Source of the DNA: Deferribacter desulfuricans SSM1
GTDB taxonomy: Bacteria > Chrysiogenota > Deferribacteres > Deferribacterales > Deferribacteraceae
DNA: 64,000 bases
Assembly (NCBI RefSeq): GCF_000010985.1
Contig: NC_013939.1
Span: 959,501 to 1,023,500 of the forward strand
Direction of reading: 5' to 3'
The translations under genes were made by a program, and so were the position numbers. Each line of letters starts with the position of its first letter. Within the stretch, counting starts at the first letter, position 1. The notes beneath the pieces were generated by a model. The model did not search any database. It saw only the letters and a list, made by a program, of their open reading frames with translations, and was not told where the DNA came from. Positions 1 through 64,000 of this stretch are shown piece by piece.

Positions 1-39
1 ATATGAAATTTATTATAAAAAAATTTTTGTTTAAACTAT

Positions 40-903
40 TCATATTCTATCTGCCCTTTTTTTACCAAATAAACCGTTTGGAAGTACAAATAAAATTATT
101 AAAAGAATAATGAACGCAAAAGCATCTTTATAACCAGAAGGTAAAATGGTAGCAAAAAAACCTTCTAATATGGCTAAAAGATATCCACCAGTTATAGCGC
201 CAGTAAAACTTCCAAGTCCACCCAAAACCGCAGCTGAAAAACCTTTTAATCCAGTCATTATACCATCATTATAAGTAACAAAAGTGATAGGAGTAATTAG
301 AATACCTGCAATTCCTCCTAATGAGCCTGCTATTGCAAACGAAAGCATTTTGATTTTGTTTACACTTATTCCACAATTTAATGCGGCATAAGGATCATTG
401 TGGCAAGCTCTGAAGGCTTTGCCATATTTTGAAAATTTAAAAAATAATGAGAGAATTACTGCTATAATAATGGATACAAGAATTACCAACAAACTACTTG
501 TGGTAATTACTCCACCTGGCATTTTAAAAACACTTTCGTTTATGTAAGGAGCTACTTTTAATGAATCTCTCCCCCAGATAATCATTGCAGAGCCTCTTAA
601 GATAATTGCTACCGCTAATGTAATAGTAATTAAGTTGATTTCTGTTTTTAGTTTGACGTTATTAAGGAATATTCTCTCAGTTAATATTCCTAAAACGTAT
701 GAACCAACAATTGTTAAAAGGAAGGATATACCTGTTGGAATTTCTAAAAGAGATAAGGCGGTATATATCAACATACCGCCTATCATTACAAATTCTCCTT
801 GTGCAAAATTTACTATACCTGTTGTGTTATAAATAATATTAAAACCTATTGCTACAAGCACATAAATACTACCTGTAGTTAAACCTGAGTATAAAAACTG
901 CAT
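40..903 (-). CDS. livH: LivH-type ABC transporter inner-membrane permease
   Basis: A very hydrophobic 287-residue protein with about eight membrane segments. It carries the family signature VNFAQGEF near residues 31-38 and an EAA-like cytoplasmic loop with ACHNDPYAALNCGI at about 167-180, which contacts the ATPase. These mark the LivH permease of the branched-chain amino acid (HAAT) importers. It follows the periplasmic binding protein gene by 26 bases on the same strand; livM, livG and livF would be expected just past the left edge. Substrate specificity cannot be read from the permease; branched-chain or aromatic amino acids are the family default. Confidence 0.9.
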   Translation of the reverse strand: MQFLYSGLTTGSIYVLVAIGFNIIYNTTGIVNFAQGEFVMIGGMLIYTALSLLEIPTGISFLLTIVGSYVLGILTERIFLNNVKLKTEINLITITLAVAIILRGSAMIIWGRDSLKVAPYINESVFKMPGGVITTSSLLVILVSIIIAVILSLFFKFSKYGKAFRACHNDPYAALNCGISVNKIKMLSFAIAGSLGGIAGILITPITFVTYNDGIMTGLKGFSAAVLGGLGSFTGAITGGYLLAILEGFFATILPSGYKDAFAFIILLIILFVLPNGLFGKKRADRI

Positions 904-929
904 AAATTAATTCCAAAATAATTGTATTT

Positions 930-2051
930 TTATTTAATTAATTTCCAATTTCCGTTAACAATTTTAACCATTACAAAAGCATCTTTTGTTAAACCGTTAT
1001 GATCACTGTCTGAAAAACTAAATTTTCCATAAGTACCTAAGTAATTCTTAATTGATTCAATCCCTTTTATAATGTCAGAACTTTTGTAATTTTTGTTTTT
1101 TATTGCAAGGGTTAATATATGTATAGCATCATATGCGTGACCACCAAATGTAGAAACTGATGACTTAAATCTTGACTCATACTCTTTTTTATAATTGAGA
1201 AGTAGATTTTTGAAAGGGTCACTATCTCCAAGTTGTTCAGCTACAATCAGTCTTCCTGCAGGTAAAATAATTCCATTTGCAGCTTCCCCTGCTAACTGTA
1301 TAAATTTCTTTGAAGCAACTCCATGACTCATTATTAGTTGAGCTTTTAATCCAAGCTCTTTAAAATTTTTGGCAACAATTGCAGGTGCAGGTCCAACACC
1401 CCAGCATATAACAGCATCGGGATTTTTTTCAGCAATTTTGCTAAGTTGGCTTTTCATATCTTTATCAGTATCTTTAAATTTTTCATCAGCTACTATATTA
1501 ATTCCCATCTTTTCTGCAATTTTCAACAGAGCATCTCTACCTGAGTAGCCAAAACCACTTTGTGCAGTAATTATTGCAACATTTTTTTTGTTATTTTTTA
1601 AAAGATATTCATAAATCTTTTCAACAGCGTGTCTATCAGATGGTGCTACTTTAAAGACTTCTTTATATAATGGATTTATTATTCTGTCGCTTGACGCACA
1701 ACTAATAACAGGTATATGGAACTTTTTCGCTAAATCTTTTATTGCCAGTGTAGAACCACTTCTAGTTGGCCCTATTACTGCTATTACTCTATCTTTTTTT
1801 ACGAGTCTTATAAATTTCTTTCTTGCTTCAGCATCGTTACCTTTTGTATCATAAAAATAAAGTTTAATTTTTTCACCATTTATACCACCAGATTTATTTA
1901 TTTTTTCAACTTCCATTTCTAAAGTATTTTTTTCTGGTAACCCTAAGAATGAAGCAGGTCCACTTGTAGAAAAGAGTGCTCCAATTTTTATATCAGCAAA
2001 CAAAAATACTGGAAACAACATTACAGCTAAAAATATTAAAAACTTTTTCAT
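930..2051 (-). CDS. livK: periplasmic binding protein of the Liv-type importer
   Basis: Type I periplasmic binding protein (Peripla_BP_6, LivK-like), 373 residues from the chosen start. The open frame extends 12 codons upstream, but the ATG at 2051 has an AGAGG ribosome site six bases before it and gives a clean signal peptide (MKKFLIFLAVMLFPVFLFA, then DIKIGALFSTSG). The ligand-binding family pattern is visible: GALFSTSGPASFLG at the mature N-terminus, then VIGPTRSGSTLA and a late GHAYDAIHILTLA. It should capture the amino acid in the periplasm and deliver it to LivH. It lies 13 bases after the ACT gene, in one unit with paaK. Confidence 0.87.
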   Translation of the reverse strand: MKKFLIFLAVMLFPVFLFADIKIGALFSTSGPASFLGLPEKNTLEMEVEKINKSGGINGEKIKLYFYDTKGNDAEARKKFIRLVKKDRVIAVIGPTRSGSTLAIKDLAKKFHIPVISCASSDRIINPLYKEVFKVAPSDRHAVEKIYEYLLKNNKKNVAIITAQSGFGYSGRDALLKIAEKMGINIVADEKFKDTDKDMKSQLSKIAEKNPDAVICWGVGPAPAIVAKNFKELGLKAQLIMSHGVASKKFIQLAGEAANGIILPAGRLIVAEQLGDSDPFKNLLLNYKKEYESRFKSSVSTFGGHAYDAIHILTLAIKNKNYKSSDIIKGIESIKNYLGTYGKFSFSDSDHNGLTKDAFVMVKIVNGNWKLIK

Positions 2052-2064
2052 CATACACCTCTGA

Positions 2065-2496
2065 TTATAATTTATAAATTTCTTCACCTTTTAATGTTTT
2101 TATTCCGTTATTGTTTAGAGCTTCAATAGCTTTTTCAGTTTCATCAAATCTGAAAATCATTATAGCTTCTTCACCACTTCTTTCTACAAAAGCATACATA
2201 TATTCAACGTTTATATTATTATCTCTGAGAATTTTTAATATTTGAGCTAAACCTCCTGGTTTATCAGGTACTTCTACTGCGATTACGTCAGTTTTTCCCA
2301 CAGTAAATTCGTTTTCTTTTAATATGTTATAAGCTTTTTCAGGGTCATTAACGATTAATCTTAATATCCCAAAATCTGAAGTGTCAGCTAAAGATAATGC
2401 CCTGATGTTTATACCATTTTCCCCTAAAATATTACAAACTTCCCAGAGTCTCCCCGATTGGTTTTCTATAAAAATTGAAATTTGAGTAATTTTCAT
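2065..2496 (-). CDS. tandem ACT-domain amino acid-binding protein
   Basis: A 143-residue protein made of two ACT domains, about residues 1-68 ([20 protein letters not shown]) and 70-140 ([20 protein letters not shown]). ACT domains bind amino acids as allosteric sensors. Stand-alone double-ACT proteins of this length are commonly encoded next to phenylacetate-CoA ligases, as here: it starts 9 bases after paaK and precedes the amino acid importer. I infer a role in sensing amino acid levels for this pathway, but the target protein is unknown. Confidence 0.85.
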
Positions 2497-2505
2497 TTTT
2501 TCCTC

Positions 2506-3807
2506 CTACAAGGATCTTTTATCTATAACTCTTTTTGCTTTCCCTTGACTTCTTTCTATTGTCTTAGGCTCAACTAACCTTACTTTTGCAGTTATACCTA
2601 TTATTTCTTTAATATTTTTTTCAATAGATTTTTCTAATGCCTGCAATTTTTTAATTTCATCTGAGAAGAACTCTTCACTTACTTCGACTAAAACTTCCAT
2701 AGTGTCTAGATTATTTTCCCTATCTACAACGATAAGATAATGAGGTAAAATCCCTTTTGTTTCCATAAGTATAGATTCTATTTGAGATGGGAATACATTT
2801 ACTCCCCTTATTATAAGCATGTCATCGCTTCTACCCATTACTTTTTCCATCCTTACAAAGGTCCTACCACATTTGCATGGTTCCTTAATAAGTCTTGTAA
2901 TATCTCTTGTTCTATATCTTATTAATGGTATAGCCTCTTTTGTGATAGTTGTAAAAACAATCTCACCTTTTTCACCATATGGGAGTGGTTCACCAGTTTC
3001 TGGATCTATGATTTCTACAATAAAATGGTCTTCATTTATATGCATACCATTTTTTGCCTCTAAGCATTCAAAGGCAACTCCAGGACCAATCACCTCACTT
3101 AACCCATAAATATCTATTGCATCAATACCCCATTTTTCCTCTATCTCTTTTCTCATTTCATTTGTCCAAGGTTCAGCACCAAAAACACCTACTTTTACAG
3201 GCAATTTTTTAAGGTCTACACCCATTTCTTGTGCTACTTCATAAAGATTTAAAGCGTAAGATGGAGTACAAGAAATAGCTGTTGTACCAAAATCTTGCAT
3301 AATCATAATCTGTTTTTTTGAATTACCACCAGATATAGGTATTACAGAAGCCCCAATTAATTCCGCACCATAATGTGCTCCTAAACCACCAGTAAAAAGT
3401 CCATATCCATAAGCATTTTGTAATACATCGCCTTTACCTACACCTGCTGCCTGAAATGTTCTTGCCATAAGTTCAGCCCATGTTTTTATATCTCTTTTAG
3501 TGTAGCCAACAACTGTAGGTTTACCAGTGGTACCACTTGAAGCGTGAATTCTTACTACTTGTTCTTTAGGAACAGCAAATAACCCGAAAGGGTAATTATC
3601 CCTTAAGTCCTGTTTGGTAGTAAATGGGAGTTTTCTTAAATCTGATAATGACTTAATATCCTCAGGTTTTACACCAGCTTCATCAAATTTCTTTTTATAA
3701 AAAGGTACAGTAGCATAAACCCTTTCAACTAAATGCTGTAACCTTTTTAATTGTAATGCTTCCAAAGCTTCACGAGGTAGGGTTTCATACTCTTCGTTCC
3801 AGATCAT
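2506..3807 (-). CDS. paaK: phenylacetate-CoA ligase (PaaK family)
   Basis: Adenylate-forming ligase of 433 residues, the normal PaaK length. Visible motifs are the phosphate loop SSGTTGKP at residues 90-97, the AMP-site region [11 protein letters not shown], and the C-terminal [16 protein letters not shown] hinge. The family activates phenylacetate or related aryl acids to their CoA thioesters using ATP. In anaerobes such genes often sit with indolepyruvate ferredoxin oxidoreductase and serve aromatic amino acid fermentation. Here the partners are an ACT protein and a Liv-type importer, which fits uptake and oxidation of amino acids. An AAGAGG ribosome site precedes the ATG. It has its own promoter with a palindrome over it (separate entries). 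Confidence 0.92.
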
Positions 3808-3825
3808 TTTAAACCTCTTCCCGAT

Positions 3826-3845
3826 TTATTTAACCGGTTAAATAA
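3826..3845. promoter_or_regulatory. perfect 20-bp palindrome, probable operator of paaK
   Basis: TTATTTAACCGGTTAAATAA is an exact inverted repeat centred between 3835 and 3836. It overlaps the last four bases of the paaK -10 hexamer and covers the predicted transcription start, the classic place for a repressor site. The XRE-cupin regulator encoded just upstream is one candidate binder; an unlinked TetR-type regulator is another. Symmetry and position are seen in the sequence; function is inferred. Confidence 0.6.
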
Positions 3846-3870
3846 TAACAAAAACAGTTTTTGAAGTCAA
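3842..3870 (-). promoter_or_regulatory. sigma-70 promoter of paaK operon
   Basis: On the minus strand TTGACT (3865-3870) is followed by a 17-base spacer and TATTAT (3842-3847), a near-consensus sigma-70 promoter about 35 bases upstream of the paaK ATG. It separates the paaK-ACT-liv unit from the regulator gene upstream. Confidence 0.7.
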
Positions 3871-3890
3871 ATATTATTTAACTTTGTTTA

Positions 3891-4451
3891 TTATTTTGGA
3901 AGATAAATCCATAAAACTTTTGCAGGTTTATTGGAAAAATTTTTTACTTTGTGATTTTTGTGGGAATAAAAATAGAAATAGTTGCCAGCTTTAATAATAT
4001 GAGATTCTTTATCTAAGGTTAATTCTATTTCCCCATCTAATACATAACCAAACTCTTCACCCTCATGTTTTATTTCTTGATGATAACCTCCGTATGGTGG
4101 GATTTCAACAAGGTAAGTTTTCATCTTTAAAAGGGGATTTTTTATTAGTAGATACAAGTTATAAAAATCTTTTTTTGAATATATAAGTTCAGCATCTTTT
4201 TCAAAAATGAAGCTTTCTTTATTTAGGTGTATATCTTTTTCGTTTTCTTCAAGTAAGTCAGAGATTGTAACATTGAAAAAATTGGTTATAGATTTTAGTG
4301 TTGCCATTGATGGCACAGCTTTACCATTTTCTATCATTGAAATATAACTTTTAGTTTTACCAACAGCTTTAGCTAGTTGGTTAAGGCTATAACCTTGAGA
4401 TTTACGTAAATTACGTAATTTTTCACCGAGGATATTATTCTTATTCTTCAT
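3891..4451 (-). CDS. XRE-family transcriptional regulator with cupin domain
   Basis: A 186-residue regulator with an N-terminal XRE helix-turn-helix (about residues 9-62, core LAKAVGKTKSYISMIENGK) and a C-terminal cupin barrel (about 105-185, including HEGEEFGYVLDGEIEL and the closing VLWIYLPK). XRE-cupin proteins are ligand-responsive regulators often linked to amino acid, polyamine or aldehyde metabolism. It lies between HU and paaK on the same strand. The palindrome over the paaK promoter makes paaK a plausible target, and the neighbouring polyamine operon is another. The effector is unknown. Confidence 0.85.
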   Translation of the reverse strand: MKNKNNILGEKLRNLRKSQGYSLNQLAKAVGKTKSYISMIENGKAVPSMATLKSITNFFNVTISDLLEENEKDIHLNKESFIFEKDAELIYSKKDFYNLYLLIKNPLLKMKTYLVEIPPYGGYHQEIKHEGEEFGYVLDGEIELTLDKESHIIKAGNYFYFYSHKNHKVKNFSNKPAKVLWIYLPK

Positions 4452-4462
4452 AATTGAAAAAA

Positions 4463-4481
4463 CGGCTTCAGATTGAAGCCG
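4463..4481 (-). terminator. rho-independent terminator of the HU gene
   Basis: An 8-bp stem (CGGCTTCA at 4463-4470, TGAAGCCG at 4474-4481) with a 3-base loop is followed on the minus strand by a run of six T residues. It begins directly after the HU stop codon and just before the ATG of the XRE gene, so the regulator depends on readthrough or its own weak promoter. Confidence 0.75.
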
Positions 4482-4482
4482 C

Positions 4483-4755
4483 TTATTTAACAGAATCTTT
4501 TAAAAGTTTACCTGCTGAAAATTTTGGAGTTTTAGTAGCAGGAATGATAATCTCTTCCCCTGTTTGAGGGTTTCTACCTTTTCTTTCTTTTCTTTCACTA
4601 ACAGAGAATGTTCCAAATCCTACTAATGTTACTTTGTCCCCTGCTTTTAATGCTTCAATAACTGCTTCTTCAAAAGCTGCTAAAGCCCTTTCTGCTTCAC
4701 TCTTTTTCAATCCAGCTTTTGAAGCAATCTTTTCAATCAATTCTTTTTTGTTCAC
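4483..4755 (-). CDS. hup: HU-family DNA-binding protein
   Basis: A 90-residue nucleoid protein of standard HU length. It shows the family pattern [11 protein letters not shown] at the N-terminus, [20 protein letters not shown] in the beta region, and the DNA-intercalating arm signature [14 protein letters not shown]. It starts with GTG, supported by a strong AGGAGG site seven bases upstream. It has its own promoter and a terminator directly after the stop, as expected for an abundant, singly transcribed chromosomal protein. HU and IHF subunits are hard to separate by eye; HU is preferred because the protein is probably homodimeric. Confidence 0.95.
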
Positions 4756-4796
4756 ACCTACCTCCTGATAATATATTTGTTATCTGCTGCAAAACC

Positions 4797-4825
4797 CTTA
4801 TATATTAGATTTTACCATATTTCAA
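4797..4825 (-). promoter_or_regulatory. sigma-70 promoter of the HU gene
   Basis: Minus-strand TTGAAA (4820-4825), a 17-base spacer and TATAAG (4797-4802), each five of six to consensus, lie about 40 bases upstream of the GTG start. The -35 box overlaps the stop end of the agmatinase gene. Confidence 0.65.
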
Positions 4826-5652
4826 ATAAAAATTAATATTTCTCTTATAATTTTTGCGGCGGTAATTGTAGAAACCATTGAATGATCATAATGTGGAGAG
4901 AGCTCCACTACATCACATCCTACAATATTTAGATCTTTAAATTTCATTAATTTATTCATAAGGTTGTTAAAGCTCCATCCTCCTGGCTCTGGTGTACCAG
5001 TCCCAGGGAAGATAGAAGGGTCCAGTATATCCAAATCTACAGTAATATATACAGGGTTATCATTTATAAGCTGTTTAATTTTATCTACTGATCTATTAAG
5101 CAAATTTTTGCTTCTTATGAGCTCAAACTCTTCTTTTGTTCCGCTTCTGATACCATATTGGTATATTTTTTCAAATCCAATTATGTCAGCAATATTTTTA
5201 ATAACAGTGGCATGAGAAAGTTTTTCTCCTAAATATTCATCTCTTAAATCAGCATGGGCATCAAAATGAATTAGATAAAGATTTTTGTATTTTTTTAAAA
5301 AACTTTTGATTATGGGTAGAGTGATTAAATGCTCGCCACCTATTGATAAGATTTTTTTATTATATTTCAAAATATTATCAATATGCGTTTCTATTCTATC
5401 CAAAATTAATTTTTTTTCTCCAAAAGGGAGTTCTAAATCACCAATATCACATACTTTTTTATCTTCTAAATCTTTGTTTTGATAAGGTGAGTAGGTTTCT
5501 AATCCGTATGATGATTTTCGAATTTCGTCCGGGGCAAAACGAGAGCCAGGTCTGTAACTACTTGTGCCGTCATAAGGTATACCTGTTATGATTATTTCAG
5601 AATCGTGAAATTCTTTATCACATCCAATTAAACTATTTGATATGGGTTTCAT
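4822..5652 (-). CDS. speB: agmatinase (ureohydrolase)
   Basis: A 276-residue ureohydrolase that hydrolyses agmatine to putrescine and urea. The binuclear manganese ligands are all present: His108 (in GGEHL), Asp131/His133/Asp135 (in DAHADLRD) and Asp206/Asp208 (in DLDILDP). It follows spermidine synthase with a 4-base overlap. With SAM decarboxylase and spermidine synthase upstream, it completes a route from agmatine to spermidine. No arginine decarboxylase is in the window and it must be elsewhere. Arginase is less likely because of the polyamine context. Confidence 0.93.
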   Translation of the reverse strand: MKPISNSLIGCDKEFHDSEIIITGIPYDGTSSYRPGSRFAPDEIRKSSYGLETYSPYQNKDLEDKKVCDIGDLELPFGEKKLILDRIETHIDNILKYNKKILSIGGEHLITLPIIKSFLKKYKNLYLIHFDAHADLRDEYLGEKLSHATVIKNIADIIGFEKIYQYGIRSGTKEEFELIRSKNLLNRSVDKIKQLINDNPVYITVDLDILDPSIFPGTGTPEPGGWSFNNLMNKLMKFKDLNIVGCDVVELSPHYDHSMVSTITAAKIIREILIFI

Positions 5653-6482
5653 AATACTTTTTTAGCAAAATTAGGCAAGGAAAAGCAAGATTTTATTATA
5701 TCTGAGTTAAAATATTTCAACTCGTTTTCCATTTTTTTTATATCATCGTATTTAACTTTTTCTAAAGGTTTATATTTTTTAGAAGCAAATGCAAAAGCCC
5801 ACATACCACTTGGGTAAAATGGTATAAATGATAAATACATTGATACAATTGGGAAAACAGCTTTTAAATTATTAAACATATCTTTTTGTATATCAGCATA
5901 GTAATAAGGGTTTTCTGCCTGAGCAACCATTATCCCATCTTCTTTTAAACAATCATAAACAGATTGATAAAACTTTTGTTTAAATAGACCTTCTGCAAAG
6001 CCAACAGGATCTGTGGAATCTATGATTATTATATCAAACTTATTTGTATTTTCTTCAATAAATTTAACACCATCTTTAAATAGTAATTCAAGTTTTGGGT
6101 TATCAAATTGTGATCCAACAGATGGAATATATTCTTTAGTGACTTTTACCACCATATCATCAATTTCACACATCACACACTTTTCAATATTTTCGTGTCT
6201 CAAAACTTCTCTAGCAGTACCACCATCACCTCCACCTATAATTAAAACACTTTTAGGTTCTGGGTGGCTAAAAAGTGGGACATGGGCAATCATTTCATGA
6301 TAAGCAAATTCATGTGCCTCGGTAAGCATTATAAGATCATCTAGTAACAATATCTTACCTAATTGTTCAGACTCCAATACATCAATTTTTTGATATTTTG
6401 ATTTACCACTATAAAGTGTTTTTTTTATTTTTATTGATAGTGCTGTATCGTTTTCATAGTATTCTGTAAACCATAAATTCAT
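5649..6482 (-). CDS. speE: polyamine aminopropyltransferase (spermidine synthase)
   Basis: A 277-residue spermidine synthase that transfers an aminopropyl group from decarboxylated SAM to putrescine. It has the N-terminal beta domain with WFTEYYE, the nucleotide-binding GGGDGGTAREVLRH (about residues 83-96), Glu/Asp contacts in CEIDDMVV, and the catalytic loop IIDSTDPVG (about 143-151). It lies 10 bases after speD and overlaps speB by 4 bases, so the three are one operon. Thermophile homologues can act on agmatine (aminopropylagmatine pathway); the adjacent agmatinase would fit either order of steps. Confidence 0.94.
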   Translation of the reverse strand: MNLWFTEYYENDTALSIKIKKTLYSGKSKYQKIDVLESEQLGKILLLDDLIMLTEAHEFAYHEMIAHVPLFSHPEPKSVLIIGGGDGGTAREVLRHENIEKCVMCEIDDMVVKVTKEYIPSVGSQFDNPKLELLFKDGVKFIEENTNKFDIIIIDSTDPVGFAEGLFKQKFYQSVYDCLKEDGIMVAQAENPYYYADIQKDMFNNLKAVFPIVSMYLSFIPFYPSGMWAFAFASKKYKPLEKVKYDDIKKMENELKYFNSDIIKSCFSLPNFAKKVL

Positions 6483-6492
6483 AAGATTTCTC

Positions 6493-6888
6493 CTAAATTA
6501 TAGCATTTTCTGGCTTATGTCTAAGCTCACCCTTTATATCATTAAGCTGGCCTCTCTTCATTTCAATTGTTGATGTATGTGTGGCTTTTAGTATCTTTTT
6601 TAAATGTTCGAAAGCTATCCAGGGGTCAACAGTATCGCCACAGGTGAATAAGTCAACAGCTGCATAACCGTATTCGGGCCAGGTGTGTATAGTGAGATGT
6701 GATTCGGCGATTACTACTACACCACTTACACCGTAAGGGCTAAATGTATGAAAAGTACTGTTTATAATAGTGGCACCACTGATTTCAGCTGCATATTGCA
6801 TCTCTTTGTCTAATAATTTTGAGTTGTTTAAGACATCTTTATCGCAACCGTAAAATTCAACAAGTATATGTTTTCCAAGAGCTTTCAT
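6493..6888 (-). CDS. speD: S-adenosylmethionine decarboxylase proenzyme
   Basis: A 131-residue class 1b (SpeH-type) SAM decarboxylase, the short bacterial form. Self-cleavage at the Glu62-Ser63 bond in [10 protein letters not shown] would generate the pyruvoyl cofactor on Ser63. His68 and Cys83 (in LFTCGD) match the processing and catalytic residues of the Thermotoga-type enzyme. It makes decarboxylated SAM, the aminopropyl donor for SpeE. First gene of the polyamine operon, behind a strong promoter. Confidence 0.95.
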
Positions 6889-6947
6889 AGATTCCTCCCA
6901 AAATCTAAAAATAGGAGCTAAATTTAGTACTTTAAATAGGGCAGTAA

Positions 6948-6976
6948 CTTATAGAGTAAAAAAAAAATGTTGTCAA
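6948..6976 (-). promoter_or_regulatory. sigma-70 promoter of speD-speE-speB
   Basis: Minus-strand TTGACA (6971-6976, perfect), a 17-base spacer containing ten T residues, and TATAAG (6948-6953) lie about 60 bases upstream of speD. It is in the 175-base gap after hldD; the rest of that gap is AT-rich without other recognised features. Confidence 0.75.
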
Positions 6977-7063
6977 TATGTAAAAAATATAAAAATACAA
7001 GTACTTGATATATAATATAAATATATAATATGATGTGTAAAAAATTATATTAAAATTCTAAAT

Positions 7064-8026
7064 TTAAAAAATTTTGTAGTTTTTCATTAAAAAATTTGTT
7101 GTGTAGTCAGAAACTCCTTCTTCTAAAGTATAAAAACTATCTTTGTAACCAGCATTTTTTAATTTATCCATGTTAGCTTCTGTAAAATATTGGTATTTGT
7201 CTCTAATATCTTCTGGCATGTCTATATAGTGGATTTTTCCTTTTCCATAATTTTGAATTACGTTGTTTGCTAGGTCATTAAAGGTTCTAGCTTGTCCTGT
7301 ACCTAAATTATAAATCCCAGATTTTGTGTTATTTTTGTAGAAAAAGAAGATTACTTTTGCCACATCAAAGACATAAATAAAATCTCTTTTCTGTTCACCA
7401 TGATTATATCCTTCTTTGTGGGATTTAAAAAGCTTAATTATGCCAGCTTCTTTTAACTGGTTGAAGGAATGAAAAATAACACTTGCCATTCTCCCTTTAT
7501 GGTATTCGTTTGGACCATAAACATTAAAGAATTTAAAACCTGCCCAAAAAGGTGGTTTTTCGTTTTGTTTTAAAACCCAAAGGTCGAATAATTGTTTTGA
7601 GAATCCGTAAGGGTTTAAAGGTCTAAGATACTCTATTAAATTTTCATCATCATTATAACCATTTTCACCTGCACCATATGTTGCTGCACTGCTTGCATAA
7701 ATAAATGGGATTTGTTTTTCTGTGGCAAATTTAAAAAGTATTTTGCTGTACTCATAATTTGTTTTTAAGAGATAATCCAGATCGAATTCTGTGGTATCTG
7801 TACATGCACCAATATGAATAATATAGTCAATATTTTTGTAAGTGTTTAGATTTTCCAGAAATGCATCTCTATCAACGAAATCAATAAACTTTTTCCCTAA
7901 AAGATTCTTCCATTTGGTTTTGGTACCTAATCTGTCCACACATAAGATATCAGTAATCCCTTGGTTATTAAAATAACCTAATAAAACACTTCCTATGAAT
8001 CCAGCAGCACCAGTTAAAACTATCAT
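7064..8026 (-). CDS. hldD: ADP-L-glycero-D-manno-heptose 6-epimerase
   Basis: A 320-residue extended short-chain dehydrogenase. It has the nucleotide motif TGAAGFIGS (residues 5-13) and the catalytic Tyr140-Lys144 (in NPYGFSKQL). The family-specific stretches ASSAATYGAG and FFNVYGPNEYHKGRMAS identify HldD (RfaD). It epimerises the ADP-heptose precursor of the LPS inner core, indicating a diderm envelope. A GAGGTAAGG ribosome site precedes the ATG. No other heptose genes are adjacent. Confidence 0.93.
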   Translation of the reverse strand: MIVLTGAAGFIGSVLLGYFNNQGITDILCVDRLGTKTKWKNLLGKKFIDFVDRDAFLENLNTYKNIDYIIHIGACTDTTEFDLDYLLKTNYEYSKILFKFATEKQIPFIYASSAATYGAGENGYNDDENLIEYLRPLNPYGFSKQLFDLWVLKQNEKPPFWAGFKFFNVYGPNEYHKGRMASVIFHSFNQLKEAGIIKLFKSHKEGYNHGEQKRDFIYVFDVAKVIFFFYKNNTKSGIYNLGTGQARTFNDLANNVIQNYGKGKIHYIDMPEDIRDKYQYFTEANMDKLKNAGYKDSFYTLEEGVSDYTTNFLMKNYKIF

Positions 8027-8088
8027 ATGCCTTACCTCTTAAAAGCTTTATTTGTTAATAGTTTTTTAATGAGAAAAAATTGAAAAGT

Positions 8089-8112
8089 AAAGAGGGAAGG
8101 ATTTCCCTCTTT
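8089..8112 (-). terminator. rho-independent terminator after the SlyD-like gene
   Basis: AAAGAGGGAA (8089-8098) pairs perfectly with TTCCCTCTTT (8103-8112) around a GGAT loop. It is seven bases past the stop codon, followed on the minus strand by a T-rich but interrupted tract. Confidence 0.6.
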
Positions 8113-8118
8113 TATAAT

Positions 8119-8544
8119 TTAGCTGATATCAATAATTTCGATAGAATAAGTTAAAGTTTGGCCTGCTAAAGGATGGTTAAAATCGATTTTAACAAATTCG
8201 TCATTAAGCTCTAAAACCTTACCTCTATATAAATTATTTTGTTCATCTTCAAGATCGATATACATATCTTCTTTGATAGATGGATCAAGCTGAATTTCTT
8301 CTCTTGGTATTTCAGCTACTAAACTTTCGTTGTAAGGGCCAAAAGTATCTTCAGGTTTAAGTGTTACATCTTTTTTGTCACCCACTTCCATACCTAACAT
8401 TTGTTCTTCAAGAACTGGTAATAACTGATTTTGTCCCATTTCTGCTACTAATGGTTCTTCCTTTGTTACTGCATCTACAACTGTACCGTCCTCGAGTGAA
8501 ACAGTGTAGATGAATGTTACTTTTGAATCGTTCGTTACTTTCAT
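8119..8544 (-). CDS. slyD: FKBP-type peptidyl-prolyl isomerase, SlyD-like
   Basis: A 141-residue SlyD-type prolyl isomerase and chaperone. It has the FKBP strand FIYTVSLEDGTVVDA, the insert-in-flap region with LPVLEEQMLGMEVGDKK, PEDTFGPYN, and the closing FNHPLAGQTLTYSIEI typical of the family. There is no His-rich metal-binding tail as in E. coli SlyD, so nickel handling is not supported. It assists folding in the cytoplasm, since no signal peptide is seen. It is transcribed away from the methyltransferase gene and has a terminator right after its stop. Confidence 0.92.
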   Translation of the reverse strand: MKVTNDSKVTFIYTVSLEDGTVVDAVTKEEPLVAEMGQNQLLPVLEEQMLGMEVGDKKDVTLKPEDTFGPYNESLVAEIPREEIQLDPSIKEDMYIDLEDEQNNLYRGKVLELNDEFVKIDFNHPLAGQTLTYSIEIIDIS

Positions 8545-8668
8545 AAATATCTCCTTTAAAAATTTTACAAGTGTTACTTAACACAATTAATAGATAAAAT
8601 AAATAGAAAAATGAAAAAATCTATAGTTTTTGTTGATTAAATATTATTTAATGTGTAAAAGAGTATCT

Positions 8669-10000
8669 ATGCACTCGTTTGTGGAAAAGTACCGTTTAAT
8701 ATTTGGTAGTAATATTGATAACTTTTTACAATCTTTGAAATTACCAAAAGAAAAATTTTTTAGATTAAATTTAGCAAGAAATTTTAACTATTTGAGTGAA
8801 TTTGAATATTTAAATATACCTTTTAGTAGATGTGATTTATTTGATAACGTATATAAACTAAAAGAATCAGATAAGAATATTAGACTTTCTGACACTATAT
8901 CCTTTTTTACTGGTGGTATTTATATACAAAATCCGTCTTCACTGTTACCTGTAAAGTTCCTTATAGAAAATATAGATGTTGATGAGCCTGTGATATTGGA
9001 TATGGCATCGGCTCCAGGTGGTAAAACAACAGCTTTAAGTGAGTTTTTAGATAGAAGAGGATTGATTGTTGCTAATGAGCCATCAAAGAGTAGATTAAAG
9101 GATCTCAATTTTAATATAGAGAAAAATTTTGCCTATAATGTTGCAACAGTATCATATGATGGAAGAGTTTTACATAAATATTTAAGTGAAGTTTTTGATG
9201 CTGTATTGCTTGATGCACCTTGCAGCAACGAAAACAAAATATTTCATGATAATGCTGTATTGAATAATTGGAGTGAAACTTTAGTTGAGAGATTGGCAAA
9301 GCTTCAAAGAGAGTTGATTGAGTCAGCTTGTTTTACATTGAGGAAGGGTGGGATATTGATATATTCAACATGCACTTTTTCTATAGAAGAAAATGAGCAG
9401 ATTGTTGAATATCTATTATCTGAATATGATGTGGAATTAATCGATTTAAATAAAGGTGATTTTGATTATGGGTTATCAGGCAATAGTAATATAGATAAAA
9501 AAGTTGTTAGAATTTTACCACATTCTGGCAGATACCCTGGTTTTGATGGTTTTTTTGTGGCAGGTTTTCGTAAAAAGGGTGGGGGGATTTCAAATCGAAA
9601 TGTTAAAATATTGAATAGCGGATATGGATTGCGAACACCTGCAGAAGATTCTATAATTTATGAGATTAAAAATGATTTATATTTATCACCTAAATATCAA
9701 ATTTCTGGTTTGAAATACGAAAAATTTGGAACAAAGTTAGGGAAAAAAATTAAAAATATGGTGGAATATTCTTCTCAAGCATGCTGGGAGTTTGGGGATA
9801 AATTAATTAAAAAAAAGCTTGTGATAGATGATTATGAAAAAGCTAAAAAATTTGTAAAAGGTGAAAATTTGAAATTAAAAGATTATGATAATAAAGAGGG
9901 GGTATTATTTTTTAAAGATATACCATTGGGGTACTTTAAAATTGTTGATGGTAGAATTAAAAATAAAATAGATAGATATTTTCTTAGAGGTTTAAAATGA
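8669..10000 (+). CDS. RsmB/RsmF-family rRNA cytosine-C5 methyltransferase
   Basis: A SAM-dependent RNA m5C methyltransferase of the NOL1/NOP2/Sun family. The start at 8669 is chosen because AAGAG lies five bases upstream; the frame is open back to 8630 without a ribosome site. It has motif I DMASAPGGKTTAL, the first catalytic region DAPCSNENKIF and the nucleophile region STCTFSIEENEQ. The N-terminus is not a NusB domain, and an extra C-terminal 150 residues resemble the PUA-like tail of RsmF, so 16S rRNA modification of the RsmF type is more likely than RsmB. The target cytosine cannot be assigned. It overlaps the next gene by 4 bases. Confidence 0.88.
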   Translation: MHSFVEKYRLIFGSNIDNFLQSLKLPKEKFFRLNLARNFNYLSEFEYLNIPFSRCDLFDNVYKLKESDKNIRLSDTISFFTGGIYIQNPSSLLPVKFLIENIDVDEPVILDMASAPGGKTTALSEFLDRRGLIVANEPSKSRLKDLNFNIEKNFAYNVATVSYDGRVLHKYLSEVFDAVLLDAPCSNENKIFHDNAVLNNWSETLVERLAKLQRELIESACFTLRKGGILIYSTCTFSIEENEQIVEYLLSEYDVELIDLNKGDFDYGLSGNSNIDKKVVRILPHSGRYPGFDGFFVAGFRKKGGGISNRNVKILNSGYGLRTPAEDSIIYEIKNDLYLSPKYQISGLKYEKFGTKLGKKIKNMVEYSSQACWEFGDKLIKKKLVIDDYEKAKKFVKGENLKLKDYDNKEGVLFFKDIPLGYFKIVDGRIKNKIDRYFLRGLK

Positions 10001-11280
10001 GAAAGGTGCTTGTTGTTGAAGATAGCAAATTTTTTGCTGGTGTATTAAAAAATAACCTCAGTATTTTAAAGTATGAGGTAGACATTGCTCAATCATTAAA
10101 GGAGGCAAAAGATTTAATCGAAAGTAAAACCTATGATTTGATTTCTTTAGATTTGAATTTACCTGATGGAGATGGCTTAGAATTTTGTAAAAAGTTAAAA
10201 AGTGACCCTAAATATTGTAAAACACAGATTATAATAATTTCTAATACAGAAGATGAAGATGTAAAAAAAGAAATGACTCATTATGGTATACTGGGTTTTT
10301 TTAGTAAAAAAGATTCAAAAGAGAAACTTACAGATTTTATAGTTAATCTTGATAGATTGCTGAAAACATTGGATTATAGTGGTGATAATGTTTTGTTGAT
10401 AGAAGATAGTAAAATTCAACATCTTTACATAAAAGGTTTATTGGAATATGCAGGGTTAACTGTGTATAGTGCATATTCGTTAGATGAAGCTTATAAGCTA
10501 ACCGAAAACGAAATGCCAAAACTTGATTTGATTATATTGGACTATTATTTTGATGATGGAAATGCTGAAGAATTTGTGCAAAAAATTAAATCTAATAGCT
10601 TTTATTCTCATACACCGATTATGATGCTAACAGTCAGTGATGAAGCAGATATAAAATACAGTTTATTTCTTTTGGGGGTTTCAGATTACCTAAAAAAACC
10701 TTTTGATGTTGGGGAGTTTTATTTAAGGATAAGATCGCACTTAAGGATTAAATACTTAATCGATATGTTAGAAACAAAAAATAAAATGCTTACGGTTTTA
10801 GCAACAATTGATGATTTGACACAGCTTTACAATAGAAGGTTTTTTTGGGAGTTGGCAAGAAAGGAAGAAAATAGATATATAAGGTACAAAAGAGATTATT
10901 CTATAATTATATTAGATATTGATGATTTTAAAATGATAAATGATACATATGGTCATGATATAGGTGATACTGTTTTGAAAGAGATTTCGAAATCTGTTAG
11001 GTCAAATATTAGAAAATCTGATATTTTAGCAAGATTTGGAGGAGAAGAGTTTATAATTTTGTTACCTGAAACAGAGAAAAATGGTGCAAAAGCAGTTGCA
11101 GAAAAAATTAGGCAAAGTATCAATGATAAACAGTTTACTCATTTTAAGTTACATATAACGGTAAGTCTTGGCGTTTCATCAAGAACTGAGGCAAATGATT
11201 TGGAAGAAACCATAAAAATTGCGGACAACAGGCTTTATAAAGCAAAAAATAGTGGTAAAAACAAGGTGGTAGAACAATGA
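9997..11280 (+). CDS. PleD-like diguanylate cyclase with two receiver domains
   Basis: A 427-residue response regulator: REC1 (about residues 1-120, phospho-acceptor Asp52), REC2 (about 130-255, Asp182 in LDYYFDDG) and a GGDEF domain (about 265-427). The active site is GGEEF at 348-352, and the RKSD at 339-342 is the RxxD inhibitory site at the right spacing, so product feedback is expected. It makes cyclic di-GMP. REC2 keeps its Asp, unlike the degenerate adaptor of Caulobacter PleD. It overlaps the methyltransferase gene upstream and the peptidoglycan gene downstream by 4 bases each. No cognate kinase is next to it. Confidence 0.94.
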   Translation: MRKVLVVEDSKFFAGVLKNNLSILKYEVDIAQSLKEAKDLIESKTYDLISLDLNLPDGDGLEFCKKLKSDPKYCKTQIIIISNTEDEDVKKEMTHYGILGFFSKKDSKEKLTDFIVNLDRLLKTLDYSGDNVLLIEDSKIQHLYIKGLLEYAGLTVYSAYSLDEAYKLTENEMPKLDLIILDYYFDDGNAEEFVQKIKSNSFYSHTPIMMLTVSDEADIKYSLFLLGVSDYLKKPFDVGEFYLRIRSHLRIKYLIDMLETKNKMLTVLATIDDLTQLYNRRFFWELARKEENRYIRYKRDYSIIILDIDDFKMINDTYGHDIGDTVLKEISKSVRSNIRKSDILARFGGEEFIILLPETEKNGAKAVAEKIRQSINDKQFTHFKLHITVSLGVSSRTEANDLEETIKIADNRLYKAKNSGKNKVVEQ

Positions 11281-12518
11281 GAAAGGTTATTTTTTTATTA
11301 ATAATTTTAGTTTTCTATGCGGGATTGAGTTTTTCTGCCATAATTGAGAATATTTTTTCTAAAGGTATTTCAGATGACACTGTTTTTGTGGTGGATAAAT
11401 CTCAAAAAAAACTTTTTGTGGTGCAGGTTAAAAATGATATGCCGGAAATAATTTGGCAGTATAACAATATCTTACTTGGTGAAATGGAGGGTGATAAGCA
11501 AGTCGAAGGTGATAAAAAAACACCAGAAGGTATATATCGTGTAGTTAGTTTTATTCCTAAAAATCAGCTTTCCGAAATTTATGGTGAAGGTGCTTATCCT
11601 CTCAATTATCCCAATCCAGTGGATAAAATTTTTGGCAAAACAGGTTATGGTATTTGGATACACGGACTAAAAGAAGATAGTGGGAAAAAATACACACAGG
11701 GGTGTGTGGCTCTGCATAATGGCGATTTAGTGAGTTTATCAAAATATAATCCCATTGGGAAAAACGTTGTTATTTCAAAACATATCAATTTATTGAGTGA
11801 GACTGATTATATTGCTAAAAAAAGTGAGCTGTTAAGCTATTTAGATGATTATATAGTTTCATGGGAAAACAATAATTTTGAGAAGTTTGCAAGTTTTTAT
11901 CATTTAAAATTTAGAAATAATTCAGGCAAAAATCTTAAATCTTATTTAAGTTTAAAAAAGAGATTGATGGATTTATACCCTTATAGAAAAATCTTTTATG
12001 ATAAACTTAAAATTTTAAAAGAGGATGATAGATATCTTTACTATAGATTTAGACAGCTTTACTGTTCTACAAACCTTATTAGTGAAGGTGTCAAAGAGTT
12101 GTATCTTTTTAATGAATCAGGTAGTTATCAAATAATTTATGAAAACTATAAGGACCAAAGCGACTATAATATGTTTAAAAACTATGTAATTGATTTTATT
12201 GAAAAATGGAAAACTGCATGGATTTCAAAAAATATCGATGAATATATTAATTTTTATTCAGATAATTTCTATTCGAAGGGGATGAACAAAGAAGGGTGGA
12301 AAGAATATAAGTCAAAGCTTTTTAATAAAATTGGCAAAATCGACATAAAAATCGAGAAGGTAGAAGTAAGTTTTACAAATTCTAATAATATAACGGTTAG
12401 GTTTATACAAAAATATAAAGCAGATGATTATAGTGATGTTGGTATAAAAACTTTAAGAATTGTTGGTTGCCCTGGAGATTTTAAAATAAAAGAAGAATTG
12501 TGGAGAAAGCTTAAATGA
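11277..12518 (+). CDS. Csd6/Pgp2-like peptidoglycan L,D-carboxypeptidase (YkuD fold) with NTF2-like tail
   Basis: A 413-residue exported protein with signal peptide at 1-21 and a YkuD catalytic domain (about 33-170). His129 (in IWIHGLKED) and the nucleophile Cys143 (in YTQGCVALHN) are in place. Two NTF2/SnoaL-like stretches follow, about 185-290 and 300-413. YkuD plus NTF2-like tail is the architecture of Helicobacter Csd6 and Campylobacter Pgp2, which trim tetrapeptide stems to tripeptides and set helical shape, rather than of ordinary L,D-transpeptidases. The next gene encodes the enzyme for the following trimming step and overlaps by 4 bases. Plain transpeptidase activity cannot be excluded. 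Confidence 0.85.
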   Translation: MRKVIFLLIILVFYAGLSFSAIIENIFSKGISDDTVFVVDKSQKKLFVVQVKNDMPEIIWQYNNILLGEMEGDKQVEGDKKTPEGIYRVVSFIPKNQLSEIYGEGAYPLNYPNPVDKIFGKTGYGIWIHGLKEDSGKKYTQGCVALHNGDLVSLSKYNPIGKNVVISKHINLLSETDYIAKKSELLSYLDDYIVSWENNNFEKFASFYHLKFRNNSGKNLKSYLSLKKRLMDLYPYRKIFYDKLKILKEDDRYLYYRFRQLYCSTNLISEGVKELYLFNESGSYQIIYENYKDQSDYNMFKNYVIDFIEKWKTAWISKNIDEYINFYSDNFYSKGMNKEGWKEYKSKLFNKIGKIDIKIEKVEVSFTNSNNITVRFIQKYKADDYSDVGIKTLRIVGCPGDFKIKEELWRKLK

Positions 12519-13954
12519 GAGTTGTTTCTTTATTTTTATTAATTTTAATTAGCGCATTAAACATTTTGGCTGGAGAAATTAAACGTCCTTCAACTGTTCA
12601 TAATGTATATTTTAAAGGCTCGGATTATGAATTACATGTTTATAAAATATATGGTAGAAAAGATGGCAACACCATGTTGATTGTTGGTGGTATTCAGGGG
12701 GATGAGCCAGGTGGGTTTTTATCAGCGGATCTATACTCTGACCTAAAGCTTGAAAAAGGTAATTTAATTGTTGTTCCAAGGGCTAATTTTAAATCAATTA
12801 TACTTTTTAATCGTGGTATCGATGGAGATATGAATAGAATATTTCATAAAGATAAAATTGAAACTGATATGGATAAGGTAGTTGCAATAATTAAAAAACT
12901 GATGTCAGAATCAGATGTTTTTCTTCATCTACACGATGGATGGGGGTTTCATTATCCAAAGTATGTTGATAATATGAGAAACCCTAAAAGGTTTGGCCAG
13001 TCTATAATTACCGATGCAGATGTTTATAAATGTAGCAGTGGAAAGGTATTAAATCTTAAAGATATGGCTTTGAAAGTATTAGATGAGGTAAATAATAAAA
13101 TTGGTGATGAAAAATATTTTATGCACTATTTCAATACTAATACTGATGACCCTAAGACCCCTTTTAAAGATATGAGAAAAACTGCTACTTATTTTGCTTT
13201 AAAAAAATACTGTATCCCTGCTTTTGGTATTGAAGCTTCAAAAAATTTGCCAACTGTTGAAATGAAGGTGCTGCATCACAACTATGCGGTGAATGCTTTT
13301 ATGAAGTTATTTGATATCATACCTGAGCAACCGCAGATTTTTTTGCCGAAACCTGAGTTTAAATATGTTGTATTACAGATAAATGGTGTGCCTAAGATTG
13401 TTGAAAATAATAAAAGGTTGTTAATACCAAAAAACTCTAAGGTAGAAATAATACATATTGAGTCAAATTACAAAAGAGGGCTGTCTTGTGACTTCCTTGG
13501 AATAAACGGCTTGAATGATATGGGGATACCGATAACAGTTAGAAAAGACACTAAGGTAGTTTTTAGAAAGGATAATAAAATTATAGGGGAGATTTTTCTG
13601 AAAGTCATTAATAAGGAAAAATATAGAAATGTTGTTTTTTTATTAGAAATTAATGGAAAGAAAAAAGCATTTTTAGATGGTGAAGTTGTATCAGTGCGTG
13701 TTGGTGATTCAGTAAAAATCATTAAATCTTTTTATGAAAGTAACGATGGGTCAGATATCGAGGTGAATTTCAAAGGGTATGTACCACCTGAGGTACAAAG
13801 AAACACAGGTGATGATAGGGGGTATCTAATACGAATAGATCATAGTTTTATGAAAAAGTATTCACTGTATAAGGATAAAGAAGTTTATCCAGTTGTAGCT
13901 ACAGATGAAAGTGGTGATAAAATTGGAACAATTTATATTGAAATTGTTAAATAA
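12515..13954 (+). CDS. Csd4/Pgp1-like peptidoglycan D,L-carboxypeptidase (M14/M99)
   Basis: A 479-residue exported zinc carboxypeptidase with signal peptide at about 1-20. The first zinc motif is GGIQGDEPGG with Gln61 and Glu64 in place of the usual His-x-x-Glu; the third ligand is His140 in LHDGWGFH; the catalytic Glu240 is in FGIEASKNLP. A Gln zinc ligand is the reported peculiarity of Helicobacter Csd4. The C-terminal half (about 285-479) is beta-rich, like the M99 accessory domains. The family cuts tripeptide stems to dipeptides and is needed for helical or curved cell shape. It is co-translated with the Csd6-like gene, suggesting a two-step stem-trimming unit. Confidence 0.87.
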   Translation: MRVVSLFLLILISALNILAGEIKRPSTVHNVYFKGSDYELHVYKIYGRKDGNTMLIVGGIQGDEPGGFLSADLYSDLKLEKGNLIVVPRANFKSIILFNRGIDGDMNRIFHKDKIETDMDKVVAIIKKLMSESDVFLHLHDGWGFHYPKYVDNMRNPKRFGQSIITDADVYKCSSGKVLNLKDMALKVLDEVNNKIGDEKYFMHYFNTNTDDPKTPFKDMRKTATYFALKKYCIPAFGIEASKNLPTVEMKVLHHNYAVNAFMKLFDIIPEQPQIFLPKPEFKYVVLQINGVPKIVENNKRLLIPKNSKVEIIHIESNYKRGLSCDFLGINGLNDMGIPITVRKDTKVVFRKDNKIIGEIFLKVINKEKYRNVVFLLEINGKKKAFLDGEVVSVRVGDSVKIIKSFYESNDGSDIEVNFKGYVPPEVQRNTGDDRGYLIRIDHSFMKKYSLYKDKEVYPVVATDESGDKIGTIYIEIVK

Positions 13955-13980
13955 ACTGGTATTATTTGCATGATTGAAAT

Positions 13981-14044
13981 TTAAGGATGTTGCACAAATT
14001 AATATCTGCAACAGCAAAAATAAAATTTATCTTGTGCAATATCC
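13981..14044. repeat. short inverted-repeat (MITE-like) element, internally deleted form
   Basis: The left end TTAAGGATGTTGCACAA (13981-13997) matches the ends of the elements at 28165-28399 and 50790-50934 at 15 or more of 17 bases. The right end TTGTGCAATATCC (14032-14044) is its inverted copy with one mismatch. Only about 34 bases separate them, so this is a minimal or internally deleted copy. It sits in the 118-base gap before the BMP binding protein gene, and its transcript could fold into a long hairpin in that leader. Confidence 0.6.
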
Positions 14045-14072
14045 ATATAACATTTAAAAATTTGGAGGAGTT

Positions 14073-15131
14073 ATGAGAAGGCTTTTCTTATCAATTTTTA
14101 TCTTGATGTTTTTGTCTGTTGGTGTTTATGCAAAAGATTTAAAGGTTGGGTTTATCTATGTGGGTCCTGTTGGTGATGGTGGTTGGAGTTATGCTCATGA
14201 TTTAGGTAGGAAAGAGCTTGAAAAATTGCCTTATGTTAAGAAAACAACTTATGTGGAATCTGTACCTGAGGGAGCAGATGCTTTAAGAGTAATTATGAAA
14301 CTTGCTCAAACTGGTCATAATCTCATTTTTACCACAAGTTTCGGTTTTATGGATCCCACATTGGAAGTGGCCAAAAGGTTTCCAAATGTGGTATTTATGC
14401 ATTGCTCAGGTTATAAGACTGCAAAGAATGTGGGTACATATTTTGGTAGAATGTATCAGGCAAGATATTTATCAGGTATGATAGCTGGTTCAATGACTAA
14501 ATCCAATATTATTGGTTATGTTGCTGCTCATCCAATTCCAGAAGTTATAAGAGGTATAAATGCGTTTACTTTAGGGGTTAGAAAAGTTAATCCAAAAGCT
14601 ACTGTAAAAGTAGTATGGACTCAAACTTGGCTCGATCCAGGTACTGAAAGAAATGCTGCTGAGAGCTTGTTGGATGTGGGAGCTGATGTTTTAACTATGC
14701 ATCAGGATACACCAGCTACTTTGCAGGCTGCTGAAGCTCGTGGTAAATATGTGATCGGTTACAATTCTGATATGAGAAAATATGCTCCAAACGGTTTTTT
14801 AACAGCACCAGTTTGGAACTGGGGAGCGATTTATAAATATGTTGCTAAACAGGTTCATGATGGAACTTGGAAAAGTGAGCAACTTTGGTGGGGGATGGAC
14901 AAGGGTGCTGTAAAGCTTGCTCCTATTAGTAATAAAGTTCCTGCTGATATTAGAAAACTTGTTGAAGACACAAAACAGAAAATCATTAATGGAGAATTTA
15001 AAGTTTTTGAAGGGGAAATAAAGGATCAAAACGGTAAAGTGGTTCTTAAAAAGGGTGATATATTTAGTGATAAGGAATTGTTGGGGATGAATTTCTTTGT
15101 TGAAGGTGTTAGCGGAGTTATCCCTAAATAA
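14073..15131 (+). CDS. BMP-family (Med/BmpA) nucleoside-type binding protein
   Basis: A 352-residue periplasmic binding protein of the basic membrane protein family with signal peptide MRRLFLSIFILMFLSVGVYA. It has the characteristic KVGFIYVGPVGDGGWSYAHD start, SFGFMDPTLEVAKRFPNVVFMH and RMYQARYLSGMIAGSM. Well-studied members bind purine nucleosides. It lacks a lipobox cysteine, as expected for a soluble periplasmic protein of a diderm. A GGAGGAG site precedes the ATG. It heads the importer operon and has a terminator directly after it, so it is probably made in excess over the membrane parts. Confidence 0.9.
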   Translation: MRRLFLSIFILMFLSVGVYAKDLKVGFIYVGPVGDGGWSYAHDLGRKELEKLPYVKKTTYVESVPEGADALRVIMKLAQTGHNLIFTTSFGFMDPTLEVAKRFPNVVFMHCSGYKTAKNVGTYFGRMYQARYLSGMIAGSMTKSNIIGYVAAHPIPEVIRGINAFTLGVRKVNPKATVKVVWTQTWLDPGTERNAAESLLDVGADVLTMHQDTPATLQAAEARGKYVIGYNSDMRKYAPNGFLTAPVWNWGAIYKYVAKQVHDGTWKSEQLWWGMDKGAVKLAPISNKVPADIRKLVEDTKQKIINGEFKVFEGEIKDQNGKVVLKKGDIFSDKELLGMNFFVEGVSGVIPK

Positions 15132-15155
15132 TTTTTCCAATTAAAATAATCTTTA

Positions 15156-15187
15156 AAAAGGCGGGGTAACCCGCCTTTTGTTTTTTT
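15156..15187 (+). terminator. terminator/attenuator between binding protein and ABC genes
   Basis: AAAAGGCGGG (15156-15165) pairs perfectly with CCCGCCTTTT (15170-15179) around a GTAA tetraloop, followed by G and seven T residues. This is a strong intrinsic terminator. Partial readthrough would explain higher expression of the binding protein than of the ATPase and permeases. Confidence 0.88.
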
Positions 15188-15200
15188 AACTTTACAAATT

Positions 15201-15221
15201 ATCTTTTATAAAATAAAAGAT
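15201..15221. promoter_or_regulatory. perfect 9-bp-arm palindrome upstream of the ABC ATPase gene
   Basis: ATCTTTTAT (15201-15209) and ATAAAAGAT (15213-15221) form an exact inverted repeat around AAA. It lies between the terminator and the ATPase start. It could be an operator for a separate promoter or merely AT-rich symmetry; no clear hexamer pair is seen with it. Confidence 0.3.
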
Positions 15222-15277
15222 GTTGTCCCAAAAAATACATTTTTTGAGAAATTTATTGTAATTAAAGTGAGAGAGTG

Positions 15278-16792
15278 ATGGCTGAGGTTTTATTAAGTCT
15301 AAAGAATATTACAAAATCTTTTGGGAATGTGATTGCCAATAACAATGTTACATTTGATATTGAAAAAGGGGAGATACATACACTCCTTGGAGAAAATGGT
15401 GCAGGCAAAAGTACTTTAATGAACATTATAACAGGCCTTTATAAACCTGATTCAGGAGAGATTCTTTGGAAAGGTAAGCAGGTTGAAATAAATTCTCCTA
15501 TGGACGCATTAAAGTTAGGTATAGGGATGGTACATCAGCATTTTATGCTCGTAAGAAATCATACCGTTTATGAAAATCTATTTTTATCAGTGGATAAGCC
15601 ACCATTTTTATTAAAAAAACAAGATATTTTGGATAAGATAAACGGTATAATAGAAAAATTTGACTTAAACATTTCATTAAATGACCCCGTTTGGAAATTA
15701 GAGATTGGTAAACAGCAATGGATAGAAATTATAAAGTTGTTACTTAGAGATTGTGAATTGTTTATTTTGGATGAGCCAACAGCAGTATTGACACCTCAAG
15801 AGAGTCAGAAATTATTTGAGTTTTTAAAAGGGTTAAGAGACAGTGGTAAATCAATTATTTTTATTTCACATAAAATGAAAGAGGTTATGGATATCTCTGA
15901 CAAGGTTACTGTGTTAAAAAAAGGGGAAGTGGTAAAAACCTTAAAACGTGGCGATTTTGATGAAAAAATTCTTGCTAATTTAATGATTGACAGAGATGAA
16001 GAGATTACGTTTGAAAGGAAGCTTTTAAAAGAGAAAAAAGTTATTTTAAGTTTAAAAGATCTTTATGTTAGGAATGAAAAAGGGTTAAGCGATTTAGATG
16101 GATTGAGTTTGGATATTTATAAAGGGGAAGTTTTTGGTATTGCAGGTGTTGCCGGTAATGGACAGAAAGCGTTGGCTGAAGTTTTGACAGGTCTTAAAAA
16201 GGTGGAAAGAGGTCAAATCTTGATTAATGGTCAAGATATGACATATTCTGGAGCTAGAAGTAAGTATATCGCTGGTATTGCTCATATCCCTGAAGATAGA
16301 AAAACCATGGGAATTGCTCCTGATATGAGTGTTGAAGAGAATTTAGTTCTTAAAAATTATAAAGATAAACAGTTTAGAAAAGGTATTTTTTTGAATTTTA
16401 AGAAAATAAGGGAAAATGCTATAAAGAAGGTGGAAGATTTTGATATTAGACTTGCTTCACTTGATCAGTCGGTTAGATTTCTATCTGGTGGAAATATTCA
16501 AAAAGTAATAATTGCAAGGGAGTTATCACAACATCCTCAAATACTGGTAGCTTTGTATCCTACAAGAGGGCTTGATGTTGGATCTGCTGAATATGTTCAT
16601 AAAGTTATTTTAGAAGAACGAGATAAAGGGGTTACTACAATTTTAATATCTGAGGATTTGGATGAATTACTTAGATTGTCTGATAGAATCGGTGTTATTT
16701 TTAGAGGTAAAATAATTGGGATTGTAGAACCAAGTAAAACAACAATTACAGAAATTGGTTTGTTAATGGCAGGGCATAAAAATGAAAATTAG
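15278..16792 (+). CDS. double-ATPase subunit of the BMP-family ABC importer
   Basis: A 504-residue fused ABC ATPase. The first domain has Walker A GENGAGKST (38-46), Q-loop MVHQHFML and Walker B LFILDEPTAVLTP. The second has a degenerate Walker A GVAGNGQKALAEV, a good LSGGNIQKV signature and LVALYPTRGLDVG. Two domains in one chain, with a modified second domain, is the sugar/nucleoside importer (MglA/NupO) arrangement. The ATG at 15278 is preferred over the GTG one codon earlier. The 3' end overlaps the permease gene by 11 bases. It energises purine nucleoside-type uptake together with the two permeases. Confidence 0.93.
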   Translation: MAEVLLSLKNITKSFGNVIANNNVTFDIEKGEIHTLLGENGAGKSTLMNIITGLYKPDSGEILWKGKQVEINSPMDALKLGIGMVHQHFMLVRNHTVYENLFLSVDKPPFLLKKQDILDKINGIIEKFDLNISLNDPVWKLEIGKQQWIEIIKLLLRDCELFILDEPTAVLTPQESQKLFEFLKGLRDSGKSIIFISHKMKEVMDISDKVTVLKKGEVVKTLKRGDFDEKILANLMIDRDEEITFERKLLKEKKVILSLKDLYVRNEKGLSDLDGLSLDIYKGEVFGIAGVAGNGQKALAEVLTGLKKVERGQILINGQDMTYSGARSKYIAGIAHIPEDRKTMGIAPDMSVEENLVLKNYKDKQFRKGIFLNFKKIRENAIKKVEDFDIRLASLDQSVRFLSGGNIQKVIIARELSQHPQILVALYPTRGLDVGSAEYVHKVILEERDKGVTTILISEDLDELLRLSDRIGVIFRGKIIGIVEPSKTTITEIGLLMAGHKNEN

Positions 16793-17840
16793 AGTAGTAA
16801 AAAGGGATAAAGCCAGTAAGTTATTACAAATTGTAACTCCTTTTATAGCTATATTACTATCTTTTGCCTTTGTAGGAATATTTCTCATTTTAAATGGTTT
16901 AAATCCTATATTGGTATTTAAAGATATGTTTGTGGAGTCTTTGGGCTCTTTTTACGGTTTTAGTGAAACACTTGTAAAAACAACCCCATTAATATTATGT
17001 GGTTTAGGTGTTGCTCTGGCTTTTAGGATGGAGCTGTGGAACATCGGAGCTGAGGGGCAGCTATATATGGGTGCTTTTGGTGCATCCTTAATTGCTCTGT
17101 TTTTCAACATCAACAATCATTTCTTGATGATATTATTGATGTTTTTATCTGCTGTTGTTTTTAGTGGATTGTGGGGATTGATAGCTGGATTTTTAAAGGC
17201 TAAGTGGAGTGTAAATGAAATAATTGTTACTTTGTTAATGAATTATATTGCAATATTATGGGTAGACTACCTTGTTTATGGCCCTTGGAAAGATCCTGGT
17301 GGATTCAATTTCCCTTTAACAAAGCAGTTTTCAGATGTTGCAAGATTAAGTTATTATTTTAATACAAGATTACACACAGGTTTCTTTATAGCGATAGTTT
17401 TAGTTTTTCTTTTTTATATTTTGATAGAAAAAACAGTTTGGGGTTATGAGATTAGAGTAATAGGTAATAATCCAAATGCGGCTAAGTATGCTGGTATCAA
17501 CTATGAGAAAAATGTTATATTAGTAATGTTTATAAGTGGAGCTTTAGCAGGGATAGCTGGATTTTCTGAAGTTGCTGGAGTGACTTATAGATTACAACAT
17601 TCGATTTCTCCAGGGTATGGCTATACTGCCATAATTGTAGCTTGGCTTGCTAAAAGAAGTGCTCTTGGTGTTTTACTAGTATCTTTTGTAATGGGTGTTT
17701 TGTTTGTTGGTAACGATGCTTTACAAATAAGCTACCAGTTACCAATTGCTTTTGTAAACGCTTTTCAGGGGCTTATCCTGTTTTTTGTGATTTCGTCAGA
17801 ATTTTTTGTTAACTATAAGATAAAGTTTGGGGTAAAATAA
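16782..17840 (+). CDS. ABC importer permease 1 (NupP/YufP-like)
   Basis: A 352-residue multispanning permease of the BPD_transp_2 family. The diagnostic pair is FRMELWNIGAEGQLYMG near residues 81-97 and the coupling loop WGYEIRVIGNNPNAAKYAGI near 219-238. It pairs with the second permease two bases downstream to form the heterodimeric channel of a BMP-type importer. The start overlaps the ATPase gene. Its substrate is inferred from the binding protein family and the downstream phosphoribosyltransferase, not from the permease itself. Confidence 0.9.
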   Translation: MKIRVVKRDKASKLLQIVTPFIAILLSFAFVGIFLILNGLNPILVFKDMFVESLGSFYGFSETLVKTTPLILCGLGVALAFRMELWNIGAEGQLYMGAFGASLIALFFNINNHFLMILLMFLSAVVFSGLWGLIAGFLKAKWSVNEIIVTLLMNYIAILWVDYLVYGPWKDPGGFNFPLTKQFSDVARLSYYFNTRLHTGFFIAIVLVFLFYILIEKTVWGYEIRVIGNNPNAAKYAGINYEKNVILVMFISGALAGIAGFSEVAGVTYRLQHSISPGYGYTAIIVAWLAKRSALGVLLVSFVMGVLFVGNDALQISYQLPIAFVNAFQGLILFFVISSEFFVNYKIKFGVK

Positions 17841-17842
17841 AC

Positions 17843-18763
17843 ATGATGGTTGAAATATTGATTGATGCTACAATTAGAGCTGGTACATCAATTCTTTTTG
17901 CTACTTTAGGTGAAATAGTTACAGAAAGAAGTGGTATTATAAATCTTGGTGTGGAAGGCTTGATGCTTATTGGGGCTTTAAGCGGTTTTTATGTATCCCA
18001 TGTTACTGGAAATCTTTATCTTGGTGTAATTGCGTCTTTTATTTTTGCTTCATTGGCTGGTATGATTCATGCTTTTATTACCGTTTATCTTAGAGCGAAT
18101 CAGATTGTTAGTGGCCTTGCACTTACAATGTTTGGGATAGGGATCACTGCACTTTATGGGAAGAAAATGATTGGTATACCGCTTGATGGTTTTAAGAAAA
18201 TTTCTATTCCGTTGTTATCAAAAATACCTGTAGTTGGAGTTATTTTTAATCAGGATATACTTGTATATTTTAGTTATTTTTTAGTAGTTGCACTCTCTTT
18301 TGTTCTGTTTAAAACGAGGGTTGGATTAAAAATTAGAATGTGTGGCGAAAATCCTGCTGCTGCTGATACTGCTGGTATAAATGTTTTTAAAGTGAGATTT
18401 TTCTCAACAATTTTTGGATCAGGTTTGGCAGGAATAGGTGGTGCTTATCTTTCTTTAGCATACACTCCAATGTGGATTGAAAATATGTCTGCAGGTAGAG
18501 GCTGGATTGCAGTGGCATTGGTTATCTTTGCATCCTGGTATTGCTATAGAGCTATGTTTGGGGCTTATCTATTTGGTGGGATTAATGCTTTACAGCTTAG
18601 GCTCCAAGCAATAGGGACTAATGTTTCTGCTCATATTTTGCAGATGTTACCTTACCTTTTTACAATAATTGTTTTAGTAATTGCTACTATTAGATTGGAA
18701 AAAGGGGCAAAAGTAGAGCCTGAAGCTCTTGGTATCTCTTATGACAGAGAAGATAGGAGATAA
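17843..18763 (+). CDS. ABC importer permease 2 (NupQ/YufQ-like)
   Basis: A 306-residue permease with about eight membrane segments. It carries LGEIVTERSGIINLGVEGLM near residues 22-41 and the ATPase-contact loop RVGLKIRMCGENPAAADTAGI, the hallmarks of the YufQ-like half of nucleoside ABC importers. A single base separates its stop from the ATG of the Xpt-like gene, giving tight coupling of transport and salvage. Confidence 0.9.
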   Translation: MMVEILIDATIRAGTSILFATLGEIVTERSGIINLGVEGLMLIGALSGFYVSHVTGNLYLGVIASFIFASLAGMIHAFITVYLRANQIVSGLALTMFGIGITALYGKKMIGIPLDGFKKISIPLLSKIPVVGVIFNQDILVYFSYFLVVALSFVLFKTRVGLKIRMCGENPAAADTAGINVFKVRFFSTIFGSGLAGIGGAYLSLAYTPMWIENMSAGRGWIAVALVIFASWYCYRAMFGAYLFGGINALQLRLQAIGTNVSAHILQMLPYLFTIIVLVIATIRLEKGAKVEPEALGISYDREDRR

Positions 18764-18764
18764 G

Positions 18765-19310
18765 ATGGATCTTAAGCGTAAATTTTTAAATATTTTTAAG
18801 AATAAAGCTGAGATTAATGGTGATATAATAAATGTTACAGAGTTTTTAAATCATTTGGTAGATTTTACAGCATTAGAATTAATAGTTGATTATTTTGAAT
18901 ATAAACTTAGAAATACTGAATTTAATAAATTTATAACTGTTGAAAGCAGTGGAATAATTTTTACTTCTGCGTTGGCTTATAAGATGAAAAAGGATTTTGT
19001 GGTTGTTAAAAAAAAATTACCTATAACTATAGATGACTATTATTCTGTCTCAAGTTTTTCTTTTACAAAACAGGAAAAAACTGAGCTGTTTATTTCAAAA
19101 AATGTTATTAGAAACGGGGAAAAGTTGGTTTTTATTGATGATTTTTATGCTCATGGAAATACATTTGATGCTGTCAAAGAATTATGCTCTGAAGCTGGAG
19201 GAGAAATTGTTGCTTCTGCAGTCGTTGTAAATAAGAGTAATGAAAGTGATATTATATCTTTAATAACAAAGAGTGATTTAAAGAATTTTATGGAGGATGT
19301 TTATGAATAG
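18765..19310 (+). CDS. xpt: xanthine phosphoribosyltransferase-like purine salvage enzyme
   Basis: A 181-residue type I phosphoribosyltransferase; the start at 18765 follows an AGGAG site with five-base spacing. The PRPP motif is LVFIDDFYAHGNT (121-133). It shares with Bacillus Xpt, as I remember it, the order FLNH near 27-30, TVESSGI near 58-63, SFTKQ near 99-103 and the IDDF-x-A-x-G site. Xpt converts xanthine plus PRPP to XMP. Placement directly after the BMP-family importer suggests the imported substrate is a purine base or a nucleoside cleaved to one. Some residues differ from Bacillus, so hypoxanthine or guanine specificity is possible. Confidence 0.72.
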   Translation: MDLKRKFLNIFKNKAEINGDIINVTEFLNHLVDFTALELIVDYFEYKLRNTEFNKFITVESSGIIFTSALAYKMKKDFVVVKKKLPITIDDYYSVSSFSFTKQEKTELFISKNVIRNGEKLVFIDDFYAHGNTFDAVKELCSEAGGEIVASAVVVNKSNESDIISLITKSDLKNFMEDVYE

Positions 19311-19893
19311 AAAATTACTGATTTTAACCTTGTTTATCTTTGGATTGGTTCTTGTAGCTGTTGTTGCAAGGAGAGGGGTTGGAGAAGCTGGATTGAAAAA
19401 ACAGAATGAAAATTTGGTAAAAAAGGAGCTGAAGTTATATAAATTGAATGACTTAGGGATCGAACTATTATCTCCAGGTGAGCTTATTAAACATGATTTA
19501 AAAATTAAAAAAGTTGAGATTATAAAACAAGGGATTATGTATGATTATTCAGAAGGGGCTTTTAGAATTAGTGTTGCGCGATTTGAATATGCAAAAGATA
19601 ATCCAGATATTGATGTGATAGAGAATGCATTATTACTTCAATTTAAAAATGTAAGTAATAAGGAAACTTTAAAATATCAAAAAAAGGATTTAGATGAAGG
19701 TGGTGTCAAGGCAAGGGTTATCTATGGTACAATGGGATATAAAAAATTAAAATTACCTGTGGGGTTCTTTGCTAAAATAATAACAAAAGATAAATACTTT
19801 TATCAATTTATTATTACATATGTTGATACAGGGGAAGATATAAAAGAGTACTCGAAAAAGATATTTGAATCTATAAAATTGGTAAATGAATAA
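19303..19893 (+). CDS. unknown membrane-anchored exported protein
   Basis: I do not recognise this 196-residue protein. The ATG at 19303 has GGAGG six bases upstream and overlaps the stop of the Xpt-like gene. An N-terminal membrane segment (about residues 5-22, LLILTLFIFGLVLVAVVA) is followed by a charged Lys-rich linker and an alternating strand-helix domain (about 50-196). There is no cysteine, so no heme or disulfide. It overlaps the c-heme sensor kinase by 8 bases, so it may be a periplasmic partner of that kinase or simply a co-transcribed envelope protein. Confidence 0.6.
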   Translation: MNRKLLILTLFIFGLVLVAVVARRGVGEAGLKKQNENLVKKELKLYKLNDLGIELLSPGELIKHDLKIKKVEIIKQGIMYDYSEGAFRISVARFEYAKDNPDIDVIENALLLQFKNVSNKETLKYQKKDLDEGGVKARVIYGTMGYKKLKLPVGFFAKIITKDKYFYQFIITYVDTGEDIKEYSKKIFESIKLVNE

Positions 19894-21385
19894 GCCTAAA
19901 TACAACCGTTTACAGATAAAAATTACGTTAATCATTTTTATTATTCTTTTGATATTGAATATTTTAGTAGGGGTTTATTTAGCTAATAATGTAAAGAAGA
20001 AATCACTGTTAATTGTTGAAAATTATGTAAAGACTTTGCCATTATTGGTTGATAGAGCAATAAATAATTTCATGACTAATGGTGATAAGGATGCTGTTAA
20101 AGAGCTTGTTCAGAGATTGAGCAAAGATGAAAATATTTTGGGTATTCACATTTTTGGCAAAAATGATGATATTAATTGTACTTATTCTAGTTTTGCCACT
20201 AAGTACAATCAAGAGTACATTACTTCTATCTATGATCATTTAAAAGATAAAGAAAAACTTGAGTTGATCAAAACAAAACATTTAACTTTTTACTCGTATT
20301 ATAGACCTTATAAAAATGAAGGGGCATGTAGAAAGTGTCATAGTGATGAGGGGAAAATTATTGGAGTTTTAAACATAAATGTAGATGTAAATAGAATATC
20401 AAAAATTATGAGTAAAGAAGCAGTTAATGTGGTTATTACTCTTATAATATTTTCTTTAATTTTAACATTTTTAATTTCATTTTTGATTAATAGGCTAATT
20501 ATTCATCCTTTAAAGATAATAGAAGACGGTATGATTCAAGTAGCCAACAATAATATGGGGGTAAGGATTAAATTACGCACAAGAGATGAGATAGAAAGAT
20601 TAGCTAAATTTTTCAATTTTATGGTAAGTTCATTAAAAAGAGCTAATCAAAAGATAGATAATATGCACAGGAATATGTTGCATGTGGATAGACTGACGAC
20701 AATTGGCCAATTGATGGCATCTATAAGTCATGAAATTAAAAACCCTTTGAATTCTATCATGATAAATACCGATTTACTGATGATGTACTGTGAAAAAATG
20801 GGTGATAAAAATACAAAAAGGTTAGTTGAAGGTATAATTAGTGATGCAGAGAGAATTAAAATGATTATAGATCAGACTTTAAGATTTTCAAAGTATACAC
20901 CAAATCATGTTGAACTTATTAATGTTGAAAAATTCTTAAATGATATTGAGGCTTATGTTAAAAGGATATTGTTTGATAGAGAGTATATAGTTTTTGATAT
21001 CCAAAAAAACGGAGATTGGAGTGATTGTTATCTTAAGATGTCAAGGATTCAACTTGAGCAGGTTTTCGTAAATTTAATAAAAAATGCAATAGATGCTGTG
21101 AAAGATGTTGATAATCCAAGAGTTGTATTAGATGTAAATTGTGATATGGATCATATTATTTTTAGATTTATAGATAATGGGATAGGGATGAGTGAAGAAG
21201 TAAAAAGGAATATTTTTAATGAGTTTTATACCACAAAGAAGGATGGAACAGGGATGGGGCTTAGCATAGTAAAAGAGATTATAGATGCGAATAATGGTGA
21301 AATAATTGTTGAGAGTAAAGAAGGTGAAGGTACAATTTTTACAATTAAGCTGGATAGGTATAAAGAGGTAGAAGATGATCAATAA
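19886..21385 (+). CDS. sensor histidine kinase with periplasmic c-type heme motif
   Basis: A 499-residue membrane kinase. TM1 (about residues 11-33) and TM2 (about 181-202) enclose a periplasmic domain of about 145 residues with one CXXCH motif (Cys148, Cys151, His152). HAMP (about 203-255), HisKA with His281 (in SISHEIKNPLNSI) and an HATPase domain (DNGIGMS, GTGMGLSI) follow. Covalent heme c in a periplasmic sensor domain would allow detection of redox state, NO, CO or oxygen, as known for some Geobacter chemoreceptors. No response regulator is adjacent. The domain resembles Tll0287/DUF3365-like sensors only in layout. Confidence 0.88.
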   Translation: MNKPKYNRLQIKITLIIFIILLILNILVGVYLANNVKKKSLLIVENYVKTLPLLVDRAINNFMTNGDKDAVKELVQRLSKDENILGIHIFGKNDDINCTYSSFATKYNQEYITSIYDHLKDKEKLELIKTKHLTFYSYYRPYKNEGACRKCHSDEGKIIGVLNINVDVNRISKIMSKEAVNVVITLIIFSLILTFLISFLINRLIIHPLKIIEDGMIQVANNNMGVRIKLRTRDEIERLAKFFNFMVSSLKRANQKIDNMHRNMLHVDRLTTIGQLMASISHEIKNPLNSIMINTDLLMMYCEKMGDKNTKRLVEGIISDAERIKMIIDQTLRFSKYTPNHVELINVEKFLNDIEAYVKRILFDREYIVFDIQKNGDWSDCYLKMSRIQLEQVFVNLIKNAIDAVKDVDNPRVVLDVNCDMDHIIFRFIDNGIGMSEEVKRNIFNEFYTTKKDGTGMGLSIVKEIIDANNGEIIVESKEGEGTIFTIKLDRYKEVEDDQ

Positions 21386-22091
21386 AATTTCGTTTGTAAT
21401 ACCAGTTTATAATGAAGAGGAAAACATAAAACCTCTTTATAGTGAAATTACTGCAGTTGCAAAGAAATTAGGGTATGATTATGAGATAATGTTTGTAGAC
21501 GATGCAAGTAATGATAATAGTTTCAAATTAATTAAGGAGTTATCATCTCAAGATTCTCACGTTAAATATGTTTCTTTTGCTGTAAATTGTGGACAATCTG
21601 CAGCTCTTTATGCAGGGTTTCAAAACTCTTCAGGAGATGTAATAATCACTATGGATGCAGACTTACAAAATGATCCCAATGATATTTTGGAAATGATAAA
21701 ATATTATCCTGAGTATGATGTTGTGAATGGTTGGAGATATAACAGGCAGGATAGTTTATCTAAGAAGATAGGTAGTAAAATAGGAAATTTTGTAAGAAAT
21801 TTGTTGACAAAGGAAACTATTAAAGATACAGGATGTGCTCTTAAAATTTTAAGAGGTGATATGGTAAGGCGTATTAAGATGTTTAAAGGTTTGCATAGGT
21901 TTATTCCTACTCTGATGAGGTTAGAAGGTGCCAAGGTTATTGAAGTAAAGGTAAATCATAGACCTAGGATATATGGCCAATCGAAATATACAAATCTACG
22001 AAGGGCTATTGAAGGGTTTTATGATTTGATAGTTGTTAGATGGATGATTAAAAGGTTTTTAAAAATTAAGGTGAAGGAATCAAATGTCTAA
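21375..22091 (+). CDS. GT2 glycosyltransferase (DPM1/ArnC-like)
   Basis: A 238-residue family 2 glycosyltransferase with N-terminal FVIPVYNEEENI, the metal site MDADLQND near residues 94-101, and the acceptor-side region HRPRIYGQSKY near 195-205. It lacks the C-terminal membrane pair of ArnC/GtrB, so it is closer to dolichol-phosphate mannose synthase-like enzymes. It should load a sugar on a polyprenyl phosphate. Together with the LAB_N and ArnT-like genes, each overlapping the next by 8 bases, it forms a likely lipid A or glycan decoration module. Confidence 0.87.
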   Translation: MINKISFVIPVYNEEENIKPLYSEITAVAKKLGYDYEIMFVDDASNDNSFKLIKELSSQDSHVKYVSFAVNCGQSAALYAGFQNSSGDVIITMDADLQNDPNDILEMIKYYPEYDVVNGWRYNRQDSLSKKIGSKIGNFVRNLLTKETIKDTGCALKILRGDMVRRIKMFKGLHRFIPTLMRLEGAKVIEVKVNHRPRIYGQSKYTNLRRAIEGFYDLIVVRWMIKRFLKIKVKESNV

Positions 22092-22368
22092 AACAGAAAT
22101 TATAATGTTGGCTATAGGGTTTACAGGACAGTTTTTATTTTTTATGAGGTTTTTTATCCAATGGATTTATAGTGAAAAGATGAAAAAAAGTGTTATCCCA
22201 GTTGCTTTTTGGTATTTTAGCCTTGGCGGTAGCATATGTTTACTTACATATGCGATTCTTAGGAAAGATATTGTTTTTATAGTGGGCCAATCCACGGGGT
22301 TTTTAATATATACAAGAAATTTGTATTTTATTCATAAAGAGAGAAAAAGAAAATTAGAAAATGACTGA
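22084..22368 (+). CDS. LAB_N (lipid A biosynthesis N-terminal) membrane protein
   Basis: A 94-residue protein with about three membrane segments. It has the LAB_N signature: GQFLFFMRFFIQWIYSE near residues 14-30, PVAFWYFSLGGS near 39-50, and IVGQSTGFLIYTRNL near 65-79. This domain is found at the N-terminus of some LpxB proteins and as a free-standing protein beside GT2 and ArnT-like genes. Its exact role is unknown. It overlaps both neighbours by 8 bases. Confidence 0.88.
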   Translation: MSKTEIIMLAIGFTGQFLFFMRFFIQWIYSEKMKKSVIPVAFWYFSLGGSICLLTYAILRKDIVFIVGQSTGFLIYTRNLYFIHKERKRKLEND

Positions 22369-23965
22369 CAAAAGAAAGATATATATTTTCTTAATATTTT
22401 ACTTTTTGATAACTGTTTATCCCCTTAAGTTTGTACCTCTGTTTGAAACTACGGAAGCAAGGTATTCTGAAATTGCAAGAGAAATGGTAGTAACAGGGGA
22501 TTATTTAGAGCCTCGTTTTAATGGAATTAAACATTTTCATAAACCACCTTTTGCTTATTGGATGATAGCTACAGGTATTAAAATATTTGGGAATAATGGG
22601 CTTGGTGCAAGATTCTTTGGTGTATTAGCTGCTGTTTTATCTATATTTTTCCTATATAAGCTTGCTAAGCTTTTTTTTGAAAATGAAGAGGATTATTATA
22701 ACACTGCACTTATATACTCCACAAATTTTCTTTTTATAGCAATTTCAAGGATTACATCCACTGATATATATTTAACCATGTGGACAGTGATTGCACAGTA
22801 TTTTCTTTTTAGGCAGATTTATCATCAAAAATCATATGTAAATTCATTATTTTATGGTTTTGCATTGGGGTTTGGGTTTTTAACTAAAGGTCCTATCATT
22901 TTTCTGTTTACTATTTTACCGTATTTATTCGTTAAATTTATAGATAAAAGTCATAAAAAGGTTTTTACTTTTAAAGAAATTGTCTTAGCTGTTTTTGTTT
23001 TTTTAGCTGTCTCGTTGCCTTGGTATATAGCAGTAATTGTTAAAAACTCTGATTTGTTAAACTATTTTTTGAAAGTGCAAACTGTAGATAGGGTTGTTAC
23101 AAATAGGTTCCATAGATATAAGCCATTTTACTTTTTTATATTAGTCTTTATTGGTGGTTTTTTGCCTTATACGCTATATTTCATTAAAACAGCGAAATTA
23201 TTTAAAACATTAAGTAGTAAATTTAAAATATTGATATTTTATTTTTTAATCCCTTTTATAATTTTTAGTATAGCAAAAAGTAAACTTGCTACATATATTT
23301 TGCCCTTATTCCCAATTTCTTCGATTTTAGCATATTATGGATATAAAAAGGTAGACAAAAATTTTTATAGATATTTCATAGCTGGGATACTTATTCTAAT
23401 AATTTTTGGGGTTATGATTTCAGGTTATATTTACCCGCCTTTGAACGATTTTAAAAAGACATGTGTCTTATATGGGATTTTGGTACTCCTAACTATATCT
23501 CCAGTAATTATAAATTTAAAAAATAGTAAATTCTTAAGCAGTGTAGCATTTACTATGATCTCTTTAACGTTTATTATATATCTGATTTTACCAGTTATTG
23601 GTCCTGAAATAAGAGGGTACAGGCAGATGGGATTATATTTAAATAAACTTGATCCGGATAAAAAATTGGATATTTTGGTCTATAATGGATTTATCCCTTC
23701 TCTATCTTTTTATCGTGATAAACTTGTTGTTATGGCTTATGGAAAAGAGCGTGAAACTCAGTTTGAAAAAGATGAGAAATATAAATCATATTACTTAACA
23801 AATGATAATGAAATAATGCAATTTGTAAAAGAAAGAGGTTCATTTTTTCTTGTGACAAGACCAAAATATATTAAAAACTTTGAAAAGAAATTTTTTGCAC
23901 AGTGCAAAGAGGTTTTTCAACAAAGAAAATATAGTGCATATTTATGCAAAAATTTACAAAAATAG
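22361..23965 (+). CDS. ArnT-like (GT39/PMT family) lipid-linked sugar transferase
   Basis: A 534-residue protein with about 12 membrane segments. The ArnT pattern FETTEARYSEIAREMVVTG near residues 28-46 carries the acidic active-site residues, followed by HFHKPPFAYWM. ArnT-type enzymes move an aminoarabinose, galactosamine or similar sugar from undecaprenyl phosphate to lipid A on the periplasmic side. With the GT2 and LAB_N genes upstream, this looks like a lipid A modification set; the sugar cannot be inferred. It overlaps lnt by 22 bases. Confidence 0.87.
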   Translation: MTDKRKIYIFLIFYFLITVYPLKFVPLFETTEARYSEIAREMVVTGDYLEPRFNGIKHFHKPPFAYWMIATGIKIFGNNGLGARFFGVLAAVLSIFFLYKLAKLFFENEEDYYNTALIYSTNFLFIAISRITSTDIYLTMWTVIAQYFLFRQIYHQKSYVNSLFYGFALGFGFLTKGPIIFLFTILPYLFVKFIDKSHKKVFTFKEIVLAVFVFLAVSLPWYIAVIVKNSDLLNYFLKVQTVDRVVTNRFHRYKPFYFFILVFIGGFLPYTLYFIKTAKLFKTLSSKFKILIFYFLIPFIIFSIAKSKLATYILPLFPISSILAYYGYKKVDKNFYRYFIAGILILIIFGVMISGYIYPPLNDFKKTCVLYGILVLLTISPVIINLKNSKFLSSVAFTMISLTFIIYLILPVIGPEIRGYRQMGLYLNKLDPDKKLDILVYNGFIPSLSFYRDKLVVMAYGKERETQFEKDEKYKSYYLTNDNEIMQFVKERGSFFLVTRPKYIKNFEKKFFAQCKEVFQQRKYSAYLCKNLQK

Positions 23966-25434
23966 GATTATTTCTATTATCTTTATGTCTGTTGGTTTTA
24001 TCTACTCCTGGTTATAATTACTATTTGTTTGCTTATTTTGCATTACTTCCATTTTTTTATGCAATAAACAAATTAGAGCTAAGAAAAGCTATTTTTTATA
24101 CATACGTTCATTTTACTTTTTTTTATATGATTACTCTGAGCTGGATTGTTATTACTATCAGTGAGTTTGGTAATGCTCCTAAACTTGTTGGTATAATTTT
24201 GTTATTTCTGTTTAGTTCGTATTTAGCTCTTTACTGGATGATTTTTGTCTTTGTATTTAAAAAGGGTTTCAATATTGTTTTGATTTCAGCTTTTTTTACC
24301 ATTTTGGAGATTATTAAAAGTTGGTTTCTTACTGGTTTCCCTTGGCTAAATCTGGGTATAACACAATATAATAATCCATTTATTTCAAAATTATATAGCT
24401 ATATTGGCGAATTAGGAGTTTCTTTTATATTAGTTTTGATAAATCTATCTTTGTTTTACTTTTTTACAAACAAAAGAGCTAAATATTTATATGGAATTTT
24501 GATATTCATATTTCTTGTTGTATTTGCTAATATTGTTCCAGTTAATAATAAACAGAAATTAAGCTATTTGAAAATTGCAACCATTCAGCCATCTTATAGC
24601 CAAAAGGATAAGTGGGATCCTAACAAAAAAGAACAGTTGATAGATAATGTTTTAAAAATGTATAGTTCTTTAGAGGGTAATTATGACTTGATTGTTTTGC
24701 CTGAATCAGTATTTCCCACATTTTGCAATGAAGATGATTGGATAATTAATTATCTTGCTTCTAATAAAAAAAGTGAGGGGGTTATTTTTGGCTGTTTAAG
24801 ATATGAGGGAAAAGAAAAAATAGAGTATTATAATTCTGTGTATTTTTTGAAAAACAATAATTACGAATATTATGACAAAATTCATCTTGTACCATTTGGT
24901 GAATACTTCCCTTTAAAGTCTATTTTAAAACCAATAGAATACTATTTTTTCCAAGATGCTGAAGATTTTAGTTTGGGAAATGAATATAAAATATTTGAGT
25001 TAAATCAAGATGTTTTTATTGCCTCACCGTTGTGTTATGAGTCAGCTTATTCATCACTTGTAAAAAAATTTTTGGATAAAGGGACTGACTTGCTTGTATT
25101 TCTTTCAAATGATAGTTGGTTTGGTAAATCGAAAGGGAGATATCAGCATCTGGCCATAGATATCATTAGAAGTTATGAGTTTCACAGGTCTGTGGTGAGA
25201 GCCACACAATCAGGCATTTCAGCATGTATAAATCCATTAGAAAAAGGTGTTGTAACATTAGGTATTTCTAAAAAAGGTGTATTAAAATGTGATTTACCTA
25301 TAATTGATGATAAGACTTTTTTTGAAAGGGTTGGTTATAATTATTTGATTATAATTATTATTTTGTCTCTAATCTATGAAATTATTAAAAGAAACTTATT
25401 GATAAAATTGTTTAAAAAAGGTAATAAAAAGTAA
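23944..25434 (+). CDS. lnt: apolipoprotein N-acyltransferase
   Basis: A 496-residue enzyme with about six N-terminal membrane segments (to about 200), a nitrilase-fold periplasmic domain (about 208-460) and a last membrane helix. The catalytic triad is complete: Glu254 (in VLPESVFPT), Lys312 (in YDKIHLVPFGEYFP) and Cys364 (in SPLCYES). It adds the third acyl chain to outer-membrane lipoproteins, a diderm function. Its start lies inside the ArnT-like gene, tying it to the envelope unit. Confidence 0.95.
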   Translation: MQKFTKIGLFLLSLCLLVLSTPGYNYYLFAYFALLPFFYAINKLELRKAIFYTYVHFTFFYMITLSWIVITISEFGNAPKLVGIILLFLFSSYLALYWMIFVFVFKKGFNIVLISAFFTILEIIKSWFLTGFPWLNLGITQYNNPFISKLYSYIGELGVSFILVLINLSLFYFFTNKRAKYLYGILIFIFLVVFANIVPVNNKQKLSYLKIATIQPSYSQKDKWDPNKKEQLIDNVLKMYSSLEGNYDLIVLPESVFPTFCNEDDWIINYLASNKKSEGVIFGCLRYEGKEKIEYYNSVYFLKNNNYEYYDKIHLVPFGEYFPLKSILKPIEYYFFQDAEDFSLGNEYKIFELNQDVFIASPLCYESAYSSLVKKFLDKGTDLLVFLSNDSWFGKSKGRYQHLAIDIIRSYEFHRSVVRATQSGISACINPLEKGVVTLGISKKGVLKCDLPIIDDKTFFERVGYNYLIIIIILSLIYEIIKRNLLIKLFKKGNKK

Positions 25435-25450
25435 AATTAGGAGGTAAGGT

Positions 25451-25666
25451 ATGTTTGGATTAGGTACACAAGAGTTGCTAATTATTTTGGTTATTGTGCT
25501 TGTTATTTTTGGTGCTGGTAAATTGCCACAAATTGGCGAGGGGTTAGGTAAAGCCATTAAAAATTTTAAAAAAGCAGCAAATGATGCTGAAAATGCTGTT
25601 GATATTACACCTGAAGAACCAAATAAACAGGTTGAATCAAAGAGTGAGGATAAAAAAGACGCATAA
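25451..25666 (+). CDS. tatA: twin-arginine translocase TatA/E subunit
   Basis: A 71-residue protein of typical TatA form: N-terminal membrane helix ([20 protein letters not shown]), the hinge [10 protein letters not shown], an amphipathic helix to about residue 45, and an acidic Lys/Glu tail. It exports folded, often molybdenum-cofactor-containing proteins, which fits the Moco genes in this window. AGGAGG precedes the ATG. TatB and TatC are not in the window, so this may serve as a general TatA. Confidence 0.95.
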
Positions 25667-25674
25667 AACCGAAT

Positions 25675-26688
25675 ATGGCTATATTATCAATTGATATAGG
25701 GCTGGGGACTGCAGATTATCTGCTATTTGAAAGAGGTAAAAAACCAGAGAATTTTATTAAATTGATTTTACCTTCTCCAACAAATTATTTTTCTAAGAAG
25801 ATTAAAGAGTGCAGTGGTGATCTTACTGTAGGTGGATATACAATAGGGGGAGGTTTTGTAAATAGGGCTCTAAAAAATTATCTAAAAAGTTATAATGTGA
25901 TTTTATCAAAAACTGCTGCAAGAACTGTTAGTGATAATCTTGATGAAGTTTTAGATGATGGGTTTAAAGTAGTTGAGGATATCGTAAATCCTGATATTTT
26001 TTTTTGTGAAATAGATAAAAAAAAATTAGATTTCATTGAAGAGATTTCAAATACTAATATTTATAAAATACTTGTAGCTGCTCAGGATCATGGCTATGAA
26101 GAGGGGAAATCGGATAGAGTTGTTAGAATAAATTTTTTGAAAGAGTTTTTAGCGGAGGGTTTGTTAAACGCAAAATTTGAAGCTCAAGATGATATCCCTA
26201 ATAATTTTACAAGGTGGAACTCTTTAAAAAATCAGCTTGAAGATTTGGGGATAAACAAATATGCTATTTCAGATACTTCAGTAGTGGCTGCACTTGGCGC
26301 TTCATATGTTTCAAGAGGTTTTCCTTGTATTACTGTTGATGTGGGTAATGGGCATACATTTATTGCCCTTATTGATAAAGATTTTAAAATATCTGCTTTT
26401 ATTGAACATCATACTTCTATGTTAAACAAGGATAAAATAGATAATTATATTAAAATGCTTTGTAATTATGACGTTTCACATGAAGATGTATATAACGATG
26501 GGGGGCATGGAGCTCATATTTATTTTAAAATTCCTGGTATTGAACTAAATAATATCCCTGTATTAGTGACTGGCCCACGCAGGAGTGAATTGTTTGATTT
26601 TGGAGAAAATATAACTTTTGCTTCACCTTTAGGTGATGTGATGATTACTGGGAATGTAGGTTTATTAATGCAACAATCTTTACTATGA
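25675..26688 (+). CDS. DUF1786 ASKHA-fold protein
   Basis: A 337-residue protein of the DUF1786 family, once annotated loosely as linked to pyruvate formate-lyase activation. It shows two phosphate-loop motifs of the sugar kinase/Hsp70/actin fold: LSIDIGLGTADYLLFE near the N-terminus and ITVDVGNGHTFIALI near residue 220. Between them is TVGGYTIGGGFVNRAL, a family-specific region. It is expected to be a soluble ATPase or activator; no reaction is established. It lies 8 bases after tatA and overlaps the EcfT gene by 4 bases. Confidence 0.75.
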   Translation: MAILSIDIGLGTADYLLFERGKKPENFIKLILPSPTNYFSKKIKECSGDLTVGGYTIGGGFVNRALKNYLKSYNVILSKTAARTVSDNLDEVLDDGFKVVEDIVNPDIFFCEIDKKKLDFIEEISNTNIYKILVAAQDHGYEEGKSDRVVRINFLKEFLAEGLLNAKFEAQDDIPNNFTRWNSLKNQLEDLGINKYAISDTSVVAALGASYVSRGFPCITVDVGNGHTFIALIDKDFKISAFIEHHTSMLNKDKIDNYIKMLCNYDVSHEDVYNDGGHGAHIYFKIPGIELNNIPVLVTGPRRSELFDFGENITFASPLGDVMITGNVGLLMQQSLL

Positions 26689-27434
26689 ACAGAATATATT
26701 TTGGCAGATATTTTCACGCAGATTCATTTCTCCATAATATGAATACGTTGTTGAAATTTCTCATATTTATTTCAACAATAGCATTGGTTTCCTCTGCTAA
26801 CAGTCTGGCTTTATTATTATTGTTTACAATTATTGTATTTATTTTATCTAAATTTTCTAAGATAAACATAAAGATATTATTATATTATGTTAAACCTTTT
26901 CTTTTTTTACTTATATTCACGTTTATAATACAATTAATATTTTCTCAAAATGGGAGTTTTAATCCAAACTTTTCAAATTTAGGTTTGAGTTTGATTTATA
27001 CATTAAGATTTTTTTTAATAATACTTTTATCAGCATTACTAACTATTACGACATCCCCTTTTGATTTAGTAAAAATTATTTATCACTTAATGATCCCTTT
27101 AAAGGTATTTAAAATTAATAGTGAAGAGATCGCTATAACTTCTATTTTAGCAATTAGATTTATCCCGTTGGTTTTTGAAGAAGCAGAAAAGATTAGAATT
27201 GCTCAAAAGATTAGGGGTGAAGAGAGAAGTTTTTTTAAAAATCTTTTTAGTATTGATGAGTTTATAATCCCTCTTATAAATAGGATATTTTATTTTGCTG
27301 ATCAGATGTCCATAACTTTGATGTACAAAAGGGATTGGTCAAAGATTCTTAAATTTTCAAGGCCTAAAAATAAAGAGTTTTTAGTTTTTATTACTGTAGA
27401 ATTGTTGATATTGTTAGGTTTTAGATATGTATAA
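26685..27434 (+). CDS. ecfT: EcfT/CbiQ-family transmembrane component of an ECF transporter
   Basis: A 249-residue membrane protein with about five membrane segments. It has the coupling-helix region of EcfT (KIRIAQKIRGEERSFF near residues 166-181) and an amphipathic stretch near 190-215. EcfT links a substrate-binding S component to ECF ATPases for vitamin or metal uptake. Neither ATPase (EcfA) nor an S component is adjacent; the flanking genes are DUF1786 and truA. It is probably a shared module whose partners are elsewhere. It overlaps truA by 8 bases. Confidence 0.82.
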   Translation: MNRIYFGRYFHADSFLHNMNTLLKFLIFISTIALVSSANSLALLLLFTIIVFILSKFSKINIKILLYYVKPFLFLLIFTFIIQLIFSQNGSFNPNFSNLGLSLIYTLRFFLIILLSALLTITTSPFDLVKIIYHLMIPLKVFKINSEEIAITSILAIRFIPLVFEEAEKIRIAQKIRGEERSFFKNLFSIDEFIIPLINRIFYFADQMSITLMYKRDWSKILKFSRPKNKEFLVFITVELLILLGFRYV

Positions 27435-28161
27435 GAAAAAATGTGTTGTAGAATACGACGGTACATATTTTTTTGGATGGCAAAGACAGAAAGATTTGAG
27501 AACTGTGCAAGGTGTAATAGAAGCTGCGCTATCAAAAATATACAAAAGTAGTATAAACATAGTTGGATCTGGTAGAACTGATACTGGGGTGCATGCAGTT
27601 GGACAGGTTTTTCATTTTGTCTCTGAGAGGTATCTTGAAAATAGATCTGTTTTGTTGGGATTAAATAGTGTATTACCAGAGGATGTGGTTATAAAACATG
27701 TTGAAGATGTTGATTTATCCTTTCATGCTCAAAAATCAGCAATTAGCAAAACTTATATATACAAAATTTATAACTACCAAATAAGATCTGCACTTTTTAG
27801 AAATAGAGCTTGGTGGATTAGAGATAATATTGATGTGGATTTGTTAAATGAGTATTTGAAGTTTTTTAAAGGGGAGAAGGATTTTAGTGCTATGTGTTTA
27901 AAACGAAGTGTACCAGAAAACCCTGTTAGAACAATTAATTATATTTTTGCAAAGAGGGATGGTGATTTTATAAATATTGAGATAAATGCAAACGGTTTTT
28001 TACATAATATGGTTAGAAATATTGTAGGGACTGTAATTGATTTATATTCTGATAATAGTTCGCCAGAAAAGATAGAAGAAATTCTAAAGAGTAAGGATAG
28101 AAAAAATGCTGGGCGTACAGCCCCGCCTCAAGGACTTTATTTAAAAGAGGTGTTTTATTAA
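27427..28161 (+). CDS. truA: tRNA pseudouridine(38-40) synthase
   Basis: A 244-residue TruA with N-terminal EYDGTYFFGWQRQ, catalytic Asp52 in GSGRTDTGVHA, and the closing ARTAPPQGL-type region (GRTAPPQGLYL). It isomerises uridines 38-40 in the tRNA anticodon arm. It is the last gene of the plus-strand run; an inverted-repeat element begins 3 bases after its stop codon. Confidence 0.95.
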   Translation: MYKKKCVVEYDGTYFFGWQRQKDLRTVQGVIEAALSKIYKSSINIVGSGRTDTGVHAVGQVFHFVSERYLENRSVLLGLNSVLPEDVVIKHVEDVDLSFHAQKSAISKTYIYKIYNYQIRSALFRNRAWWIRDNIDVDLLNEYLKFFKGEKDFSAMCLKRSVPENPVRTINYIFAKRDGDFINIEINANGFLHNMVRNIVGTVIDLYSDNSSPEKIEEILKSKDRKNAGRTAPPQGLYLKEVFY

Positions 28162-28164
28162 AAA

Positions 28165-28399
28165 TTGAGGCTGTAGCACAATGAATCAATTTTTTATATT
28201 AATGTAGTTTTGAGATTGCTTCCCCCGCCATTAAACTTCAAATATTTAAAATTATATATGCAAATGCTATACATACAAAAAGTTTTAAACTCAAAATTTA
28301 CTGCTAAATGGCTGGCTCGCAATGACCCAAAAATGCCGTCGTTGCGAGCGTAGCGAAGCAATCTGAAGTGCTTAAGTAATTATTATGCAACATCCTCAA
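28165..28399. repeat. 235-bp MITE-like inverted-repeat element
   Basis: Ends are TTGAGGCTGTAGCACAA (28165-28181) and TTATGCAACATCCTCAA (28383-28399), inverted copies at 14 of 17 bases. The right end is identical to that of the 50790-50934 element. Read on the minus strand, the first about 60 bases align well with the other element, including the core CAGATTGCTTCGCTACGCTC. An inner hairpin pairs CTCGCAATGAC (28316-28326) with GTCGTTGCGAG (28338-28348). It fills the gap between truA and the small minus-strand gene and has no coding capacity. No clear target-site duplication is visible. Confidence 0.72.
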
Positions 28400-28406
28400 G
28401 TTTGAT

Positions 28407-28640
28407 TTAGCCTGCTTTGGGTTTTATAAATACCAGTGTTTCCATCATAATGTATTTTTCATACCATTTTTGGAATTCATTATCTACCCAATCCATATCT
28501 GCAGGTGATAATTCTGTTTCTAAATTTTGAAGCTCGGTTTTATATTTTTTTAATTCTTCTCTTTCTGATATAGTTAAAAATTCGTAGCAATCACTCATTT
28601 CTACAACGATTTTTTTTAATTCTAAGTACTTCTCTTTCAT
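28407..28640 (-). CDS. small acidic protein of unknown function
   Basis: A 77-residue protein I do not recognise. It is Glu/Lys-rich and probably all-helical, with a Cys-Tyr pair near residues 18-19 and a C-terminal WYEKYIMMETLVFIKPKAG. GAGGGG lies at good spacing before the ATG, which supports translation. It is the only minus-strand gene in the region, standing alone between the inverted-repeat element and the HDOD gene promoter. Confidence 0.55.
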   Translation of the reverse strand: MKEKYLELKKIVVEMSDCYEFLTISEREELKKYKTELQNLETELSPADMDWVDNEFQKWYEKYIMMETLVFIKPKAG

Positions 28641-28703
28641 CTGAACCCCTCTAAATTTTTAGTTATTATAATTTAAATTAGAAGCTTTTTCAAGTTATAA
28701 TAG

Positions 28704-28731
28704 TTGATTTTTATGTTGAAAAAAGTATAAT
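28704..28731 (+). promoter_or_regulatory. sigma-70 promoter giving a likely leaderless HDOD mRNA
   Basis: TTGATT (28704-28709), a 16-base spacer and a perfect TATAAT (28726-28731) lie so close to the ATG at 28738 that its A falls at the expected +1. No Shine-Dalgarno-like sequence occurs upstream of the ATG. Confidence 0.65.
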
Positions 28732-28737
28732 TAAAAT

Positions 28738-29571
28738 ATGAAATTTGATAGCCAAATGATTATTGAAAAAGCAAAAGAGATTCCACCTTTGCCCCAGATT
28801 GCTACTCGAGTTTTGTCAATTATGAGAAAAGATGATTACAGTCTGTCTGAGGTTGTTTACCTCGTTTCTAAAGATTTAGCATTGACTGCTGAAATTTTGA
28901 AAATGGCAAATTCTGCTATCTTTTCACCCAAAGAAGAGATAAAGGATTTAAGACATGCAATTGTAATTTTGGGCGAAAAAAATTTAAAAAATCTTTTAAT
29001 AGCATTATCAATGAAAAGCTATTTTTATAATGATGAGTCAAAAATAGAACTGGCAAAGAAAATTTGGGAGCACTCGTTATGTGTTGCCATATTAATGAGG
29101 ATTTTGGCAAAAGAAGTAAATGTTGATACGGGGGATGCATTTTTATTGGGGATATTGCATGATATTGGTAAAGTTATTTTTCTTTTAACTACGCCTTTTT
29201 ATGATGAAATAGTTAATATAACCAAAAAAAGTAATACGAATTCAATCGAGATAGAATCAAACCTTATAGGTTTTAATCATGCAGAAATTGGTGGATATGT
29301 TTTGAGTAAATGGGGTTTACCTGAACTGTTTTATGAAAAGGTTTATTATCATCACGTTGCCTCGATGTATAAGAAAGATGATTTGATTACTTTGTTAGTG
29401 CTATCAAATTGTTTAGTAAACAGAAAAAATATCGGTTTAAATATTTTTGATGAAGAGGCATTTAATTTAGCAAATGAAAAACTGAAGTTTTCTGATGAAC
29501 TTATTAGTGAAGCTTTGTCTCATTTTGATGAAATTTATGCTGTGGAAAAAGAGCTTTTTGAAGGTGCATAA
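28738..29571 (+). CDS. HDOD-domain signalling protein
   Basis: A 277-residue protein consisting of one HDOD domain (about residues 12-215): IPPLPQIATRVLSIMRKDD at the start, LKMANSAIF near 60-68 and ILHDIGKVIFL near 139-149. HDOD proteins are non-catalytic or weakly catalytic relatives of HD phosphohydrolases that act in signalling hubs. It is co-transcribed with a hybrid histidine kinase whose start overlaps its stop by one base, so the two probably act together. The output is unknown. Confidence 0.88.
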   Translation: MKFDSQMIIEKAKEIPPLPQIATRVLSIMRKDDYSLSEVVYLVSKDLALTAEILKMANSAIFSPKEEIKDLRHAIVILGEKNLKNLLIALSMKSYFYNDESKIELAKKIWEHSLCVAILMRILAKEVNVDTGDAFLLGILHDIGKVIFLLTTPFYDEIVNITKKSNTNSIEIESNLIGFNHAEIGGYVLSKWGLPELFYEKVYYHHVASMYKKDDLITLLVLSNCLVNRKNIGLNIFDEEAFNLANEKLKFSDELISEALSHFDEIYAVEKELFEGA

Positions 29572-31376
29572 TGGAAATAATTAACAATAAATCTATCTTA
29601 AATTTTATAAATAACATGACTATCCCTTTTGTTGTTTCTACTTTAAGTGGCGAAGTTTTATATGCAAATGACGAAGCTTTTAATTTGTTTCAAGTCAGTA
29701 GGGAAAAACTGAAAGAAATAAATACAAAAGATTTTTATTTAAACATAGAAGATAGAAAAAGAGTTATTGAGCAAATAAATAAAGAAGGTTTTTTAAAAAA
29801 TTTTAAAATAAAATTGAGAAAATATAACGGTGATAATTTTGATGCTTTGATGTCTGCTTCTAAATATATTGGTGCTGATGGTGAAGAAGGGCTTATCCTA
29901 ACAATAACAGATATTTCTGAAATTGTGGAGAAGGACAAAAAATTAGCACTTTTTGGAAAGGTGATTTTTAATACCCCACATTTTGTTTTAATTACAGATG
30001 AAGACTTTAATTTATATTATAAAAATAAGGCTTTAAGTGAATTTTGTGCTAAAGATTATTTTAAATTTGATGAGTTACCATTTTTTGATAATCCAGAAGA
30101 GCTGAAAATTAAAATAAAAGAGGTGCTAGATAGAGAAAAGTATGTGGCAGAAACTGTGAAATTTATAAAAGATGGGAAGAAATATACTTTTGCCTATGTT
30201 GTTTTTAAAGTGGAATATAATGATGAGTATTATTTTGTTTTTATTTTTAAAGATATAACTTATCAGATAACACTTGAAGAGGAGTTGTCAAAAAGAGGGA
30301 AAGTAGAAGTTGTGGAAAGGGTTTTGAAAATATTTTCTCATAAAATAAACGATGCTCTTACAGGTATGCAGTCATATATTACTTTAGCTGAAAATGAGAC
30401 TGCTAATGAAAAAATAAAGACTTATCTTGATAAAGTTTATGATAACATTGATGATATTTCATCAATGATGGATAGAATGGTGTTGTTTATTAAAGTAAAA
30501 GAGATTTCTCAAGAAATGTTTTTATTGGATGATGCTATTAGAGAGTTTTTTGAAGAGTATAGGGATATACTTGGTGAAACAATAGAATTAAAATTAGATT
30601 TAAATTGTGATTGTAGTGTTAATTTGAACAAGGATATTTTTAAAAATATTATTTTTAGTATGGTTATGAACAGCATAGAGGCTTTAGAATCTGTAAATAG
30701 AAAAAATAAAACTATAATTATAAAAACCTATACTATTCAAGAAAATAACAAAGATTTTGCTGCTATAGAAATTTATGACAACGGTAAAGGGATAAAGCAG
30801 GAATATATTGAAAAGATTTTTGAACCATTTTTTACAACTAAGCATGATAAACATGGAATAGGTTTAGATTTGGCGATGGTGTATGGGTATATCACAAATA
30901 ACGATGGTACTATTTTGGTGGAATCAAAAGAGAATGAATATACTAAATTTACTATAAAATTGCCTATAAGAGTAACTGAAAAAAGTAATGAAGAGGAAAC
31001 TAATTCAGCAGATAAAACGACCAAAATTTTTATATTAGATGATGAAGAGGTTATCACTTTCACAGTTGGTGAGTTTTTAAAGTCAAATGGTTATGATGTA
31101 GTAGTTGCAAATTCCCTTGCTGATGCAAAAAAAGTGCTTGAAGAATTGGATACACCTTTTGATCTAATTATTTCAGATATTATATTAAATGATGGCAAAG
31201 GGTATGAATTTGTAAATGATTACATCCAACGATTTGGTTTTTGTAAGATTATATATATCTCTGGTTGTAGTGATATTGAAGAAAATCATCTTCCAGGCTC
31301 TGAACATATTTTTATCAAAAAGCCTTTTAAACTGCCCGAATTACTTAAAAAGGTTGAAGAGTTACTTGAAAGTTAA
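29571..31376 (+). CDS. cytoplasmic PAS hybrid histidine kinase with C-terminal receiver
   Basis: A 601-residue soluble kinase. Two PAS-like domains (about 10-120 and 130-235) precede a divergent HisKA region with His257 in IFSHKINDALTG. An HATPase domain (YDNGKGI, GIGLDLAMVYG) and a receiver domain (about 485-601, phospho-Asp in LIISDIILNDGKG) follow. The kinase His is followed by Lys-Ile-Asn-Asp rather than the common Glu-x-x-Asn/Pro, a non-canonical H-box. It has no membrane segment, so it senses a cytoplasmic signal. It pairs with the HDOD gene. Confidence 0.88.
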   Translation: MEIINNKSILNFINNMTIPFVVSTLSGEVLYANDEAFNLFQVSREKLKEINTKDFYLNIEDRKRVIEQINKEGFLKNFKIKLRKYNGDNFDALMSASKYIGADGEEGLILTITDISEIVEKDKKLALFGKVIFNTPHFVLITDEDFNLYYKNKALSEFCAKDYFKFDELPFFDNPEELKIKIKEVLDREKYVAETVKFIKDGKKYTFAYVVFKVEYNDEYYFVFIFKDITYQITLEEELSKRGKVEVVERVLKIFSHKINDALTGMQSYITLAENETANEKIKTYLDKVYDNIDDISSMMDRMVLFIKVKEISQEMFLLDDAIREFFEEYRDILGETIELKLDLNCDCSVNLNKDIFKNIIFSMVMNSIEALESVNRKNKTIIIKTYTIQENNKDFAAIEIYDNGKGIKQEYIEKIFEPFFTTKHDKHGIGLDLAMVYGYITNNDGTILVESKENEYTKFTIKLPIRVTEKSNEEETNSADKTTKIFILDDEEVITFTVGEFLKSNGYDVVVANSLADAKKVLEELDTPFDLIISDIILNDGKGYEFVNDYIQRFGFCKIIYISGCSDIEENHLPGSEHIFIKKPFKLPELLKKVEELLES

Positions 31377-31419
31377 TTTTTCATGTTTACTTATCTGCCA
31401 TATGCTATAAAGTTTTATT

Positions 31420-33003
31420 ATGGAAAAATGGTCTGTAATTAATCATTATCGTGAAATAATAAATAAAGAATTTGGGACTATAAAAAAATTTGGTCGAATA
31501 AAAGTAGCTCTAATATATCCAAATAGATATGAAATAGCTATTCAAAATCTCGGTTACCAATATGTTTATAAAAAGTTTAATGAAATTGAAAATGTAACTT
31601 GTGAAAGATTTGTTTTAGATTATTTAGAGGATAATTTATCTTTAGAAAATCAGAAATTTTTGAGAGAATTTGATATCCTTGCACTTTCCATTAATTTCGA
31701 AGAGGATATTTTAAGTTTTATTCAATTTTTAAAAAATGAAAAGATACCAGTTTTTAAGGATGAAAGAGATGATAGTTTCCCACCAATTATTGCTGGTGGT
31801 GCTTTGGCATTTATCAACCCATCACTATTGATTGATATTGTAGATGTTGTTTTACTTGGAGATATAGATCCTATTTTGGAAAATATAAAAGAGGAGTTTA
31901 ATACTTACTCCGATAAAAATAGTTTTTTAGAAAGGCTTTTAAAATACGAGTTTGTTATTTCAAAAGATAAATACCCTGGAAAAGTTTTATTGAGGAATAA
32001 AAATACAATCATAAATTCTGTGATAAAAACAGAGCTGGGTGAGTTTGCCAACGAATTTTTAATTGAGTTATCAAGTGGGTGTAAATACAGTTGTAGATTT
32101 TGCACTGCTACCTTTGCTTATAGGCCATTTAGAGTATTTGATTATGAAAAAACATTTGAAGTGATAAAAAATCAAAGGTTTTCTGATGAAATAGGCCTTA
32201 TTTCAGCGGCATTTGGAGATTTGCCTTGTGTGGCAGATTTGTTAAAACAGTTTGAAAAGTTTGGACTAAAGGTTTCTGTATCCTCACTGAGAGCTGATAC
32301 TTTAACGAATGATATAATATCAATGCTAAAAAAACTTGGCGTAAGGTCTATTACTATTGCTGAGGAAACATGTAGTAGGAAGTTAAAGAAATTAATAAAT
32401 AAAGAGATAGATGAAGATGTTATTTTAAATGTTGCAAAAGAGATAGCAGATGTTGGGATAGAGAACTTGAAGCTGTATTACATGATAGGGTTACCTGGGG
32501 AAAATATTAATGATGTTGAAATGATTGCAGATAGAGTTGAAAATATATCAAAAATATTTTTTGGTATTCAAAGGGATAAGTATAACAGGTTGGGAAAAAT
32601 AAAGGTTTCAGTAAATATTTTTATACCTAAACCTAATACACCGTTGCAATATTTTGGATTGGATAAAAAGAAAGTGTTGAATGAAAAGATTAAATTATTG
32701 AAAAAAAGGTTTGGTAGAATTTCTAATGTGAAATATGATATAATGAATTATAATAATGCTTTGTTGCAAGGTTTTTTATCAAGAGCAGAAGATTATGTGA
32801 AAGATTTTTATATTAAATTGTTAGATAACGGCTTTGATGTGAAAAGAGCTTTAAGAGAAGCTGATGCAGTAAAAAGGGGTGAGATGATTTATGATGAAAA
32901 TTATACTTTTTTATGGGAAAAACTTGTTAAACCAAATTATGATGCTGATATTATTAAAAGGGAGTTTCTGAAGTGCAAGGAAATACTAAAGAGATACCAT
33001 TAA
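31420..33003 (+). CDS. radical SAM protein with B12-binding-like N-terminus (TIGR03960-like)
   Basis: A 527-residue radical SAM protein. The N-terminal domain (about 25-160) has the cobalamin-binding-like fold found in this family, with VALIYPNRYEIAIQNLG. The cluster motif is Cys221-x3-Cys225-x2-Cys228 in SGCKYSCRFCTA. The family is often fused to a DUF2344 domain and encoded near ribosomal genes; here it is free-standing. The reaction is unknown; an RNA- or protein-modifying role is only a guess. No ribosome site is seen before the ATG, but an extended -10 (TGCTATAAA) ends eight bases before it. Confidence 0.82.
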   Translation: MEKWSVINHYREIINKEFGTIKKFGRIKVALIYPNRYEIAIQNLGYQYVYKKFNEIENVTCERFVLDYLEDNLSLENQKFLREFDILALSINFEEDILSFIQFLKNEKIPVFKDERDDSFPPIIAGGALAFINPSLLIDIVDVVLLGDIDPILENIKEEFNTYSDKNSFLERLLKYEFVISKDKYPGKVLLRNKNTIINSVIKTELGEFANEFLIELSSGCKYSCRFCTATFAYRPFRVFDYEKTFEVIKNQRFSDEIGLISAAFGDLPCVADLLKQFEKFGLKVSVSSLRADTLTNDIISMLKKLGVRSITIAEETCSRKLKKLINKEIDEDVILNVAKEIADVGIENLKLYYMIGLPGENINDVEMIADRVENISKIFFGIQRDKYNRLGKIKVSVNIFIPKPNTPLQYFGLDKKKVLNEKIKLLKKRFGRISNVKYDIMNYNNALLQGFLSRAEDYVKDFYIKLLDNGFDVKRALREADAVKRGEMIYDENYTFLWEKLVKPNYDADIIKREFLKCKEILKRYH

Positions 33004-33713
33004 TAAAACCAGAAAATATTGTAGAATATTTTAATATATTTACCACAACTAGATTTAGTGGTGTTTCTGATGGGCCATATAAGAGTTTTAATTTTGGTTA
33101 TTTCTGTGAAGATGATTTGTTAAATGTGGAAAAAAATTATAAGATTTTAAAAGATTTGATTGGTATAAGCAGGATAGTTACATTAAGGCAAGTGCATGGT
33201 TCTAATATCATTGAGGTGAAAAAGGATACACCATCCTTTTTTAATGGAGATGGGTTATTTTCAAAAGAGGTTGGTATCGGATTAGGTATATTAACTGCTG
33301 ATTGTTATAGTGTTCAGATTATTGGTGAAAATGGCAGTTATGCAAATTTACATTGTGGTTGGAAATCAGTTTTTAACGGTATCGTAAATAATGCTATTAA
33401 AATGTTTGGTAAAGAAGATATAAGAAAGGTGTATATAAATGTTGGGATATGCAAAGATTGCTTTGAGGTTAAAGGAGATTTTATAAATTATACTAAAGAG
33501 GTTTTTAACATCGATAAAAATTTAATATATAAAAATGGAAAATATTTTTTTGACTTGAGATCTCAGATTGAGGATATGTTTTTAAAAAATGGTATTGAAA
33601 AAAATAGAATTGAGCATATAAGGGATTGTTCATACTGTAATAAAAATTTTTATTCTTATAGAAGAGATAAGGTAACAGGCAGGATGATTTCAGTTATATC
33701 GAGGGTGAGATGA
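32973..33713 (+). CDS. pgeF: peptidoglycan editing factor PgeF (YfiH family)
   Basis: A 246-residue protein of the Cu-oxidase_4/YfiH family. The metal-site residues are visible: His in TLRQVHGSNI, Cys in ILTADCYSVQI and His in NLHCGWKSVFNG. The family removes L-Ser-containing mis-made muropeptide precursors, editing the wall. The GTG start with GGGAG upstream lies inside the radical SAM gene, a 31-base overlap. It is followed by yggS and yggT, a common neighbourhood. Confidence 0.9.
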   Translation: MQGNTKEIPLIKPENIVEYFNIFTTTRFSGVSDGPYKSFNFGYFCEDDLLNVEKNYKILKDLIGISRIVTLRQVHGSNIIEVKKDTPSFFNGDGLFSKEVGIGLGILTADCYSVQIIGENGSYANLHCGWKSVFNGIVNNAIKMFGKEDIRKVYINVGICKDCFEVKGDFINYTKEVFNIDKNLIYKNGKYFFDLRSQIEDMFLKNGIEKNRIEHIRDCSYCNKNFYSYRRDKVTGRMISVISRVR

Positions 33714-34396
33714 TTTGTAAAAATTTAGAAATTATCATGGAAAGAATAGAAAAGGCAGCTATTAAATCTGGAAGGGCAAAAGATGATATAGTTTTAGTTG
33801 CTGTAAGTAAAACTTTTCCAGCAGAAAAGATTGTTGAAGCGTATAATTGCGGTCAGAGAGTATTTGGTGAAAATAGGGTTCAAGAAGCTTTGAAAAAAAT
33901 TGAGGGGTTGAGAGATAAATTTGAAGACATAGAATTTCATATGATTGGGCACTTGCAGACAAATAAGGTTCGTTATTTAAAAAATAATTTTAGCTTGATA
34001 CATTCTGTGGATAGGATAGAGCTGGCAGAATTGATAAACAAATATGCTAAAAAAAATGGTTTAACCCAGGATATCTTAATCCAAGTAAATATTGCTGAAG
34101 AACCACAAAAGTCTGGAGTTTTATTAAAGGATTATGATAGATTAGTAGAGTTTGTATTAAACTGTGATAATCTTAAGCTAAAAGGGTTGATGATGATTCC
34201 ACCTTTGGTTGATGATGCGGAAGTTAATCGCCCTTTTTTTGCGAAGATGAATGAACTTTTTTTAAAAACAAATGACAGATATAATATACAAATGGATTAT
34301 CTTTCCATGGGTATGAGTGATGATTTTGAGATAGCTATTGAAGAAGGGGCCAATATGGTGCGTATTGGTTCAGCTATTTTTGGTAAGAGGAGCTGA
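33710..34396 (+). CDS. yggS: YggS/PLPBP-family pyridoxal phosphate homeostasis protein
   Basis: A 228-residue single-domain PLP protein. The PLP lysine is Lys34 in [10 protein letters not shown]. It shows [22 protein letters not shown] and the phosphate-binding [27 protein letters not shown] end. It buffers PLP and influences amino acid balance; no enzymatic activity is established for the family. It overlaps pgeF by 4 bases and leads into yggT. Confidence 0.95.
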
Positions 34397-34398
34397 AT

Positions 34399-35220
34399 AT
34401 GTGGTTTTTTTCTTTTATTATTAAAGCTTATATTGTTTTGCTTATCTTAAGAGGCGTAATGACAAGGCAAGAGCTTTATTTCAACCCTTTGGGTAAACTT
34501 GTAGCATCTTTTACAGAGCCTATTTTTGCAACTATTTTTTCTAAATATCCCCATGAGAAAAGTAAAAAATTCATACCTTTAGTTATTATTATTTTTACCA
34601 TATTACTGGGGTTAGTGTATTGGGCATTTAATGGGGTAAGTTTTTTATATTCTTTAATTGGTGCAGTTGATGAGATGTTGAGATTTTTAATGGTCTTTTA
34701 TATAATAGCGCTTATCCTTGGAAGTTTGTTAAATACTTCTTATCAAGCTTCAATTTATACCACATTTTTCCATAGGATAGGTTTGCCTGTTGTAAAAGTA
34801 ACAAGGTCAATAATTAACGTCCCTGGGAATACCGTTGTTGTAATTTCGGTTATTTTTATATTTTTAATCTATGTGTTTTTGGATAGTGGTTTACAGATTC
34901 TGTTTAATAGTTTAGTTGGTAGAGGGGTTGATGTTGTTTCGGTTGTTTTACTTACTACGAAGTATGGTTTGTTTACTTTAATAGGGCTGTTAAAAATTTT
35001 GACTTGGTTAGTAATAATCAGAGCTTTAATATCTTGGGTTAGTCCAGATCCATACAACCCTATTGTACAGCTGATAGTTGCTTTAACAGAGCCTGTTATG
35101 GGTCCATTTAGAAGATTGATTCCACCTATTGGCATGATAGATATTTCCCCTATTGTTTTGATTTTTGTGATTGAGTTTTTGCGTGTGTTTTTGATTAGGC
35201 TTTTGGAGATTATTTTTTAA
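34399..35220 (+). CDS. yggT: YggT-family double-domain membrane protein
   Basis: A 273-residue integral membrane protein with two YggT domains. Each ends in a Pro-rich FNP/DPYNP-type motif ([21 protein letters not shown] near residues 21-41; [21 protein letters not shown] near 212-232). The family is linked to osmotic shock tolerance and to the division/yggS cluster, but the mechanism is unknown. The next gene's ATG follows its stop codon directly. Confidence 0.9.
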
Positions 35221-36222
35221 ATGTTAAAGTATAAAGTTAGAAATATACTTATTGGTTTTGTAGTTTTGTTATTGATTGTTGCAGTTGGGACTTTGGGCTA
35301 TGAGTCTATTGAAAAAGCTGGATTTCTAAACTCTCTATTTATGACAATAATCACTATTTCTACTGTTGGTTATGAAGAGGTCTTCCCTTTATCTGAAGCT
35401 GGTAAGTATTTTACAATATTTTTGATTTTGACTGGTACTGGTACCCTTGCGTATATAGGTACTCAGGTATTTGATTTAATAATTGCTGGTGAAATTGGAA
35501 GAACTTTTGGGAGAAGAAGAATGGATAAAAAAATTAGTAAACTAAATGATCATTATATTATTTGTGGTTATGGAAGAATGGGAAAAATAATCGCTAGCCA
35601 ATTAAAAGAGAAGGGGATCCCTTTTGTAGTTATTGAGAAAGATGAAAAGTATATCAATGAGTTTGATGAAAAAGATTATTATTATATAATTGGTGATGCT
35701 ACGAAAGAGGATACTTTAGTGAAAGCAAATATATTATATGCTAAAGGTATAATTTCTGTTGTCGAATCTGATGCAGAAAATGTTTATATCACATTGACTG
35801 CAAAAGGTTTTAACCAAGATATAAAGGTTTTCACAAAAGCGATGGATGATGAAGCAAGCTCAAAGATGTTTTGGGCAGGGGCTGATAATGTGATATCACC
35901 TTTTACGACAGGTGCTCTCCAGATTGCAAATGCAATTGTAAAGCCTAATGTTACTGAGTTTTTAGAGTTAGCACTTGGTAAAAATGATTATAATATTGAG
36001 GTTGAAGAATTGGCTATTTGTCAAAATTCTAAACTAAAAGGTAAAACTATTTTAGAGTCAAATTTAAGAAAATTTGGGATTATTGTTATTGCAATAAAAA
36101 AGAGCGACGGTAGTTTTATATATAGTCCTAGTGCCGAAGAAGTTTTAAATGATAATGATGTTTTGATTTGTTTGGGTAGAAGAGATGATTTTGATGAACT
36201 AAAAAAATATTTGAGGAGTTAG
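35221..36222 (+). CDS. potassium channel with RCK (TrkA-N/TrkA-C) domains
   Basis: A 333-residue two-TM K+ channel of the MthK type. TM1 (about 9-26) and TM2 (about 63-88) flank a pore loop with selectivity filter TVGY at residues 48-51. The RCK domain begins at about 110 with the Rossmann motif IICGYGRMGK, and a TrkA-C domain occupies about 245-333. It should gate K+ flow by ligand (Ca2+, NAD(H) or a nucleotide) binding to RCK. The ATG follows the yggT stop with no gap, suggesting coupled translation. Confidence 0.92.
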   Translation: MLKYKVRNILIGFVVLLLIVAVGTLGYESIEKAGFLNSLFMTIITISTVGYEEVFPLSEAGKYFTIFLILTGTGTLAYIGTQVFDLIIAGEIGRTFGRRRMDKKISKLNDHYIICGYGRMGKIIASQLKEKGIPFVVIEKDEKYINEFDEKDYYYIIGDATKEDTLVKANILYAKGIISVVESDAENVYITLTAKGFNQDIKVFTKAMDDEASSKMFWAGADNVISPFTTGALQIANAIVKPNVTEFLELALGKNDYNIEVEELAICQNSKLKGKTILESNLRKFGIIVIAIKKSDGSFIYSPSAEEVLNDNDVLICLGRRDDFDELKKYLRS

Positions 36223-36226
36223 TTAG

Positions 36227-37195
36227 ATGTGGCTATTTCGTCTTATTTATTCATTAATTATAATGATAGTTTTTGTGTTGTTACGTGACAAAATAGGGAT
36301 TGATATAAATTATGCGGTAGCATACGGTTTTGGTGTAATTTTAGCGATAAATATCTTAGAAATATTGATTACAGATCTTAAAAGTTTTAAAATTTTAAGC
36401 GGTATTATTGGTGGTGTATTATTTTTGATTATTAGTTACTTAATAATGTCACCTTTATCATCTTTTATTACTAGTGAGCCGATAAAATTAGCTATTTATT
36501 TTGTAATAACTTATATCGGCATTTTGGTGGGTTATAAAAATTATACAATAGTAGAAAACCTTTTTTCTAAGATTTCGCTGGTTCCTGTCAAAACGAAAGT
36601 TGTTAAAATTCCAAAAATTATAGATACATCTACACTAATTGATGGGAGAATATTGGATATTATAGAAACAGGTTTTTTAGAGGGTGAGCTTGTAATACCA
36701 ACCTTTGTATTGAAAGAGCTTCAGAATATTGCAGATTCTCATGAGCATTTGAGAAGACAAAAAGGGAAAAGAGGGTTGAGTATTTTACAGAGATTAAAAG
36801 AGCAGAAAAAAATTCCAGTTAAGATAGATGAAACAGATTTTCATAATATTGGAACGGTTGACGAAAAATTGGTTAAACTTGCAAAAAAGTATAAGGGTAA
36901 AATTATCACAACTGATCATAATTTATTGAAAGTTGCAGAAATTCAGAATGTGGAAGTTTTGAATATAAATAGCTTAGCGATTGCCCTGAGACAAACTGTG
37001 CTCCCTGGAGAAGTTTTAGAGATCACAGTGGTTAAAGAGGGGAAAGAGCACAATCAAGGGGTCGGTTATTTAGAGGATGGAACTATGGTTGTCGTTGAAA
37101 ATGGTAAATCTTTGATAGGAGAAACTGTTAAGGTTGAGATAACAAGTCTTCTTCAAACTGAAACGGGAAGAATTATATTTGCTAGGCAAAAATGA
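36227..37195 (+). CDS. PIN-TRAM membrane protein (YacL family)
   Basis: A 322-residue protein with four N-terminal membrane segments (to about 105), a PIN nuclease-fold domain (about 130-250) starting at Asp133 in IIDTSTLIDGRILDI and ending near TTDHNLLKVA, and a C-terminal TRAM RNA-binding domain (about 255-320). This is the YacL arrangement, usually encoded beside ispD as here. It is likely a membrane-bound RNase; its substrate is unknown. It overlaps ispD by 4 bases. Confidence 0.9.
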   Translation: MWLFRLIYSLIIMIVFVLLRDKIGIDINYAVAYGFGVILAINILEILITDLKSFKILSGIIGGVLFLIISYLIMSPLSSFITSEPIKLAIYFVITYIGILVGYKNYTIVENLFSKISLVPVKTKVVKIPKIIDTSTLIDGRILDIIETGFLEGELVIPTFVLKELQNIADSHEHLRRQKGKRGLSILQRLKEQKKIPVKIDETDFHNIGTVDEKLVKLAKKYKGKIITTDHNLLKVAEIQNVEVLNINSLAIALRQTVLPGEVLEITVVKEGKEHNQGVGYLEDGTMVVVENGKSLIGETVKVEITSLLQTETGRIIFARQK

Positions 37196-37857
37196 AGATT
37201 GATGCAATAATACCAGCTGCAGGGGTTGGCAAGAGGTTTAATTCAAAAATAAGTAAACAATATTATGAAATAAATGGTAGACCAATTTTGTATCATACTT
37301 TAAATCATCTTTCAAAATCTTTTAATTTTCAATGTTTTATAATTGGTTGTAATATCGATACGGATAGCAAGTTTATTGAAAATATAATGGAAAGTTTAGA
37401 TATAGATAATTATAAACTTGTTCAAGGTGGAAAGGAGCGTTTTAATACAGTTTATAATTGTATAAATGAATCTGATGCTGAATATGTATTGATTCATGAT
37501 GCAGTTAGACCACTTGTTACCAAGGATGTTGTAAATAGGTTGATTGAAAAGTTAAATTTTTACGATGCTGTAATTTGTGGTTTGAAAGTTAGGGATACGG
37601 TGAAAATTGTTAAAAATAATGTTGTAGAAAAAACAGTTGATAGAGAAAAATATTTTTTATCTCATACCCCCCAGATATTTAAAAGGGAAAAGTTAATTAA
37701 AGGTTTTGAATATGTTTTTGAGAAAGGATTAACAGTTACAGACGAGGCTCAAGTAATGGAAGAGTTTGGTGAGGGGGTTGCAGTAGTGGAATCAGATGTG
37801 AGAAACTTAAAAGTAACTTATTTTAATGATATTGATTTTATTTCTAAATTTCTTTGA
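37192..37857 (+). CDS. ispD: 2-C-methyl-D-erythritol 4-phosphate cytidylyltransferase
   Basis: A 221-residue IspD of the MEP isoprenoid pathway that couples CTP with MEP. The nucleotide loop is IIPAAGVGKRFNSKISKQY (about residues 5-23), and VLIHDAVRPLV and VTDEAQVMEEFG are the other family blocks. IspF is not fused or adjacent. The pathway choice (MEP, not mevalonate) is typical of bacteria of this type. Confidence 0.94.
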   Translation: MKIDAIIPAAGVGKRFNSKISKQYYEINGRPILYHTLNHLSKSFNFQCFIIGCNIDTDSKFIENIMESLDIDNYKLVQGGKERFNTVYNCINESDAEYVLIHDAVRPLVTKDVVNRLIEKLNFYDAVICGLKVRDTVKIVKNNVVEKTVDREKYFLSHTPQIFKREKLIKGFEYVFEKGLTVTDEAQVMEEFGEGVAVVESDVRNLKVTYFNDIDFISKFL

Positions 37858-37902
37858 TTTATATTTTGACATTAGATTGCTATTTTGTTATGAAATCAGA
37901 CT

Positions 37903-38535
37903 ATGTTTGATATAAATAGTTTTTTACAGCAATTAAGTATCGCTTTACTCCCTTTTTTAGCAGCGATTACTTTTCACGAAGCTGCGCATGGATACGCTGC
38001 ATATTTTTTAGGGGATGATACTGCTAAAAAGGCTGGTAGACTTACTTTAAATCCTCTTTCACATATTGATGTAATGGGATTGATAGTTCTTTTTTTGACG
38101 AGACTTTTTGGTTGGGCAAAACCTGTCCCTGTAAATTTTAATATAGTTGCGAGAAGGAAACATGGTATTGCAATAGTAGCTTTTGCAGGTCCATTAGCAA
38201 ACTTTATTTTAGCTATTATATCATCAGTATTTTATAATATTTTTACCCATATTAATACGTCTAATTTATTAATGAATAAGATTTTAGTTCCTTTGACATT
38301 AATGGCAGTGTATTCTGTGCAGATAAATGTTGCTTTGGGAGTTTTTAATCTTTTACCTATTCCACCTTTAGATGGTGGTAGAATATTACAATCATTTTTA
38401 CCTTCTGATAAACAGTATTTTTTAATCAAGTATGAAAGATATGGATTTATTATAATATTGATTTTGCTTATAACTAATATGGTGGATTATTTTATATTTC
38501 CTGTTATACATTTTTTTGTAAAATTACTACTGTAA
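37903..38535 (+). CDS. site-2 protease family (M50) membrane metalloprotease
   Basis: A 210-residue intramembrane protease with HEAAH at residues 25-29 in the first helix and PPLDGGRIL near 155-163 giving the third zinc ligand. There is no PDZ or CBS domain, so it is the short bacterial form usually encoded before trpS and scpA, as here. The substrate is unknown. No clear ribosome site precedes the ATG, which lies in a 45-base gap after ispD. Confidence 0.9.
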   Translation: MFDINSFLQQLSIALLPFLAAITFHEAAHGYAAYFLGDDTAKKAGRLTLNPLSHIDVMGLIVLFLTRLFGWAKPVPVNFNIVARRKHGIAIVAFAGPLANFILAIISSVFYNIFTHINTSNLLMNKILVPLTLMAVYSVQINVALGVFNLLPIPPLDGGRILQSFLPSDKQYFLIKYERYGFIIILILLITNMVDYFIFPVIHFFVKLLL

Positions 38536-38544
38536 GAGGGTGAT

Positions 38545-39525
38545 ATGGAAAAAGTATTAAGCGGTATGAGACCTACAGGTAAATTGCATATTGGTCATTA
38601 TTTTGGGGCTTTGAAAAATTGGGTAAAACTGCAGGAGCAGTATGAATGTTTTTATTTTGTTGCAGATTGGCATGCTTTAACAACTAGTTATGAAAACCCA
38701 GAAGATATTAATACTTTTAGAAAAGAATTAATCCTGGATTGGTTGAGTGTGGGGATTGATCCGGAAAAAAGCACCCTATTTGTTCAATCTAAAAATCTTT
38801 ATCATGCAGAACTGTTTGTATTGCTTTCTATGATTACTCCAGTTGCCTGGTTGGAGAGGTGCCCTTCTTATAAAGAGATAAAGATGGAAATGAAAGATAG
38901 GGATTTAAATAATTTAGGTTTTTTAAGTTATCCATTACTGCAGACTGTTGATATTATTCTTTATAGCGCAAAATACGTTCCTGTAGGGGTTGATCAAATA
39001 CCTCATATAGAAATAAGTAGAGAGATTGTGAGAAGGTTTCATTATCTTTATGACTGTGAGATATTTGTTGAACCTGAAGGTTTACTGACAGAAGTTCCTA
39101 AGCTTTTGGGTACAGATGGTAGAAAAATGAGTAAATCTTATGGGAATACGATTATGCTCAGTGAAGATTTAAAAAGTGTTGAAAAGAAAGTAATGACTAT
39201 GATTACAGACACTAATAGAAAAAGGAGAAGTGACCCTGGTAATCCAGATGTATGTCCAGTTTTTGATTATCATAAGGTGTTTTCAACAGAGGACGAAAAA
39301 CAAGAGATAATCTTTGGTTGTAAAAATGCAAAGATTGGGTGTGTGGATTGTAAAAAAATACTTTTAAAACATTTGTTTGAGTTTTTAACCCCAATACAAG
39401 AAAAGAGAAAAGAATATGAAAAAATCATTGGTGATATAGATGATTTTATTAAAGATGGTCAAGAGAGAGCTAATACAATAGCAGGTGAAATAATGGAAAA
39501 AGTTAGAAGAGTAATGAAAATTTGA
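38545..39525 (+). CDS. trpS: tryptophanyl-tRNA synthetase with predicted Fe-S cluster site
   Basis: A 326-residue class Ic synthetase with HIGH at 15-18 and KMSKS at 194-198. Cysteines 237, 259, 266 and 269 give C-x21-C-x6-C-x2-C, nearly the same spacing and numbering as the [4Fe-4S] motif of Thermotoga TrpRS. The cluster lies close to the anticodon-binding region and would couple tRNA recognition to iron-sulfur status. An AGAGGG site precedes the ATG. It is followed by scpA. Confidence 0.95.
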   Translation: MEKVLSGMRPTGKLHIGHYFGALKNWVKLQEQYECFYFVADWHALTTSYENPEDINTFRKELILDWLSVGIDPEKSTLFVQSKNLYHAELFVLLSMITPVAWLERCPSYKEIKMEMKDRDLNNLGFLSYPLLQTVDIILYSAKYVPVGVDQIPHIEISREIVRRFHYLYDCEIFVEPEGLLTEVPKLLGTDGRKMSKSYGNTIMLSEDLKSVEKKVMTMITDTNRKRRSDPGNPDVCPVFDYHKVFSTEDEKQEIIFGCKNAKIGCVDCKKILLKHLFEFLTPIQEKRKEYEKIIGDIDDFIKDGQERANTIAGEIMEKVRRVMKI

Positions 39526-39534
39526 TGGTAAACT

Positions 39535-40239
39535 ATGGGTGATTTACTGGAAATAAAATTAGATAATTTTGAGGGTCCTTTAGATTTGTTGATTCATTTG
39601 ATTTATAAAAATGAGATGAATATTTATGATATCTCAATTTCAGTAATTGCTGATCAGTTTATTAATGCTATCAATACAATGGAAGAGATGGATATTGAAG
39701 TTGCATCAGATTTTATTCAAATGGCATCTTATTTAATTTATTTGAAATCTAAGATGTTGTTGCCACATAATAGCATTGTGGAAGATGATATTGATATTGA
39801 GGAAGAGAAATTTTTATTTACTCAGAGATTGATAGAATATTCATTTTTTAAAGATGTTGCTGAAATTTTAAGGGAAAGAGAACAAAAATATTCAACATAT
39901 TTAACTAGAGAAGAGTCCATTACTCTGGAAAAAGATTATAGCGAATCTATGGATGCTTACCAGATAGCAAGATTATTTTTTAACTTAATAAAAAAAGAAG
40001 ACAAAAAAATAATCAAGATAGAAAAGAAAAATATTGATATTAATGAAATTATTGAAAATATAAAAGCTTTGGTTTTTGAAAATGAGTTATTATTTTGGCA
40101 AAACATTTTGGATAGATGTAGAAATAAAATGGAAGTGGTAGTAAGTTTTTTGGCAATCTTGGAATTGATAAAATTGAAGGTTGTTGTGGCGATTCAGGAA
40201 TCCAATTTTGAGAACTTTGTGGTGAAAAGAAATGGATGA
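39535..40239 (+). CDS. scpA: segregation and condensation protein ScpA
   Basis: A 234-residue kleisin of the SMC condensin complex. It has the N-terminal SMC-neck-binding helix region FEGPLDLLIHLIYKNEMNIYDI and a C-terminal winged helix with VVVSFLAILELIKLK that contacts the SMC head. It overlaps scpB by 8 bases, so the two subunits are made together. It acts in chromosome compaction and segregation. Confidence 0.94.
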   Translation: MGDLLEIKLDNFEGPLDLLIHLIYKNEMNIYDISISVIADQFINAINTMEEMDIEVASDFIQMASYLIYLKSKMLLPHNSIVEDDIDIEEEKFLFTQRLIEYSFFKDVAEILREREQKYSTYLTREESITLEKDYSESMDAYQIARLFFNLIKKEDKKIIKIEKKNIDINEIIENIKALVFENELLFWQNILDRCRNKMEVVVSFLAILELIKLKVVVAIQESNFENFVVKRNG

Positions 40240-40744
40240 GAAAAAACTTTTTTTTGCAACTCTATTTTTGTCGGGCAAACCTGTAACTGTTAAGACATTG
40301 AGGCAGATAATGGAACCGGTAAATTTGGAAAATAGATTAACGGATTATGTGGAATATTTTAATAAATTAGATCTTGGAATTAAGATAATTGAAGTTGCTG
40401 GTGGCTATCAAATGGTTGCAGATAGTAAGCTGTATAGTTCTTTAATTGATATTTTTGGTGAGAAAACAGAAAATTTTTCAAGAGCTACGCTTGAAACCCT
40501 TGCAGTGATTGCATACAAGCAGCCTATTACAAAAGCAGAAATTGAGCAGATTAGGGGTGTAAATAGTAGCTCTATAATCAGAAATCTATTGGATAAAGGG
40601 TTTGTTAAGATTATAGGGCGAAAAGATGTCCCTGGTAAACCACTACTTTATTGCACCACTAATAAATTCTTAGAATATTTTGGTTTAAAAGATCTTTCCG
40701 AGTTACCAACATTTAGAGAATGGCAAGAATTAAAAAGGAATTAA
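40232..40744 (+). CDS. scpB: segregation and condensation protein ScpB
   Basis: A 170-residue double winged-helix protein of the SMC-ScpA-ScpB complex. Family blocks are LFLSGKPVTVKTLRQIM, the diagnostic LAVIAYKQPITKAEIEQIRG (about residues 89-108) and RKDVPGKPLLYCTT. It overlaps scpA by 8 bases and the pseudouridine synthase gene by 25. Confidence 0.95.
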   Translation: MDEKKLFFATLFLSGKPVTVKTLRQIMEPVNLENRLTDYVEYFNKLDLGIKIIEVAGGYQMVADSKLYSSLIDIFGEKTENFSRATLETLAVIAYKQPITKAEIEQIRGVNSSSIIRNLLDKGFVKIIGRKDVPGKPLLYCTTNKFLEYFGLKDLSELPTFREWQELKRN

Positions 40745-41439
40745 TAAGACTAAATAAACTTATAGCTTCAAGCGGAAAGTATTCTAGAAGGGAAGCTGAT
40801 AGGTTAATTCAAAACGGTTTCGTTTTAGTAAATGGCGTTGTTATAACCAATCCTGCTGAGAAATTTAGTATCAATGATCATGTAGTAGTTAATGGAGAAA
40901 AATTAGATTTTAATAAAAAAGTTTATATTAAGTTTTATAAGCCGATAAAGGTGCTCACTTCTTATGATAAATATCGAGATAAAAAGTCGTTGTTAGATAT
41001 TGAATTTTTCAAAAAGAATAGACTCGGATATTCTGGTAGACTTGATTATGAAAGTGAGGGTTTGATAATTTTTACAAATGATGGGGATCTTATTTATAAA
41101 ATTCAGCACCCTTCAAGTAGAATTGAGAAAGAGTATATAGTTGCTGTAGATAAAATTCTTGAAGAAAAAGAGCTCGAGTTAATTAGAGCAGGGTTGAAAA
41201 CTAAAGAAATTAAATATTTACCTTGTAAAATTAATTATTTGGGTAATTATACTTATAATATTGTATTGTATGAGGGTAAAAAAAGAGAAATTAGAAATAT
41301 TTTTAAGTTTTTTAAAATAAATGTAAAAAAATTGAAAAGGGTTAGGATAGGTCCAATAAGGATTGTAGATTTAAAACCTGGAGAATATAAGCATTTATCA
41401 AAAAAAGAGATAGAGGAGTTAAAAAAATGTATAGGTTGA
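40720..41439 (+). CDS. rluB: RluB/RsuA-family rRNA pseudouridine synthase
   Basis: A 239-residue pseudouridine synthase with an N-terminal S4 domain (about 9-55, LNKLIASSGKYSRREADRLI) and the catalytic motif GYSGRLDYESEGLIIFTNDG, in which the Asp is the nucleophile. It modifies 23S (RluB, near position 2605) or 16S rRNA; the scpAB neighbourhood is typical of rluB. It starts inside scpB and overlaps queD by 13 bases. Confidence 0.9.
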   Translation: MARIKKELIRLNKLIASSGKYSRREADRLIQNGFVLVNGVVITNPAEKFSINDHVVVNGEKLDFNKKVYIKFYKPIKVLTSYDKYRDKKSLLDIEFFKKNRLGYSGRLDYESEGLIIFTNDGDLIYKIQHPSSRIEKEYIVAVDKILEEKELELIRAGLKTKEIKYLPCKINYLGNYTYNIVLYEGKKREIRNIFKFFKINVKKLKRVRIGPIRIVDLKPGEYKHLSKKEIEELKKCIG

Positions 41440-41786
41440 GGGTTATTGATCATTTTGCTAGTGCTCATTTTTTAAGGGATTATGAGGGTAAATGTGAAAA
41501 TTTACATGGCCATAATTGGAAAGTTGAGGTTTATCTCAAAGGTGAAAAACTTGATAAAACAGGTATGTTGGTTGATTTTAAAAATATAAAAAAAGAGTTA
41601 AGAAAAATAACTGATGAGTTGGATCATATTTTTTTGAATGAGCACCCATATTTTGAAAAAATTAATCCTACGAGTGAGAATATAGCTAAATATATTTATG
41701 ATAGGTTAAAGGAGAAATTCTGTGATTTAATGAGTTCTGTTGTTGTATGGGAAAGTGAAACAGCAGCGGCTGAATATTATGAGTAA
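41427..41786 (+). CDS. queD: 6-carboxy-5,6,7,8-tetrahydropterin synthase
   Basis: A 119-residue QueD, which makes carboxytetrahydropterin from dihydroneopterin triphosphate in queuosine synthesis. Zinc ligands are His14, His27 and His29; the catalytic Cys23 lies in GKCENLHGHNW. The LDHIFLN and PTSENIA blocks match the family. It overlaps queE by 8 bases. Confidence 0.93.
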   Translation: MYRLRVIDHFASAHFLRDYEGKCENLHGHNWKVEVYLKGEKLDKTGMLVDFKNIKKELRKITDELDHIFLNEHPYFEKINPTSENIAKYIYDRLKEKFCDLMSSVVVWESETAAAEYYE

Positions 41787-42474
41787 AGCATTTGTTAAAG
41801 AGATTTTTAAGTCTGTACAGGGTGAAGGGAAATATGTGGGTGCAAGACAGCTATTTATACGTTTTGCTGGATGTAATATAAACTGTGTTGGTTGCGATAC
41901 AAATTATACTGTTGATAGATATTTTTTGTGTTGTGACAAAAAGTACGAGAATCCTGTTACGCCAGATAATTTGTTTAATTTAGTTGTAAATAATTTTGAC
42001 TTGAATTTGTTTCATTCAGTATCGTTAACTGGCGGTGAGCCTTTAATATATTGTGATTTTCTTAAGTTATTTTTGCAATATTTAAAAAATGCAGGAGTGA
42101 GAACATTTTTAGAAACAAGTGGTTTGATTGTAGATAGCATATTAGAATTGGAAGATTATCTTGATATAATTAGTGTCGATTTAAAATTGAAGGAAGTTTT
42201 TGGTGTAGAGTTTAATAGAGATGGAATTATTAAACTAAAAGATATTAATGAGAAAGTGTATTTTAAGATTGTTGTTGGAGAAAATTTACCTTTAGAAAAA
42301 ATAGAAAACACTATACACTTAATCAAAGGGATTGGGGTAGAAGAGCTGTATATCCATTTTATTGATAATAAATTTAATTATAGTTTACTTGATAAAATAT
42401 TAGACTTGTGTTATTATCATAATGTTATGGCATATTTTATACCTCAGGTTCATAAATTAATTGGGATGAAATAA
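41779..42474 (+). CDS. queE: 7-carboxy-7-deazaguanine synthase
   Basis: A 231-residue radical SAM enzyme that forms the 7-deazaguanine ring. The ATG at 41779 is chosen because it gives the family N-terminus AFVKEIFKSVQGEGKYVG; the open frame begins 13 codons earlier inside queD. The cluster motif is Cys32-x3-Cys36-x2-Cys39 (AGCNINCVGCD), followed by VSLTGGEPL. The product, CDG, feeds queuosine. QueC and QueF are not in the window. Confidence 0.93.
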   Translation: MSKAFVKEIFKSVQGEGKYVGARQLFIRFAGCNINCVGCDTNYTVDRYFLCCDKKYENPVTPDNLFNLVVNNFDLNLFHSVSLTGGEPLIYCDFLKLFLQYLKNAGVRTFLETSGLIVDSILELEDYLDIISVDLKLKEVFGVEFNRDGIIKLKDINEKVYFKIVVGENLPLEKIENTIHLIKGIGVEELYIHFIDNKFNYSLLDKILDLCYYHNVMAYFIPQVHKLIGMK

Positions 42475-44654
42475 TGGGGCTTTTCGGGAGTAAAGAATTA
42501 ACATTTGCTGATATTAAAAAAATTTATCTCAAAGGCAATCTTCGTAAAGCTTTAAAAGAGTGTAAAAAATATTTATCAAAAAATAAAGATGATTATGATG
42601 CTTTGAATCTCCTTGGTGATATTCAATTTAGATTGGGTCAAAAGAATGAAGCATTAAGTACTTTTAAAAGGCTTATAGAAGAGCTTGAAAAAGGTAAATA
42701 TTTGGATAAGTTGATTGCTCAAATTCGTAAAGTATTGAAAATTTTTCCAGATGAATATGATTTATATAGAAAATTAGCAGAAGCTTTTGAAAAAAAAGGG
42801 TTAAAGGGTGAGCAGTTAAAAACACTTTTGCAGTTGAGTGAGATATATGAAAAGAACGGTTTTATTGATAAATCTATCGATATTTTAAAAGAGATAACTG
42901 AGATTGATAGGTCCAATTTAAGTAATTATGTTATAGTCTTAGAGAGATTGGATAAATTTAACAAAAGTTTTGAAATTTGTAAGTTTCTATATTCTGCATT
43001 AAAAATAGTTTATGAAAAGGTAAAAGAAGAAAAATCAGATTTAGCCAAGAAGTACTTGGTAGATTTTTCTGAATATGCTTTGAAGCATAAGTGTGATCTG
43101 TCTGATTTAATTCAGTTTATGGTACCTTTCTTTAGAGAAAAATCTGAGCATAAAGATATTTTTATAGAAGTAGCTAAAAATAATGTTAATAAAGAGTTTA
43201 ATCCCGATGTTTATTCTTTGTTGAAAGAGTATTATCCATTAGAGTTAGATTTAGATTTTTATGAAAAGTTGAAAGATGAAACAAAGGAACCATTAGTTTA
43301 TAGTGACTTGGCAAATGCTTATCTTAGTAAGAATGATTATAAAAAGTTAAAAGAACTTATTGAAGAAATAAATAATTTGCCTGAATATGATTTTAAGATA
43401 GATTTTGTAGAAATTGTGGGAAATTTATATCCAAAAATAGATGATTTGGAGATTTTAGATAGCTTAGTAGTTTTGGCTGGGAAATGTAAAGCTAAGAATT
43501 TACAAATAGAAATTTATAAGAAGATGTCTGAATTGTATTATGATAAGGGAGAAAATGAAAAAGCTGAACGAATTATTGATTTTATAAATGAATTAGAGCA
43601 CGGTATTGCTGTGACTGAATCTTCTACTGAATCTGGACATTATGATGAAAATGTTGATCTCTCTTCATTGGAGACAAATGAGGTAAATGAAATCGATTTG
43701 GAGTCAGGACTGGCTGAAGAAGGCTTTGAGATTGTAGATACAGGAGATGAGATAGATTTGGATTTAGATCTTGATCTTGATTCGACAAGTTATGGTGAGG
43801 AGGAGGCTGACGAAGCTTTTGAAGATGGAAAACAGGATGATTTTGAAATAGATTTGGATTTAGATAATGTGGATGAAACTGAGAGTGGTGAGGTTTTATT
43901 AAAAGAAGAGAATGAACAAAATAAAGTTGTTGAAGAAGAAGATATCTTTGCTGATTCTATTGATTTAGAAAATTATGAAGAGGAAGACGAATTAAAGGAT
44001 AGTCATAGTGATTTATCAAATGATGTAGAAGCAATAGAAGAGGAGATCTTTGATTTAGATCATTTTTCTGAGGAAGTTGAACAGAGTCAAAAATATGATA
44101 AATTAATTAATTTTACTGATGAAGAGAAAAAAGTTGTTGAAGCAATGAGAAAAAGTATAAACGAATCTGTCTCAGAAAACGACTATGAGACGCATTACGA
44201 TTTGGGATTAGCTTATTTTGAGCTTGAATTATTTGATGATGCTATTGAGGAATTAAAAAAGGCATCTTACGGTAGTAAGAGATATGAAAGTTTGTATATG
44301 TTAGCTGAATGTTATAAAAAACTGGGTAGGTTTGAGGATGCTGCTAATATCCATAAACTAATAATTGCTGATTATGATGATGTTGAAAAAATAAAAAACT
44401 CTTTATATGAGTTAGCAACTATTTATGAAGAATCTGGTGATGAGTCGGTAGCCAAGAATTATTATATGAAATTGTATACTCTTGATAGTAATTTTAGAGA
44501 TGTAAAAGAAAAGGTTAGTAAATTTGATTTTGAAAAATTGGACGATAAAAATGTAACTATTTCTGATGATGATAGTTCTAAAGAGATAGATGAATCTGTT
44601 AGTAAAGATAATGAAAGTAATAAACCTAAGAAAAAAAAGATTTCATTTTTGTAG
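42474..44654 (+). CDS. TPR-repeat protein with long acidic central region
   Basis: A 726-residue protein. TPR-like helices cover about 1-160 (CKKYLSKNKDDYDALNLLGD, then repeats) and 560-690 (YDLGLAYFELELFDDAIEEL). The centre, about 390-550, is extremely rich in Asp/Glu with repeats such as DEIDLDLDLDLDS. The C-terminus is basic (KPKKKKISFL). There is no signal peptide. Such proteins act as scaffolds; in related bacteria similar TPR proteins sit near gliding or pilus genes. It precedes an ExeA-like ATPase by 8 bases, but its function is unknown. Confidence 0.75.
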   Translation: MGLFGSKELTFADIKKIYLKGNLRKALKECKKYLSKNKDDYDALNLLGDIQFRLGQKNEALSTFKRLIEELEKGKYLDKLIAQIRKVLKIFPDEYDLYRKLAEAFEKKGLKGEQLKTLLQLSEIYEKNGFIDKSIDILKEITEIDRSNLSNYVIVLERLDKFNKSFEICKFLYSALKIVYEKVKEEKSDLAKKYLVDFSEYALKHKCDLSDLIQFMVPFFREKSEHKDIFIEVAKNNVNKEFNPDVYSLLKEYYPLELDLDFYEKLKDETKEPLVYSDLANAYLSKNDYKKLKELIEEINNLPEYDFKIDFVEIVGNLYPKIDDLEILDSLVVLAGKCKAKNLQIEIYKKMSELYYDKGENEKAERIIDFINELEHGIAVTESSTESGHYDENVDLSSLETNEVNEIDLESGLAEEGFEIVDTGDEIDLDLDLDLDSTSYGEEEADEAFEDGKQDDFEIDLDLDNVDETESGEVLLKEENEQNKVVEEEDIFADSIDLENYEEEDELKDSHSDLSNDVEAIEEEIFDLDHFSEEVEQSQKYDKLINFTDEEKKVVEAMRKSINESVSENDYETHYDLGLAYFELELFDDAIEELKKASYGSKRYESLYMLAECYKKLGRFEDAANIHKLIIADYDDVEKIKNSLYELATIYEESGDESVAKNYYMKLYTLDSNFRDVKEKVSKFDFEKLDDKNVTISDDDSSKEIDESVSKDNESNKPKKKKISFL

Positions 44655-44662
44655 GTGTTTGA

Positions 44663-45475
44663 ATGGGGGTTAAAGAGTTTTATAATTTAAAAGAATTGCC
44701 TTTTAATAACTCTCCTGATTTAAAATATTTCTATAAATCGAAACATCATGTGAAGGCTTTGTTGAAACTTCAGTACTTAATTGAAGAGAAAAAAGGTTTG
44801 GGGCTTGTGCTGGGACCTATCGGTACTGGTAAAACTACTATAGCTAGGTTATTTTATGAAGATATAGATCCAGTGCTTTATGAAGTATTATTTATTGTGG
44901 TGGTTCATTCAGAAGTAAGCTCTGAGTGGTTTTTAAAAAAATTATGTATGCAACTTGGTGTTAAGGATATTCCGTCTGAAAAGCCAGAAATGGTTGCAAG
45001 ACTTTTTCAAAAGATTTCTGAAATATCTGATACAGGTAAAAATGTTGTTATAATTATTGACGAAGCGCAGATGCTTACGAAAAAAGAGGTTATGGAAGAG
45101 ATTAGGGGGTTGTTGAATTTTGAAGACGAATCTGGCAAAATGATAAATTTTGTTCTTTTTGGTTTACCTGAGTTAAATGAAAACTTAAAGCTTGACGAAC
45201 CTTTGTTTCAAAGAGTTGCTATGAGATTAACTTTACAGCCTTTAGATTTAGAAGAAACAAGAAATTATATTTATCATAGATTAAATATAGCTGGTGGTGA
45301 TAAAGAAATTTTTGAAGAGGCTTCTATACCTATAATTTATGAAAGTAGCAAAGGAATTCCAAGGCTTATTAATACGATATGCGATAATGCTCTTTTTGAG
45401 GGGTATTTGCAAAAATCTGAAACTATTTCAGCCAATATAGTTAGGCAGGTATGCATTGATTTAGGCCTGGCTTGA
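44663..45475 (+). CDS. ExeA/GspA-like AAA ATPase
   Basis: A 270-residue AAA+ protein. N-terminal FYNLKELPFNNSPDLKYFY is the ExeA-type start, with Walker A GPIGTGKTT at 51-59, Walker B VVIIIDEAQML near 133-143 and an arginine/sensor region near FQRVAMRLTL. ExeA-like ATPases help assemble secretins or peptidoglycan-crossing machines; this one lacks the peptidoglycan-binding tail, so it is a cytoplasmic ATPase only. TPR protein plus ATPase followed by an NtrYX pair suggests an envelope or motility unit. Confidence 0.85.
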   Translation: MGVKEFYNLKELPFNNSPDLKYFYKSKHHVKALLKLQYLIEEKKGLGLVLGPIGTGKTTIARLFYEDIDPVLYEVLFIVVVHSEVSSEWFLKKLCMQLGVKDIPSEKPEMVARLFQKISEISDTGKNVVIIIDEAQMLTKKEVMEEIRGLLNFEDESGKMINFVLFGLPELNENLKLDEPLFQRVAMRLTLQPLDLEETRNYIYHRLNIAGGDKEIFEEASIPIIYESSKGIPRLINTICDNALFEGYLQKSETISANIVRQVCIDLGLA

Positions 45476-47637
45476 TGTTAAAAAATGGTAACCCTAAGAA
45501 AAAAAAGATAATCTATTATCTAATCATATTAATATTAGTAATTTTCTTAAATTACTTAGTTAGCTCAAAGCTTGTTAATTTTGATTACCCTTTAACATCA
45601 AATATTACTATTTTTTTGTTGATTAACATAAATATTGTTTTACTGTTAGCTTTATTGATTGTTATATTTAGAAATCTTGCAAAAATATTTTTTAGTCGTA
45701 GTAAAGGTGTTTTTGGGGCATCTTTGCAAAGTAAGCTAGTTATTTTTTCAATTATTCTAAGCGTTATACCTGTATCTATTGTATTTATATTTTCTATAAG
45801 CATTATTAATAATAGCATAAACAAATGGTTTGATAGTCAGGTTGAGCTTGCATTAAAAAGCTCTGTTGATTTGATGCAAAAATATCAAAATCAACTTGAG
45901 CAAGACCTTGTAGAGCAAACTCTGATATTATCTAAGTTAGTGACTACAAAGGGTTTTTTATTGCAGAGAAATTATGATGAATTAAACAAGTTTGTGGACG
46001 AATATTTACAAAATAATAGGATTGATGGTGTTGCTGTTTATAATAAAGAGGGTAATAGAATTTTAGCAAATGATAAAAAATATTATATCAATTTTATTGT
46101 TAGTAAAGATATTGTGAATGAAATAGTTACTCAGGTAAAACAAATTGCAAAATACGAGTTTTTTGGTGAAAATCAAATATATTGGGTAGGTGTTCCTGTT
46201 GCTGCTAAGACTTCCGATAAAATTATATTAGGTGCACTTTTTGTATATAAAATAGTTCCACCTGATCAGGCTTCTAAAGTTTCGAAAATAATGGACTCTT
46301 ATAGAAATTATAGTCAAATTAAATTTTTTGCTGAGCCTATCAAAAATTCATATAAAATTTTATTGATTTTGATGACACTACTTGTAGCTTTAGCAGGTAT
46401 TTGGGGGAGTATTGTTTTTTCAAGAAATATTACTGAGCCTTTAAATGCTCTTGCTGATGCTTCTAAATCTATTTCTTCTGGAAACTTAGATGTAACATTG
46501 GATGAAATGGGAGATTACGAACTCAGAGTTTTAATAAGGTCATTTAATGAAATGGCTAAAAGATTGAAAGAGCATACAGAACAGCTGAGCAAAAAGAATG
46601 AAGAGCTTGATAAAATGTATAAACAGATTTTTCGAGATAATCAGTACATTGATGTTATTTTTAAAAATACTAAATCAGCTATATTTTTATTTGATGAAAA
46701 ATTAAACATTTTAAAGTGTAATGATAGTGCAAAGATACTTTTAGATAGTGATATTAAATGGTGGGATGAATTAATCGATATTTTAAAAAAGTTTTTTTAC
46801 GAAAGTAATGAAATGTCATTGGTTTTTCAAAAGGATTATGATATAAATGATGGAACAAAGACATTGTCGTTTACCTTTTCTAAGGTGTATTTAAGTCATA
46901 ATGAGCCGGATAATATAATTGTTTTCATCGATGACATAACAGATATTTTGACAGCAAAAAAATATGAAATATGGAAAGAGATAGCAAGTAGAATTGCTCA
47001 CGAGATTAAGAACCCTCTTACTCCAATTAAACTTAATGCTGAAAGAGTTCTGAAAAAGTTAAATGAAGAGTTTGAAGATATCCCTGAAACAGTCTTAAAA
47101 AGTCTGAGAACAATAATAGACGAAGTTAACGATTTATACAAAATGATTAACGAATTTAATGAATTTGCAAGGATGCCAGCTATAAATAAAAGGTATTTTA
47201 ATTTGGATGAACTTGTAAAAGAGGTTATAGATTTTTATAAAACTTCAAAACCTTTATTTGAATTTAGATTTCAAAACCAAGGTGTAAAAATGATGTATGG
47301 TGATCTTTCTCAGATAAAAAGACTTTTGCATAATTTAATACAAAACTCTATTAGTGCAATTGACTCAGATAAAGGGAAAGTTACTGTTAAATTAGAAGAA
47401 GATGACAAATATTTATATCTGTCTATTAAAGACAATGGCGTAGGGATTGATAGTGAAGATTTACAAAAGATATTCTTACCATATTTTAGTAAAAGAGTAG
47501 GTGGTACAGGATTGGGTTTAGCAATAGTTAAAAAGATTGTAGAAGAACATGATGGGTTAATTGAGGTTGAAAGTGAAGTGGGTATATTTACCCTTTTTAG
47601 AATAAAGTTTAATAAAAGAAGCTGGAGTAAAATATGA
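45475..47637 (+). CDS. ntrY: NtrY-like membrane histidine kinase
   Basis: A 720-residue sensor kinase. Two membrane segments at about 11-31 and 38-65 and another pair at about 82-107 and 295-318 flank a periplasmic domain of about 190 residues. HAMP (about 320-370), PAS (about 390-490), HisKA with IAHEIKNPLTPIKLNAERV and an HATPase domain (DNGVGID, GTGLGLAIVKKI) follow. This is the NtrY arrangement. The ATG at 45475 is preferred to the TTG one codon upstream. It overlaps the NtrX-like regulator by 4 bases. The signal may be nitrogen, redox or envelope related. Confidence 0.92.
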   Translation: MLKNGNPKKKKIIYYLIILILVIFLNYLVSSKLVNFDYPLTSNITIFLLININIVLLLALLIVIFRNLAKIFFSRSKGVFGASLQSKLVIFSIILSVIPVSIVFIFSISIINNSINKWFDSQVELALKSSVDLMQKYQNQLEQDLVEQTLILSKLVTTKGFLLQRNYDELNKFVDEYLQNNRIDGVAVYNKEGNRILANDKKYYINFIVSKDIVNEIVTQVKQIAKYEFFGENQIYWVGVPVAAKTSDKIILGALFVYKIVPPDQASKVSKIMDSYRNYSQIKFFAEPIKNSYKILLILMTLLVALAGIWGSIVFSRNITEPLNALADASKSISSGNLDVTLDEMGDYELRVLIRSFNEMAKRLKEHTEQLSKKNEELDKMYKQIFRDNQYIDVIFKNTKSAIFLFDEKLNILKCNDSAKILLDSDIKWWDELIDILKKFFYESNEMSLVFQKDYDINDGTKTLSFTFSKVYLSHNEPDNIIVFIDDITDILTAKKYEIWKEIASRIAHEIKNPLTPIKLNAERVLKKLNEEFEDIPETVLKSLRTIIDEVNDLYKMINEFNEFARMPAINKRYFNLDELVKEVIDFYKTSKPLFEFRFQNQGVKMMYGDLSQIKRLLHNLIQNSISAIDSDKGKVTVKLEEDDKYLYLSIKDNGVGIDSEDLQKIFLPYFSKRVGGTGLGLAIVKKIVEEHDGLIEVESEVGIFTLFRIKFNKRSWSKI

Positions 47638-48986
47638 AGGTTTTAATAATAGATGATGAACGAAATATATGTGAAACGATAAAAGATATTGTCGAAGATG
47701 AGGGTTTTAAGGCAGATTTCGCTTTAACGTTTAACGATGGCTTTAACAAACTAAAAAATGAACTCTATGATGTTTTATTCTTGGATATTTGGTTACCTGA
47801 TAAAGATGGAAACGAGGGGTTAAAAGAGATTAAAAAATATTTTCCTGAAATAGAAATTATAATGATTAGTGGACACGGAAATATTGAAAATGCTGTTGAG
47901 TCTATAAAACATGGTGCTTATGATTTTTTGGAAAAACCTTTGTCGCTGGATAGGATTATTTTAATTTTAAAGCATATTAATGATAAAATATCATTAGAAA
48001 GGGATTTGAGAGAAACTAAATTTGACTTGCTCAAACGATATGAATTAATTGGTATTAGTGATAAGATTGTCAATTTAAAAAAGAGGATAGAAAAGATAGC
48101 TCCGACAAATGCATGGGTAATGATAACTGGTGAAAATGGTACAGGTAAAGAGCATGTGGCTAGGTTGATTCATTTATTAAGTAAAAGGTCTAATAATAGA
48201 TTTGTAGAGTTAAACTGTTCTGCTGTTCCTTCAGAGTTGATTGAAAGCGAAATGTTTGGTTATGAGAAAGGGGCTTTTACTGGAGCTGTATCAAAAAAGA
48301 TAGGTAAAATTGAATTGGCTGATAAAGGAACTCTGTTTTTGGATGAAATAGGCGATATGGATTTAATGATGCAGGCCAAATTGCTGAGAGTGTTGGAAAC
48401 ATTTGAATTCACAAGATTAGGCGGTAATGATTTAATAAAATCTGACTTTAGACTTATTTCAGCAACGAACAAAAATATTGAAGAGGAAATTGAGAAAGGT
48501 AATTTCAGGAAAGACTTATATTATCGTATAAATGTTGTTCCCATACATGTGCCACCTTTAAGAGAGAGAAAGGTTGATATCCCTCTACTCGTAGAGTTTT
48601 TTGTTAAAGAATCATGTTATAATAATGGGTTAAATGTTAAAAAGGTATCTGATGATTTAATGGAATTGTTTATTAATTATGATTGGCCTGGTAACGTTAG
48701 ACAACTAAAAAACACTGTTGAGCGTATGATTGTTTTATCTGAAAGTGATGTTTTAAAAGTAAATGATGCACCTGGTTTTTTAAAAGGTGTTAAAAATGAT
48801 GAAATGGAAGTTATCAGTATGGGGTTGCCATTAAAGGCTGCAAAGGAGCTTTTTGAAAAAAATTATATATTAAAAGTTTTAAAAAGTGCAGACTGGAATA
48901 TTTCAAAAGCAGCGAAAATGCTGCAGATTGAAAGAACATATCTTCATAAGAAAATAAATCAGTATGAATTAAAAAATGAGAAATGA
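47634..48986 (+). CDS. ntrX: NtrX-like sigma-54-dependent response regulator
   Basis: A 450-residue activator. The receiver domain has phospho-Asp51 (FLDIWLPDKDG) and EKPLSLDR. The AAA+ domain has GENGTGKEHVARLIH and the sigma-54-contact loop GAFTGA. A Fis-type helix-turn-helix at the C-terminus ends SKAAKMLQIERTYLHKKI. It should activate RNA polymerase-sigma54 promoters on phosphorylation by the NtrY-like kinase. No -24/-12 promoter was found by eye in the nearby gaps, so targets are elsewhere. Confidence 0.95.
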   Translation: MKVLIIDDERNICETIKDIVEDEGFKADFALTFNDGFNKLKNELYDVLFLDIWLPDKDGNEGLKEIKKYFPEIEIIMISGHGNIENAVESIKHGAYDFLEKPLSLDRIILILKHINDKISLERDLRETKFDLLKRYELIGISDKIVNLKKRIEKIAPTNAWVMITGENGTGKEHVARLIHLLSKRSNNRFVELNCSAVPSELIESEMFGYEKGAFTGAVSKKIGKIELADKGTLFLDEIGDMDLMMQAKLLRVLETFEFTRLGGNDLIKSDFRLISATNKNIEEEIEKGNFRKDLYYRINVVPIHVPPLRERKVDIPLLVEFFVKESCYNNGLNVKKVSDDLMELFINYDWPGNVRQLKNTVERMIVLSESDVLKVNDAPGFLKGVKNDEMEVISMGLPLKAAKELFEKNYILKVLKSADWNISKAAKMLQIERTYLHKKINQYELKNEK

Positions 48987-50682
48987 ACATATAGCATCTA
49001 TTTTTGATGAGTATGCAGATTATCTAGAATTAAATAACGATGACCCTTTTAAAGTAGTCGCATATCGTAAAGCTGCTAGAATAATAAGAGGGCTTGATTT
49101 TGATATAGTTGAGTATATTCAAAATGGTGGAAATTTAGAGAAAATAAAGGGTGTGGGGAAGGCTATAGCAAAGAAAATTATTGAGATTGTTAATACAGGT
49201 TCATTAGATTCTCTTGAAAAATTAAAAGAGGAAACTCCCAAAATTTTAATCGAGATGACAAAAATCCCTGGATTAGGGCCTAAAAAAGCTTATAGGTTAC
49301 ATAGAGAATTAAATATAAACTCTATTGGTGAGCTTGAATATGCTTGTAAAGAAAATCGTATTAAGTTGCTTAAAGGGTTTGGAGGTAAAACTCAGGATAT
49401 GATTTTAAAAGGTTTAGAGTATTATAAAAAGCACAAAGGGAAAAAGCTGTTTTTTGAAGTGGAGCTGATAGCTAACGATTTTAAGCAAACGGTTTCAAAA
49501 ATTGATGGTGTTTGTGATGTGGAATTTGCGGGCAGTTTGAGAAGAAAAAAGGAAATTGTAAAAGATATAGACCTTATCTTATTAATTGATAATGTTACTA
49601 CTTTAGAAAATATTAGAAAGTATTTTGCTGAAAGTGGGATAGAGGTTATTGAGTTTGGAGATAAATTTATAAGGTGTTTGTTTAGAAATATAAATGTGGA
49701 TTTAAGAATTGCAAATGCTGAAAATTTTGTAACCATGCTACATCATTTTACAGGGAGCAAAGAGCATAATGAAGTTTTGAGGATGAAAGCTAAAGAAAAA
49801 GGGTTTAAAATCAATGAATATGGTATTTTTAGAGGTGCAGAAAAGATAAATATTAAATCAGAAAAGGAAATTTATGAGTTGTTAGATTTGCCATATATAA
49901 TTCCAGAGTTAAGAGAAGGGTATTATGAATTTTCTGGGATTGATATTAGTGAAGAAAAACTTGTTAATTTGTCAGATATCAGAGGGGTATTCCATGTTCA
50001 TACAGTAGATTCAGATGGATTACTAAAATTAGAAGACTTAAAAGAAGTGGCAGATAAATTTGGATATGAATATATAGGTATTTCAGATCATAGCAAATCT
50101 TCTTATATAGCAAATGGGCTTGATGAGGAAAGGGCATTATTGCAGCTTGAAAAAATAGAGATGTTTAACGCAGAGAATAATACCTGTTTTTTAAAGGGTA
50201 TTGAGTGTGATATTTTAGCTGATGGGAGTTTAGATTTTAGTGATGAGCTATTATGTAAATACGATTTTGTAATAGCTAGTGTACATTCGCATTTTTATTT
50301 ATCAAAATCTGAAATGACCAGGCGACTTATAAAGGCACTTAGTAATAAACATGTTACAATGTTTGGGCATCCTACAGGTAGACTATTGTTATCTAGAGAA
50401 GGGTATCAGTTCGATGAAGATGATGTATATAAGGTTTGTAGAGACAATGGTGTGATCGTTGAGCTTAATGCTAATCCTTACAGGCTTGATATTGATTGGA
50501 GAAAAATTGAGTATGTTCATAAATATAATTTAAAAGTATCTATCAATCCTGATGCTCATGGAATAGATGGATTTAATGATTTGAAATATGGTGTAAATAT
50601 TGCACGAAAAGGCGCATTACATAAAAATATGATTTTTAACTCATATAATTATGAAAATGTTGTAAAATACTTAAAAAAATAA
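48976..50682 (+). CDS. polX: DNA polymerase/3'-5' exonuclease PolX
   Basis: A 568-residue family X repair polymerase with an N-terminal helix-hairpin-helix region (about 1-140, GVGKAIAKKIIEIVNTG), the nucleotidyltransferase site FAGSLRRKKEIVKDIDLIL, and a C-terminal PHP exonuclease domain (about 335-568, GVFHVHTVDSDG, SDHSKSSY and SINPDAHGI). It fills gaps in base-excision repair. It overlaps ntrX by 11 bases and ends the long plus-strand run before an inverted-repeat element. Confidence 0.95.
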   Translation: MRNEHIASIFDEYADYLELNNDDPFKVVAYRKAARIIRGLDFDIVEYIQNGGNLEKIKGVGKAIAKKIIEIVNTGSLDSLEKLKEETPKILIEMTKIPGLGPKKAYRLHRELNINSIGELEYACKENRIKLLKGFGGKTQDMILKGLEYYKKHKGKKLFFEVELIANDFKQTVSKIDGVCDVEFAGSLRRKKEIVKDIDLILLIDNVTTLENIRKYFAESGIEVIEFGDKFIRCLFRNINVDLRIANAENFVTMLHHFTGSKEHNEVLRMKAKEKGFKINEYGIFRGAEKINIKSEKEIYELLDLPYIIPELREGYYEFSGIDISEEKLVNLSDIRGVFHVHTVDSDGLLKLEDLKEVADKFGYEYIGISDHSKSSYIANGLDEERALLQLEKIEMFNAENNTCFLKGIECDILADGSLDFSDELLCKYDFVIASVHSHFYLSKSEMTRRLIKALSNKHVTMFGHPTGRLLLSREGYQFDEDDVYKVCRDNGVIVELNANPYRLDIDWRKIEYVHKYNLKVSINPDAHGIDGFNDLKYGVNIARKGALHKNMIFNSYNYENVVKYLKK

Positions 50683-50722
50683 GAAAATAATAGGGTTGTA
50701 GCTAATAATCAAAAGTTTTATG

Positions 50723-50751
50723 TTGACAAAAATTGATTTTAAATTTATTTA
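50723..50751 (+). promoter_or_regulatory. weak candidate promoter for the glutamate synthase operon
   Basis: A perfect TTGACA (50723-50728) is followed 17 bases later by TATTTA (50746-50751), only three of six to the -10 consensus. It lies in the 274-base gap after polX, upstream of the MITE-like element, so a transcript from here would carry the element in a leader of about 210 bases. The remaining gap sequence is AT-rich with nothing else recognised. Confidence 0.3.
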
Positions 50752-50789
50752 AATTTTAAAAATTTTATGTTAAAATCAATATTAAGATG

Positions 50790-50934
50790 TTGAGGGTGTT
50801 GCACAATAATAATTGCTTAAGCATCTCAGATTGCTTCGCTAACGCTCGCAATGACTGTGTTTTGTGTTCATTATGGGGTAACAAATATTACTAAAGCATT
50901 CTCATTTAATTAGAGCGTTATGCAACATCCTCAA
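50790..50934. repeat. 145-bp MITE-like inverted-repeat element
   Basis: Ends are TTGAGGGTGTTGCACAA (50790-50806) and TTATGCAACATCCTCAA (50918-50934), inverted copies at 15 of 17 bases. The core CAGATTGCTTCGCTAACGCT (50828-50847) recurs in the 28165-28399 element in opposite orientation. It is non-coding and lies 35 bases before the glutamate synthase operon start. Confidence 0.75.
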
Positions 50935-50968
50935 TTATAATTTTTAGCCAAATTAGGTGGAGGTAAAA

Positions 50969-52690
50969 TTGAAGAGATTGTATCCCATTTATATTAATAA
51001 AAAAAGTCCCTGTTATAGTAAAGATCATCTAGGTAATAGTGGTTGTCCTGCAGAAAATGATATCCCAAGATTCTTACACTTAGTTTCGTTAAGGCGATTT
51101 GAAGAAGCGTTTTATGTTTTAAAGGAAACTAATCCATTTTCAGGCGGTTGTGGTAGATTCTGTGATCATCCATGTGAAACAGCTTGTAATAGGGCAAAGT
51201 TTGATATGCCTGTTGATATAAAAGCTTTAGAAAGGTTTGTTGCTGACTGGGGGTATAATAAAGGGTTAAAGCCTAGAAAGTATGTAGATAAAAACTCTGG
51301 GAAGAATGTCGCTGTGATAGGTTCTGGCCCTGCAGGTTTGTCAGTTGCTTATTTTTTGGCACAATATGGGGTTAATGTAGATGTTTATGAAAAACATAAA
51401 ACTCCAGGTGGTTTATTAGTTGAAGGGATTCCTAGATATAGGTATCCAATGGAGATATTTGATAAAGAATTAAAGTTTATTTTAGATTTGGGAGTTAAAA
51501 TTTATTGTAATGAAAATGTTAATAAGACAAAATTTTATAATTTTGTTAGTGAGTATGATGCTGTGGTAGTAGCAACAGGTGCTCATAAACCATTTAAGTT
51601 AAATATTGAAGGTGAGAGTTTAGAAGGTGTTCATCATGGTATAGAGTTTTTAAGGAAAATTAATATTGATGGTGAAAATCCAGTTAGAGAAGGTGAAACT
51701 ATTGGAATTATTGGTGGCGGCTATACGGCATTCGATGTAGCAAGGGTCGCAGTTAAACTTAAAGGTATTCCAACAATATTGTATCGACGTACTATGGATG
51801 AGATGACAGCTCATCCTGGTGAAGTGGAAGAATCTAAAAAAGAAGGGGTGAAATTTGAGTTTCTCCTACAACCAGTCAAAATAGAAAAATCTACTGAAAG
51901 TAACAAGCTGAGAGTCACTTTTCAAAAGATGAAATTGGGCCCTGTTGATGATAGTGGAAGGAGACGTCCAATACCGGTAAAAGATGATTTTAGAGTTTTT
52001 GAATTTGATAAAATTGTTCTTGCTATTGGTGATGAGCCTGATCTTCATTTTGTCGGGGAAAAATTTACTATTGAATATCCTAAAATTATATGTGGTGATC
52101 TTCCTGAAGAAATGACAGAAAAGGTATTTATTGCTGGTGATGCTGCAAGTGGTGCTGTAGAAGATACTGGTATGGTTGTAAGAGCAGTTGGGCTTGCCAG
52201 AAAAACATCTAATGAGATTTTAAAGTTTTTAAATATAAAGTTTAAAGAGGATAAGAAGAGAGAAATTGCCTATTATAATACTTTGAATCTGAAATATTTT
52301 GAAAAATCACATCGATTAATTGAAGAAAAATTGGATTTTGAGGATAGAAAATTTAATTTTAATGAAATTGTAAAAACGGTTGATGAAGATACAGCAGTTC
52401 TTTTTGCTAACAGGTGTTTTTTCTGTGGGATATGTATTCAGTGTGATTGGTGTTATAGGTATTCTGATGGTTCTATTGCAAAACATGAAGTAGAATGGGA
52501 ACCAGAACACGATGCTTGTTTTTATACATTTGTTAAGGATAAGATAAATAGCAGTACATTTAAAAGTGTTGAAGCCTGTCCAAGATCTGCACTTAGCGTA
52601 ATTGAAGAGGATTCAGACAATTTTGATTATGTGACTCAGCAGTATAAGAGTATAAATGAGCTTAAAGGGGTAGATAATGATAAAGAATAG
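50969..52690 (+). CDS. FAD/Fe-S oxidoreductase subunit of glutamate synthase (GltD-like)
   Basis: A 573-residue flavoprotein. The TTG at 50969 is chosen because GGTGGAGG lies five bases upstream; the GTG at 50957 is inside that site. An N-terminal Fe-S region (SGGCGRFCDHPCETAC, about residues 56-71) is followed by the FAD loop VAVIGSGPAGLSVAY and the NAD(P)H loop IGIIGGGYTAFDVAR. At the C-terminus, about 485-495, are more clustered cysteines (CFFCGICIQCDWC), a ferredoxin-like part. It passes electrons from NAD(P)H to the glutamate synthase subunits downstream. Confidence 0.88.
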   Translation: MKRLYPIYINKKSPCYSKDHLGNSGCPAENDIPRFLHLVSLRRFEEAFYVLKETNPFSGGCGRFCDHPCETACNRAKFDMPVDIKALERFVADWGYNKGLKPRKYVDKNSGKNVAVIGSGPAGLSVAYFLAQYGVNVDVYEKHKTPGGLLVEGIPRYRYPMEIFDKELKFILDLGVKIYCNENVNKTKFYNFVSEYDAVVVATGAHKPFKLNIEGESLEGVHHGIEFLRKINIDGENPVREGETIGIIGGGYTAFDVARVAVKLKGIPTILYRRTMDEMTAHPGEVEESKKEGVKFEFLLQPVKIEKSTESNKLRVTFQKMKLGPVDDSGRRRPIPVKDDFRVFEFDKIVLAIGDEPDLHFVGEKFTIEYPKIICGDLPEEMTEKVFIAGDAASGAVEDTGMVVRAVGLARKTSNEILKFLNIKFKEDKKREIAYYNTLNLKYFEKSHRLIEEKLDFEDRKFNFNEIVKTVDEDTAVLFANRCFFCGICIQCDWCYRYSDGSIAKHEVEWEPEHDACFYTFVKDKINSSTFKSVEACPRSALSVIEEDSDNFDYVTQQYKSINELKGVDNDKE

Positions 52691-53858
52691 AATATCTATC
52701 GAAGAATTTTCTGGTGGTGAAAAAGGCTTACCATTAGGTGCGTGCGGCCTTATTTCTGCATTTGGTGATTTTAAACTTTCACCTTTACTTAAAGCTGCTA
52801 TGTGTTTGCAATATAGAGGGAGAGCTGGTGCGGGTGTTACATTAAAGGGGATTTACAAAGATAATGATTTTTATGTTTTTCATATAATGTTTAGGGATCA
52901 GAGTAAAGTGAGAGAGTTGGAAGAGGTGATAGAGGATTGGGGAGTTCACATCTTGGATTCTCAGGATTTAGTAAAAAAGAAATTTTACTTTGAGTATGAT
53001 TTACCAATAATTAAACGATATTTTGTGATGCCCCCAACAAAAGAGGAGATGTTATTTAGAGAGAGAATAGATGATGATTATCGATATATAAGAAAGCATG
53101 TCACACTGTTTAATAAAACGTTTATGGATGATGCCAGAATTTTTTCATCTTCTAAAGAAAATGGCACTTTTTTAACAGCTTTTGAGCTTTTGGATACAAT
53201 AAAAATTTATGAACTTGAGCAGTATGAAGATTGGTTCTATGATGGTTGTTTAATTCATCTTAGATGGCCAACTAGCCAAGGGAGAGGACTCTGGTGGGGT
53301 CCTCAACCTATATCTTTTGGAGAGGTTGCGGGTATTCACAATGGGCACTTGTCAAGTGATAAATCTAATGCTTTAGCTCTTGAGCAGTTAGGAGTTGATT
53401 TGCATGTAGGCACAGACTCAGAAGCTATTTTTTTAGAGGTGGATTACCTATTGAATAGTGGTTATTCCATTGAGGAAATAGAGTGGACATTATGCAGAAA
53501 ATTTCCACAAGAGATTGAAGAGATGGATGAAGAAAAAAGAGAAAAGTATTTTAAAACTGTAAATGATCCATACCTTCGCAGGATGAAAATGAGTGGCCCG
53601 GCTACAGCTATTGTATTAGTAAAAGATTATGTTTTAGGATTTACCGATAGGGATCATCTTAGACCTTTTAGTATAGGGTTTAATGAAAAGGTGGCTTTTT
53701 TAGGTAGTGAACAGAGAGCTGTAGTGTCAGCAGCTTATTTTATGGAAGAACAGCTTGATAGAGTATATGATCCAGCAGCAGGAAAAGTTGTAGCTTTTCA
53801 AGTAAAAAATAAAAAATTAAAAAAATTGGACTATTCATGGAGAATGACCAATGATTAA
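52677..53858 (+). CDS. glutamine amidotransferase subunit of split glutamate synthase (GltB domain 1)
   Basis: A 393-residue class II (Ntn) amidotransferase. A propeptide of about 22 residues precedes the nucleophile in LGACGLISAFGD (Cys23), which would be exposed by cleavage. Later blocks include LIHLRWPTSQGRGLWWG and EVAGIHNGHLSSDKSN, conserved in GltB. It releases ammonia from glutamine for the synthase subunit. A separate amidotransferase is the archaeal-type, split layout. It overlaps both neighbours (14 and 8 bases). Confidence 0.87.
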   Translation: MIKNRISIEEFSGGEKGLPLGACGLISAFGDFKLSPLLKAAMCLQYRGRAGAGVTLKGIYKDNDFYVFHIMFRDQSKVRELEEVIEDWGVHILDSQDLVKKKFYFEYDLPIIKRYFVMPPTKEEMLFRERIDDDYRYIRKHVTLFNKTFMDDARIFSSSKENGTFLTAFELLDTIKIYELEQYEDWFYDGCLIHLRWPTSQGRGLWWGPQPISFGEVAGIHNGHLSSDKSNALALEQLGVDLHVGTDSEAIFLEVDYLLNSGYSIEEIEWTLCRKFPQEIEEMDEEKREKYFKTVNDPYLRRMKMSGPATAIVLVKDYVLGFTDRDHLRPFSIGFNEKVAFLGSEQRAVVSAAYFMEEQLDRVYDPAAGKVVAFQVKNKKLKKLDYSWRMTND

Positions 53859-56550
53859 AAAAGAGATGATAATTAAAAAATCTATAAAATACATAGAACC
53901 TTTAGAAACAGGAATTTATGCAAAAGGTTCAAAATATTGGGTTAAAGTAACATCTGATGAGGAAGAGCCTGGAAGAGGGTGTGTTTTTTGTAGCAGATGT
54001 GTTGATGCGTGTACTCATAATTTAAAAAATCCAAATAGCGAATTTGGTGTTTTTAGGATGGAAACAGTTTATTATGATAGCGAAGGGAATCGTGTATTGG
54101 TGGATGATGAAGATAAAATACATCTTGTAGAAAAGATACTTTGGATAAATCCCGATGAGTGTTGTAATTGCAAGCGATGTGTAAAAATGTGCCCTCAGAG
54201 GGCAATAAAAGTTTTTAAGAACCCGGATTATCACGATATTGGTGTAGAACTAACTGATTCTACGATAATAAACAACTGTCTCAAACGAGCAGAAGGGGAC
54301 TCAATGCTTAGTAGTGCTCATCTTGGAGCGCAAAAATCAAAGCTTTCTAATGATTGGTTGATAGATGCTGCAGAGATTTTAAGTCCTCAAAGAGACCATT
54401 TACATGAGTATGCTGGTAAATTTGACGATATGTATCTTGGAAAAAGGGAGGCTAGATTTAAATGTGAGACTCCAATTTTTGATGTACATATGAGTTATGG
54501 TTCAAATAGTCATGAAGCTTTTTTAGCAAGATTAATTGCAAGCATTAAACTTGGAAGGCCATTTTTTACAGGTGAAGGCTATTTACATCCAGATATGATG
54601 CCTGCCGCTAAATATTGTATTTTGCAATTTGGCTCAGGTGGATATGGACCTTGGGTAGAGTTGGATAAATTTGCTGGTTTTTCAATGAAATATGGTCAAG
54701 ATGCAAAAAAAGGGAAAGGTGGAAGACTACAGGCTAAAAAAAATGATATTGAAATTGCACTTTTGAGATGTGTTGAAGCATTGAGGAATTTAACAGCTCC
54801 CAACCCTCAGCATCTTCAGTATTCGATTGAAGAACTACCTATGAGGGTAGAATCTTTAAGAGCACTTTTGGGTGATCACAAGCTAATTGGTGCAGATGTT
54901 TATGGAACTGCTTGGAATTTTAAAGAGATTGTGGTTGCTCTTGCTAAGGCTGGTTTTGATTACATTACTATTAAAGCGGGTGATGGTTCAACGGGTGCTG
55001 CACATTTGGTGGATTTACAAAATAGAGGGTTGAATGTGGTTTATTTAACACATACTGCAGATATTGCTTTGCGAGAAGAAGGGCTTAGAGAGCAAGTATC
55101 TATTATTGCTGAAGGTGGAGTTCTTGATAGTTTTCATGCTTTTCTTGTGCTTCTTGCTGGAGCAGATTTTGTAGGGATGGGGATGAGGACTTTGCACCCC
55201 CTTGGTTGTACTTTGTGCCAGCGATGTCATACAGGTCAGTGTGCATGGGGTATCACATCAAGACAGTATGGTGATAGGATTGATCCTGGTATTGCTGCAG
55301 AAGGTATTGTAAATATGGTAAGGTCGTTTCAAAAAGATATGGAAGGTTTGGCAGCAGGTTTGGGTATGAGCTCGCATGCTGATGTAGTTGGTGCAAGAAG
55401 ATTCAGATATCATGGAAATGATCCTTTACTTTTTGAAACTTTTGGTAAAACAGAAATATTTAAGCAGTTGCCAAAGGTTTCTATTAAAGAAAGAAAGCAT
55501 AAAGTTTTCAAAACTTATAAAGTTGTTTATGAAGAGAATAAGGATTTGATAGAAAATATTTTGTCTAAAATAGAAGGTGACTATTTAAAAATTGATGTTG
55601 GAGTGTTTGAAATTGATAGTAGAACTTTGAATTTAATTATGAAATTGGCAGCAGAAAAAGGGGTTAAAAAGTTTTTATTAGATAATGTGGTAGGGCAGAG
55701 ACTGATAGGAACAGGTATCAACTGTGATGAGATTACAGTTAGAGGTTTAGTTGGTAATCATGCATTTGCATTTGTGAAAGATGTTAAAATAAATGTGTTA
55801 CCAAATAAAAGCCATAAAACTTCTATACCAGCTAATGCTCATGTAGGGGTTGCAAATACTTCAAATCCAAAGGAGATAAATATTGCAGGTGAGGTTGGAG
55901 ATTTATTTGCTGCTTATTCTGTTAGTGGAAAGTTTAGGGTAGCTAAAAGTGGTGGAGTTAGAAATTTATTATTAATGAAAGCAGGATTGCCAAAGGAATG
56001 GGCAGAGCTAGATCTTTCTAAATATAATGATTGGGACAAAGAGAGTATTTTAAATGAACTTTTACTTAGATACCAGAAGAGAAGAAGTTTAAGAAAGAAA
56101 ATGAATTGGGGGCAGTTTCTCAAAACTTTTGAGAAGAGGTTAAATGAAAGAAAACCACCCGTTGCAATTTTTGGTGTAGGGGCTGAAAAAGGGATGGGTG
56201 ATTATTTTATGGAATATGCCCAAGGTGGTATTGGTATTGTGTTAAATGTGGTGGAAATGGAAAATCCAATGGGATATTACATTTGTAGCGGAATGACAGC
56301 TGGAGCAGCTTATATCAGAGGGAATATTAGAGATAACCAACTTGGTATAGGGGTAATGAAGATTGATTATTTAACAGATGAAGATAAGATATTTTTGAAT
56401 AATGAGATAGAAGATTTTATTAATACTTTTAAAGATGTTGATATTGATGATACTTATAACGAAAAATTGAGAAGTTTCGCTGAACGATTTTATAAAGATA
56501 AAGAGTCTATTTTTAATGATTTTGTGAAGATTATTCCTGTAACGAGTTGA
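53851..56550 (+). CDS. glutamate synthase FMN/Fe-S subunit with GXGXG domain
   Basis: An 899-residue protein. Two ferredoxin-type cysteine sets lie near the N-terminus (GCVFCSRCVDACTHN; CCNCKRCVKMCPQ). The FMN synthase core follows (about 210-520, SSAHL..., IKAGDGSTGAAHLVDLQNRG, and CTLCQRCHTGQCAWG for the 3Fe-4S site), then the GXGXG beta-helix (about 560-880, GEVGDLFAAYSVSGKFRVAK, GGIGIVLN). It combines 2-oxoglutarate and ammonia into glutamate using electrons from the GltD-like partner. The fusion of ferredoxin, core and GXGXG parts is unlike the single-chain proteobacterial GltB. Confidence 0.88.
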   Translation: MIKKEMIIKKSIKYIEPLETGIYAKGSKYWVKVTSDEEEPGRGCVFCSRCVDACTHNLKNPNSEFGVFRMETVYYDSEGNRVLVDDEDKIHLVEKILWINPDECCNCKRCVKMCPQRAIKVFKNPDYHDIGVELTDSTIINNCLKRAEGDSMLSSAHLGAQKSKLSNDWLIDAAEILSPQRDHLHEYAGKFDDMYLGKREARFKCETPIFDVHMSYGSNSHEAFLARLIASIKLGRPFFTGEGYLHPDMMPAAKYCILQFGSGGYGPWVELDKFAGFSMKYGQDAKKGKGGRLQAKKNDIEIALLRCVEALRNLTAPNPQHLQYSIEELPMRVESLRALLGDHKLIGADVYGTAWNFKEIVVALAKAGFDYITIKAGDGSTGAAHLVDLQNRGLNVVYLTHTADIALREEGLREQVSIIAEGGVLDSFHAFLVLLAGADFVGMGMRTLHPLGCTLCQRCHTGQCAWGITSRQYGDRIDPGIAAEGIVNMVRSFQKDMEGLAAGLGMSSHADVVGARRFRYHGNDPLLFETFGKTEIFKQLPKVSIKERKHKVFKTYKVVYEENKDLIENILSKIEGDYLKIDVGVFEIDSRTLNLIMKLAAEKGVKKFLLDNVVGQRLIGTGINCDEITVRGLVGNHAFAFVKDVKINVLPNKSHKTSIPANAHVGVANTSNPKEINIAGEVGDLFAAYSVSGKFRVAKSGGVRNLLLMKAGLPKEWAELDLSKYNDWDKESILNELLLRYQKRRSLRKKMNWGQFLKTFEKRLNERKPPVAIFGVGAEKGMGDYFMEYAQGGIGIVLNVVEMENPMGYYICSGMTAGAAYIRGNIRDNQLGIGVMKIDYLTDEDKIFLNNEIEDFINTFKDVDIDDTYNEKLRSFAERFYKDKESIFNDFVKIIPVTS

Positions 56551-57167
56551 AAGTGTCCAATTTTAGTTGTGCTATTTTAGCAGGTGGACAGAGCAGAAGA
56601 TTTGGAAGCGATAAGACGTTGGCTAAAATTAACGGTAAATCTTTTACTGAGATTCTGGCTGAAAAACTATGTAGAATTTCTGATGATGTTTTAATAATTA
56701 GTAAGGATTCCTCAAAATTTGATTTTAATGTGGAATCTTGTAGGTTTGTAGATGATGAGTATGAACAGCAATGTCCACTTGTAGGCATAATAACAGGACT
56801 TAAAAAATGTAAGTATGATACTCTTTTTGTTGTTTCTGCAGATTCTCCTTTCATAAATATAAATCTTGTAAAAGAGATGTATAAACTTATTAAAAATGGC
56901 GATGTATTGTTGCCTGTTATTGATGGTAAGATATATACACTTTTTGGCTTTTATAAGAAAAGTTCTTTGAAAATACTTGAGTTTTATTTTGAAAAAGGGG
57001 TTTACAGATTGTTAGATATTTATGATGATTTAAATGTTTTTTATTTAGACAATTTGGAATTTATTTTAGAGTATGATAAAGAGATGCTAAGTTTTTTAAA
57101 TATAAATACAAGAGAGGATTATGAGCGAGCAAAAGAGATTGCCCAAAAGTCTGGCTTGGAAATATGA
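56547..57167 (+). CDS. mobA: molybdenum cofactor guanylyltransferase
   Basis: A 206-residue MobA with the GTP loop CAILAGGQSRRFGSDKTLAKI split here as AILAGGQSRRFG and SDKTLAK (about residues 8-25), and VVSADSPFINI. It attaches GMP to molybdopterin. The TTG at 56547 overlaps the upstream stop; a GTG two codons later is the alternative, and neither has a good ribosome site, so coupling to the upstream gene is likely. It overlaps fdhD by 47 bases and relates to moeA and mobB at the right end of the window. Confidence 0.9.
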   Translation: MKVSNFSCAILAGGQSRRFGSDKTLAKINGKSFTEILAEKLCRISDDVLIISKDSSKFDFNVESCRFVDDEYEQQCPLVGIITGLKKCKYDTLFVVSADSPFININLVKEMYKLIKNGDVLLPVIDGKIYTLFGFYKKSSLKILEFYFEKGVYRLLDIYDDLNVFYLDNLEFILEYDKEMLSFLNINTREDYERAKEIAQKSGLEI

Positions 57168-57915
57168 TGTCAAAAAATTTATAGCAAAAGAAAGTTGTTT
57201 TGTTGATGAAGAAAGATATCTGATTCGTGAAGAGAAGTACACTATCTTTATAAATGGTAAAAAATTTACTTCTGTGATGCTAGTACCTCAACTTGAAAAA
57301 GAGTTTGTTTACGGTTTTTTGTTTACATCAAAAATAATTGATAGTGTTGATGATATCAAAGATTATAGAATGTGCGAAAATAAAAATATTTATATATACT
57401 TAAAAAACTTAGATTTTGAATTTAAGGATGAAAAATGGACTGTTACTTCAGGATGTGGTGGCGGAAAAGTATTAGAAAAAACATATAGCGATTTTGAGAA
57501 AATTAGTACTGATTTTAAAATAACGGCAAAACAGATTTTAGAAATGTTTAAAAGATTAGAGGCAGAATCAAAGTTGCATACTTTTACGAGGTGTGTTCAT
57601 AAAGCATATTATTTTGGTAGTGATGGGTTTGAGTTTACTTGTGAGGATGTGGGGAGGCATAATACAATTGATAAGGTAATTGGTGCAGTTTTACTCAATA
57701 AAAGATCATTTGATGGTGTTGTTTTAACTACTGGTAGGCTTACTTCTGAAATGATGCTGAAGTGTGTAAGAGCCAAAATTCCAATAGTTGTATCAAGAAC
57801 TGCCACAAGTAAATTGGGATTAGAAATTGCAAAGAATGCTAATATTACTATGATTGGGTTAACATCGTTAAAAGGGTTTACAGTTTTTAATGGGGTTGAA
57901 AGAGTTATAATTTAG
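57121..57915 (+). CDS. fdhD: formate dehydrogenase sulfurtransferase FdhD
   Basis: A 264-residue protein that delivers sulfur to the molybdenum cofactor of formate dehydrogenases. Recognised blocks are TSGCGGGKVLEK (Cys112), TRCVHKAYY, CEDVGRHNTIDKVIGAVL and TTGRLTSEMMLKCVRAKIP. Only the first cysteine of the E. coli Cys-x-x-Cys loop remains (Cys-Gly-Gly-Gly). The ATG has an AGAGAGGA site. It overlaps mobA in a long-range coupled arrangement. No formate dehydrogenase gene is in the window. Confidence 0.93.
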   Translation: MSEQKRLPKSLAWKYDVKKFIAKESCFVDEERYLIREEKYTIFINGKKFTSVMLVPQLEKEFVYGFLFTSKIIDSVDDIKDYRMCENKNIYIYLKNLDFEFKDEKWTVTSGCGGGKVLEKTYSDFEKISTDFKITAKQILEMFKRLEAESKLHTFTRCVHKAYYFGSDGFEFTCEDVGRHNTIDKVIGAVLLNKRSFDGVVLTTGRLTSEMMLKCVRAKIPIVVSRTATSKLGLEIAKNANITMIGLTSLKGFTVFNGVERVII

Positions 57916-57990
57916 GTGCAGGGGAAACACTAGATATATTAAAAAAACATTATGCAAAAATCTTATATCGTTATTATATAAATAAAAGTG

Positions 57991-58049
57991 AGATTGCTTC
58001 AGAGCAAAAGCTCCTCGCAATGACCACAGCATAATGTAGTCATTGCGAG
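57991..58049. repeat. palindromic repeat related to the MITE core, between convergent genes
   Basis: AGATTGCTTC (57991-58000) echoes the core of the two longer elements. A perfect 11-bp stem pairs CTCGCAATGAC (58014-58024) with GTCATTGCGAG (58039-58049) across a 14-base loop, and a small GAGC-AAAA-GCTC hairpin lies at 58002-58013. It fills the gap between fdhD and the superoxide reductase gene and could act as a transcript-end hairpin, though no T-run follows on either strand. Confidence 0.6.
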
Positions 58050-58081
58050 AATTATTAAAGCAACTCAAAAAGTTACATATC

Positions 58082-58468
58082 TTAAAATTTTACTTCTACT
58101 TCGCTTTCCCATAAACCGTGAATATTACAGTAGCTAACAGCTACAAGTTTACCTGGCTGATTTAGTTTTACTTTAAAGAGTGCAGATGGCTCGGTAAATG
58201 CTGGCCCTTTGTTTGCGCCTTCAGTTGATTCACCATGAGCAGTAAACTCTGCTCTACCTAAATTGTAAACATTTCCATTTTCAGGCTTAAAGTATAATGC
58301 AATCCAACCAATAAAGTGCTCAGTTGTGTTTGGATGTGCTATCTCTTTACCCACTGAAACATTAACTACAAATTCTTTACCTGCTTCAATTTTCTCTGGT
58401 AATTCAATAACTGGAACGTGTTTTTCATTTTTAAAATCTGCTGATTTTACAAATTCTCCTATTGCCAT
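58082..58468 (-). CDS. class II superoxide reductase (neelaredoxin type)
   Basis: A 128-residue superoxide reductase lacking the desulforedoxin N-terminal domain. The catalytic iron ligands are visible: His17 (with Glu15-Lys16 in NEKHVPV), His45, His51, Cys114 and His117 (SYCNIHG). It reduces superoxide to peroxide in anaerobes without releasing oxygen. GGAGG precedes the ATG and a sigma-70 promoter lies upstream. Single-gene transcription away from mltG is likely. Confidence 0.95.
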   Translation of the reverse strand: MAIGEFVKSADFKNEKHVPVIELPEKIEAGKEFVVNVSVGKEIAHPNTTEHFIGWIALYFKPENGNVYNLGRAEFTAHGESTEGANKGPAFTEPSALFKVKLNQPGKLVAVSYCNIHGLWESEVEVKF

Positions 58469-58497
58469 AGTTTACCTCCTTAAACGTTCATATATAT

Positions 58498-58526
58498 ATT
58501 ATTTAGAATTGTTTTAAATTTGTCAA
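58498..58526 (-). promoter_or_regulatory. sigma-70 promoter of superoxide reductase gene
   Basis: Minus-strand TTGACA (58521-58526), a 17-base spacer and AATAAT (58498-58503), one mismatch from the -10 consensus, lie about 30 bases before the superoxide reductase ATG. The promoter sits in the 80-base gap after mltG. Confidence 0.65.
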
Positions 58527-58548
58527 GATAAATTATACAAAAAAAGTC

Positions 58549-59568
58549 TTATTTTCTTAATATTTGGTATTTATAGACTTTGCGTCTGTGCTCGTTATAA
58601 GTTTTGCTAAAATGATGCTTACCGTTTTTATCTGCAACAAAATACAAATAATCGGTTTTTGCTGGATACATTACCGCTTTTAATGCATTGATAGATGGAT
58701 TACATATTGGAGTTGGAGGTAATCCTTTATATATGTAAGTATTGTAAGGGTTATTTTTGTCTTTTAGGTGTCTTTTTTGCAAGTTACCATTAAATTTTTG
58801 AAAAATTCCATAAATTACAGTTGGATCGGATTGTAATGGCATATGACGGTTTAATCTGTTATAAAATACAGAAGCTATGAGAGGGTATTCTGCATCTATG
58901 TAGGTTTCTTTTTGAATAATTGATGCTAATATTAACCCTTCATAAAAAGTTAAGCCATTCTCTTTTACTTTTTCTGTAAAATTACTTGGAAGTTTATTTG
59001 TAAACTCTTTATACATTGCTTTTATTATATTTATAGGAGTTTCATCATATTGGAAAAAGTATGTTTCTGGGTATAAAAAACCTTCTAATGTTTTATAACT
59101 TTTACCTGTAATTTTCACTATTATTTCGTTATTTGTAGCTGTATTTATAAAATCATGATAACTTATTATTTTACTTTTCTCTAATGTAGAGGCTATCTGA
59201 TATATATTAAAACCTTCAGGTATGGTAACCTTTGTTTTTAATGTGTTACCATTTTTTAAATCACTTAGTACGGATTTTATATTTTTATTGGTAAATTTAT
59301 AATAACCATACTTTCTATTTGATGCAAAATCGTACATTAAAATCAGATATTTTTTAAAGAAAATTGGTGTTTTTAGATATTTGAAAACTTTATCATAAGT
59401 TCTGGATACATTTTCATTTTTTTCAATTTTTATTTCAGTAGTTATATAAGTATTATTTATAAAATTTTCACATTTGTATATCCAGAATGATATTAAAAAG
59501 GTAATAATGAAAATGACAAAAATCAATAGAATAAAAAAATTTAATAATTTTTTCGTTTTGAAATTCAT
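58549..59568 (-). CDS. mltG: endolytic murein transglycosylase MltG
   Basis: A 339-residue membrane-anchored YceG/MltG with an N-terminal membrane helix (about 10-31), a LysM-like segment (about 110-160) and the catalytic region LASIIQKETYIDAEYPLIAS, in which the Glu is the active residue. Family blocks FYNRLNRHMPLQSDPTV and YKGLPPTPICNPS follow. It cleaves nascent glycan strands and sets their length. It is the last gene of the mobB-moeA-htrA-carA-mltG run, 7 bases after carA. Confidence 0.94.
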   Translation of the reverse strand: MNFKTKKLLNFFILLIFVIFIITFLISFWIYKCENFINNTYITTEIKIEKNENVSRTYDKVFKYLKTPIFFKKYLILMYDFASNRKYGYYKFTNKNIKSVLSDLKNGNTLKTKVTIPEGFNIYQIASTLEKSKIISYHDFINTATNNEIIVKITGKSYKTLEGFLYPETYFFQYDETPINIIKAMYKEFTNKLPSNFTEKVKENGLTFYEGLILASIIQKETYIDAEYPLIASVFYNRLNRHMPLQSDPTVIYGIFQKFNGNLQKRHLKDKNNPYNTYIYKGLPPTPICNPSINALKAVMYPAKTDYLYFVADKNGKHHFSKTYNEHRRKVYKYQILRK

Positions 59569-59575
59569 TTAGATT

Positions 59576-60694
59576 TTATTTACAACTTTTAATTAAATCT
59601 ACAAACCTCTTAAACAGATATATTGCATCATGTGGGCCAGGGCTATTTTCTGGGTGATATTGAACAGCAAATACTGGCTTTGTTTTATGTCTTACCCCTT
59701 CAACCGTTTTGTCATTCAGATTAATATGTGTTACTTCAACTATATCTGATAATGAATCTATATCTACAGCAAAACAGTGGTTTTGAGCAGTGATTTCCAC
59801 TTTTTTAGTATCTAAATCCATAACTGGTTGGTTCCCGCCATGATGTCCAAATTTGAGTTTATAAGTTTTACCACCTAAAGCTATTGAAAGAATTTGGTTT
59901 CCTAAGCATATTCCAAATACTGGGTATTTTTCAACAGCTTTTTTGGCAATATCAATTCCATAACTTATTGGCTCTGGATCACCAGGACCATTTGATAAAA
60001 ATATACCATCAGGATTTAATTTTTCTATATCCTCAAATTTTGTGTTTGCTGGTACAACTGTAACTTTACATCCGTTATCTACAAAATACCTTAATATATT
60101 TCGCTTTATTCCAAAATCTATAGCAACAATATGTAGATCAAAAGATTCAGGGGTGTAGTAACCTTTTCCTAAAATCCAACTACCTTGTGTCCATTCATAA
60201 GGTTTTTTCGTGCTTACATACTGAACAAGGTCTTTTCCAACGATTGAAGGGATATTTTTAGCTTTTTCCTTTAAATAATCTATGTCTCCTGTTTCAGTAG
60301 AAATAATAGCATTCATAGAGCCTCTTTCTCTTATATGCCTAACAAGTTTTCTTGTATCAATACCTTCAATCCCTATGATGTTATATTTTTTTAGAAAATT
60401 ACTAAGTGATGTTGTAGCTCTATAATTGGAATAAGTTTTTGAATACTCTTTTACAATAAAAGCTGTGACATAAGGTCTATTAGACTCAAAATCTTCTTCA
60501 TTTACACCATAATTACCTATTAAAGGGTAAGTCATACATACCATTTGACCATAGTATGAAGGGTCTGTGAGTATTTCTTGATATCCAGTCATAGATGTAT
60601 TAAAAACAACCTCTCCCTCAACTTCACCATTTGCACCAAAACTTGCCCCTTTAAAAACTGTTCCATCTTCCAAAACTAAGTATGCCGCTTTCAT
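59576..60694 (-). CDS. carA: carbamoyl phosphate synthetase small subunit
   Basis: A 372-residue class I glutamine amidotransferase subunit. The nucleophile is in FGICLGNQILSIALGG and the triad His-Glu lies in VQYHPENSPGP. The N-terminal half carries GEVVFNTSMTGYQEILTDPSY. It supplies ammonia to CarB for arginine and pyrimidine synthesis. CarB is not adjacent. It is 7 bases before mltG and 54 bases after the htrA-like gene. Confidence 0.95.
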   Translation of the reverse strand: MKAAYLVLEDGTVFKGASFGANGEVEGEVVFNTSMTGYQEILTDPSYYGQMVCMTYPLIGNYGVNEEDFESNRPYVTAFIVKEYSKTYSNYRATTSLSNFLKKYNIIGIEGIDTRKLVRHIRERGSMNAIISTETGDIDYLKEKAKNIPSIVGKDLVQYVSTKKPYEWTQGSWILGKGYYTPESFDLHIVAIDFGIKRNILRYFVDNGCKVTVVPANTKFEDIEKLNPDGIFLSNGPGDPEPISYGIDIAKKAVEKYPVFGICLGNQILSIALGGKTYKLKFGHHGGNQPVMDLDTKKVEITAQNHCFAVDIDSLSDIVEVTHINLNDKTVEGVRHKTKPVFAVQYHPENSPGPHDAIYLFKRFVDLIKSCK

Positions 60695-60748
60695 TGCTCC
60701 TCCACAAAGATTTTAGGATGTATAAAATAAATAGAGATATTTTTCAAT

Positions 60749-61987
60749 CTATAAAGTTAACAAAATTGTAAAAACTGCTCCTTTCCTATAAAGAGAGATT
60801 CTTATTTCTCCATAAAAATTATTTATAATTGCAGTATTTAATTCATTAAGATTTTGTATATCTTTATCATTTATTTTTAAAAGAACATCTCCCTTTTTAA
60901 TATAAGCTGGTATATTTGTATGAGTTACGACGATATATTCCCCTTTTCTTTTAAATTTTAAACCATAAACTTCTGATAAAATTTTTAAACCATAATTTTT
61001 TGGATATTCTGTTAACTTTATTGATGATGTGAGAAGCTCGTTTTTTCGTTTGATAACAATTTTTATTTTTGAATTTGGTGGATAACTCCTTAAAATATAA
61101 TTTAGTGCTTTTTTGTTTGATACCGGTATTTCTTCTATAGAGTAAAGTATATCACCTTTTCTTATGCCAGTTTTATAAGCTATACTGTTTTTTTCAACCC
61201 TTGAGATAACCAACCCTTTATCTTCATTTTCTTCAAAAAGAATACCTAAAAAGCCTCTTCTGATTTTTTTATATTTTAGAATCTCAGGTTTAATTCTTTT
61301 TAATACATTGATAGGTGTAGAAAACCCTATCCCTTGAGCTTCTCTGTAAATAGCAGAGTTGATACCTATTACTTCTGCATCAAGATTTATCAGCGGGCCA
61401 CCACTGTTTCCGGGATTGATTAATGCATCTGTTTGTATAAAAATAGAAAACCCATCGGAAGATTTTATTATCCTTTTTGTATTACTTATAACACCTGTTG
61501 TTACAGAATTACTGAGCCCATAAGGGTTTCCCATTGCTATTACGGTTTCTCCTAAATAGAGATGGTTACTATCACCCAATTTGACACTTGGAAATTTTTT
61601 ATCTGTATTTATCTTCAATAAAGCTATATCTAATAATTTATCTCCACCGATTAATTGTGCCTCATATTGGTTGTTGTCAAAGGGGATAATGAAAATTTTA
61701 TTGGCTGCTTCAATTACATGATAGTTAGTTACAATTATATTATTATCAACAAAAAAACCTGAACCTAAACTTTGTGTTTTATAAGTTCTTTCAAATCCAA
61801 AAAAGTCATCAAAAAATGGATCATTAAAAAAAGGGTTATAACTTTTTTTTATTATCTTTTCTGTCCTGATATTTACAACAGACTTTTCAATTTTTTGTAT
61901 TGCTAAAACCACATCATTTATTCTGTGTGAAGCAAATAAATTGTTGCTAAATAATATTAAAGATAGAATAATAAGAATGTATCGCAT
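60749..61987 (-). CDS. HtrA/DegP-family periplasmic serine protease
   Basis: A 412-residue protease with signal peptide MRYILIILSLILFSNNLFA and the triad His90 (TNYHVIE), Asp120 (LLDIALLKI) and Ser195 (NPGNSGGPL). Two PDZ domains (about 235-315 and 325-412) follow. It degrades or chaperones misfolded envelope proteins. A GAGGGTGAT site precedes the ATG. The start overlaps the moeA end by 31 bases, which places it in the molybdenum cofactor unit though its role is general. Confidence 0.92.
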   Translation of the reverse strand: MRYILIILSLILFSNNLFASHRINDVVLAIQKIEKSVVNIRTEKIIKKSYNPFFNDPFFDDFFGFERTYKTQSLGSGFFVDNNIIVTNYHVIEAANKIFIIPFDNNQYEAQLIGGDKLLDIALLKINTDKKFPSVKLGDSNHLYLGETVIAMGNPYGLSNSVTTGVISNTKRIIKSSDGFSIFIQTDALINPGNSGGPLINLDAEVIGINSAIYREAQGIGFSTPINVLKRIKPEILKYKKIRRGFLGILFEENEDKGLVISRVEKNSIAYKTGIRKGDILYSIEEIPVSNKKALNYILRSYPPNSKIKIVIKRKNELLTSSIKLTEYPKNYGLKILSEVYGLKFKRKGEYIVVTHTNIPAYIKKGDVLLKINDKDIQNLNELNTAIINNFYGEIRISLYRKGAVFTILLTL

Positions 61988-63123
61988 AAATCACCCTCTT
62001 TTAAATTTTCAATATCCTTATCAATTATAGTTAAACTTCTAAAACCCTTACTTTTTTTCTGGTATAAATCATAGTTTAAAAGTTGATTACTCTCAACAGT
62101 TGTTATTGTTTTAATAATTTTATAAAACCCCCTTTTTTTTATTAATGAGAAATTCACAGGGATTTTAATAAGTAGATTTTTTCTTGAAATACCCCTTAGA
62201 AAGAAGCCTATAAATAGCTCAGTGCAAACTATTGCAGATTGTGGATTACCGGGTATTATAAAAATAGGTTTATTTTCAAGGGTTGCTAATTTAAAAGTTT
62301 TACCTGGACTTGCGTTAATTCCGTTTATAAGTATCTTTCCTTTCAAAGAGTTGATTATGTCAATGATAAGGTCAGCTTTGCTGAAACCGGTCCCACCAAT
62401 AGTAATTAAAATATCATACTCGTTTATCGATGATTCAATTTTACTTTTTATTGCATTAAAATCATCTTTTTCTATACCAAGGTATGTTACCTCTGTATCA
62501 AAGTTTTTAAGAAAGGAAAAAATCATATAATAATTACTGTTTAAGGTATTGTTAGAATTGGCAAAAAGCTCTGTTAATTCTGAGCCTGTTGAGATTATCC
62601 CTATTCTAATCGGTTTGAATGTTTCAATGCAGTTTATTCTAAGACTTGCTAAAAGTTCTATTATTCTATGGTCAATAATATCCCCTTTGCTTAATATTTT
62701 TTCCCCTTCTTTTATTAGTGAACCTTTAGGTTGAATAAAGTTTTTATCTTGTTTAATCAAAAATAGGTTTCCATCTTTTTTATAACTATTTTCTATAGGA
62801 ATAACTTTATCTATATTGTGCGATAATTTAGCTCCAGTAGCAACCTTATAAGCTTCATTTTCTTTTAAATTGTATTTGATTTCTTCACCAGCAAAGATTT
62901 CACCAATTATTTGAAAAGGTTTTGTAAAATCGCAGATTGAGGAGTTTACTGCATAACCATCCATTTTAGATATATTATATTCTGGAATAGATATTGGTGC
63001 ATATATATCTTTATATGAAACTTTACCAAATGCATTTTCTATATTGATTAAATGATAATTTCTTTTAATTGTTAGTGAATCTATTATTTTAAAAGCATCG
63101 TATAAGTCTGTAAAATTATTCAT
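61957..63123 (-). CDS. moeA: molybdopterin molybdenumtransferase MoeA
   Basis: A 388-residue MoeA, which inserts molybdate into adenylylated molybdopterin. The N-terminal block ISIPEYNISKMDGYAVNS, the molybdopterin-binding loop ITIGGTGFSKADLIIDII and ASPGKTFKLATL with FIIPGNPQSAIVC are characteristic. It overlaps mobB by 8 bases and htrA by 31. MobB and MoeA complete, with MobA upstream in the window, the late molybdenum cofactor steps. Confidence 0.92.
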   Translation of the reverse strand: MNNFTDLYDAFKIIDSLTIKRNYHLINIENAFGKVSYKDIYAPISIPEYNISKMDGYAVNSSICDFTKPFQIIGEIFAGEEIKYNLKENEAYKVATGAKLSHNIDKVIPIENSYKKDGNLFLIKQDKNFIQPKGSLIKEGEKILSKGDIIDHRIIELLASLRINCIETFKPIRIGIISTGSELTELFANSNNTLNSNYYMIFSFLKNFDTEVTYLGIEKDDFNAIKSKIESSINEYDILITIGGTGFSKADLIIDIINSLKGKILINGINASPGKTFKLATLENKPIFIIPGNPQSAIVCTELFIGFFLRGISRKNLLIKIPVNFSLIKKRGFYKIIKTITTVESNQLLNYDLYQKKSKGFRSLTIIDKDIENLKEGDLCDTFLLFYL

Positions 63124-63787
63124 CTTTGATATTTATTTTTATATTTTTTGCGTTTTCGCACCCTTTTAGTGCCTTTATCATTGAAGTAATTGTGGATGAG
63201 ACAATATCAGCAACAAAATCTTTCATATGAACAGGCACACCATCCACTGTTATCTGAATATTTCTCTTTTTTTTGTTTATATAGTGTTCAATTAAGAATT
63301 GTGCTATTTCTTCAGGATTGTTTAAGTTGAAGATATTTTTTATATTCATTAATTCAGGATTTTCAGGATCATCGGTGGCTACACCAATTAATGTGGGGTT
63401 ATTTTTACATAAAAGTTCTTTTGAGTGTCCTTTTCTAAAGATTTCTATTTTTGGTTTATTTGCACTTTTAAAACCTTCTGTTAAAACTAGATCTATATCT
63501 AAATCAAGTTTGAAGATTAGGTCATCTAAGGACAGTTCATTTTCTACATCAGAGATTAATGCATATTGCCATGGGGATGAAATTACCACAGAATATGCTC
63601 CAGCTTGTTTATGTCTATAGGTATCTTTACCCTCTCTATCAATGTTAAAACCGTGAACGTCGTGTTTTATAGTTGCAACTTTATAATTTTTTTCTTTGAA
63701 TATTTTTAATAGTTTTTCTATTAATGTTGTTTTCCCACAATCAGAACTTCCTACAATTGAAATTACAGGTATCATTTTTACCTCCAC
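63116..63787 (-). CDS. mobB: molybdopterin-guanine dinucleotide protein MobB with C-terminal extension
   Basis: A 223-residue MobB with P-loop VGSSDCGKTTLIEKLL (about residues 11-26), IKHDVHGFNIDREGKDT and LTEGFK. MobB binds GTP and assists MobA. Residues about 170-223 (ITVDGVPVHMKDFVADIV, then TSMIKALKGCENAKNIKIN) are a short extra domain beyond the usual 165-175 residues of this family. It starts the minus-strand Moco run, divergent from the pilus ATPase gene. Confidence 0.92.
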   Translation of the reverse strand: MEVKMIPVISIVGSSDCGKTTLIEKLLKIFKEKNYKVATIKHDVHGFNIDREGKDTYRHKQAGAYSVVISSPWQYALISDVENELSLDDLIFKLDLDIDLVLTEGFKSANKPKIEIFRKGHSKELLCKNNPTLIGVATDDPENPELMNIKNIFNLNNPEEIAQFLIEHYINKKKRNIQITVDGVPVHMKDFVADIVSSTITSMIKALKGCENAKNIKINIKDE

Positions 63788-63884
63788 GTTTTTATATTAT
63801 AGTAAACTAAGAAAGATAATACATCAATAAAATTGTTATTTGTATTTTTTAGCCAAAATTTTTGAAAAACATTTGTAGCTGTAA

Positions 63885-63913
63885 TTGTTTTATCCTTTGA
63901 TTTATGTTAAAAT
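63885..63913 (+). promoter_or_regulatory. candidate promoter of the PilB-like gene
   Basis: TTGTTT (63885-63890), a 17-base spacer and TAAAAT (63908-63913) lie about 30 bases upstream of the ATG at 63943. The rest of the 155-base divergent gap from mobB is AT-rich with no other recognised feature. Confidence 0.45.
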
Positions 63914-63942
63914 AAAATATAAATTTTATAGGTGGTGATAAT

Positions 63943-64000
63943 ATGGCTAAAAAAATTGGTGAGCTTTTAGTAGAAAAAGGGGTGATTACTAAGAATCAAC
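63943..64000 (+). CDS. start of a PilB/GspE-type secretion or pilus ATPase (partial)
   Basis: Only 19 codons are present, reading MAKKIGELLVEKGVITKNQ before the window ends. The pattern GELLVEKGVIT-x-x-Q is the start of the N-terminal domain of PilB/GspE ATPases and related MshE-type proteins. A GGTGGTGAT ribosome site precedes the ATG. Type IV pilus assembly is most likely, but a type II secretion ATPase or another protein with this domain is possible. Confidence 0.6.
   Translation, partial: MAKKIGELLVEKGVITKNQ

What the first reader, a model, noticed from the sequence alone, without database searches (positions are those of the whole stretch)
11277..13954. Csd6-Csd4-like cell-shape enzymes encoded as an overlapping pair
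The first gene has a YkuD catalytic domain plus an NTF2-like tail, as in Helicobacter Csd6/Campylobacter Pgp2. The second is an M14/M99-type carboxypeptidase whose zinc motif has Gln61-x-x-Glu64, the unusual Gln ligand reported for Csd4. Together they would take stems from tetra- to tri- to dipeptide. Finding the two consecutive steps fused in one operon outside Campylobacterota suggests a portable curvature module, and Deferribacter-type cells are often bent.
Basis: partly seen in the sequence, partly recalled or inferred. Interest (0 to 1): 0.6.

Follow-up and report, generated by a model that had tools for sequence, protein, structure and literature searches.

The report
Cell-curving wall-trimming enzyme pair
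Two overlapping genes in Deferribacter desulfuricans encode enzymes that very probably trim cell-wall peptides in sequence, like those that bend Helicobacter and Campylobacter; the pair recurs side by side in at least six phyla, and its first enzyme carries a second wall-binding domain that is more strictly conserved than the first.

Summary
ORF 11277-12518 is an L,D-carboxypeptidase of the Csd6/Pgp2/Bd1075 family. ORF 12515-13954 is an M99 peptidase (Csd4/Pgp1) with Gln61-x-x-Glu64...His140. They overlap by ATGA. The genome is Deferribacter desulfuricans SSM1.

The idea is not new: Frirdich 2014 found pgp2 through its association with pgp1 and reported the genes adjacent in Nautilia, Nitratiruptor, a Desulfococcus and Persephonella.

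The first enzyme has two tandem NTF2 domains. The second (not the first) keeps the Pgp2 peptidoglycan-pocket residues in 63-64 of 64 homologues. AlphaFold predicts both domains (pLDDT 95.6).

In 51 Deferribacterota genomes the two families occur in the same 44, adjacent in 41. Flexistipes (non-motile, straight to acutely bent) lost both plus flagellin. The linked pair also occurs in Nitrospirota, Gammaproteobacteria, Neomarinimicrobiota, Desulfobacterota, Latescibacterota and Myxococcota. In Desulfobacterota an unnamed membrane-anchored protein gene usually sits between them. Chrysiogenetes M99 has His instead of Gln.

Verdict: a real, widespread variant of a known module. Catalysis is inferred from conserved sites; a curvature role in Deferribacter is likely but untested.

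The parts
11277..12518 (+). L,D-carboxypeptidase of the Csd6/Pgp2/Bd1075 family with two tandem NTF2-like domains (413 aa, N-terminal signal-peptide-like segment)
   Evidence: Pfam YkuD + 2 stretches of Cds6_C; PDB 7o21/4xzz/6xj6 by sequence and fold; AF2 pLDDT 95.6
11379..11774 (+). YkuD catalytic domain (residues 35-166)
   Evidence: H129, G130, G142, C143, K74, D79 invariant in 64 homologues
11661..11663 (+). codon of catalytic His129 (Csd6 His155)
   Evidence: alignment to 4xzz; 64/64 His
11703..11705 (+). codon of nucleophile Cys143 (Csd6 Cys176)
   Evidence: alignment to 4xzz; 64/64 Cys
11799..12155 (+). first NTF2-like domain (about residues 175-293), in the position of the single NTF2 of Bd1075/Csd6/Pgp2
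   Evidence: pocket residues only partly conserved
12168..12515 (+). second NTF2-like domain (about residues 298-413) with Pgp2-type pocket residues Y323, Y327, F331, K345, K391, E407
   Evidence: 63-64 of 64 homologues keep each pocket residue
12515..12518 (+). ATGA: start codon of the M99 gene overlapping the stop of the L,D-carboxypeptidase gene
   Evidence: sequence
12515..13954 (+). M99 D,L-carboxypeptidase, Csd4/Pgp1 family (479 aa, N-terminal signal-peptide-like segment; catalytic domain followed by all-beta regions)
   Evidence: Pfam M99, PDB Csd4 over residues 51-460, AF2 pLDDT 93.6, fold hits Csd4 ranks 1-5
12695..12706 (+). codons Gln61-Gly62-Asp63-Glu64, metal ligands Gln and Glu (Csd4 Gln46, Glu49)
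   Evidence: Csd4 ligands from PMC4220969
12932..12934 (+). codon of metal ligand His140 (Csd4 His128)
   Evidence: 110/110 His
9997..11280 (+). REC-REC-GGDEF diguanylate cyclase (GGEEF, RxxD) overlapping the L,D-carboxypeptidase gene by ATGA; lineage-specific member of the operon
   Evidence: present only in f1, f2 and G015
8630..10000 (+). RsmB/RsmF-like rRNA methyltransferase, conserved upstream neighbour of the pair in most Deferribacterota
   Evidence: sequence resemblance, named from knowledge of the family; conserved neighbour; kept in Flexistipes after loss of the pair

Best explanation
The two genes are a translationally coupled peptidoglycan-trimming unit. Both proteins appear to be exported to the periplasm. 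The YkuD/NTF2 enzyme removes D-Ala from tetrapeptide stems (tetra to tri) and the M99 enzyme then removes meso-Dap (tri to di), producing stems that cannot serve as cross-link donors. Local excess of this trimming lets one face of the wall grow differently and bends the cell. The tandem NTF2 domains give the first enzyme two peptidoglycan-reading pockets; the second one is the conserved reader. Shown here: family membership, active-site and pocket conservation, fold, co-occurrence, linkage, and joint loss in Flexistipes. Inferred from the homologues: the two reactions and their order. Inferred and untested: curvature in Deferribacter, and the bivalent reading role of the second NTF2.
For: Family, sites and fold. 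Pocket residues required in Pgp2 for helical shape (PMC8038945) are kept in NTF2b in 63-64 of 64. M99 and Cds6_C occur in the same 44 of 51 Deferribacterota (Fisher 9e-9), in 39 of 40 M99 genomes of a 198-genome Desulfobacterota sample against 15 of 158 others and in 5 of 5 in Nitrospirota. Shape: Denitrovibrio vibrioid, Calditerrivibrio vibrio-shaped, Desulfurispirillum spiral, Chrysiogenes curved and probably Termitispirillum spiral (G029, matched by size and flagellin number) have both genes; Flexistipes, 'straight to acutely bent' and non-motile, has neither, a clean absence behind RsmF, and no flagellin.
Against: No biochemistry or morphology for D. desulfuricans was available. Correlation within one phylum is phylogenetically confounded: only one well-supported loss (two sister genomes), and flagella were lost as well. 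Flexistipes cells can still be bent. Family f8 (two drafts, one 96% complete) has flagellin but neither gene nor RsmF, and its shape is unknown. Some Desulfobacterota have Cds6_C without M99. Adding Pgp1 and Pgp2 to E. coli was reported not sufficient to bend it. Fisher values ignore relatedness.
Confidence: 0.7

Rival explanations
1. The pair trims stems as described but serves general wall remodelling, such as limiting cross-linking, recycling, or fitting the flagellar motor through the wall, rather than curvature.
For: Presence follows flagellin in the only clean loss: Flexistipes genomes G014 and G016 lack both the pair and flagellin, while bactofilin is kept.
Against: In C. jejuni and H. 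pylori deletion of either homologue straightens the cell; Bd1075 bends Bdellovibrio. f8 genomes keep flagellin without the pair.
Confidence: 0.17
2. ORF 1 is a genuine L,D-transpeptidase, or a DpaA-like amidase that frees wall-bound lipoprotein, not a carboxypeptidase.
For: YkuD domains in general are transpeptidases; NCBIfam gives a weak DpaA hit (1.8e-4, far below cut-off) and DpaA is the best further YkuD fold hit.
Against: The only full two-domain matches, by sequence and fold, are Bd1075, Csd6 and Pgp2, all L,D-carboxypeptidases; near-constant co-occurrence with a tripeptide carboxypeptidase, which needs tripeptide substrate.
Confidence: 0.08
3. The operon is a c-di-GMP-controlled shape switch: the overlapping diguanylate cyclase regulates or reports on the two enzymes.
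For: ATGA overlaps join the cyclase to the pair; same order in f1, f2 and G015; GGEEF and RxxD motifs in the sequence.
Against: Most Deferribacterota have the pair without the cyclase, so it is not needed. Operon membership alone shows no regulation.
Confidence: 0.05

Closest known systems
Bd1075 of Bdellovibrio bacteriovorus (7O21; PMC8938487)
   Same: YkuD L,D-carboxypeptidase plus NTF2; best sequence and fold match (1.4e-37; TM 0.89-0.90 by target length); curves a non-Campylobacterota cell
   Different: One NTF2 domain with a C-terminal extension that holds Trp303; no linked M99 described
Csd6 of Helicobacter pylori (4XZZ) and Pgp2 of Campylobacter jejuni (6XJ6)
   Same: Catalytic His/Cys/Lys positions; NTF2 pocket residues match NTF2b of the window protein
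   Different: Single NTF2; Csd6 has an N-terminal dimerisation domain; in C. jejuni pgp2 (0915) and pgp1 (1344) are far apart
Csd4 of H. pylori (4WCK) and Pgp1 of C. jejuni, peptidase M99
   Same: Gln-x-x-Glu...His metal motif, catalytic domain followed by all-beta regions, match along most of the length
   Different: About 26% identity in the structural alignment; relative domain placement in the model differs
Adjacent pgp2/pgp1 genes in Nautilia, Nitratiruptor, a Desulfococcus and Persephonella (PMC3961634)
   Same: Same two enzymes as neighbours within 300 bp, outside Campylobacter and Helicobacter
   Different: Reported from STRING only; tandem NTF2, the middle gene and the breadth were not described there

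Membership tests
Csd6/Pgp2 L,D-carboxypeptidase | YkuD domain with catalytic His and Cys | tested here: met
   H129 and C143, 64/64
Csd6/Pgp2 L,D-carboxypeptidase | C-terminal NTF2-like domain packed behind YkuD | tested here: met
   AF2 model and fold matches to 7o21, 4xzz, 6xj6; a second NTF2 is extra
Csd6/Pgp2 L,D-carboxypeptidase | NTF2 peptidoglycan-pocket residues (Pgp2 Y233, F242, K257, K307, E324) | tested here: met
   NTF2b has all five; NTF2a has F, F, K, K, E
Csd6/Pgp2 L,D-carboxypeptidase | carboxypeptidase and not transpeptidase activity | not testable with these tools
   needs an assay
Csd6 of H. pylori | N-terminal dimerisation domain | tested here: not met
   YkuD begins about 14 residues after the signal-like segment; Bd1075 is described as monomeric, so this is not a requirement of the wider family
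Csd4/Pgp1, peptidase M99 | M99 profile above curated cut-off | tested here: met
   130 bits against cut-off 27
Csd4/Pgp1, peptidase M99 | metal motif QxxE...H | tested here: met
   Q61, E64, H140
Csd4/Pgp1, peptidase M99 | CPase + beta-barrel + Ig-like architecture | tested here: inconclusive
   All-beta C-terminal half, full-length Foldseek alignment to Csd4 but rmsd about 11 A and TM about 0.6
Csd4/Pgp1, peptidase M99 | D,L-carboxypeptidase activity on muramyl-tripeptide | not testable with these tools
   needs an assay

The most novel reading that the evidence does not exclude
Outside Campylobacterota the curvature module exists as a coherent, horizontally mobile two- or three-gene unit. 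Its L,D-carboxypeptidase is a bivalent peptidoglycan reader (two NTF2 pockets in one chain), replacing the Csd6 dimer, and in Desulfobacterota and some others a previously unnamed membrane-anchored protein, whose anchor resembles that of Csd1-like M23 peptidases, recruits the pair.
Probability: 0.35. Interest if true: 0.65.

Novelty: new variant of a known kind. Interest (0 to 1): 0.45.

Why it matters
How trimming of wall peptides bends cells is known mainly from Helicobacter, Campylobacter and one Bdellovibrio enzyme. A compact, linked and co-inherited version in non-pathogenic, mostly curved bacteria shows that the two steps form one evolutionary unit. It also gives test organisms in which the two steps can be removed together or apart, and identifies a second reader domain and a candidate membrane partner that the model organisms do not show.

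Tried and rejected
(1) That the pair is a Deferribacter oddity: rejected, 41 of 51 genomes of the phylum-level group have it adjacent. (2) That the c-di-GMP enzyme is a core part: rejected, it is limited to three lineages. (3) That the Gln ligand is universal in the family: rejected, Chrysiogenetes have His. (4) Firm horizontal transfer out of Deferribacterota: not proven, AU tests do not reject monophyletic Deferribacterota (p 0.064, 0.094, 0.165). (5) Bactofilin loss as an explanation of Flexistipes shape: rejected, bactofilin is kept. (6) RNA elements and promoters at the locus: no Rfam match; promoter-like sites at chance level. (7) No direct paper on the shape of D. desulfuricans was held. 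(8) Campylobacterota could not be surveyed: no genome handle in that phylum was reached.
Full report
What is there. The window lies in a genome of 2,542,933 bases in two contigs. The chromosome of 2,234,389 and plasmid of 308,544 match Deferribacter desulfuricans SSM1 (PMC13186404). The same kind of overlap joins them to an upstream REC-REC-GGDEF gene, and that one to an RsmF-like methyltransferase gene.

Enzyme 1. The first ORF has a YkuD domain and two, not one, copies of the Cds6_C NTF2 domain. Its solved relatives are Bd1075, Csd6 and Pgp2. AlphaFold on an alignment of 64 own-locus homologues gives pLDDT 95.6 and two complete NTF2 folds, residues 175-293 and 298-411. Foldseek aligns about 280 residues with Bd1075, YkuD plus one NTF2 domain, at TM 0.89-0.90 by target length, and no solved structure matches the whole chain. 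Catalytic His129 and Cys143 are invariant.

The second NTF2 domain. In Pgp2, residues Y233, F242, K257, K307 and E324 of the NTF2 pocket are needed for full helical shape, and K307 for peptidoglycan pull-down (PMC8038945). I mapped them by hand through the phmmer alignment, with Y237 added. The equivalents in NTF2b (Y323, Y327, F331, K345, K391, E407) are kept in 63, 64, 63, 64, 64 and 64 of 64 homologues. In NTF2a (positions 204, 208, 212, 227, 273, 289) the commonest residue is kept in 30 to 59 of 64. NTF2b has 10 invariant columns of 115, NTF2a none of 116. So the added C-terminal copy is under stronger constraint than the one that sits where Csd6 has its only copy. Two pockets in one chain could replace the dimer that Csd6 forms through an N-terminal domain (PMC4599014), which this protein lacks. 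That last step is inference.

Enzyme 2. The second ORF is an M99 peptidase matching Csd4 over residues 51-460. Gln61, Glu64 and His140 align with Csd4 Gln46, Glu49 and His128, which bind the metal (PMC4220969). In 110 sequences the Glu and His never vary. Gln is replaced by His, the usual M14 ligand, only in the three f10 genomes. One of these is Desulfurispirillum indicum (2,928,377 bp, PMC3368425) and another fits Chrysiogenes arsenatis by size and contig number (PMC3828317). The predicted fold has Csd4 as its five best PDB matches, but with shifted domains.

Distribution in the phylum. Of 51 genomes, 44 have M99 and the same 44 have Cds6_C. By coordinates they are adjacent on one strand in 41. 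In the three Chrysiogenetes-type genomes they are unlinked, with a single NTF2 domain. RsmF is the usual upstream neighbour; the cyclase is inserted only in f1, f2 and G015.

Losses. G014 is Flexistipes sinusarabici (2,526,590 bp), non-motile and straight to acutely bent. It and its sister G016 keep RsmF, directly followed by unrelated genes, and lack flagellin, while bactofilin is present. Three other absences are in genomes where RsmF is missing too (G031, G034, G046) and may be assembly gaps. Family f8 (G049, G050) is an unexplained absence with flagellin present.

Other phyla. A scan of named genomes with the M99 alignment and reading of the loci shows YkuD-NTF2 genes upstream of M99 on the same strand in Nitrospirota, Gammaproteobacteria, Neomarinimicrobiota (NCBI Fidelibacterota), Desulfobacterota, Latescibacterota and Myxococcota; several of these are MAG labels taken from record titles. 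All 15 M99 genomes tested also have Cds6_C, including Gemmatimonadota, Glassbacteria and Latescibacterota ones. In a 198-genome Desulfobacterota sample, 39 of 40 M99 genomes have Cds6_C against 15 of 158 others, and at least 27 of 40 are linked. In Nitrospirota it is 5 of 5, two adjacent. In Gammaproteobacteria M99 is sporadic, 13 of 369. Fisher values treat genomes as independent and overstate significance. The one search list is ranked by likeness to the window protein, so its linkage rate is not a census.

History. Trees of M99, of the L,D-carboxypeptidase and of both together put the Nitrospirota and Gammaproteobacteria pairs in one clade with Deferribacterota, the latter beside the gut families f6/f7. 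Joint transfer is the simplest reading, but AU tests do not reject Deferribacterota as one clade.

A third gene. Between the two genes in Desulfobacterota and a few others lies a gene for a protein of about 200-400 aa with one transmembrane helix, a variable stalk and a conserved C-terminal domain. In all 36 loci with a fair-sized middle ORF it is one family, without a Pfam or NCBIfam assignment shared by its members. Its N-terminal anchor resembles that of M23 peptidases in Deferribacterota, one of them next to a bactofilin gene (the M23 domain was recognised by eye). A role as membrane anchor or recruiter is a guess.

What was known. Frirdich et al. 2014 found pgp2 through STRING co-occurrence with pgp1 and list adjacent pairs in four organisms, two of them outside Campylobacterota (PMC3961634). 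Csd4 homologues were reported mainly in curved or helical organisms (PMC3310789, PMC3310797). Bd1075 bends Bdellovibrio (PMC8938487). The module is therefore a known kind; tandem NTF2, the middle gene, the His variant and the breadth are the additions. I found no paper that joins Deferribacter with Csd4, within an open-licence library only.

Verdict. The identity of both enzymes is firm, the reactions probable, the curvature role likely and untested. The evidence for shape is comparative and rests on one clean loss.

Noticed in passing
window 9997-11280; L048, L050, L051, L062: A REC-REC-GGDEF diguanylate cyclase with GGEEF and RxxD motifs is inserted, with overlapping ends in the window, between RsmF and the pair in Deferribacter, Calditerrivibrio-type genomes and one f4 genome only.
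   Followed up: partly
L089:3400-4152, L110:1426-2340, L130:5029-5928 and 33 further loci: Unnamed membrane-anchored protein family between the two enzymes in Desulfobacterota and some Myxococcota and Latescibacterota MAGs; its anchor resembles that of Csd1-like M23 peptidases but there is no M23 domain.
   Followed up: partly
L041, L043, L045 (M99); L042, L044, L046 (L,D-carboxypeptidase): M99 proteins of Chrysiogenetes have His in place of the Csd4 Gln metal ligand, and their unlinked L,D-carboxypeptidase has a long, repeat-like N-terminal extension and a single NTF2.
   Followed up: partly
G049, G050 (family f8): Two Deferribacterota drafts with flagellin and bactofilin but no M99, Cds6_C or RsmF; cell shape unknown, a natural test of the curvature reading.
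   Followed up: no
G199, G173, G253, G229, G141, G202 and several Gammaproteobacteria (G743, G646 and others): A second set of M99 proteins with much stronger Pfam scores (1e-70 to 1e-90), perhaps Campylobacter-like; in the six Desulfobacterota genomes the Cds6_C genes are unlinked.
   Followed up: no
window 14073-18763: Directly downstream lies a Bmp/PnrA-type ABC transporter gene set (substrate-binding protein, ATPase, two permeases), conserved next to the pair only in f1 and f2 among the loci read.
   Followed up: no
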